NCBI GenBank assembly: GCA_913041895.1
Contig: CAJWKQ010000012.1
Span: 1-33,208 of the forward strand
DNA length: 33,208 bases
Reading direction: 5' to 3'
From: an uncultured Verrucomicrobiales bacterium
GTDB lineage: Bacteria > Verrucomicrobiota > Verrucomicrobiia > Limisphaerales > UBA1100
Below the pieces are notes generated by a model. It saw nothing but the letters and a program-made list of their open reading frames with translations. It searched no databases and had not been told where the DNA came from. The position numbers and the translations under genes are program-made. Below are positions 1 through 33,208 of the stretch, in pieces; within the stretch, counting starts at the first letter, position 1, and each line of letters starts with the position of its first letter.

Positions 1-2761
1 GTGGTTTTCCTGTGAGCGCGTTGTGTAGGGCTCGGTGAAGACGATTAAGGCGTACAGGTTTGAAGAGTGTGCAGCTAATGCCCAGCGTGCGAAGTATGTC
101 GGGGTCGACATTGTGCCGGCGTGTGGTAAGTAATACTATTTTTGATTGCTGATATTTAGGGTTAGCGTGTATTTCCTGTACTAGATCTAAACAATCCACG
201 TCTTTCAAGGTTAGATCTATAAGGACTAGATTATACGCTTCATTTCCAGCCAAGATTACCTTAGCTGTAGTGCCTTTGCTTGCGCAGGCTGCCTTCATCC
301 CCATGTATTCCGTGTATTGCGAAATGGAGTCACGAGCGAATTGGTTAGGGACAATAAGCAGGATGCTTTTGTCTTTGAGCTCTTCATTGCGGTAATTATC
401 TTGATTGCCCGTTTCTTCAAGAACCGCTGTAAAATGAAATTCTGAGCCTTCGCCAGGCTTGCTATTTACCCACATGTTCCCATTCATCATTTCAGCTAGC
501 TGCCTAGAGATTGATAGGCCGAGACCGGTTCCGCCGTATCGTCTAGTGATCGATCCATCCGCTTGGCGGAACGCGTCAAATATTTTCTCACTCATTTTAT
601 CACTTATCCCGATGCCTGTGTCTCGGACAGTGAACTGGAGTTTAACACCAGCACTTGTGCGTTCGACTATTTTCACAGATGTTTGGACTTCTCCTTCATC
701 AGTGAATTTAACAGCGTTGCTGACAAGATTGAGGATTATTTGTCGCAGCCGTCCGGGGTCTCCTCGATATTGTCTGTCAATTTCGGTTGGTATGTGACAG
801 TTGAGTTCAATATGGTTTGATTCGGCTCTAAGTGAGTGGAGCTCAACAGCTTCTTCGACCACTTGGCGAAGTGAAAAGTCGTTTTCTTCTAATTCCAAGC
901 AGTCTGCTTCGATTTTTGATACGTCTAGAATATCATTTAAAATTTCAAGCAGTGCGTCAGCGCTGGTGCGCACCGTTTGAGCGTATTCGTGTTGTTCATC
1001 TGAGAGCTCGGAAGTAAGTAATAAATCGATCATTCCCATAATGCCATTCATGGGGGTTCGAATCTCATGACTCATTACGGCGAGAAACCTTGTTTTCATT
1101 TGAGCTGCCTCTAAGGCTAAATCTCTTGCTCGGGCCGTTTCCTGTTCGGCGAGTTTCAGGGCAGTGATATCACGTGAGATGCCGATAATGCCCGTAATAA
1201 TGCCAGAGCGGTTAGAGAAAGGAACTTTTGTTACTGAGGCCCATATATCCCTGCCGTTTTCATCAGTCTGTTTTTCAACTTTGTTAACGATTGGTTTGCC
1301 TGTAAGGATGACTCTTTGTTCGTCTTCGTGAAAAATTTTTGCGTGATTGCTTGGGTGGAAATCGTAATCAGTTTTGCCAATTATCTCTTTAGGGGATGAT
1401 AGTCCGAGGCGTTTAGCTAGAGCAGTACTGCCTTTAATAAAACGAGATTCAGTATCTTTAATATAGATTCGGTCTGGCACATTATCGAGGAGAGCACTAA
1501 GGAGATCTCTTTCTTGTGCAAGCTGCTCCTCCATCTGATGACGTTCGGTTACATCCCAAAACATACATTGAATTCCATTAATTTCTCCGGAAGAATCAAA
1601 TAATGGAGTTTTTACTGTTTCAATATGAATATCGTGATCAGCTCCGCCTGCTCCTGTATGTATTTCGGTGGTTGCGTAAGTTTCGGAAGTTTGTACTACT
1701 CGTAGATCATCATTTCTGTATTTGTCTGCGAGGTGTTTAGGGGAAAGGTCGTAATCAGTTTTACCCAAAATTTCATCTAAGGGTTTATTTACTGTTTGGC
1801 AAAACTTCTGGTTAGCAAAAGTAAACTCTCCTTTCAGATTTTTTCGGACAATGTTTTGAGGAATTGACTCAACTAGTGAGTGGTAAAGAAGCTCTGAGTC
1901 GCGCAGAGCTTTACTAGTCCGCTTCTGTTCAGTAATATCAACGACCGTTCCTTCGTAATATAAGACCTCATCCTTTGTATTTTTAACAGCTCGGACGTTT
2001 TCTGATATCCAAATTATTTCTCCATCACGTCGTCGTGCTCGTGATTCAAAATTATGTATTACATCGGTTTTTTGTATCAGATCAATAAACTCGCCTCGTC
2101 GACCTGGGTCCTCGTACACGTCCTTTCCGATGTCGGAGAAGCAGTCAATTAGGTCATCGGGTGATTCGTAACCATAAATCTGAGCGAGCTTTGGGTTTGC
2201 TGATATGAATTTGCCGTCACTGGTGGTTTGGAAAATACCTTCTTGGACATTTTCGAATATACTACGATATTTTCCATCGCTTACCTCTTCTTTCGTCTGG
2301 TGTTTTTGATTAATATAATTTTCTTCCTGCAGAGAAATTCGCAGAATTTCTTCGATCTGTTTTACTATCAAGGTGAGGGCCGAGATTGTTGCGTCTGTAA
2401 GTTTTCCTGGTTTGTTGTTTGCAACCCATAATGTTCCTTTGCTTGAGTTATTTACTTTAACCGGAAAAGCCGCGTAGAAACGTATTTCGTCGAATAATTC
2501 CGATAAAAATATCTTCGTTCGGGGGTCTTGGTTAACATCTTCAATAATTAGGGGTTGGGTCGAATTCTTAGTGAGCTCATATAATGGGAGCATCTTACTG
2601 GAGTGCTGGATGTCTATCTCAAAAAACACAGACCGGTCCGGATATGTACCGGATTGATAGCTTAGTCCTGCAAATCGATTGCCAGTAATGATGCTCGATA
2701 ATTCTACTAATCCTGAGAGCAAAAGAGTTAGTTCTTTTGGTGATGTGTTGTTTTCGCTCAA
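1..2761 (-). CDS. hybrid sensor histidine kinase, GAF-PAS-PAS-PAS-HisKA-HATPase-REC (partial, runs off left edge)
   Basis: An open frame on the minus strand has no stop from 2861 down to position 1. It autophosphorylates in response to signals sensed by its N-terminal domains. Counting from a TTG at 2761, I read a GAF-like domain (about 10-150), three PAS domains (about 160-290, 298-415, 421-545), a HisKA H-box VMSHEIRTPMNG with the phosphoacceptor at H565, and an HATPase with N-box NLVSNAVKFT, G1 DTGIGIS and G2 GGTGLGLS. A receiver domain follows (about 800-915) with the acceptor D849, LLTT and FKP conserved. The usual acidic pair at the receiver's first strand is replaced (ILLIVPNQ), so this receiver may phosphorylate poorly. 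No transmembrane segment is seen, so it is probably cytoplasmic. No ATG fits the start: TTG 2761 has AAGG 4 nt upstream, and TTG 2836 is the alternative. The product continues beyond the window, perhaps into a second receiver or an HPt domain. Confidence 0.88.
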   Translation of the reverse strand, partial: MSENNTSPKELTLLLSGLVELSSIITGNRFAGLSYQSGTYPDRSVFFEIDIQHSSKMLPLYELTKNSTQPLIIEDVNQDPRTKIFLSELFDEIRFYAAFPVKVNNSSKGTLWVANNKPGKLTDATISALTLIVKQIEEILRISLQEENYINQKHQTKEEVSDGKYRSIFENVQEGIFQTTSDGKFISANPKLAQIYGYESPDDLIDCFSDIGKDVYEDPGRRGEFIDLIQKTDVIHNFESRARRRDGEIIWISENVRAVKNTKDEVLYYEGTVVDITEQKRTSKALRDSELLYHSLVESIPQNIVRKNLKGEFTFANQKFCQTVNKPLDEILGKTDYDLSPKHLADKYRNDDLRVVQTSETYATTEIHTGAGGADHDIHIETVKTPLFDSSGEINGIQCMFWDVTERHQMEEQLAQERDLLSALLDNVPDRIYIKDTESRFIKGSTALAKRLGLSSPKEIIGKTDYDFHPSNHAKIFHEDEQRVILTGKPIVNKVEKQTDENGRDIWASVTKVPFSNRSGIITGIIGISRDITALKLAEQETARARDLALEAAQMKTRFLAVMSHEIRTPMNGIMGMIDLLLTSELSDEQHEYAQTVRTSADALLEILNDILDVSKIEADCLELEENDFSLRQVVEEAVELHSLRAESNHIELNCHIPTEIDRQYRGDPGRLRQIILNLVSNAVKFTDEGEVQTSVKIVERTSAGVKLQFTVRDTGIGISDKMSEKIFDAFRQADGSITRRYGGTGLGLSISRQLAEMMNGNMWVNSKPGEGSEFHFTAVLEETGNQDNYRNEELKDKSILLIVPNQFARDSISQYTEYMGMKAACASKGTTAKVILAGNEAYNLVLIDLTLKDVDCLDLVQEIHANPKYQQSKIVLLTTRRHNVDPDILRTLGISCTLFKPVRLNRLHRALHNALTGKP

Positions 2762-2869
2762 TATACCTTCGCCAAATAATAGAATTCGTACCCTGCAGAC
2801 TGAGTGAATACTCTCATCGACGCTTTTGCATGGCAAGGAAGCTCTGTTAATAACGTGATCCTAGTGTTC

Positions 2870-2898
2870 TTGACGGTGATTAAGCAAAGTCGTAGAAG
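2870..2898 (+). promoter_or_regulatory. candidate sigma70-type promoter for the 2934 lipoprotein
   Basis: TTGACG (2870-2875) is separated by 17 nt from TAGAAG (2893-2898). This would start transcription near 2905 and give a leader of about 28 nt carrying the strong SD. The -10 matches the consensus at only four of six positions. Confidence 0.35.
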
Positions 2899-2933
2899 TT
2901 GGTAGTGCTCACGCACGAAAGGAGGTTAATGTA

Positions 2934-3311
2934 ATGAAACAATTTTTGGCTATTATATATCTAATGTCTTTGGCTGTTTTTCAAACAGGATGTTTGGGCG
3001 TGGTTGCGGCAGGGGCAGGGGCAGGTGGTGGATTATACGTTACTGGCGATTTGAAGGTTAGGTCTGAAAAGTCCGTTGATCAGGTAATGATGGCCATTGA
3101 GAAAACATGTGGTGATTTAAAGTTTAAGGTAGCCAAAAAAGAGTTAAGGCCTCTGAGGGGGCTTATTATTGCTGACGGTGATTTTGGTCGAGTAACGTTT
3201 GTCGCGAAAGCAAAGTCGACTGAATTAACGGATATCTCCATTAGGGTAGGCTTTGCAGGGGATAAAGGAGCTCAAGATTTTATATACAAAGAGCTTAAGC
3301 CTCAGCTATAG
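2934..3311 (+). CDS. DUF3568-like small lipoprotein
   Basis: A 125-residue protein. The signal peptide ends in a lipobox FQTGC with the lipidated cysteine at residue 20, followed by a Gly/Ala-rich stretch (GVVAAGAGAGGGLYVTG). The remaining ~85 residues read like the DUF3568 pattern, in which a conserved small domain with alternating strands follows the lipobox: S-V-D-Q-V, then a basic stretch, then T-D-I-S-I-R-V-G-F-A-G-D. The start is well supported by GAAAGGAGGT at 2917-2926, 8 nt before the ATG. The gene stands alone between a divergent kinase and the convergent accD, whose 3' end it overlaps by 17 bp. The role is unknown; members are probably anchored in a membrane. The lipoprotein call is firm, the family assignment likely. 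Confidence 0.85.
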   Translation: MKQFLAIIYLMSLAVFQTGCLGVVAAGAGAGGGLYVTGDLKVRSEKSVDQVMMAIEKTCGDLKFKVAKKELRPLRGLIIADGDFGRVTFVAKAKSTELTDISIRVGFAGDKGAQDFIYKELKPQL

Positions 3312-4239
3312 TCTGATTGCCTACATTCAGACAAAGGTAGTCTAGGTACTCCGTTAATTGTTTTTTCATTTCCGATCTATTTACAATGGAATCGATTAGC
3401 CCACGTTCCATTAGGAACTCTGCGGTTTGAAAGCCTTCTGGCAGTTCGCTTTGGGTTGTATCCTTAATTACACGAGGTCCTGCGAATCCAATCATTGCCT
3501 TTGGTTCTGAGATTATTATATCGCCTAGGCTAGCATAGCTTGCCATTACACCTGCCGTTGTTGGGTGCGTGAGGACGCTAATATAGGGAAGGCCTTTCCG
3601 TCCGTGGAATGCAATAGCTGCACTGGTTTTGGCTAGTTGCATCAGGCTGAACATCCCCTCGTACATACGGGCGCCGCCGCTGCTACTGATAATAATAGCT
3701 GGAAGATTGTTTTCAGTTGCCATTTCTATCATTCTCGTAATTTTTTCTCCTACCACAGACCCCATTGATCCGCCTAGAAACCCGAAGTCCATTACTCCTA
3801 GGGCAACTTTATGTTCTCCCATATTTCCAGCTCCCGTAATGACTGCATCCTTAAGGCCTGTCTTATCACGGTGTTTTTCTAGTTTTTCGGCATATGCGGC
3901 TGTGCCTGTGAATTCTAGAGTATCAACACTGGTCATGCTTTCATCAATCTCTAAGAAGGATCCTGGTTCTGTTAATGAATTAATACGAGTCCATGCTGAA
4001 ATTGGAAAATGATGGTTGCAGTTACAGCAGACATTTAAATTTTCATCCAGCTCCCTATCAAAAATCATCTCACTGCAACTCGGGCACTTGGTCCATAGTC
4101 CTTGTGGAATTTCACGCTTTCGGTTTTTCCCTGGGTTAACAGGCTTTTTTTCAATTGTTTTTTCAACATCAACCGAAGGCGGCGTGACCGCTGGTTCGGA
4201 TGTCTCTAAGCCCAGTGTTTTTTTAGGTGTTTCTCCCAT
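3295..4239 (-). CDS. accD: acetyl-CoA carboxylase carboxyltransferase subunit beta
   Basis: A 314-residue subunit that, with AccA, transfers the carboxyl group from carboxybiotin to acetyl-CoA in the first step of fatty acid synthesis. The N-terminal zinc ribbon is complete (C52-x2-C55 and C71-x2-C74), followed by the crotonase-like carboxyltransferase fold with SSGGARMYEG and the GFAGPRVI segment. A ~45-residue Pro/Lys/Glu-rich extension precedes the zinc ribbon, longer than in E. coli AccD, and is probably disordered. It lies downstream of comF by 47 bp in the same direction, so it is probably the last gene of a CPBP-comF-accD operon. Its last 17 bp overlap the convergent lipoprotein gene. 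Confidence 0.96.
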   Translation of the reverse strand: MGETPKKTLGLETSEPAVTPPSVDVEKTIEKKPVNPGKNRKREIPQGLWTKCPSCSEMIFDRELDENLNVCCNCNHHFPISAWTRINSLTEPGSFLEIDESMTSVDTLEFTGTAAYAEKLEKHRDKTGLKDAVITGAGNMGEHKVALGVMDFGFLGGSMGSVVGEKITRMIEMATENNLPAIIISSSGGARMYEGMFSLMQLAKTSAAIAFHGRKGLPYISVLTHPTTAGVMASYASLGDIIISEPKAMIGFAGPRVIKDTTQSELPEGFQTAEFLMERGLIDSIVNRSEMKKQLTEYLDYLCLNVGNQTIAEA

Positions 4240-4286
4240 CTTGGTATAAAACCCTCTAGGGCGAATATGTTGAACGAGTCAAACTG

Positions 4287-5030
4287 TTAAGAACAAGCAT
4301 AATCTAGGGGCATTCCACGGGTTAATGTGAAAATTTCTACTGCTACTGCTCCGTTTTGAATCAGTGTCCTTGCACACTCATTCACAGTTGCGCCAGTTGT
4401 CATAACATCATCAACAATTAAAAACCGGCCATTATTTATTTTTTCTAGGCAAGTGAAGGCATCTTTAACATTTTTCGTACGCATGTTTTTTGTCAACATT
4501 GTTTGCGATTGCGTGGCTCTAGTTCGTTTTAGTAACTTGGTGTTAACTGGGGATTTAATGTAATGCGACGCAATATGGGCAATTGTTTCTGACTGATTTA
4601 TGCCTCTTTCTCGTTGTTTTACCGGATAAAGTGGCACCGGGATAATGGCATGAGGTCGCGTGTTGAGATCTAGTTTTAATATATCATTAAGCCAAGTCTC
4701 AATAAGTGGCTCAAAGTACTCATGTTGGTTGTATTTTAATTGATGGACAATTGCTCTTGGTACGCCTTCCGCCATAAAAAGGGACCTAGCTTTAGAGAAT
4801 TTCATTTTTAAGCAAAAATTACAGTTCGGGGCTGATTGGCGTTCATTACTACATGGTGTTCCACATTTGAGGCACCATGGAGCAGAAACCCTTTTAGTTT
4901 GTTTTCGGCAGCGCCTGCACACGTAGCCGTCATTAGTCGTTAAGACGTGTGATTCACAGAATTGGCAAACATTTGGGTAGAGCAACAGGTCAACCGGGAG
5001 CATCAAGGTTTTGGCTAGATTGCCTATCAT
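4287..5030 (-). CDS. comF: ComF family phosphoribosyltransferase-like protein
   Basis: A 247-residue protein with an N-terminal cysteine-rich zinc module (C22-x2-C25, C38-x2-C41, C53-x2-C56, C70-x2-C73) and a type I phosphoribosyltransferase domain. The PRPP-binding loop is FLIVDDVMTTGATV, with D207-D208 and T211-T212-G213. ComF/GntX proteins are linked to DNA uptake or to use of extracellular DNA, but the reaction is not established. The start codon lies inside the upstream CPBP gene (41 bp overlap), so translation is probably coupled. Length and motif order are typical for the family. Confidence 0.93.
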   Translation of the reverse strand: MIGNLAKTLMLPVDLLLYPNVCQFCESHVLTTNDGYVCRRCRKQTKRVSAPWCLKCGTPCSNERQSAPNCNFCLKMKFSKARSLFMAEGVPRAIVHQLKYNQHEYFEPLIETWLNDILKLDLNTRPHAIIPVPLYPVKQRERGINQSETIAHIASHYIKSPVNTKLLKRTRATQSQTMLTKNMRTKNVKDAFTCLEKINNGRFLIVDDVMTTGATVNECARTLIQNGAVAVEIFTLTRGMPLDYACS

Positions 5031-5898
5031 TTGGCCTAATAATATACCATAGCATTACCGCTAGCAAGGGGGTCGCTATCCACCCATCGATTGTTTTATT
5101 GTCGCCCCACATGATATTGAAATTAACAGGTTTGGTCAGGAATCCATTGGTTTTTATGGCGATAATCCACCCGGCATGTACTCCAATAGCACAGTAGAGG
5201 TTTCCAGTTCTTTGAGTTACTGCGGCAAGGATAAATCCAGCAAGAACAAGATTGGCGTAGTGCGCTATCCAGAATGGGTCATTTGCAAAGTCATGTATGA
5301 ATTGAGGGAAAGCAGTGAACCCACTCATCCACGAGATCTCTGTAACGGATGGCCTTTGGTCAATGAAGTGTACACTAGCAAATATAATTGCACTAATCAT
5401 TGCGGCCATACGCCAATCCATGTCACGCCTTAATAGGCTAAAGAGCATCCCACGGAACAGTGTTTCCTCAATTATGCCAACAAGAATCGCAGCCAATAAA
5501 GTGTTTATCCAATGGTTGATCCATGTAGTTAATTGAGCATCAGGGCGAAATTCTCGCGCATCAAAAATAATGGAAAGAGCGGCAATCGCTGTAACAGAGG
5601 CCAATCCTATAAGAATTCCTTGAGCGATGATTGGTTCGTTTCCAGAGGGTTTGGCCCAGCCCAACTCCTTCCATGATTTTATGTGGGTTACTCGCCAGAG
5701 TATGCACAGTCCGGACAGTGCCAGGAGCATAAGGCATCGATTGTAATAGCGGTGAAAATCATCATGTGATTCAAGAAAGTTTAAAAAACTTAGTAGGGGG
5801 ATGTCTGAAAAGACTCCCATCCAGACTATTGGAGAGATGATAGCTGCGCCAATGAAAACTCCAATGATATAAATAAGAATGGCAACAGTATTGCGCAT
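4990..5898 (-). CDS. CPBP family intramembrane glutamic protease
   Basis: A 302-residue polytopic membrane protein with about eight hydrophobic segments. Motif 1 is E144-E145-T-L-F-R149, motif 2 is F173-A-S-V-H177, and a later segment carries NLVLAGF and GVHAGW, together matching the CPBP (Rce1-like, Abi) active-site set. Bacterial members are thought to act as intramembrane proteases in protein maturation, bacteriocin immunity or signalling; the substrate cannot be told here. It opens the minus-strand operon that continues with comF and accD. It is divergent from the degenerate kinase at 6014/6053. Confidence 0.9.
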   Translation of the reverse strand: MRNTVAILIYIIGVFIGAAIISPIVWMGVFSDIPLLSFLNFLESHDDFHRYYNRCLMLLALSGLCILWRVTHIKSWKELGWAKPSGNEPIIAQGILIGLASVTAIAALSIIFDAREFRPDAQLTTWINHWINTLLAAILVGIIEETLFRGMLFSLLRRDMDWRMAAMISAIIFASVHFIDQRPSVTEISWMSGFTAFPQFIHDFANDPFWIAHYANLVLAGFILAAVTQRTGNLYCAIGVHAGWIIAIKTNGFLTKPVNFNIMWGDNKTIDGWIATPLLAVMLWYIIRPNDRQSSQNLDAPG

Positions 5899-6052
5899 GA
5901 TCCTTAGGAGTGACTACACATTCATGAGCCTTAGGCCAAGAGATTTTTGTTGAATCAAATCTTTCTACATAGTTCGATCTCTGTCGCTTTTAATACTTAT
6001 ATGAGGTGATAATATCGAACTAGTTGAGAACAAAAAATTTGGAGATTACAGG

Positions 6053-6844
6053 TTGCTTGAGCGTATTGCTAAAGGCGGTCTGGCTACAATTTGGTTGGCT
6101 AGTAACTCCAATGGGGAAACCGTCGCGCTTAGAATCATGCACGACAATTTTAAATCCAGTTCGTCCGGGCCTAAGCTGTTTCAAAGAGGCTGCGAAGTTA
6201 TGGAGGCCATGCCTAACCACCCTAATATCGTTCAGTTTTACTCAATGGGTAAGGAGTCGGGGCGTGAATATGCTGTTATAGAATATATTGAAGGACCGTG
6301 CCTTAGAGAGATGATGGTTCGCAAGGATCCTCGTCTTGAGGCCATTCTGAGTGATATTGTTGTTGAGATGGCAGGGGCAATCGAGCATGTGCATGACAAC
6401 CGGTTTATGCATTTGGATATAAAGCCTGAGAACATTATAGTTAGTCGAGGCGGAAAGTCATATTTGTGTGACTTTGATACAGCTCACCGGATACCGGATA
6501 GGCCGTCCAAAATCGAAAAAAAATCGGGAACTCCATTTTATATGTCACCTGAATTGACGAATGGTTGGGCATTTGATCATCGGGCAGATATATATGCTTT
6601 TGGGGTTACTGTTTATGAGCTATTGACCGGTGTTAAGCCATTCGAGGGTCAAACGCAGAAAGCAATGTTGGCTAATCAGCTCAATCAACGTTATCGCATT
6701 CGTGAGTTAAGAAATTTTAATACTAATATTCCTATCAAGCTGGACGAATTGATCATTAAGTGTTTGGACTTCATTCCCGAGAAACGCCCTCCAAATATGA
6801 CCATATTGGTTCGTGAGATACATCGCATCATGGGTGTCAGATGA
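6053..6844 (+). CDS. divergent Hanks-type protein kinase, probable pseudokinase
   Basis: A 263-residue single-domain kinase without membrane segment. The overall fold signature is clear: HLDIKPENII (D122, K124, N127), CDFDTAH (D140), GTPFYMSPEL, and DIYAFGVTVYELLTG. Several catalytic positions are altered. The glycine loop reads AKGGLATIW, so two of three glycines are changed. The beta-3 lysine is arginine (VALR, R27), HRD is HLD, and DFG is DFD. It may bind nucleotide weakly or act as a scaffold. The start is uncertain. TTG 6053 has GGAG 8 nt upstream but cuts into the first strand (GDYRLLERIAKGG). The only other start before the in-frame stop at 6002 would be a rare ATC at 6014, behind GAGGTG. 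The stop overlaps the next gene's ATG (ATGA), so the two are coupled. Confidence 0.85.
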   Translation: MLERIAKGGLATIWLASNSNGETVALRIMHDNFKSSSSGPKLFQRGCEVMEAMPNHPNIVQFYSMGKESGREYAVIEYIEGPCLREMMVRKDPRLEAILSDIVVEMAGAIEHVHDNRFMHLDIKPENIIVSRGGKSYLCDFDTAHRIPDRPSKIEKKSGTPFYMSPELTNGWAFDHRADIYAFGVTVYELLTGVKPFEGQTQKAMLANQLNQRYRIRELRNFNTNIPIKLDELIIKCLDFIPEKRPPNMTILVREIHRIMGVR

Positions 6845-7857
6845 ATCGTGATGGGCTTGGTAGATATTGGTTTCTAGCTGGGTTGATTGTTCTTATTCCG
6901 ATCGGACTTTTGGCGCCGGAGTTCGGTATTTCAATCAAGCAAAACAAATGGGCGGTTCCAGTTTGTGTTGGAGCTATGCTCGGAATTGCAGGCTTTACCA
7001 TGGACACCTCGATGCTGGTGAAGCAGTCGATAAATATTCGTGCAATTGCTCCAGTTATTTTCTGTACATATATCCTGAGTCCAATCGTTGCATACGGTTT
7101 AGCACACTTGTTTACTCCTAAGGGAGATGTGCATTTTGTCACTGCTATGATGATAATGGCGGCGCAGGCCAGCAGTCTGGCTTCGGCCATTGCGCTGACT
7201 ATGATGGCGGGGGGGAACAGGGAGCTGGCGTTGATTTGCACGCTTATATCTAATTCAACTACGGTGGTTCTCACCCCCTACATATTGAGGATATCAGTTG
7301 ATGCAAATGTTGAATTCCAGGTTTACGAGATGATCTCCAAAATGTTTCTAGTTGTCTTGATTCCGGTCATAATAGGACAAATTTTAAGAAAATTTATTTG
7401 GGAAAAGGTCGAGTCTGTCATGCCGGCAATTAAATTAATTCCCCAGATGATCATCTTACTATTTGTGTACACTGGTTTTGCGTCCGGGGCTGGCCAGCTT
7501 ATGACAGATGGATCTTTGGTGATAAGATTTTCAGCTGCCTGCATTCTGCTGCATTTAATTTTGCTCGTGTTCACCGTAATAATTTCAAATTTGTTAAAAC
7601 TCGAATGGCCGGAAAAAACAGCTGTGATCTTTTGTGGTTCTCAAAAAACACTTCCTAATGGTATTTACATTTGGAACAACTTTTTCCAGTCCAACCCTTA
7701 TGGGGCAGTGCCTTTGGTTTTATATCATTTATTTCAATTGGTATTGGCAATTTTGTTGGTTCCAAAATTCGAGAAATTCAATGGAGGAGATGGCAATGAT
7801 GAGGAGTCGGAGCATTCGGCTCCAGTTGGATGCCTTGGTTCTGTGGAGGGAAAATAA
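6841..7857 (+). CDS. SBF-like (SLC10A7-type) transporter
   Basis: A 338-residue membrane protein with about ten hydrophobic segments. The N-terminal LAPEFGISIK, then AMLGIAGFTMDTS, and the FCGSQKTLPNG signature (residues 264-272) in the second half match the SBF-like/bile acid:sodium symporter group within the CPA/AT-type superfamily. The substrate is unknown, and a sodium-coupled organic anion is only the family expectation. It overlaps the kinase gene by 4 bp and precedes a dicarboxylate symporter by 61 bp. The polar, acidic C-terminal tail (GGDGNDEESEHS) is probably cytoplasmic. Confidence 0.82.
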   Translation: MNRDGLGRYWFLAGLIVLIPIGLLAPEFGISIKQNKWAVPVCVGAMLGIAGFTMDTSMLVKQSINIRAIAPVIFCTYILSPIVAYGLAHLFTPKGDVHFVTAMMIMAAQASSLASAIALTMMAGGNRELALICTLISNSTTVVLTPYILRISVDANVEFQVYEMISKMFLVVLIPVIIGQILRKFIWEKVESVMPAIKLIPQMIILLFVYTGFASGAGQLMTDGSLVIRFSAACILLHLILLVFTVIISNLLKLEWPEKTAVIFCGSQKTLPNGIYIWNNFFQSNPYGAVPLVLYHLFQLVLAILLVPKFEKFNGGDGNDEESEHSAPVGCLGSVEGK

Positions 7858-7918
7858 TTGCGCTCCTGAATATACGTAGTTAGTTTGCAGGTACCCAACG
7901 CTTATTTTAAATTTATTT

Positions 7919-9556
7919 ATGAGCGAAAAAAAATCTGACGGTCACGGCAATCTGACCTACTATATCATCGGCGCAATTATTGCGGCAATTGCAACTGGCT
8001 ATTTTGCGCCTGAAATAGCAGTCAAATTCGATGTCGGCGGCGAAGTCTTCCTCAGCCTTCTCATGATGATGGTGGTTCCGCTTGTGGTTATGTCCGTTAT
8101 GAGTGGTATTCTTGGTTTAGGGGATGTACGCAAATTAGGTAAGCCTGGGGCTTATGCAATTGGTTACTATATGTGTACAACGGTCTTGGCAGTGTTGGTG
8201 GGGTTGATTGTTGTGAATATCATTAAGCCCGGGGTAAACAAGGACCTTGAAGGGCTACAGGTAAAGATTAAGAAGGTTGAAAAGGGTTCAGCAGAGTACG
8301 ACCAGCTAAAAGTCGAGATCGACAAAAAGAAGAAGGAAATACAAGAAAAGATAAATAAGGCGGCGGCCAAAGACGAAAAAGCACGCAAAGCTCTGGAAGA
8401 AAGAAAAAGGCTTCAAGGGGACGGTTTGAAAAAACTTGAGGGCGAGTTGAAATATGCTCAAATACTTTATGATCGGGCTGAGTCAGATTTAAAGGAAAAT
8501 TCTGACAGTGAAATACTAAAACAAGATTTCCAAATTGCGTCTTATAATCTTCAAGAGGCAAAAGATGCTATTGTTCGGGAAAAAGAATTTCTCGGCGTAA
8601 ATAAAGAGCCGACAATTTGGGATATTATTCAGAACATGCTCAAGATGCTTGTAACTGATAATCTATTTAAGGCTGCTTCTAACATGAATCTACTGCCTTT
8701 AATTGTATTCAGTATTATTTTTGCTGCCATGTTGACGACTATGGGCGATAAAGTTTTTGCAATTAATAGGATGATAGGTCAGGGCAATGAGGCGTTAATG
8801 TCTTTTGTGATGCTGCTCATGAATATCGCACCCATCGGTATTTTCTGTTTGGTAGCCGGAAAGTTTGGTCATGCCAATTTAGAGGGGAAACTTGGAGAGA
8901 TGGTTGGTCAGCAAGGTTATTATATTCTGACAATATTATTAGGCTTAGGGTTTCATGCATTTATAACTCTATTTGCAATATACTGGCTTTTCACAAAGAA
9001 GAATCCCTTCACATTTTTTAAGAATATGTCACAGGCAGTACTTACTGCTTTTTCCACGGCAAGTTCTTCTGCAACGCTGCCTGTAACTATGGAATGTGCG
9101 GTCGATAAGGCTGGCATTTCAAAAAAATCTACAAAATTCGTACTCCCTTTAGGGGCAACGATTAATATGGATGGTACAGCACTGTATGAAGCAGCGGCTG
9201 CTATATTCATCGCACAGATTTATGTAGCGTTTGATCCAACCATTGACATCACTCTAAAAGGCCAAATGATCATTGCTTTGACTGCAACTTTAGCAGCCAT
9301 TGGGGCAGCAGGAATCCCTGAAGCTGGCTTGGTCACAATGATGATTGTGTTAACCGCAGCAAAACTTCCAGTGGAGGCGATTGGCTTAATCTTGATGGTT
9401 GATTGGTTGTTGGACAGGTTCCGTACCGCAGTTAATTGTTTCGGAGATTCAGTGGGAGCAGCCATTGTTGATGGCGTAATGAAAGAGGCTGATGGTGATG
9501 AACCTGAAGAAGGCGACTCTGATGATGAACTTGTACCTGAAGGCGCTGGGTCTTGA
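7919..9556 (+). CDS. DAACS/SLC1 family sodium- or proton-coupled dicarboxylate/amino-acid symporter with coiled-coil insert
   Basis: A 545-residue transporter, about 100 residues longer than GltP or DctA. All SLC1 functional signatures are present: the serine-rich hairpin AFSTASSSATLP, the NMDGTALYEA motif of TM7, the GAAGIPEAGLV hairpin 2, and DRFRTAVNCFGDS of TM8. It should import C4-dicarboxylates or acidic amino acids across the inner membrane. The extra length is a Lys/Glu-rich, probably coiled-coil block at about residues 106-228, between TM3 (ending IIKPG) and TM4, a loop that faces outward in GltPh. No SD is visible before the ATG. The tail is acidic (DGDEPEEGDSDDE). Its 3' end lies 3 bp from the convergent DUF1501 gene. 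Confidence 0.93.
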   Translation: MSEKKSDGHGNLTYYIIGAIIAAIATGYFAPEIAVKFDVGGEVFLSLLMMMVVPLVVMSVMSGILGLGDVRKLGKPGAYAIGYYMCTTVLAVLVGLIVVNIIKPGVNKDLEGLQVKIKKVEKGSAEYDQLKVEIDKKKKEIQEKINKAAAKDEKARKALEERKRLQGDGLKKLEGELKYAQILYDRAESDLKENSDSEILKQDFQIASYNLQEAKDAIVREKEFLGVNKEPTIWDIIQNMLKMLVTDNLFKAASNMNLLPLIVFSIIFAAMLTTMGDKVFAINRMIGQGNEALMSFVMLLMNIAPIGIFCLVAGKFGHANLEGKLGEMVGQQGYYILTILLGLGFHAFITLFAIYWLFTKKNPFTFFKNMSQAVLTAFSTASSSATLPVTMECAVDKAGISKKSTKFVLPLGATINMDGTALYEAAAAIFIAQIYVAFDPTIDITLKGQMIIALTATLAAIGAAGIPEAGLVTMMIVLTAAKLPVEAIGLILMVDWLLDRFRTAVNCFGDSVGAAIVDGVMKEADGDEPEEGDSDDELVPEGAGS

Positions 9557-9559
9557 GAT

Positions 9560-11017
9560 CTAGGCAACCAATTGCGGGATCACTTTAGCTCCTTCAACGC
9601 CCGTTAGGCGCTGGTCTAGGCCTAGGAAGCGGTAGGTAAGCCTTTCGTGGTCAATTCCCATTTGCTGCAGCAAGGTGGCATTAAGGTCATTGATATGGAC
9701 CGGGTCTTTAACAATGTTATAGCTGTGGTCGTCAGTTTCCCCGTGCTCGTAACCCGCTTTAAATCCACCCCCAGCAATCCAAGTTGCAAAGCATCTGCTG
9801 TGATGGTCGCGTCCGTGATTGGTTTTAGTTAATTTACCTTGAGAATAGATGGTACGGCCAAATTCTCCACCGCATATAACAAGTGTTTCATCCAGCATTC
9901 CGCGTTGTTTAAGGTCTTTAACAAGTGCCGCAGCTGGCTGATCGATATCTTTGCATTGCTTGGGGAACTTACCCGGAAGTCCTCCGTGGTGGTCCCAGCC
10001 TCGGTGGAACAAATGAATGAAGGGTACGCCGCGCTCAGCCATTCGGCGGGCGAGGATGCAGTTGCGCGCAAAAGATCCTGCACGATTGGCGTCCGGCCCG
10101 TACAGGTCCATTATTCCTTTGGGCTCAGTAGACACATCCATGAGATCTGGAACGCTAGATTGCATTCTGAAGGCCATCTCATACTGCGAGATGCGCGTTT
10201 GAGTTTCCGGATCGCCAAATTCTTCGAACTGTTCCTGATTTATCTTGGATATTCCATCAAGCATTCGACGTCGTAGGTTGCGGTCAATTCCCTCAGGGTC
10301 TTTTAAGTAAAGAACGGGCTCTTTGCCGCTTCTGAGGTTTACACCTTGGTGTTTGCTCGGAAGGAAACCGCTGCTCCAGAGGCGGGAATAGAGGGCCTGA
10401 TTGGCTGCTCCTGAGCCTCGTGAGATCATTACGATGTAAGAAGGCAGGTTTTTATTCGGGCTGCCTAGACCGTAACTAATCCATGATCCAAAACTGGGTT
10501 TGCCCAGCTGCTGTGTGCCGGTGAGAATATAGGTAATGGCAGGATCATGGTTGATTGCCTCTGAATGCATCGATTTAACGATGGTAATGTCATCAGCTAT
10601 GCTTCCTATATGGGGTAGAGTTTCGTTGACCCATGTGCCGTGTGCGCCCATGCGTTTAAATTCAAACATGGGGGCGACACAGGGGAATGATTTCTGGCCG
10701 CTGGTCATCGTGGTGAGTCGTTGGCCGTTACGAACTGAATCGGGAAGCTCTTCGCCATGAAAGCCCCTCATGGCAGGCTTATAATCAAACATGTCTATAT
10801 GACTGGGCCCACCGGAGAAGAATAACATAATGACGCGCTTTGCCTTGGGGGCAAAGTGCGGGACGCCTGACAATCCGCCATATGGATTTGTGTTTGGTGC
10901 GGCGATAGTTTTAGGCGCCATTAACGATCCGAGGGCTGCGCCGCCAAGGCATTTGGCTGCATTAAAAATAAGCTCTCTACGGGTTTGTAGAAGTCCGTTC
11001 TCGTATATAGGGTCCAT
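9560..11017 (-). CDS. DUF1501 family protein (Tat-exported)
   Basis: A 485-residue protein of the DUF1501 family, in the alkaline phosphatase/sulfatase superfamily and abundant in Planctomycetes and Verrucomicrobia. An N-terminal twin-arginine signal is visible ([20 protein letters not shown]). The core carries [16 protein letters not shown], an [13 protein letters not shown] block, and ICGGEFGRT near the C-terminal third with NHGRDHH, typical metal-ligand positions of the fold. It follows the DUF1549/DUF1553 gene by 7 bp in the same direction, the standard pairing for these two families. The biochemical role is not established; a periplasmic role in polysaccharide or organic-matter breakdown is often suggested. 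Confidence 0.93.
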
Positions 11018-11024
11018 GGTTTAG

Positions 11025-14000
11025 CTAGAGTCTTGTGATTACTTCATCCAAATTAAGCAACATGCTGGCAACTATTGTCCAGGCTGCGTGCTCTGCTGCA
11101 TTTATCGATTCGTCACGTTTGGACTCGCCGATTGCTAGTAGCTTATTTGCAGCTTCAGTATTTTTACCAAAATTAGCATGTTCTTCGTTATATGCGCTTG
11201 TAAGAATCTGTAGAATGATTGGTTTTGGCTTTCTAGATGTAACCAAGCGGTAGGCGTATTCGACTCGTTCCTTTGGGCTTTTGCCTCCTTCTTTAATGAT
11301 GCGCTGGGCTAAGTTCCGAGATGCTTCAGTGAATTGTGGATCATTTAGGGTGACCAAGGCTTGTAGAGGCGTGTTTGTGCGCGGTCTCTCCACCATGCAC
11401 TTCTCACGGGTAGGAGCATCAAAAATTGTCATTGATGGTGCAGGGGCAGATCTTTTCCAGTAGGTGTACATGCTTTTGCGGTAAAGGTTTTCACCGGCAT
11501 CCTGTTTGAAGCGGACATTACCGCTGAGACTGACTTCATTCCATAGGCCGGGTGGTTGATAGGGCTTAACCCCTGGGCCGCCAACTTTGTTTGCAAGTAG
11601 GCCGCTTACAGATAGAGCGTTATCGCGAATAAATTCGCCCTGAAGCCTGAACCTGGATCCTCTTGATAACAAACGGTTTTGTGGATCCTTGGCGTATAGG
11701 TCCTTATTCAATTTTGAGGATTGCCGGTAGGTGGCGCTCATCACCATTTGCTTAATTGTGCGTTTAATATTCCAGTCATTGTTTGCAAAGTCTGTCGCCA
11801 GCCAATCTAATAATTCCGGATGGGTTGGCCATTCGCCTTGTGTTCCAAAGTCTGAAACCGTGGAGACAATGCCTCTTCCAAAGAGAAGCGACCAATAACG
11901 ATTAACAGCAACGCGTGCGGTAAGTGGGTGGTCGGGCTGAGTCAGCCACTGAGCGAGTCCAAGGCGGTTTGCAGGGGCATCCTTGGGCATGGTTGGCAAA
12001 AAGCTAGGCACATTCGCTTTAATTTCCTCTTCTTTATTTGGGTGCTCATAATGACCTCGTTCCAGCAGATATGTTGGCCTCATTTTTGGTAAATCACCCA
12101 TTACCATAGTGGTGATCTTATTTTTACTGGCTTCACCTTTCTCTTTTTCAGCAGAGCTCTTTTCGGTCGTCAGTTTTTGAAAGTTTTTATCGATATTATT
12201 GAGATAATGGTTAAGCAATGTTGCTGTTTGCTTCGCATCGCGTTTATCAGGAGCAATTGCTAGAAGGGGCGCAATAGGGTCATTGCCCGCTAGCGAAGCT
12301 ACTTCAGAAGCGCTCAGAGTACGGTTATAGATTCGGACATCATCTATTTCAATATTGTTGGCTTGAGCTGAGTTCGAACGTCTTCCTATTCGAAAATCAT
12401 TGGGTGTTTGAATACTGCCATTGAGGCCGTCAGCTTCAATATTATGAGCTTCGAGTTTACCGTTTAAATATATTTTGGTGCCTGATGCCTTGCCTGACCC
12501 ATCATAGGTCACAAAAATATGAGACCATTGTTTGGCTTTGGCTTTTGTCTTGCCCACCACTTTTACTGCATTTTCCTTCCATTTATGAATGATATGCGTG
12601 CCGGGTGCACCACCTTGAAGCCACAGATCAAAGCCACGGTAGGCGTTGGATTCGTTCATTTTGCTAAATATTGCCCCACTTGCATTGCCTGCGTCTGGTT
12701 TTACCCAGCAACCATAACTGAAGGGCTTATTCCATTCAGGTGGTTTGATTCCTTGAGCGTTAATGTAGCCATTGCCTTCTACACGAAACGCGCTGCCGAA
12801 TTTGCCTTTTACCACTCGGCCCTTGCCTTCCCATTTAACTTCGTTCTTCTCATTTAGAAGGTCCGTTGACTTACGATCTGTAAATTCGTCCAATGGCAGA
12901 TGTGCATATAGCCCTGCAGGCTCTTCAGGTTGTTCGCCAACTTTCTTGGCTGCTTCGATAGCCCATTTATCGAATGCTGTACTAGCCGTTTTCTTATATT
13001 CACTGATTTTCTTTTCTGCTTCTTTTAGTTTTATCTCAGCTGCTTGAATTCTAGCTAGTTTTTCATCGCTAACCACCTCGAGCATAGGTGGGGCATTGCC
13101 GCCACGAGTTTGTTTGCCGCTGTCTGAGTTATTGTTGAAGAACGCAAAAAACTGGTAATATTCCTTTTGTGAAATGGGGTCGTACTTATGGCTATGACAT
13201 TGCGCACACTCAATACTCAGCCCTAAAAATACATTTCCAGTGGTTTTAACTCTGTCCACAACGTACTCAACGCGATACTCCTCAATAATTAACCCCCCCT
13301 CATCGGTTGTTCCATGGTTTCGATTAAACCCGGTGGCAATTTTTTGATCATTGCTGGCATTGGGAATCAAGTCACCGGCTAATTGTTCTGTAGCAAAATC
13401 TTTAAATGATTTATTAGTGTGATAGGCATCAATAACCCAATCGCGCCATGGCCACATTGTTCGGGGGCCGTCTGCATGGTGGACGCTGCTATCTCCGTAC
13501 CGTGCTACATCCATCCAATGAAGGGTCATCCGTTCTGCAAAAGATTTTGATGCCAGCAACCGGTCGACAACGCTTTCATATGCCTTGGGGCTTTTGTCGT
13601 TTAAGAATGCGTCAATTTCCTGAAGTGTAGGTGGGAGGCCGGTAAGATCGAAGGTTGCTCTGCGGATGAGAATTTCTTTTGCGGCTTCAGGGGAGGGGGT
13701 AAGGCCATTTGCTTCCAACTGCTTTAGGGTGAAATTGTCGATAGGGTTGTAGCCCCACTTATTTATATTTTTAGGCAAGGCAGGCATCTGGGGGGAGGTA
13801 AATGCCCAATGACCTTCGTATTTAGCTCCCTGTTCAATCCATTTTTTTATTAGAGCAACTTGATGTGCGTTGAGGGATTTTTTGGTTTTTGGCGGAGGCA
13901 TGCTCTCATCTTTGTCAGTTGAGGTAATGCGCGCCCATAATTCACTCTCCTCAGGTTTCCCGGGAATGATGACTTCCTTTTTAGCTTCTTCCTCAACATC

Positions 14001-14180
14001 TAGTCTTAGGTTAGCCTTTCGCCGGCCTTTGTCCGGTCCGTGACAAAGGAAGCAGTTGTTGGACAGAATTGGTCGTATATCGCGATTAAATTGAACAGTT
14101 TTGGGAAGTTCTTCGGCTGCAAGTGGATCAAACAGGAGGCTGATTAAGGTTGAAGCCAATATTGTACGGCTAAGAGACAT
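11025..14180 (-). CDS. planctomycete-type cytochrome c / DUF1549 / LamG / DUF1553 protein
   Basis: A 1051-residue secreted protein. A signal peptide (residues 1-22) is followed by a planctomycete cytochrome c domain with heme motif C43-F-L-C46-H47. DUF1549 spans about 155-350, including the second CAQCHSHK heme-like motif. A charged coiled stretch and a LamG/concanavalin-like jelly roll (about 430-610; DEFTDRKSTD, then GCWVKPDAGN and DFRIGRRS) follow, and DUF1553 occupies about 740-1040. It is the partner of the DUF1501 gene just downstream. The LamG domain suggests carbohydrate binding and the hemes suggest a redox step; both are inference. Multi-domain order and size are normal for the family in PVC bacteria. 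Confidence 0.94.
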   Translation of the reverse strand: MSLSRTILASTLISLLFDPLAAEELPKTVQFNRDIRPILSNNCFLCHGPDKGRRKANLRLDVEEEAKKEVIIPGKPEESELWARITSTDKDESMPPPKTKKSLNAHQVALIKKWIEQGAKYEGHWAFTSPQMPALPKNINKWGYNPIDNFTLKQLEANGLTPSPEAAKEILIRRATFDLTGLPPTLQEIDAFLNDKSPKAYESVVDRLLASKSFAERMTLHWMDVARYGDSSVHHADGPRTMWPWRDWVIDAYHTNKSFKDFATEQLAGDLIPNASNDQKIATGFNRNHGTTDEGGLIIEEYRVEYVVDRVKTTGNVFLGLSIECAQCHSHKYDPISQKEYYQFFAFFNNNSDSGKQTRGGNAPPMLEVVSDEKLARIQAAEIKLKEAEKKISEYKKTASTAFDKWAIEAAKKVGEQPEEPAGLYAHLPLDEFTDRKSTDLLNEKNEVKWEGKGRVVKGKFGSAFRVEGNGYINAQGIKPPEWNKPFSYGCWVKPDAGNASGAIFSKMNESNAYRGFDLWLQGGAPGTHIIHKWKENAVKVVGKTKAKAKQWSHIFVTYDGSGKASGTKIYLNGKLEAHNIEADGLNGSIQTPNDFRIGRRSNSAQANNIEIDDVRIYNRTLSASEVASLAGNDPIAPLLAIAPDKRDAKQTATLLNHYLNNIDKNFQKLTTEKSSAEKEKGEASKNKITTMVMGDLPKMRPTYLLERGHYEHPNKEEEIKANVPSFLPTMPKDAPANRLGLAQWLTQPDHPLTARVAVNRYWSLLFGRGIVSTVSDFGTQGEWPTHPELLDWLATDFANNDWNIKRTIKQMVMSATYRQSSKLNKDLYAKDPQNRLLSRGSRFRLQGEFIRDNALSVSGLLANKVGGPGVKPYQPPGLWNEVSLSGNVRFKQDAGENLYRKSMYTYWKRSAPAPSMTIFDAPTREKCMVERPRTNTPLQALVTLNDPQFTEASRNLAQRIIKEGGKSPKERVEYAYRLVTSRKPKPIILQILTSAYNEEHANFGKNTEAANKLLAIGESKRDESINAAEHAAWTIVASMLLNLDEVITRL

Positions 14181-14226
14181 AACATTATGACGTTACCAGA
14201 ATCGTCTTATTCGGGCAATTAGAAGC

Positions 14227-15327
14227 TTATTGTTCTGTACCGTCGGTGAGAGCCTGAGGTTGCTCAAGCTTGAGACCGGTAATTTTATCCATAGGACGTT
14301 CCAGCGCTTTCGTTCGGGTAGAGCTCAATTCATCAAAATGTTTTTGGGTAGTCGATAGGGATTTGCCCATGGCGTCTACTTTATCGCTGTATTTTTCCCA
14401 TTGCTCCGCAAATTGCTGTACCAGCTGCTGTAAATCACCTGCACGTTTTTCGACTGCAAAACTGGATACGGATTGGCGAACAAGTGACAGTATCGCGTAC
14501 AAAGTTAAAGGCGAGCAGAGGACAATGCGTTTTTCCATGGCAAAGTCCATGAGCTCGTGGTCTTCCTGGTTAATGAAGCTATAGATGGATTCATTGGGGA
14601 TAAAGATGAGTACGTAATCAACTGTTCCGCCTGCCGCATCGATATAGGAACGGCTGGCTACAGATTTTACGTGGCCACGGATATCATTTAGAAACTGTTT
14701 CTTTTCAGTTGCGCGTGTTGTTTCATCTTCAGCCAATAGAAACAGTTCGTAATGGGTGATTGGGAACTTCACATCCATATTCAGCCTTTTGCCTTTCGGC
14801 AGGTGAAAGGTGAAGTCAGGGCGATCTGCTCCTTCTGAGGACTGCTTCTCATAATTTTTGCCCTCAAGCATTCCTAGTAAATTCAGTATATCTTCGACCA
14901 TGCGTTCACCCCATTGGCCGCGTGCCTGACTGCTGGAAAGGATGCGACGCAGTTGGTCGGTGGTGTCACTGAGATTCTCAATACGCTTCGTGGAATGTTC
15001 AACCTGACCGTGAAGGCGAGAAGTGCCTTCGTTGAGTTGTTTTATGGAAGTAGCAATATTCTTGAGGCTATTATCAATGAGCTCTTTTTTCTGGTTGAGC
15101 TGTTGGCCGGAGTTGTCCTCAAGTTTTTTGAATTCATTACGAGCTAAATCAAGAAACTGGCTTTGATTATCGGTAAGTGCCTGTCGCGAAAGATTGCTGA
15201 AGGCCTGTTCTAGTTCCGCCTCCATGCGTTGGCGTTCTTCAATTTCTTTTTGTTTAATTTTCCAAACTACAAATGCGCCTATAGCAAATCCGGCAACAAA
15301 TAAAATGATGGGTAAAGCCACCTCCAC
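14227..15327 (-). CDS. rmuC: DNA recombination protein RmuC
   Basis: A 366-residue protein with an N-terminal membrane anchor (residues 3-22), a long coiled coil (about 25-125) and the nuclease-like RmuC domain (about 130-340). Visible marks are RGQWGERMVEDIL, RPDFTFHLPKGKRLNMDVKFP and DYVLIFIPNESIYSF. RmuC limits inversions at short inverted repeats and has been linked to anti-phage nuclease activity in some systems. The length is shorter than the ~475 residues of E. coli RmuC but normal for many other bacteria. It lies 53 bp downstream of a beta-propeller gene and 46 bp upstream of the DUF1549/DUF1553 gene, all on the same strand. Confidence 0.93.
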   Translation of the reverse strand: MEVALPIILFVAGFAIGAFVVWKIKQKEIEERQRMEAELEQAFSNLSRQALTDNQSQFLDLARNEFKKLEDNSGQQLNQKKELIDNSLKNIATSIKQLNEGTSRLHGQVEHSTKRIENLSDTTDQLRRILSSSQARGQWGERMVEDILNLLGMLEGKNYEKQSSEGADRPDFTFHLPKGKRLNMDVKFPITHYELFLLAEDETTRATEKKQFLNDIRGHVKSVASRSYIDAAGGTVDYVLIFIPNESIYSFINQEDHELMDFAMEKRIVLCSPLTLYAILSLVRQSVSSFAVEKRAGDLQQLVQQFAEQWEKYSDKVDAMGKSLSTTQKHFDELSSTRTKALERPMDKITGLKLEQPQALTDGTEQ

Positions 15328-15380
15328 GCACCAAGATTCCAGCGTGACCGGCCAAAAGGCAAGGTAATAGGATAGGGGAG

Positions 15381-16673
15381 TTATTTGCCCTCTGTGATCC
15401 GAATAAGGAATATCTGCCGGGTTTTATTGTCGGCAAGTCCGGGCACTAAAATCGCATCATTAGTACGATTCCAACGTGGAGCAGGGTCAATACGGATATC
15501 GCCTGAGTATGAACCTTTATCAAGGCCCTTGCTGAGACCGAAAGCACCATCAGTTTTTCGGTATATGGCGTAGAAGTTTTTGCTGTCTTTTTTGTATCCG
15601 TTTACAAACATCTGGCCATTGGGTGATAGGGATATATCGCCTTCAGGCTTAGGGAATAATTTTGGGGATCCTATTTTTCCAATAATCTTTTTTGAATCTA
15701 CATCATAAAGGATTTGATCCTTATTTCGTCTGCCGATTAGTACGTTGCCTAGATCCCATTCAGGATGGCCCCCAATATGCCTTGAGTGGAGGGTTAAGTT
15801 ACTGCCGTCGGTGTGAATGGAGCAGGGGATATTGATTTTATCACCATCTTGGCTGCTCCAGCCTGCCCGCACAAAAAAATAAAGGCGCGTCCCATCACGG
15901 TTAAGCAAGGTGTGATTAATAAATAGACCGCTATGATTTAATTTTGGGTTTTGTTTTAGGAGAAGCTCATGGAGGTCCCGAAAAGAAGCTAGAAGCTGCT
16001 TTTTGCCGGTTTTGATATCCACTTTAAAGACGCCGTCATTAGCTGGAGCTTTTTCTTCTTTGGACCAATCGAGAGCTTTAGGATAACCCGTGACTAGTCT
16101 GAGGCGGGCAAGTCGTCCGTAATTAAGCCCCATAAAAAAAGTACCATCGGCTGTCACCCCGCCATTGCCGATAGGAGTATCTTTAAAGCGATATTCACGA
16201 AGTCGTTTTTTTGTCTTTAGATCATAGAGGACGGTAAAAACCTTGCCTGTCTTGGGGTCGCGATCATTGAAAAAAAACTGGGTTTCGTCATGTTTGGGAT
16301 GCCAGTAAAACATGGCGCCCTGTTGTGGATTCCAGCCGTATGTTTTATCGGTGGCGATGATTTTGTTCTGGTTTTGAGTATCGATAACACAAACGGCTGC
16401 GGCTTCATCAGGCTTGGGCATCCTGTTTATGTGGTCAATTTCAAGACAAAGAATATAGCGGCCACTGGCGTTCCAAGGAATGGTTTGGCACTGACCAATG
16501 TAGCCGAAGAAATGATGCTTGGAGCCTGAAGTAACCTGTTCGACTTTCAAGCTCAGCGTGGGCGGCAGCTCTATACAGAACATGTTATAAGGCAGGTAAA
16601 AGCTGGTCGCCAAAATCAATAGAATAACTGCCCTCACAGATGTAATTTTAATGATTCGATGTGTTGCGGGCAA
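15381..16673 (-). CDS. secreted TolB-like beta-propeller protein of unknown function
   Basis: A 430-residue protein with an N-terminal hydrophobic export segment (about residues 15-35). Repeated blade-like segments follow, each with a W/Y-x-P-x-(H/D)-x-(D/E) turn: IPWNASGRYILC, MFYWHPKHDETQFFFNDRDPKTGK, GGVTADGTFFMGL, ISLSPNGQMFVNG, and APRWNRTNDAILVPG. This pattern matches TolB/WD40-like six- or seven-bladed propellers, also used in oligogalacturonate lyases and in proteins reading out sulfatase or glycan substrates. No catalytic set is recognised. It precedes rmuC on the same strand. Its function remains open. Confidence 0.7.
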   Translation of the reverse strand: MPATHRIIKITSVRAVILLILATSFYLPYNMFCIELPPTLSLKVEQVTSGSKHHFFGYIGQCQTIPWNASGRYILCLEIDHINRMPKPDEAAAVCVIDTQNQNKIIATDKTYGWNPQQGAMFYWHPKHDETQFFFNDRDPKTGKVFTVLYDLKTKKRLREYRFKDTPIGNGGVTADGTFFMGLNYGRLARLRLVTGYPKALDWSKEEKAPANDGVFKVDIKTGKKQLLASFRDLHELLLKQNPKLNHSGLFINHTLLNRDGTRLYFFVRAGWSSQDGDKINIPCSIHTDGSNLTLHSRHIGGHPEWDLGNVLIGRRNKDQILYDVDSKKIIGKIGSPKLFPKPEGDISLSPNGQMFVNGYKKDSKNFYAIYRKTDGAFGLSKGLDKGSYSGDIRIDPAPRWNRTNDAILVPGLADNKTRQIFLIRITEGK

Positions 16674-16697
16674 TGATTCCCTTTTTTATCGTCTACA

Positions 16698-16726
16698 TTG
16701 ACTAAAAATCCAGAGGTGAGTAGGGT
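16698..16726 (+). promoter_or_regulatory. promoter of tRNA-Ser
   Basis: TTGACT (16698-16703), a 17-nt spacer and TAGGGT (16721-16726), followed by a G+C-rich GCCC discriminator. The expected start near 16733 is about 8 nt before the tRNA. A very similar -10/discriminator (TAGAGTGCGCC) precedes tRNA-Gly at 29970. G+C-rich discriminators are a known mark of stringently controlled stable-RNA promoters. Confidence 0.7.
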
Positions 16727-16740
16727 GCCCTCGACCCCGC

Positions 16741-16833
<93 letters not shown>

Positions 16834-16840
16834 TCTTTCC

Positions 16841-18436
16841 ATGCCCACCAACGCCATTAAGGTTTTGATCGCTCAATCCGATGGATTGGTCATTACCGAG
16901 TTCATGTTGGGTGAAGGCATATATCTAATTGGGGCTGGCTCGAACTGTCAGATTCAAGTGGGTTCCATTGCCTCAGAACATGCACGATTGGAAGTCAAGG
17001 ATGGCTTAATGTCCATTGAGGATATAGGTGGCCTAACTGCAGGGGGGGTATATCTGGATGGGGCGGCTGTTCTTGGCAAGTTACAGATCTATTCAGGGCA
17101 AACCATCCAGGTGGCCGACCGTTGGCTGCAATTGCAATCGATTTCAGCAGTCTCCTCAGGTGAAGAAGAGGGTTTGTTGGCTGGAAGATATCAGTTGATA
17201 CGTCAAATTGGCAGAGGCGGCCGTGGGGAGGTGTGGCTGGTGAATGATCAACAGGTAAATCAGGAGCTTGCTGTAAAGCGCCTTCCCGGTGAACTCACCG
17301 GCGATGCGGTAGCGATGAATGATCTTTTGCGTGAGGTCGAAAAAAGCCGACACCTGAATCATCCCAACATTATCCGGATTTTTGACCTGATTCAGCCGGA
17401 TGAGGAACCACCATTCCTTACTCTTGAATATATTGATGGTCAGGATTTAGCTTTGATGCGGCTTGCGCAGCCTGAGCAACTCTTTAAGTGGGAGAATCTT
17501 CGCCCATTAATGACACAGCTTTGCGATGCACTCGAATACGCACATCGAAGCAGAATCGTGCATCGTGATCTTAAGCCATCCAATATGCTCGTGGATCGCT
17601 CTGGCAATCTTAAGCTGGCTGACTTCGGCATTGCCGCTACCATGGCTGAAAGTTTGAGCCGTTCATCCATGCAGGGGAGTATAAGTGGGACATCGGTTTA
17701 TATGAGCCCCCAGCAGATGAAAGGGGAGCTTCCGCGGGCCAGCGATGATCTTTATGCCTTGGGGGCCACTTTTTACGAACTATTAACCAGTCGGACGCCA
17801 TTCTATTCTGGCGATATTGCCCACCAGTTGCTGCATGAAGAGCCTAAGCCCCTCTCGGAAAGGTTGTCTGAGCTAGGACTGCACAATGAGGTTCCTGATG
17901 CCGTTTGTGCGATGATTATGGCCTGTTTATCCAAGGATCCATCAAAGCGTCCGGCCAGCGCTATTGCCGTGGAAGAATGGATTGGCGGGGTTAAAACAGT
18001 AAGTGGAGTGCCTCCCACTTTACCCCTGACTCCGGAGACACTGGGTAAAGAAGCCTCACCAGTGCCCCCTCCGAAAGTGGTAAATCCTACTAATGTATCG
18101 AGACAAACTGTACATCAAAAAGTTTCTGAAGCGTGGGTCATGATTGAATCTCACGATAACAAATTATATCAGCCGTATATGAGTCTGGTGGCTTTGCTTG
18201 CGCTGGGTCTGGTCGCTAACATGTATTTTAATTTCTTGAAGGTAGATTTCCTGCTTTTCAACGAAAAACTGGGGCCGATCAGGGCGGTTGTAGTTGTGCT
18301 GGTGATGTGGATGGTGCTTTCAACGGTGGGGCAGTATGTGATAAAGCCTAAGCGTTACTTTTGTGGCGGATGCAATGGCAAGCTTAAGAACAATAAAAAA
18401 GGTTTGTGCCCGCATTGCGAGGTTGAGGTGAGTTAA
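16841..18436 (+). CDS. FHA domain - Ser/Thr protein kinase - two TM - zinc ribbon
   Basis: A 531-residue protein. An N-terminal FHA domain (about 15-100) is followed by a complete Hanks-type kinase (about 112-375): glycine loop IGRGGRGEVW, K146, H241-R242-D243-LKPSN, D261-F-G and TSVYMSPQQMK. A Pro-rich linker, two membrane helices (about 445-465 and 477-498) and a C-terminal zinc ribbon (C508-x2-C511, C523-x2-C526) complete it. It should phosphorylate Ser/Thr residues, with the FHA domain binding phosphothreonine; both ends would be cytoplasmic. The FHA fold begins right after residue 5, so the start at 16841 is well supported although no SD is visible. The leader would come from the tRNA-Ser transcript. 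Confidence 0.93.
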   Translation: MPTNAIKVLIAQSDGLVITEFMLGEGIYLIGAGSNCQIQVGSIASEHARLEVKDGLMSIEDIGGLTAGGVYLDGAAVLGKLQIYSGQTIQVADRWLQLQSISAVSSGEEEGLLAGRYQLIRQIGRGGRGEVWLVNDQQVNQELAVKRLPGELTGDAVAMNDLLREVEKSRHLNHPNIIRIFDLIQPDEEPPFLTLEYIDGQDLALMRLAQPEQLFKWENLRPLMTQLCDALEYAHRSRIVHRDLKPSNMLVDRSGNLKLADFGIAATMAESLSRSSMQGSISGTSVYMSPQQMKGELPRASDDLYALGATFYELLTSRTPFYSGDIAHQLLHEEPKPLSERLSELGLHNEVPDAVCAMIMACLSKDPSKRPASAIAVEEWIGGVKTVSGVPPTLPLTPETLGKEASPVPPPKVVNPTNVSRQTVHQKVSEAWVMIESHDNKLYQPYMSLVALLALGLVANMYFNFLKVDFLLFNEKLGPIRAVVVVLVMWMVLSTVGQYVIKPKRYFCGGCNGKLKNNKKGLCPHCEVEVS

Positions 18437-18465
18437 TTATTTTAGCACTCAACAATAATTTAAAG

Positions 18466-18921
18466 ATGAATAAACGTGCATTAATCATGTTGGTTGCAGC
18501 GGCTGTATTTGCCGTTGGCTGCTCTTCTTTTAATCGGGATTGGGAAAAGGCTTCAGGTATTGACTTTAAGGGTGTTGAAGGCAGATGGATCGGTAGTTGG
18601 CATAGTGATTATAATCAACATAACGGTCCCTTGAGGTGTCTAATAACCAAAAACGATGGTGAGAATGATGTTTACCATACCCGCTTTCACGCAAAGTATA
18701 AACTGGGGTTTTTAACCATTAACTATCCCTATGATATGGATATGACCATTAAACAGAATAAAGGGATGTTTAATTTTAATGGGGAGGCAGATTTGGGGTG
18801 GCTTGCAGGAGGAGTTTATAAATATGATGGGAACGGATCGGTCGATAGCATTAAGATGAACTATCGTGCTAATATAGATTTTGGCACTTTCAAACTAGAG
18901 CGACCGAAAGATAATAAATAA
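18466..18921 (+). CDS. small secreted lipoprotein, function unknown
   Basis: A 151-residue protein with a lipoprotein signal peptide (VFAVGC, lipidated C19). The mature part is beta-rich, with WIGSWHSDYNQHNGPLRC and alternating strands up to the C-terminus, as in lipocalin-like or hydrophobic-ligand-binding folds, but no family is recognised. Its stop codon shares a base with the start of the MFS gene (TAATG), so the two are translationally coupled and may serve the same substrate at the cell envelope. It follows the FHA-kinase by 29 bp, so all three could form one transcript starting at tRNA-Ser. Confidence 0.75.
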   Translation: MNKRALIMLVAAAVFAVGCSSFNRDWEKASGIDFKGVEGRWIGSWHSDYNQHNGPLRCLITKNDGENDVYHTRFHAKYKLGFLTINYPYDMDMTIKQNKGMFNFNGEADLGWLAGGVYKYDGNGSVDSIKMNYRANIDFGTFKLERPKDNK

Positions 18922-20351
18922 TGGATAATGAAGAAAACAGTGGCCAAAAGAAATGGTACGAAGGTATTAGTAAGTATCAGTGGTTGGTTCTCCTGATCGC
19001 ATCGCTAGGTTGGGTTTTTGATATTTTTGAAGGCCAAATATTTGTGGCCTCGATGCGAGATGCCATGCCTCAGTTGCTCAACGTGGGGTCTGCTGATAAT
19101 CCAGAAGTTGCTCGTTGGAGTAATTTTTCCTTCGCATCATTTTTACTAGGTGGAGCTTTTGGTGGGGTGCTTTTCGGGATAATGAGCGATCGGATCGGCC
19201 GTTCCAAAACTCTTATCTTTACTATCCTGTTTTATTCAGTTTTCACCGCATTAACGGCTTTGGCTTCAGAGGCATGGCATATGGTCGTGCTTAGGTTTCT
19301 TGTTGCTATGGGTGTTGGAGGCGAATGGGCAGTGGCGAGTGCTATGGTTGCTGAAGTTATGCCTAAACGTTCTCGTGCAGTGATGAGCTCTATATTCCAT
19401 GCATCAAGTGTTTTTGGAACACTGCTTGCAGCGGCAGTAGGTTATTTCATTATTGCAGCCAAGCCATGGGGAGATAGCACATGGAAATTAGGGTTTCTTA
19501 TCGGCATCCTGCCGGCTTTATTAACATTGTGGATTCGCTGGAAACTGCATGAACCTGAAAGATGGAAGAAAGCAAAAGAAACTGAGAAAGAGGATGAATC
19601 TCAAGCTACGGGTCGTTTATCAGAGATATTTAATAAAGAATATATCCGAGGCACGGTTCTGGGTGTTGCCTTGGCTACTATTGGTCTTGTTACTTTTTGG
19701 GGCTGTCACATCTATGGTAAAAATGCCCTGATGCGTTCTGCGCAGGCAAAGGCGTTGATAATCGAAAATATAGATCTTAAGCCGCCCACCAAAAAGGATG
19801 AGGAAAATGCTGAATCCTTTGAAAAAAGAAAAAGTGACTGGAAGCAGCAACGTAAAAATGCCCTAGATAAACATTCTGAAGCTATCAAGAAAGCAGAAAT
19901 GAGTAGCATGGCTTTAAATACGATTGGCGGAGGTCTAGGGTTGGTGTTATTTGGGTCTATTTCCAACAGACTGGGACGTCGCGGCGCATTTATGCTTTAT
20001 CATTTAGGAGCGTTTATAATGGCATTGCTGATGTTTATGGTGCTCATACCTAATGGCGCATCAACTACTGTTTTAACCATAGCCTTACCTGTATTTGGGT
20101 TTCTTACGTTAGGAATGCACGCGGGTTATGCAGTTTATTTCCCAGAGCTATACCCGACGCGTTTGCGTGGTACTGGAACCGGTTTTTGTTTTAATATGGG
20201 CCGCGTGGGCTCAGCTATATATTTACTTATTGTCGCAAAACTTGGCTGGCAGGCGGATCAAGCGTCCTTGTATATGGCGCCCGTATTTCTGTTGGGTGTT
20301 TGGGTTGCCTATATGGCTCCAGAAACAAAAGGGCAGGAGTTGCCTGAATAA
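18921..20351 (+). CDS. major facilitator superfamily transporter with charged insert between TM7 and TM8
   Basis: A 476-residue transporter with twelve hydrophobic segments. MFS motif A is clear after TM2 (GIMSDRIGRSKT), and GGEWAVASAMVAEVMPKRSRA follows TM4, as in the sugar/organic-acid (sugar-porter or AAHS-like) MFS groups. A related motif A copy, GSISNRLGRRGA, follows TM8. The substrate cannot be assigned. Between TM7 (ending CHIYGKNAL) and TM8 lies a ~60-residue, Lys/Glu-rich, probably helical insert (about 267-326) where most MFS proteins have a short periplasmic loop. The gene ends 1 bp from the convergent glycosidase-like gene. Confidence 0.9.
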   Translation: MDNEENSGQKKWYEGISKYQWLVLLIASLGWVFDIFEGQIFVASMRDAMPQLLNVGSADNPEVARWSNFSFASFLLGGAFGGVLFGIMSDRIGRSKTLIFTILFYSVFTALTALASEAWHMVVLRFLVAMGVGGEWAVASAMVAEVMPKRSRAVMSSIFHASSVFGTLLAAAVGYFIIAAKPWGDSTWKLGFLIGILPALLTLWIRWKLHEPERWKKAKETEKEDESQATGRLSEIFNKEYIRGTVLGVALATIGLVTFWGCHIYGKNALMRSAQAKALIIENIDLKPPTKKDEENAESFEKRKSDWKQQRKNALDKHSEAIKKAEMSSMALNTIGGGLGLVLFGSISNRLGRRGAFMLYHLGAFIMALLMFMVLIPNGASTTVLTIALPVFGFLTLGMHAGYAVYFPELYPTRLRGTGTGFCFNMGRVGSAIYLLIVAKLGWQADQASLYMAPVFLLGVWVAYMAPETKGQELPE

Positions 20352-20352
20352 A

Positions 20353-21327
20353 TTATTCGAGCGCAAAATCCTTGGCTGCGAAGCTTGTTGTTCTCATTTC
20401 GTGTGAGCCATTGGCTCTGGTAAGCTCATACATGAATCTAATTTCATCTTTATGAAGTTGCGCATCTATATAGCGCAGTGATCCGGTTGCGTACGGGCTG
20501 GAGATGCAGGGCTCATCTGGTGTTAGAATTTCCCAGTTCTTTAAGTCGGTGGATACAGCCAAACCTGTGCGTTCTTCATAGTTTTGATGGTGTCCCTCGC
20601 TGCCATCATAGAAAGCATAGTATTTATCATTCAAGGGAAGAACACTGTTGATTCTGCGGCAATATTTGTCCCAGGCACTGTCGCCTTCAGGTTTAAGGAT
20701 TACTCCCTGGTAATCCCAGTTGTCCAAATCTTCGGAGGTGGCAAGTGCCGTGGCGCTTATGCATTCACCTGTGTTAAATATATCCAAAGTGTCATGAGAG
20801 CTATCTTTTGTAGATGCAGTATCGATAGCTACGCTCATGAAAAGATGGTATTTTCCGTTTTCCGCCAATATCCACGGATCTTTAATGCCTTCCAAGCCAA
20901 GTTCGGTTGCCGTGAAGAGACGTTGTGTTTTTCCCGCATCAAGTGACTCAATATTGTCTGACTTGTTAACGGTGACGCACCATCTTCCATCTTCAGGGGC
21001 CACATAGCTTGTTAAATACCTAAAGACGCCATCACTGCCACGTCTTAATATACTTTTCTCAATGGATGCGGATTCGTAGGCATCCTTATGCACTGACCAT
21101 ACGTCCTCAAAAGTTTTAAAATCTGCGGTCTTGGCAATTCGTGATTCTCCGCCACGATCCGGCTCAATCCCTCGTGGGCGACGGATTCTGTAGCAAATGT
21201 AGCCGACTTGATCCGATTTATCCCAATACCAGCCTGGCGCGCCAGCCCAGTAGCCTTGTTCATCGCCAACGGGTTCTTTGGCTATGGTTCCATTTAAAAG
21301 GTTTTCAGTAATGGAGTGCTTGCTCAT
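20353..21327 (-). CDS. glycoside hydrolase-like five-bladed beta-propeller protein
   Basis: A 324-residue cytoplasmic-looking protein without a signal peptide. Blade-like segments carry WYWDKSDQVGYICYR, a late KDPWILAENGKYHLFMS (the conserved D-P element of GH43/GH32/GH117-type propellers), and YYAFYDGSEGH, GLAVSTDLKNWE and SPYATGSLRYIDAQ. This is the usual look of five-bladed-propeller glycosidases, but I cannot place it in a specific GH family or name a substrate. It starts directly after the stop of the Gfo/Idh/MocA oxidoreductase on the same strand with no gap, so the two probably act together on a sugar. Such pairs are common in PVC genomes rich in sulfated-glycan degradation genes. Confidence 0.72.
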   Translation of the reverse strand: MSKHSITENLLNGTIAKEPVGDEQGYWAGAPGWYWDKSDQVGYICYRIRRPRGIEPDRGGESRIAKTADFKTFEDVWSVHKDAYESASIEKSILRRGSDGVFRYLTSYVAPEDGRWCVTVNKSDNIESLDAGKTQRLFTATELGLEGIKDPWILAENGKYHLFMSVAIDTASTKDSSHDTLDIFNTGECISATALATSEDLDNWDYQGVILKPEGDSAWDKYCRRINSVLPLNDKYYAFYDGSEGHHQNYEERTGLAVSTDLKNWEILTPDEPCISSPYATGSLRYIDAQLHKDEIRFMYELTRANGSHEMRTTSFAAKDFALE

Positions 21328-22374
21328 TTATTTTATGGTGACAGTTTTCTTTGTTCTAATTGACTCCTCAGCTGCGATTGCCAGAAGTGTGCCATCGATG
21401 GTGTTTTCTACGGAAGTTAAAGGAGACTTGCCCGCTTGCACAGCCTTGATAAATGCAGGATGTATTTCAGCAAAGCCTAAATGGCCGCCCCATCCGACGC
21501 CTCGCGTTGCCTTTACCGGAATAATTCGAGGCTCCTCTTTACGTTTCCCTTTTTTCCAATGGAGCAGGTTTAAATTATCAAGATCTGTCTGTAGTATTCC
21601 TTCTTCACCCACGACTCCCATTTCAAGGGTTTCTTTTGGTGGCTTGTGGGCAAATAAACTTAAATGGAGGGTTCCCTTTGCTCCATTGGCGTATTCCCAG
21701 CTTGCTGATGCGTGGTCGTGAACTTGATTTGGCCCCGAGATAACACGGTTTACAGCATTACTGCCAAAGGCGCTTACACGTTTGGGCCTGGATGCCATCC
21801 ACCAATTCATCAGATCGAAATGATGACAGTTTTTATCGACCAAGCAGCCTCCGCTTTTTCGTCTATCCTGAATCCACTCACGACTTTTAGGCTGGAAGGG
21901 GCCCCTAAACTCTTTGCACCATGTCATTAAAGGAGTGCCGACTGCGCCCTGATTAATTAATTTTTTAATCTTTGTGAAGTAGGCCGAATAACGGAGCTCA
22001 TGGCCTATCATTAGAACCCGGTCGCTCTTTTGGGTTGCTTTTAACAGTTGCGCGCATTCTTTGGCCGTTATGCCAACTGGCTTCTCCAGAAATACATGCT
22101 TTCCTGCTTTTAGGCAATTTAACGCAAGGGGGACATGGGTGAAATTAGGGGAGGATATTACAACTGCGTCTAAATCACTTTCGATAAGGTCTGACTCTTT
22201 CTTGAAGAGTTCCATGTCAGGGGAAATTTCTTGAGCCCTGCGAATACGCTCACGATTACTCGCGCATAAAGCCACAGCGACCGCTTGTTTTTTGCATTGT
22301 TGGTGGAAGACCTGTAAGTGGCTATAGCCCATAGCACCCACACCAATAAAACCCATGCGAACTTTTTTCGCCAT
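21328..22374 (-). CDS. Gfo/Idh/MocA family oxidoreductase
   Basis: A 348-residue NAD(P)-dependent sugar or inositol oxidoreductase. The N-terminal Rossmann fold reads VRMGFIGVGAMGYSHLQ, followed by the family EKP motif (VFLEKPVGITAKEC), then GGCLVDKNCHHFDLMNWW with the catalytic-region histidines. A C-terminal beta-sandwich dimerisation domain follows. The ATG at 22374 puts the Rossmann glycines at the usual place; an in-frame ATG at 22434 would add 20 residues that do not look like the family. It is divergent from threonine synthase. Coupled to the downstream glycosidase-like gene with zero spacing, it probably oxidises a sugar released by related enzymes. Confidence 0.9.
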   Translation of the reverse strand: MAKKVRMGFIGVGAMGYSHLQVFHQQCKKQAVAVALCASNRERIRRAQEISPDMELFKKESDLIESDLDAVVISSPNFTHVPLALNCLKAGKHVFLEKPVGITAKECAQLLKATQKSDRVLMIGHELRYSAYFTKIKKLINQGAVGTPLMTWCKEFRGPFQPKSREWIQDRRKSGGCLVDKNCHHFDLMNWWMASRPKRVSAFGSNAVNRVISGPNQVHDHASASWEYANGAKGTLHLSLFAHKPPKETLEMGVVGEEGILQTDLDNLNLLHWKKGKRKEEPRIIPVKATRGVGWGGHLGFAEIHPAFIKAVQAGKSPLTSVENTIDGTLLAIAAEESIRTKKTVTIK

Positions 22375-22468
22375 GGCCGAACTCTGCCTAGGTCGCCGCA
22401 TCGATTCAAGCCTGACATCTGAATAGATTGTCATTGAGTTGGAGCAGGGCAGGGGGTTCCTTTGTTAA

Positions 22469-23698
22469 GTGCCTTTTGTGACACATCTTGAATGCGCTAA
22501 TTGTGCGGCGGAATATTCAGCAGGTGAAATACACGGATTGTGCACTAAATGTAATCGGCCACTGTGGGTGCGGTATGATTTAGAATTGATTCGAAGGGAG
22601 TTCCCTCAAAAAGCTTTATTCGGCAGGCCTCCCACACTCTGGCGTTATCTTGAGTTATTGCCGGTTGAAGATCCACTCAACATTGTTTCACTAACTGAAA
22701 CAATAACCCCAATACTTCCTGTAAATCGTCTTGGCTCAGAATTTGGACTGCAAAACTTGATGATCAAGGATGAAAGCCGTCTGCCTACTGGCAGTTTCAA
22801 AGCTCGCGGTATGGCTATGGCTGTTACAATGGCTAAGGAGTTAGGCCTAAAGCGTCTTGCTGTGCCCACTGCAGGCAATGCTGGCGGCGCGCTCGCGGCT
22901 TATGCTGCAAGGGCTGGGCTTGAGAGCTGGGTTTTCATGCCGGAGGATACGCCAATTATAAATCAGAAAGAGTGCGTGCTTCATGGGGCGAATGTTTACT
23001 CTGTAAATGGATTAATCGATGATTGCGGTAAGCTGGTTGGTGAGGGCAAGAGTGAAATGGGTTGGTTTGATGTATCAACCTTGAAGGAACCATACCGGAT
23101 TGAGGGGAAAAAGACCATGGGGCTCGAACTGGCCGAGCAATTTGATTGGGAATTGCCTGACTGGATATTATACCCAACAGGTGGTGGTACTGGCTTGATT
23201 GGGATGTGGAAGGCGTTCGGAGAGCTGGAGGCTTTAGGGTGGCTCAAGGGTGGCAAGAAGCCTAAAATGGTATCCTGTCAAAGTGATGGGTGTGACCCTA
23301 TGGTGAGGGCTTTTGAATCAGGCGCGCGCCATGCTAAACGAGTGAATAATGCGTGTACTATCGCTAGTGGCCTGCGAGTGCCTAAAGCAGTCGGTGACTT
23401 TATGATTCTAGATGCCATTCGCGATAGTGGTGGTTTGGCAATGAGTTCGCCGGAGAATGAAATATCTAAGTGGATGCACCTCTCCAATTCGACAGAGGGG
23501 GTTGCAGTTTGCCCTGAGACCGCTGTTTGCCTTGGGGTTCTTGATCAGCTTGTGAGTCAGGTTAAGGTTAAACCCAATGAACGTGTGTTAGTATTTAATA
23601 CAGGTGCAGCCCAGAAATATCCTGAAAGCGTGAATATTGAGCTGCCTAAGCTGGATCTGAGTCAGCCCGTGGATTGGGCGAGTCTTCCTTTGGTTTGA
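22469..23698 (+). CDS. thrC: threonine synthase
   Basis: A 409-residue PLP enzyme converting O-phosphohomoserine to threonine. The N-terminal region has a small zinc-ribbon-like module (C9-x2-C12, C25-x2-C28). The PLP lysine is K111 in DESRLPTGSFKARG, followed by PTAGNAGGALAAYA (the phosphate-binding, asparagine-containing loop) and YPTGGGTGLIGMWKAF near residues 230-245. It starts with GTG at 22469. The last 53 bp overlap the convergent lysS gene. The length and cysteine-bearing N-terminus fit the shorter class II-like synthases; a cysteate synthase-like paralogue is less likely. Confidence 0.9.
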   Translation: MPFVTHLECANCAAEYSAGEIHGLCTKCNRPLWVRYDLELIRREFPQKALFGRPPTLWRYLELLPVEDPLNIVSLTETITPILPVNRLGSEFGLQNLMIKDESRLPTGSFKARGMAMAVTMAKELGLKRLAVPTAGNAGGALAAYAARAGLESWVFMPEDTPIINQKECVLHGANVYSVNGLIDDCGKLVGEGKSEMGWFDVSTLKEPYRIEGKKTMGLELAEQFDWELPDWILYPTGGGTGLIGMWKAFGELEALGWLKGGKKPKMVSCQSDGCDPMVRAFESGARHAKRVNNACTIASGLRVPKAVGDFMILDAIRDSGGLAMSSPENEISKWMHLSNSTEGVAVCPETAVCLGVLDQLVSQVKVKPNERVLVFNTGAAQKYPESVNIELPKLDLSQPVDWASLPLV

Positions 23699-25136
23699 GT
23701 TGGGGGAAAAGGATTACATCACGAATGCTCTCTTGGCCAAGGAGCATGATGCAGAGTCTATCTATACCTATCCCGATACCGCCCGCGGGAGGCATGCCGT
23801 GTTCAAGCGCTGTTAGAAAGTCTTCATCCAGTTTTTGCTGTTCACCGCCTGCTTGTTGCTCGAGACGTTCGCGTTGTTCAATTGGATTATTTTGTTCGGT
23901 GTAGGCTGGGGCTATCTCCTGGCCGTTAATGCAGCACTCAAAAACTTCGACACAATCTGGATCTTCAGGGGATAGCTTAGCTAGAGGGACCAGCTCTTTA
24001 GGGAGATGTGTGACAAATGTTGGCTGAATGAGGGTGGGTTCAATAAGTTTTTCAAACACTGCGTTTGTTACTTCAAAATCCTCCTCTTCAGTATCTATTT
24101 CAATATTAAGTTCTTGGCGGGCACGTTCGCGTCGCTGCTCAGGCGTAAGATCAAACCAATTTTTGCCTGCCTTTTCACATATTAAATCTTTATATTTCGC
24201 GCATTTCCAGTCAGGGGTCAGATCTATGGTTTTGGTAATATTGCCTTCGTTATCTTTTTGTTCAACCTTTAGGGTTCCCAATACTTTTTCAGAGACATGG
24301 CAGATCATGGATTGGATGAGTTCCATCATGGTTTCATAATCCCCGTAAGCCTGATAGGCTTCCAGCATTGTGAACTCTGGATTATGCCGTCTGGAAATGC
24401 CTTCGTTCCGGAAATTGCGCCCAATTTCGAATACCCGGTCAATTCCTCCAACGAGAAGTCTTTTGAGGTAAAGTTCCAATGCTATACGTAAATAGAAATC
24501 TCTTCCGAAGGTATTGTGGTGGGTAACAAATGGGCGAGCAGCAGCGCCTCCGGGGATTGCCTGCATCATGGGGGTTTCAACTTCGACAAATCCTCTTTCA
24601 TTCATGAAGTTTCGGATTTCTCTGATGATGGCGCTTCGCTTGAGAAAGGTTTCTTTTGCCTCATCGTTTGCCATTAAGTCCAAATACCGCTTGCGATAAC
24701 GAACTTCTTGATCGGCCAGTCCATGCCATTTGCCGGGAGGAGGGCGGAGCGCCTTCGCCAGAACTACAAAGTCGCTAACTTTAACACTAATTTCTCCAGT
24801 CTTAGTGGTAAACAGGACTCCATTGGCACCTATAAAATCTGCAAGATCGAGGCTCTTGAATATTTTGAAAGCTTCATCCCCTATATCATTTTTTCGTATG
24901 AAAAGCTGTATAGAGCCGCTTGTATCTTTAATGTGTGCGAATGTGGTTTTTCCCATTTCACGCTTTGAAACCAATCGTCCTGCAATTGAAACAGGTTTTT
25001 CTTCGGAGTAGTTTTCCTTAGCTGTTGCGGCATCGTCACTAGGTGTGAACTTATTGGAAAAGGGATCAATACCAGCCTCGTTCAAAACGGTGAGATTGGT
25101 GCGTCGTTGCTCTATAAGTTGATTCGTGTCTTCCAC
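23646..25136 (-). CDS. lysS: lysyl-tRNA synthetase (class II)
   Basis: A 496-residue enzyme that charges tRNA-Lys. An N-terminal OB-fold (about 35-140; VSIAGRLVSKREMGK) precedes the class II catalytic core: motif 1 in FVEVETPMMQ, motif 2 in FEIGRNFRNEGISRRHNPEFT, and motif 3 GGIGIGIDRLCIMLLG. The length is typical. An in-frame ATG at 25193 would give 515 residues, but the GTG at 25136 (VEDTNQLIEQRR) matches the usual N-terminus and leaves room for a promoter before the divergent sulfatase. The C-terminus runs 53 bp into thrC on the other strand. Confidence 0.96.
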   Translation of the reverse strand: MEDTNQLIEQRRTNLTVLNEAGIDPFSNKFTPSDDAATAKENYSEEKPVSIAGRLVSKREMGKTTFAHIKDTSGSIQLFIRKNDIGDEAFKIFKSLDLADFIGANGVLFTTKTGEISVKVSDFVVLAKALRPPPGKWHGLADQEVRYRKRYLDLMANDEAKETFLKRSAIIREIRNFMNERGFVEVETPMMQAIPGGAAARPFVTHHNTFGRDFYLRIALELYLKRLLVGGIDRVFEIGRNFRNEGISRRHNPEFTMLEAYQAYGDYETMMELIQSMICHVSEKVLGTLKVEQKDNEGNITKTIDLTPDWKCAKYKDLICEKAGKNWFDLTPEQRRERARQELNIEIDTEEEDFEVTNAVFEKLIEPTLIQPTFVTHLPKELVPLAKLSPEDPDCVEVFECCINGQEIAPAYTEQNNPIEQRERLEQQAGGEQQKLDEDFLTALEHGMPPAGGIGIGIDRLCIMLLGQESIRDVILFPQLKPKEDSPNPRADSDPA

Positions 25137-25219
25137 GGGCAGCAAATCAATACGGATTAGAGGGTAAAGTGCAACCCTTTGTAGTTGAAACATTAGTAAA
25201 TGACAGCAAAGTATGAGTG

Positions 25220-26710
25220 ATGCGTGTTTTTATATCCTTGGGTTTTGCATTTTGGGTAAGCCTTACCGCTTGGGCGGAACTAGCAGGGAGTAGGCCTAAT
25301 ATTGTAATGATTATTGCTGATGATATGAGCTGGAATGATTGCAGCTTGTATGGAAACAAGGGCTTGCCAACACCGAATATAGACCGGCTCGCTGAAGGAG
25401 GTATGCGTTTTGATCAGGCATTTTTGACAATCAGCTCATGCAGTCCTAGCCGTGCGAGTATTATTACTGGCCGTTATCCACATCAGACTGACGCCGAAGA
25501 GCTTCACTGGCCTATTCCGGCTAATCAGATCACTTTTACAGAAAAACTGATGGAGGCCGGATATTGGACTGCCTCAGCAGGGAAATTCCATATGGGTGAT
25601 GCTATGAAAAGTAGGTTCAATGTTGTCAAAGAGGCAGATATGAGTGGGTTTATAGTCTCTAAGCAAGGCAAGTTTGAAGAGTCAGCCAAAGGCGACGCTA
25701 AAAGTGGAGCGACTGAATGGGTGCAAACTTTACGCGAAAGACCAAAAGGGAAGCCGTTCTTTCTTTGGTTAGCTGCACTGGACCCTCATCGCCCTTACGA
25801 CCAGAATATTCTCAAGAAACCTACGCGTTTAGAGGATGTGAAATTACCTCCGTATGTGCCGGATACTCTTGAGGTGCGAGCCGATTATGCTTTGTATTAC
25901 GACGAAATCCGGAGGCTCGATCGGTTTGTTGGTGTGGTAATGACTGAATTGAAACAGCAAAAGGTGGATGATAACACGTTGGTCATGTTCATCAGCGATA
26001 ACGGTCGGCCGATGCCTCGAGATAAGACCACTTTATACGATAGCGGAGTGCGTACTCCTTGGATCGTTCGATGGCCGGCCAAGGTGAAGCCCAACACTGT
26101 GAATTCCAACTTAGTAAGTTCGGTTGATATCGCCCGTACATTTATGGATTTGGCCGGAGCGAAATACGGTGAAACATTTGTTGGTAAAAGTTTTATGCCA
26201 ATGCTTGAGGATACCAGGGTGTCTATTCGTTCATATGCTTTCGGCGAAAAAAACTGGCACGATTTTTCAGACCGATGCCGTTACGTAAGGGATAAAAGGT
26301 TTAAATATATCCGAAATTACTATGCTCATCTTCCCAATACTCCTTCTGCTGATGCATTGCGAAGCCCCGTATTCCGAACGATGCAAAAAATGAAGATTGA
26401 AAATACATTGAATACTGCACAATTGAATTGTTTTATTAAGCCAAGGCCAACCGAAGAGCTCTACGATATAGTCAGCGACCCCCATGAACTTGTGAATCTA
26501 GCAGGGAGGGCTAAATATGCCTCTGAAATAAGAAAGTTACGAAGCCAGCTAAAAGAATGGAAAAGGCGAACCAATGATGCGGAGCCTTTGTTTATTTCTT
26601 CTGATGAGTTTGACAGGGTAACCTGTCAGCCCCTGCCAGTACGTCGCCGGCCGCGTGATTCTAAATCTGAAATGATAAAAAAGTTTCTCGAGAAGAGAAC
26701 GTCGGATTAA
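25220..26710 (+). CDS. secreted sulfatase (Cys-type, formylglycine-dependent)
   Basis: A 496-residue type I sulfatase. It has a signal peptide ending near residue 19 (SLTAWAE) and then the metal-binding start NIVMIIADDMSWND (D34, D35). The activation motif C74-S-P-S-R is the site for conversion to formylglycine, followed by the conserved ITGRYPHQT. Later come GKFHMGDAM and VMFISDNGRPMPRDKTTLYDSGVRTPWIVRWP, which supply further metal and sulfate ligands. It should hydrolyse sulfate esters, most likely from algal polysaccharides, outside the inner membrane. The ATG at 25220 follows an overlapping GTG at 25217. The gene is 4 bp from the convergent FHA gene. Sulfatases of this kind are numerous in marine PVC bacteria. 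Confidence 0.93.
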   Translation: MRVFISLGFAFWVSLTAWAELAGSRPNIVMIIADDMSWNDCSLYGNKGLPTPNIDRLAEGGMRFDQAFLTISSCSPSRASIITGRYPHQTDAEELHWPIPANQITFTEKLMEAGYWTASAGKFHMGDAMKSRFNVVKEADMSGFIVSKQGKFEESAKGDAKSGATEWVQTLRERPKGKPFFLWLAALDPHRPYDQNILKKPTRLEDVKLPPYVPDTLEVRADYALYYDEIRRLDRFVGVVMTELKQQKVDDNTLVMFISDNGRPMPRDKTTLYDSGVRTPWIVRWPAKVKPNTVNSNLVSSVDIARTFMDLAGAKYGETFVGKSFMPMLEDTRVSIRSYAFGEKNWHDFSDRCRYVRDKRFKYIRNYYAHLPNTPSADALRSPVFRTMQKMKIENTLNTAQLNCFIKPRPTEELYDIVSDPHELVNLAGRAKYASEIRKLRSQLKEWKRRTNDAEPLFISSDEFDRVTCQPLPVRRRPRDSKSEMIKKFLEKRTSD

Positions 26711-26713
26711 TTG

Positions 26714-27211
26714 TCACATGAGAACCATGAAGACGAGTAGACCGCCAAGGAGAGCTCCTATTACAATTGCGATAATAACGTATGTTTTAACCCATTTGGA
26801 ACTCTTGGCTTCAAAAGCTGATGCTCCTGATTCAATGGAACCAAAATCGCCCGGCTCGATTGCTATTGGAATATTGGAGATCACTGCAGTCTCCCTTTTA
26901 ACGCTTTCCACTGCCTCAGGGTTGTCAACTAGCTGAAGATGGACATTTCCAGCCTGAAGAATATGGCCTGGAGATAAGGTCACTGGCTGCGTGATAGGTT
27001 GCTCCGACACAAAGCTCCCGTTTTGCGACCCTAAGTCTTGATATACTATTTGACCGTCTGTTACGGTAAACTGGCCGTGCTGTGCAGATATTGTCGAGTC
27101 TGGGATAACTATATTACTCTCGTCAGCGGATCCAAGAATATGGGTACCGTTTGGCAGCTCAAAGGGGCCGCCTTGCATTCCTTCGGTTATTATGTAGAGC
27201 AGCGTGGCCAT
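26714..27211 (-). CDS. FHA domain protein with C-terminal membrane anchor
   Basis: A 165-residue protein. The N-terminal FHA domain (about 15-100) shows GTHILGSADESNIVIPDSTISAQHGQF and DLGSQNGSFV, the phosphothreonine-binding strands and loops. After a linker, a single hydrophobic segment (about 140-164) ends the protein, so it is tail-anchored with the FHA domain in the cytoplasm. It could recruit a phosphorylated partner to the membrane, for example a target of the FHA-kinase at 16841; that link is inference. Confidence 0.88.
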   Translation of the reverse strand: MATLLYIITEGMQGGPFELPNGTHILGSADESNIVIPDSTISAQHGQFTVTDGQIVYQDLGSQNGSFVSEQPITQPVTLSPGHILQAGNVHLQLVDNPEAVESVKRETAVISNIPIAIEPGDFGSIESGASAFEAKSSKWVKTYVIIAIVIGALLGGLLVFMVLM

Positions 27212-27251
27212 GCCTCAAACAACGCTACCTACCTTTCGGTCGGGCAATTGA

Positions 27252-27279
27252 ATGTTACTATCTACCTGCAGTATGTCAA
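27252..27279 (-). promoter_or_regulatory. candidate promoter of the FHA membrane protein gene
   Basis: On the minus strand, TTGACA (27279-27274), a 16-nt spacer and TAACAT (27257-27252) lie about 40 bp upstream of the ATG at 27211. AAAGGTAGG downstream provides an SD. The -35 is perfect. Confidence 0.5.
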
Positions 27280-27280
27280 G

Positions 27281-28426
27281 CTACGCTTGTGTCACGGTTT
27301 CTTTGAAATCTGAAAACAGAGATCTCGAATCATGGGGTCCTGGCGAGGCTTCAGGGTGATACTGAACGCTGGAGATAGGTTTGGTCTTGTGCCTCAGTCC
27401 TTCTACGGTTTCATCATTAAGATTGATGCGGTTCACCAAAACATCGTTATTGAGAGCGTTAGCGTCTATAGCAAAGCCGTGGTTCTGGGATGTTATTTCG
27501 ATCCGACCGGATTCTAATTCTTTTACTGGTTGATTTGCCCCTCGGTGGCCAAATTTTAATTTGTAGGTTTTGGCACCCAGAGCCTGACCTAGGATTTGGT
27601 GGCCTAAGCAAATTCCAAATGTTGGCAGTCCGTAGTCAATTAACTCTTTAACATTTTTAACAGCGTAGTCCATGGAGGCTGGATCGCCGGGGCCATTTGA
27701 AAGAAAAAGTCCCGCTGGTTTATAGGATAAGGCTTCTTTTGCGGTAGTTGTAGCGGGGACGATATGACTATCAAATCCGTGTCTTCGGAGGCATCTCAAG
27801 ATATTATATTTCACCCCAAAATCATAAACAACGATCGGAATGTTCGCAGTGGGTAGGGACTTTATTAGGGGGTTAGTTTTGTTGCCTTGGGGAAGGGAGA
27901 ATTCTTCATTGGTTTCATCGTGTTCATTCCATCGAAACGCTTTTTCATGAGTGACTAATTTTGCATAGTCTGTGCCGAGCATTCCGTGCCAATCGATTGC
28001 ACGATTGATGGCTTCTTCTTTTGATGTTTGATCGGTGCAGATTATTCCATTCAATGCCCCCCTTGAGCGTAATTTTTTTGTGAGTGCACGAGTATCTATG
28101 CCTTCAATGCCTGGGATCCCGTGTTTTTTGAGATATTCATCGAGTGACCCGGTGGCTCTCCAGTTGCTAGTTACTGTAGATAATTCTCTAATGGCAAATC
28201 CAGCAACATGAGGTTGGTAAGACTCTATATCCTCAGTATTAACTCCGTAATTTCCGATTTCAGGATAAGTCATCGTTACTATTTGCCCCTTGTAAGAGGG
28301 ATCTGTGAGAATCTCCTGATACCCTGTCATGGAAGTGTTAAAGCACACTTCACCAGAGGAGTTGGTTTCTGCACCAAATGAATTGCCTTGAAAAACAGTT
28401 CCGTCTTCTAGAGCAAGGATCGCCAT
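27281..28426 (-). CDS. carA: carbamoyl-phosphate synthase small subunit
   Basis: A 381-residue glutaminase subunit that supplies ammonia to CarB for carbamoyl phosphate, feeding pyrimidine and arginine synthesis. The N-terminal domain starts MAILALEDGTVFQGNSFG. The class I amidotransferase domain carries the nucleophile in FGICLGHQILG (C273) and the His/Glu pair in YHPEASPGPHD. The ATG at 28426 gives the family start; a GTG at 28438 adds four residues. pyrC lies upstream on the same strand, 131 bp away, but carA seems to have its own promoter at 28450-28478. Confidence 0.97.
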   Translation of the reverse strand: MAILALEDGTVFQGNSFGAETNSSGEVCFNTSMTGYQEILTDPSYKGQIVTMTYPEIGNYGVNTEDIESYQPHVAGFAIRELSTVTSNWRATGSLDEYLKKHGIPGIEGIDTRALTKKLRSRGALNGIICTDQTSKEEAINRAIDWHGMLGTDYAKLVTHEKAFRWNEHDETNEEFSLPQGNKTNPLIKSLPTANIPIVVYDFGVKYNILRCLRRHGFDSHIVPATTTAKEALSYKPAGLFLSNGPGDPASMDYAVKNVKELIDYGLPTFGICLGHQILGQALGAKTYKLKFGHRGANQPVKELESGRIEITSQNHGFAIDANALNNDVLVNRINLNDETVEGLRHKTKPISSVQYHPEASPGPHDSRSLFSDFKETVTQA

Positions 28427-28449
28427 TAACTTGGCCACGAAGCCGACGG

Positions 28450-28478
28450 ATACTAAGAGGAGACCGCACAGCGGTCAA
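28450..28478 (-). promoter_or_regulatory. candidate carA promoter with overlapping inverted repeat
   Basis: On the minus strand, TTGACC (28478-28473), a 17-nt spacer and TAGTAT (28455-28450) would start transcription near 28443, giving a leader of about 17 nt. A perfect inverted repeat GACCGC-TGT-GCGGTC (28462-28476) overlaps the -35 and the spacer, where a repressor would block RNA polymerase. Confidence 0.55.
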
Positions 28479-28557
28479 GCGGACACACAAAAAGTAAGGG
28501 ACAGTTATTGGAATCGATGGTGAATAACCAATCGTTCCATTAGGTGCGGTGGTAAAA

Positions 28558-29922
28558 TTATGCGTTTGCCTCACTCAAGCGATTAATGACATTGCCGCCA
28601 ACTATGGTTAGCGTGGGCCTGCCTTTGAGGGCCCAGTCATTAAATGGAGTATTGGAGCTTTTACTTGGGCTGCTTTCAACATCAAAGACCCATTGAATAT
28701 CCGGATCAAATACCGTTATGTCCGCATCTGCGCCAATTGTAAGGGTGCCTTTTGTGAGATTGAGTAATTTAGCAGGATTTATGGTGTACTTAGCAATCAG
28801 ATCGCTTAATGAGAGGTGTTTGCCATGATATAGCTGGGTTAATGATAGGGCTAGTTCTGTTTCCAGCCCAGTGATTCCAAAAGGTGCATAATCAAATTCC
28901 ACATCCTTCTCATGAGCACAGTGGGGTGCGTGGTCGCTGGCAAGGATTTCAAGGGTGTTATCGGCAAGCCCCTCGATAATTGCAGTGCGGTCATCTGCTG
29001 AACGCAGTGGTGGGTTCATCTTAAAACGAGTGTCAAAGGATGCCCATTGTGTTCTTTGTGATTCTTTTTGCAGTTCGCGTCCGTCTTCAGCCCAGAAATG
29101 TTCACTGCCCCCTATCGCTGCATCGGTGAGAGTGAAATGGTGAGGGCATGCTTCACCAGAGATACAAACTCCATTTTGCTTGGCACGCCGGATGAGTTCA
29201 ACGGATTTTGCGCTACTGATATGTTGACAGTGAATATGAGTGCCGGTGAGTTGAGCTAGTTCGATATTTCTAGATACAATTAAATCTTCTCCGGCAGCCG
29301 GCCAACCTTTTAATCCTAGATTAGTACTCCAATACCCTTCATGCATGACTCCGTCAGTCACCATTGAGTAGTCTTGGCAGTGGTCCATAACAGGCAGGCC
29401 GAACATGCCTGCGTATTCCAGGGCACGCCGCATCAGTTCGTTATTTTGTACGCAGTGGCCATCATCGGTGATAGCAACCACCCCCGCATCCTTTAAGGAG
29501 CCAATTGGCGCTAATTCTTTCCCTGCAATGCCTACTGTAATGGCTCCGGCTATATAGACATTTACTAATGCCTCATGCTGAGCCTTGTCTTGTATCAATT
29601 TGACCGTAGATGGGGTGTCAATGGCAGGGGAGGTATTAGGCATGCAGACGACTGAGGTGAATCCCCCCATAGCCGCAGCTGATGAACCTGATGCAATGTC
29701 TTCCTTAGCCGTTTGGCCTGGTTCTCTAAAGTGAACGTGTAGATCGATTAGTCCAGGGCAAACTACTTGTCCGGAGCAATCAATGATCTCGGCATCGTCA
29801 GTTGGTTTTAAATCTTTGCCCAGTGAATGTATTTTGCCATTGGAAAGAAGAACGTCGACGTTTTCATCGCGGGTATTGGCCGGGTCTATCACACGCCCGC
29901 CCTGAAGCAGCACTTGGCTCAT
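28558..29922 (-). CDS. pyrC: dihydroorotase
   Basis: A 454-residue class I-type dihydroorotase of the amidohydrolase superfamily, closing the ring of carbamoyl aspartate to dihydroorotate. DLHVHFREPGQTAKEDI carries the zinc-binding H-x-H, followed by SGSSAAAMGGFTSVVCMPNT. The later HIHCQHISS and LASDHAPHC hold further metal ligands and the catalytic aspartate. An insertion at about 250-320 (ITLTDAAIGG and the following acidic loop) is within family range. The ATG at 29922 (MSQVLLQ) is the likely start; 29934 is possible. With carA downstream it forms a small pyrimidine block. Confidence 0.94.
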   Translation of the reverse strand: MSQVLLQGGRVIDPANTRDENVDVLLSNGKIHSLGKDLKPTDDAEIIDCSGQVVCPGLIDLHVHFREPGQTAKEDIASGSSAAAMGGFTSVVCMPNTSPAIDTPSTVKLIQDKAQHEALVNVYIAGAITVGIAGKELAPIGSLKDAGVVAITDDGHCVQNNELMRRALEYAGMFGLPVMDHCQDYSMVTDGVMHEGYWSTNLGLKGWPAAGEDLIVSRNIELAQLTGTHIHCQHISSAKSVELIRRAKQNGVCISGEACPHHFTLTDAAIGGSEHFWAEDGRELQKESQRTQWASFDTRFKMNPPLRSADDRTAIIEGLADNTLEILASDHAPHCAHEKDVEFDYAPFGITGLETELALSLTQLYHGKHLSLSDLIAKYTINPAKLLNLTKGTLTIGADADITVFDPDIQWVFDVESSPSKSSNTPFNDWALKGRPTLTIVGGNVINRLSEANA

Positions 29923-29947
29923 CGCCCACATCATAACCGCTGACGGA

Positions 29948-29975
29948 TTGACAAGGCAAGCGAACAGGCTAGAGT
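29948..29975 (+). promoter_or_regulatory. promoter of tRNA-Gly
   Basis: TTGACA (29948-29953), a 16-nt spacer and TAGAGT (29970-29975) with a G+C-rich discriminator (GCGCCC) end about 11 nt before the tRNA. The pattern TAG(A/G)GTGC(G)CC matches the tRNA-Ser promoter at 16698-16726, so this promoter appears to belong to the bacterial chromosome. Confidence 0.65.
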
Positions 29976-29986
29976 GCGCCCAGTTT

Positions 29987-30060
29987 GCGGGTGTCGTATA
30001 ATGGTATTACCTTAGCCTTCCAAGCTAATGATGTTGGTTCGATTCCTACTACTCGCTCCA
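29987..30060 (+). tRNA. tRNA-Gly(TCC), imperfectly paired, CCA encoded
   Basis: The cloverleaf is complete: anticodon loop CTTCCAA in the stem TTAGC/GCTAA, T-loop TTCGATT, discriminator T and CCA at 30058-30060. Three pairs are imperfect: two G.U pairs in the acceptor (positions 4-69 and 7-66) and a T.T mismatch in the T-stem (GTTGG against CCTAC). Each would become Watson-Crick if the 5' partner were A. It still folds and may work, but the asymmetry suggests a mosaic gene. Confidence 0.9.
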
Positions 30061-30061
30061 T

Positions 30062-30137
30062 TCCCCGATAACTCAGTTGGTAGAGTGGTTGGCTGTTAAC
30101 CAATTTGTCGCTGGTTCGAGTCCAGCTCGGGGAGCCA
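30062..30137 (+). tRNA. tRNA-Asn(GTT), CCA encoded
   Basis: The acceptor TCCCCGA/TCGGGGA and T-stem GCTGG/CCAGC are perfect, the anticodon loop is CTGTTAA, the discriminator is G and CCA is encoded. It begins one base after the CCA of tRNA-Gly, so the two come from one transcript. Tight tRNA packing next to small phage-like genes fits a phage-borne tRNA, though a host origin is not excluded. Confidence 0.95.
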
Positions 30138-30168
30138 TTTATAATCGTCTAATCATGAAAGGATAGAC

Positions 30169-30390
30169 ATGGATACGTTAAAAACAATAGTGAAATGGAT
30201 TTCTGCATTTATTCTGATTATATTGGGATTTGCATTACTCAAACCTTATGGTGTTCTTTTTGCAGGACTTGCTTGTTTCATGTGTGCATGGATCATTATA
30301 ATGGGTACTGGCCCAACAAAGAGTTTCTTAGAATCCAGAGTCGATTCTCTTGAAAGAATGGTTCAAAATATTATTTTCAAAAAAGTTTGA
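30169..30390 (+). CDS. small membrane protein, phage-like region, function unknown
   Basis: A 73-residue protein with two hydrophobic helices (about 7-25 and 28-46) separated by a KPYG turn, then a charged, probably amphipathic C-terminus (SFLESRVDSLERMVQNIIFKKV). AAAGGA at 30156-30161 serves as SD. It lies 31 bp after tRNA-Asn and is probably read from the tRNA transcript. Its stop lies inside a 12-bp inverted repeat. No family is recognised. Confidence 0.65.
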   Translation: MDTLKTIVKWISAFILIILGFALLKPYGVLFAGLACFMCAWIIIMGTGPTKSFLESRVDSLERMVQNIIFKKV

Positions 30391-30397
30391 AAATAAT
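30370..30397 (+). repeat. perfect 12-bp A+T-rich inverted repeat before promoter P1
   Basis: ATTATTTTCAAA (30370-30381) and TTTGAAAATAAT (30386-30397) form a hairpin with an AAAG loop. It includes the last codons and stop of the 30169 gene and abuts the -35 of P1. It has no clear U-run, so it may be an RNA 3' end or processing hairpin, or a protein site. Confidence 0.6.
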
Positions 30398-30453
30398 TTG
30401 ACATTCGGCACTTCTTATGATATACTATAATCTGAGTGAGTGAGAAATAACCC
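30398..30453 (+). promoter_or_regulatory. phage-like promoter P1 and conserved leader
   Basis: TTGACA (30398-30403), a 17-nt spacer ending TTATGA and TATACT (30421-30426). The leader that follows carries GTGAGTGAGA-AATAACCC (30436-30453) before the CGGAG of the next gene. The same elements recur at P3 (32497-32551). Confidence 0.85.
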
Positions 30454-30469
30454 TTTTCGGAGATTGATT

Positions 30470-30775
30470 ATGAGTACAGATATGAGAGTTGCGGAAACAA
30501 TTTTGAGTCAATTGGGCGGAAATCGTTTTCGTGTCATGACAGGTGCAAAAAACTTTGCAGCTACTGATAATTCCCTGAGAATGAGAATTGGACGAAACAA
30601 AACCAATGCAAATTACATGGAAGTATCTTTGAATATGCTTGACCTTTATGACATTACTTTTGCCAAAGTTACTAAGATGGGTGAGATGAAGTCGGTCAAG
30701 ACCTACGAAAATGTTTACAACGATATGTTGGTTGAGATTTTTGAATCTCATACTGGAATGTACACTTCATTATAG
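30470..30775 (+). CDS. small conserved phage-type protein (QLGGNxF...MTGAKNF)
   Basis: A 101-residue protein. I recognise the pattern ILSQLGGNRFRVMTGAKNF, then DNSLRMRIGRNK, then the closing YNDMLVEIFESHTGMYTSL. It is a small protein type met repeatedly in phages and other mobile elements, without known function. The start is set by GGAG 30459-30462 and by promoter P1; an in-frame GTG at 30440 would lie within the leader and is unlikely. It is followed by the 30785 gene after 9 bp. Family recall is from memory and was not searched. Confidence 0.75.
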   Translation: MSTDMRVAETILSQLGGNRFRVMTGAKNFAATDNSLRMRIGRNKTNANYMEVSLNMLDLYDITFAKVTKMGEMKSVKTYENVYNDMLVEIFESHTGMYTSL

Positions 30776-30784
30776 GAGATTATT

Positions 30785-30985
30785 ATGGGTATGGTGAAAA
30801 AAGAATTTGTCGAACACGAAATTGGTCTGGAAGAAGTTCGAGCCGGACTTGATTGGTTGTGTATGTATGGTAAGAAGTCGTTCCAAGACCATACTGGTGA
30901 GTGGGTCGAGGTTCGTTGTGCTGGTCAACCTAACTTTTTTGATGCCAACATAGAGCCAATTGCTCACGAAATAGAAAAATTTTAA
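30785..30985 (+). CDS. small protein, phage-like region, function unknown
   Basis: A 66-residue soluble protein with an acidic start (KEFVEHEIGLEEVRAGLDWLCMY) and a middle part (TGEWVEVRCAGQP) that suggests a small alpha/beta fold. AGGAG at 30774-30778 lies 6 nt before the ATG. It is the second gene of the P1 unit and ends just before P2. No family is recognised. Confidence 0.65.
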   Translation: MGMVKKEFVEHEIGLEEVRAGLDWLCMYGKKSFQDHTGEWVEVRCAGQPNFFDANIEPIAHEIEKF

Positions 30986-30996
30986 TTGAAAAAAAC

Positions 30997-31025
30997 TTGA
31001 CATTCCTTTCATAGTTTGATATAAT
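30997..31025 (+). promoter_or_regulatory. phage-like promoter P2 with inverted repeat flanking the -10
   Basis: TTGACA (30997-31002), a 17-nt spacer ending TTTGA and a perfect TATAAT (31020-31025). An A-run precedes the -35. CCTTTCATA (31005-31013) and TATGAAAGG (31029-31037) form a perfect 9-bp inverted repeat around the -10, shaped like an operator. Confidence 0.85.
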
Positions 31026-31052
31026 AATTATGAAAGGTGAGAAAAGGTAGAT

Positions 31053-31178
31053 ATGAAAATGTCTGAATTAAAAAAACTTGATGCTGTCCTTCGGATGACT
31101 CGTTTCTCTACTAAGAGAAAAGGTTGTGAGAAGAAGCGTCTTTCAAAGAGAGCTTGTCGTGGCAAAATTATTGTCTAG
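31053..31178 (+). CDS. 41-residue basic peptide, phage-like region
   Basis: A short, strongly basic peptide (MKMSELKKLDAVLRMTRF, then STKRKGCEKKRLSKRACRGK), first gene of the P2 unit. AAAGG at 31042-31046 provides an SD. The charge suggests nucleic-acid or membrane contact; nothing more can be said. Its last 20 bp overlap the next gene. Confidence 0.5.
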   Translation: MKMSELKKLDAVLRMTRFSTKRKGCEKKRLSKRACRGKIIV

Positions 31179-31287
31179 TATAGAAGCAGTTGTCGAGTGG
31201 GCATTTAAATGGTTCATCGTTTACTTGATAATCGGTGAAATCCTTTTCATTTCTGTAGGATATGTTCTTCCTACTTTCATTTATTAA
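31159..31287 (+). CDS. 42-residue membrane peptide, phage-like region
   Basis: It starts at GTG inside the preceding gene and ends at the TAA of the repeated cassette (31285). A short amphipathic N-terminus (VAKLLSSIEAVVEWAFKW) precedes one membrane helix (FIVYLIIGEILFISVGYVL). It is the first of three consecutive small membrane peptides. The GTG start and the 20-bp overlap lower the certainty. Confidence 0.45.
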   Translation: MAKLLSSIEAVVEWAFKWFIVYLIIGEILFISVGYVLPTFIY

Positions 31288-31302
31288 TGGAGATTTGATA
31301 TG
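31285..31302 (+). repeat. stop/SD/start cassette, copy 1
   Basis: TAATGGAGATTTGATATG contains the TAA stop of one peptide, a GGAG SD and the ATG of the next. An identical 18-bp copy lies at 31378-31395, 93 bp away. Confidence 0.85.
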
Positions 31303-31380
31303 GAACTTTTTTTAGGTATTTTGGGTGCAGTCGGTTTTATGACTGTTGTGTTGATCTGGTCTTGGATCGTAATGTCGTAA
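31300..31380 (+). CDS. 26-residue membrane peptide, phage-like region
   Basis: Almost the whole peptide is one hydrophobic helix (LFLGILGAVGFMTVVLIWSW). Its translation is well supported by the cassette at 31285-31302, GGAG 7 nt before the ATG. It could act in membrane disturbance, exclusion of other phages or regulation of a host membrane protein; none of these can be shown. Confidence 0.55.
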   Translation: MELFLGILGAVGFMTVVLIWSWIVMS

Positions 31381-31395
31381 TGGAGATTTGATATG
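31378..31395 (+). repeat. stop/SD/start cassette, copy 2
   Basis: TAATGGAGATTTGATATG, identical to 31285-31302. It links the 26-residue and 28-residue peptides. Confidence 0.85.
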
Positions 31396-31479
31396 AAAAT
31401 GTGGCTTGAAGAGATTGGTACGGCGGTACTATTATTTGGTTTGATGTACTTGGTTGCAGTAATTATGTTTTCACTTTGA
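31393..31479 (+). CDS. 28-residue membrane peptide, phage-like region
   Basis: A single predicted helix (IGTAVLLFGLMYLVAVIMF) follows a short charged start (MKMWLEE). The same GGAG SD as in the preceding peptide serves it. It is not similar in sequence to its neighbour beyond being hydrophobic. Third of the three membrane peptides. Confidence 0.55.
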   Translation: MKMWLEEIGTAVLLFGLMYLVAVIMFSL

Positions 31480-31493
31480 TATAGGAGTTTGTT

Positions 31494-31883
31494 ATGAGTA
31501 TGAGTAAAGTTGCGTGTGAGAAATTGTTAGAGAGAGCCCATCTGATGGGTATGGATGCTGGTCGTGCTAGCACTCCAACTCCGATGATTGTCGGAAGTCC
31601 AAGCACTCCCTTTGGGAGTGACATTGATTATTCCAAGAAAACTTATTTCGTGGAAGGTGGTGCTTGTGGATTTGCAGGAGTAGTTATTAAACCTGCTCGT
31701 GGTAAGTTTGTTTCTTATCTCAGGAGTATCGGAATGGGATACAAACATTATTATGGTGGATACTATGTTCCTGTTCGTGAATTTGGTCAATCCCTTGCTC
31801 GTAAAGAGGCCTATGCAGAAGCATATGCAAAGGTTCTGAGTGAAGAAGGTATGAGTTGTTATGTCGATTCAAGAATGGACTAA
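31494..31883 (+). CDS. 129-residue protein, phage-like region, function unknown
   Basis: The largest complete gene of this part. AGGAG at 31482-31486 precedes the ATG. An N-terminal helix (ACEKLLERAHLMGMDAGRA) leads to a Pro/Ser/Thr-rich stretch (STPTPMIVGSPSTPFGSD) and a Tyr/Gly-rich middle (GMGYKHYYGGYYVPVREFG). A C-terminal amphipathic helix follows (RKEAYAEAYAKVLSEEG). The middle region GACGFAGVVIKPARGKF resembles a compact beta domain. No family is recognised and no signal peptide is visible. Confidence 0.65.
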   Translation: MSMSKVACEKLLERAHLMGMDAGRASTPTPMIVGSPSTPFGSDIDYSKKTYFVEGGACGFAGVVIKPARGKFVSYLRSIGMGYKHYYGGYYVPVREFGQSLARKEAYAEAYAKVLSEEGMSCYVDSRMD

Positions 31884-32004
31884 AATGTATAATGATGTAT
31901 ATAACTATCTGTTTGCGAAGATGTGTCAATTTTTGAGATGGATAGATTTTCCTGAAGCAGGCTGGATATGGCTCGATCAAAACATTTTTAATGGAGCATT
32001 ATGA
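31861..32004 (+). CDS. 47-residue peptide, phage-like region
   Basis: An aromatic-rich peptide (MSIQEWTKMYNDVYNYLFAK, ending in DFPEAGWIWLDQNIFNGAL). It starts inside the previous gene; an ATG at 31885 would give 39 residues. Its stop overlaps the next ATG (ATGA), which supports real, coupled translation. Confidence 0.5.
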   Translation: MSIQEWTKMYNDVYNYLFAKMCQFLRWIDFPEAGWIWLDQNIFNGAL

Positions 32005-32297
32005 AAAGACACAATGTTGCACCTGGCTGTTATTTTGAACCAGACGAATCGGAAGTTCTTATAGATCCGATTGTAGGAAAGAAGTCTGGTACGATATCAG
32101 AAGAGCCAAAACTGTATAGAAGGAAATCGATTCTGGATGATATTCCAGATGACTTTGAAGCTCGGATGATGGGATTCAAACCTGCAGCTCGAAAAGTTGA
32201 AAAGACGGATGTGAAACTTCCTGACGGCTTTGCGGTTTCAGTTGCATATAACAAGTCAGGATATCAAGTTGTTCCCAAAGAAGATTTGAAAACATGA
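32001..32297 (+). CDS. 98-residue protein, phage-like region, function unknown
   Basis: A soluble charged protein. The N-terminal half is acidic (EPDESEVLIDPIVGKK), the middle (KSILDDIPDDFEARMMGFKP) could be helical, and the C-terminus is more beta-like (GFAVSVAYNKSGYQVVP). GGAG lies before the start. It overlaps the genes on both sides by 4 bp (ATGA), so it is tightly coupled within the P2 unit. No family is recognised. Confidence 0.6.
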   Translation: MKRHNVAPGCYFEPDESEVLIDPIVGKKSGTISEEPKLYRRKSILDDIPDDFEARMMGFKPAARKVEKTDVKLPDGFAVSVAYNKSGYQVVPKEDLKT

Positions 32298-32500
32298 AAC
32301 ATCAATATACAATAGAACTATTATTTCATTTCAATTGTAGCACTTGTAATAATTGGTGGAGTTATGCTTCTACTCCCAATTGTTTGTCGGGAAGTATTGA
32401 GTATAATTCTCTTCCAGAGAATATTGATTACTACTGCCCACATTGTGGTGTTGCAGAAAAAGTTGAAGTGAAAGAAGGATTTTTAAATAAAAAAACTTGA
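32294..32500 (+). CDS. 68-residue zinc-ribbon protein, phage-like region
   Basis: Two cysteine pairs, FNCSTCNNWW and YYCPHCG, about 30 residues apart, form a zinc-ribbon. Such tiny zinc ribbons are common in tailed phages and often of unknown role. The start overlaps the preceding stop (ATGA). It is the last gene before promoter P3. Confidence 0.7.
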   Translation: MKHQYTIELLFHFNCSTCNNWWSYASTPNCLSGSIEYNSLPENIDYYCPHCGVAEKVEVKEGFLNKKT

Positions 32501-32551
32501 CATCTTGAGTCAAATTTGATATACTATTCTTGTGAGTGAGAGAGATAACCC
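32497..32551 (+). promoter_or_regulatory. phage-like promoter P3 and conserved leader
   Basis: TTGACA (32497-32502), a 17-nt spacer ending TTTGA and TATACT (32520-32525). The leader GTGAGTGAGAGAGATAACCC (32532-32551) then leads to CGGAG, the same elements as at P1 but with two extra bases. The -35 overlaps the stop of the zinc-ribbon gene. Confidence 0.87.
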
Positions 32552-32565
32552 AAACGGAGTTTGTG

Positions 32566-32700
32566 ATGGAAAAAGAATTGATTGGTTGGTTTGATGCTAG
32601 TATGTCCGATGAGGATATTATTGAAATGATCGAGGAGATCGAGGCAGAAGAAGAAGCTCGTCTAGAACTTGAAGATCACGCAATGAATAATGAGGTGTAA
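32566..32700 (+). CDS. 44-residue acidic peptide, phage-like region
   Basis: A strongly acidic peptide (DEDIIEMIEEIEAEEEARLE), probably one long helix, first gene of the P3 unit. CGGAG 32555-32559 serves as SD. Small acidic phage peptides sometimes mimic DNA or bind host enzymes, but nothing here proves it. Confidence 0.55.
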   Translation: MEKELIGWFDASMSDEDIIEMIEEIEAEEEARLELEDHAMNNEV

Positions 32701-32701
32701 T

Positions 32702-32971
32702 ATGTCTGGAAATATACATAGAATTTTCTCAATGAGTACAGAAGAAATCATCAGAAATAGAATGAACAGGGCAATGTCCTCTAAGGGTAAAACCTTTTTC
32801 TGGAATCCTACAAGTAAGTTTCATGTCAAACGTAAAATCAAAGATGTTCGTTTGACTTTTGGTGGTAATGTTGAATTAACTTTTTTTGCCCCACTTCCTA
32901 GTAAGACAAGTAGGTTGTTTACTATTGAACCTACTTTGGATTGCATGGATTCTTTTTGTATTGCAGACTAA
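32702..32971 (+). CDS. 89-residue protein, phage-like region, function unknown
   Basis: Start chosen at 32702 because GAGGT at 32692-32696 lies just upstream; an in-frame ATG at 32690 would fall within the previous gene. The N-terminal half is basic (IIRNRMNRAMSSKGKTFFWNP) and the C-terminal half beta-like (DVRLTFGGNVELTFFAPLP). The stop shares a base with the next start (TAATG). No family is recognised. Confidence 0.6.
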   Translation: MSGNIHRIFSMSTEEIIRNRMNRAMSSKGKTFFWNPTSKFHVKRKIKDVRLTFGGNVELTFFAPLPSKTSRLFTIEPTLDCMDSFCIAD

Positions 32972-33208
32972 TGGTCATTCATATTGGTGACTTGGTTCGG
33001 CTGTCTGGAAAAACCAGACACGGCAAGAATCGTATTAGAGAACATGGAGATCTCGCAGAAGTTGCTCACATTGATGGAGTCTTAAATGCATTGAAGAAAT
33101 TCTGTGTCATACATAAACATGGAGACTCTTGGAGATGGATTGATCTTCCAGAAGATGAGCATATGAATTGGGAGATGGTTGAGAAAAACGATAAATGTCA
33201 TTTTGATA
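32971..33208 (+). CDS. phage-like protein with KTRHGKNRIREHG motif (partial, runs off right edge)
   Basis: At least 79 residues: MVIHIGDLVRLSGKTRHGKN, then RIREHGDLAEVAHIDG, then WRWIDLPEDEHMNWEMVE. From memory, short proteins opening with GDLVRL and a KTRHGKNRI(R/H)EHG stretch occur in T4-like marine myoviruses; this was not searched. The frame is open to the window edge. Confidence 0.65.
   Translation, partial: MVIHIGDLVRLSGKTRHGKNRIREHGDLAEVAHIDGVLNALKKFCVIHKHGDSWRWIDLPEDEHMNWEMVEKNDKCHFD

Follow-up and report, generated by a model that had tools for sequence, protein, structure and literature searches.

The stretch of DNA analysed here (the window, 33,208 nt) is contig C12 of a draft assembly that totals 3.17 Mb in 278 contigs and is ~82% complete. 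We conclude, with a probability of roughly 93%, that this contig is an assembly chimera, in which the pyrC–tRNA-Gly(UCC) locus of the host, a marine Verrucomicrobiota bacterium, is joined to the tRNA array of a phage. The original prediction, which read the tRNA-Gly gene at the join as a mosaic, was right, and the cause is very probably the assembly; the hybrid tRNA-Gly is thus not expected to be a biological feature. Integration and assembly error had been put forward together as causes; assembly error is favoured by the evidence below, and integration is disfavoured.

Both ARAGORN and Rfam place a tRNA-Gly(TCC), i.e. tRNA-Gly(UCC), at 29987-30060. When its stems were checked one by one, the acceptor stem (GCGGGTG/TACTCGC) was found to contain two G-U pairs, 4-69 and 7-66, and the T-stem (GTTGG/CCTAC) a U-U at 51-63, with all pairs of the anticodon stem (TTAGC/GCTAA) perfect. 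The earlier description of a host-type 5′ end followed by a mispaired phage-type 3′ end is exact. The predicted folding energy is −13.7 kcal/mol (z 0.13), so that the gene folds no better than its own shuffles, and the GC content changes from ~0.46-0.50 on the pyrC side to ~0.34-0.40 directly past the tRNA-Gly. The gene, on the forward strand, can be divided into three parts. Bases 1-19 (29987-30005), on the host side, abut the host promoter and lie within the first 24 bases, which the congener gene shares without a difference; a 26-nt word shared by C12 and the tip of contig C263 follows at 30006-30031, with the join in or upstream of it; and the remaining 3′ part (30032-30060), comprising the T-arm and the acceptor 3′ strand, is phage-derived. 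This last part falls in a 31-nt 3′ end that is identical to that of the tRNA-Gly on viral contig L070, and it does not match the host sequence on C263.

On the host side, a pyrC-like gene (28558-29934, reverse strand) is divergent from the tRNA gene, and its product shares 85% identity over 458 aa with that of the congener G002. The gene is called a putative dihydroorotase on the strength of a DLHVHFREPG motif; its best named relatives are from MAGs of Verrucomicrobiota, often marine ones. In most of the Verrucomicrobiota relatives fetched, tRNA-Gly(UCC) adjoins pyrC. The promoter of the tRNA gene (29948-29975, forward strand), as read from the sequence, consists of TTGACA, 16 nt and TAGAGT. 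In G002, the TTGACA element and the spacing are unchanged, the −10 element is TAAGGT, and the promoter region as a whole is nearly identical, which bears out the claim that the upstream promoter is host-like. Given that tRNA bases 1-24 are also identical between the window and G002, the nearest congener with this junction, the 5′ side is assigned to the host. An exact search of genome contigs with the 25-nt host 5′ junction returned no match.

The true host continuation of this locus is present elsewhere in the same assembly. Contig C263 (3535 bp) stops inside a tRNA-Gly: read on its reverse strand, it opens with ATTACCTTAGCCTTCCAAGCTAATGA, which corresponds exactly to bases 20-45 of the window tRNA-Gly (26 identical nt) and is found nowhere in the 3.17-Mb assembly except on C12 and at this tip of C263. 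On C263, the shared 26 nt are followed by CGCGAGTTCGATTCTCGCCACCCGCTCCA and then by a putative Fur-family gene (family named from the sequence), which starts at base 69 on the reverse strand. The tRNA portion of C263 provides a GCGAG/CTCGC T-stem and the acceptor 3′ strand CACCCGC; combined with bases 1-19 from C12, it yields a tRNA-Gly in which the acceptor, anticodon and T stems are all fully paired and for which the predicted folding energy is −24 kcal/mol (z −2.95). In G002, pyrC is followed by tRNA-Gly and then by a homologue of the Fur-family gene (82% identical), with no phage in between; this homologue and two further C263 genes trail the tRNA-Gly with their order kept, after ~0.7 kb of other DNA. 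Because the C263 tip completes the tRNA and G002 keeps the gene order, we conclude that the pyrC–tRNA-Gly–fur locus is split between C12 and C263. The host 3′ half ending in CACCCGC that had been predicted thus exists in the same genome, whereas the predicted host T-stem partner, CCAAC, was wrong, because the T-stem 5′ strand from which it was deduced belongs to the phage. A search for a second tRNA-Gly(UCC) in this MAG (G000, a draft ~82% complete) found no other match.

The DNA downstream of the tRNA-Gly had been described as phage-like, and both an ORF assigned to a phage protein family and viral relatives agree with this. One base past the tRNA-Gly lies a tRNA-Asn(GTT) (30062-30137, forward strand; ARAGORN and Rfam), which is 86% identical over 58 nt to a Pectobacterium phage tRNA-Asn and is probably a member of a phage tRNA array. 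From there, a phage region of small genes (30138-33208, forward strand), with small ORFs at ~36% GC, runs off the contig end. The ORF at 30440-30775 belongs to phrog_9437, and its relatives occur on 13 viral contigs, one of which aligns with the window in several stretches from 30390 to 33050 and gave no match to other contigs of this MAG; the viral record L039 aligns to the region in stretches, at 73-82%. On a related viral contig, the product of a neighbouring gene is a baseplate hub and tail lysozyme, as would fit a contractile-tailed phage. A search of the related viral records for the phrog_38 terminase gave a match in L070 alone, so that the T4-like kinship of the other records rests on this one baseplate hub/lysozyme gene.

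A phage tRNA-Gly beginning with GCGAGTA, as predicted, was found in IMG/VR. On five viral contigs, tRNA-Gly genes open with GCGAGTATCGTATAATGGTATTACC, and a sixth, L070, carries a tRNA-Gly (GCGAGTA...TACTCGC) whose last 31 nt are those of the window, the U·U included. This gene sits within a phage tRNA array, and L070 also carries a terminase gene, tRNA-Tyr, tRNA-Cys and a cut tRNA. The acceptor is perfectly paired in all five viral GCGAGTA tRNA-Gly genes that were checked pair by pair. Pair 51-63 is non-Watson-Crick in each of these five (L065, L066, L067, L070 and L071), with U-U or other mismatches in two and G-U in the rest; the T4 gene has no such non-Watson-Crick pair there. Since the U·U at 51-63 occurs in an intact viral gene, it is a phage trait and not a scar of the join, and the whole T-arm is phage. 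The proposal that all three imperfect pairs arose from the join therefore holds for 4-69 and 7-66 but not for 51-63, and the crossover, originally put in or before the T-loop, can be placed within or before bases 20-45. The second parent is thus represented, with its own intact gene, by the homologue L070 and not by the exact phage, which an exact search of viral contigs with the 43-nt 3′ part of the window gene did not find; for this reason, we infer the 5′ half of the phage's own tRNA-Gly from its relatives. The missing gene most likely starts with GCGAGTA and lies on a contig outside the bin. For comparison, the acceptor of T4 tRNA-Gly(UCC) is GCGGATA/TATCCGC, whereas the window phage has the 3′ strand TACTCGC and, presumably, the 5′ strand GCGAGTA.

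The join lies in sequence common to its parents, and a word closely resembling the 26-nt one is present in the viral genes. The D-arm sequence TCGTATAATGGTATTACC is found in T4 tRNA-Gly(UCC), in tRNA-Gly genes of marine viruses and in this host family, hence a word shared by host and phage. The two tRNA-Gly genes would have been joined via a shared stretch of at least 26 nt, which runs from the last part of the D-arm to the far side of the anticodon arm; host and phage genes of this type have much of these two arms in common, enough for merging at k=21 and perhaps k=33. A k-mer graph can include paths to which no actual genome corresponds (PMC8172020). A false contig may have been built at small k, at a thinly covered spot, and then carried forward, which would account both for the run of C12 from host into phage and for the start of C263 at the shared word. 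Exact 55-nt overlaps in seven contig pairs (145 contig ends examined) are the mark of a k=55 graph, and the C12/C263 break shares just 26 nt, shorter than this final k. Given the exact 55-nt overlap of those seven pairs, the break does not look like a normal link of the final graph, and the join predates the final k or has another cause; it needs either a small-k origin or a chimeric read. Co-sampling of host and phage, with a false join at low k, would be the best account of the 26-nt break. An assembler with k=27, suggested by the 26-nt overlap, was also considered and was rejected on the exact 55-nt overlaps in the contig-end statistics. The chimera resembles contigs from k-mer-based short-read metagenome assembly in which two genomes are joined at a short conserved word and the true continuation remains as a contig starting at that word (PMC8172020). 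It differs in that the word falls within a tRNA gene, leaving a readable mispaired hybrid tRNA.

Another reading, which we regard as improbable, is that an integrase inserted a real prophage inside the tRNA-Gly, such that the window holds attL and the C263 tip borders attR, and either the hybrid tRNA remains functional or a phage tRNA takes its place, which is the situation in tRNA-dependent lysogeny (PMC10865867). Integration into tRNA genes is known for phages; some share a 43-bp core with mismatches, and some leave the host tRNA unrestored and bring their own (PMC10865867). The window resembles the prophage sites of Fionnbharth and Boilgate in that a single tRNA gene passes from a host 5′ half to a phage 3′ half and that the phage carries tRNA genes (PMC10865867). 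Moreover, the assembly graph around the shared word would look identical after integration, and a core of this size could yield the same broken contigs. However, in a true lysogen with a 26-nt core and k=55, C263 should extend into phage DNA, whereas it ends with the shared word and has no phage DNA ahead of the host 3′ half, although a broken contig could hide an attR. The 3′ end of the window tRNA-Gly is not that of the host. Also unlike Fionnbharth and Boilgate, tyrosine integrase (PF00589) and resolvase-type (PF00239) domains are absent from the 17 related viral records, all of which are fragments; the homologous viral tRNA-Gly genes are whole, several with other tRNA genes beside them, and are not 3′ stubs; and the congener locus is uninterrupted. 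With regard to restoration or replacement of the host tRNA, the hybrid is mispaired, the MAG yielded one tRNA-Gly(UCC), and only 3.1 kb of the phage is present. That a large tRNA-bearing phage occupies the only tRNA-Gly(UCC) found, with a hybrid or replacement tRNA and hence tRNA-dependent lysogeny outside Actinobacteria, is a shade less probable again.

Imperfect pairs can also occur in natural tRNAs, and the gene could in principle be a genuine, naturally mispaired tRNA-Gly of host or phage with nothing joined. For the 51-63 mismatch, a natural origin does hold, since the phage gene has it. Yet host DNA precedes the tRNA-Gly and phage DNA follows it, GCGGGTG and TACTCGC are combined in none of the pyrC-linked tRNA-Gly genes listed, nor in the viral ones, and the intact host 3′ half on C263 contradicts this explanation, which we find scarcely credible.

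Under the assembly-chimera reading, the last 3.1 kb of the contig do not belong in the tally of bacterial sequence, the contig is no ground for assigning the phage to this host, and neither a prophage nor a hybrid tRNA should be reported on its basis. Disagreeing acceptor strands of a tRNA, together with an adjacent change in composition, can serve as a cheap check that flags host–phage misjoins in MAGs.

Contig breaks within tRNA genes recur in this assembly (C82 and C268). One end of C82 (L219, 12834-12884) falls at base 51 of a tRNA-Gly(CCC), a second tRNA-Gly cut by a contig end. The right end of C268 (L087) has 25 nt that also form, without a difference, the first bases of a tRNA gene within C273 (L092, 1428-1509), possibly another break or misjoin at a tRNA. 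In the phage region of the window, the product of the ORF at 31494-31883 (129 aa) has a modest PHROG match to phrog_22149 (6e-7, function unknown) and no relative among named phages. A strong promoter-like repeat, TTGACA-like and then TATAAT-like, occurs three times (30387-30427, 30986-31026 and 32486-32526), each copy preceding small phage genes; similar stretches are found in related viral contigs, and these repeats are probably phage early promoters.
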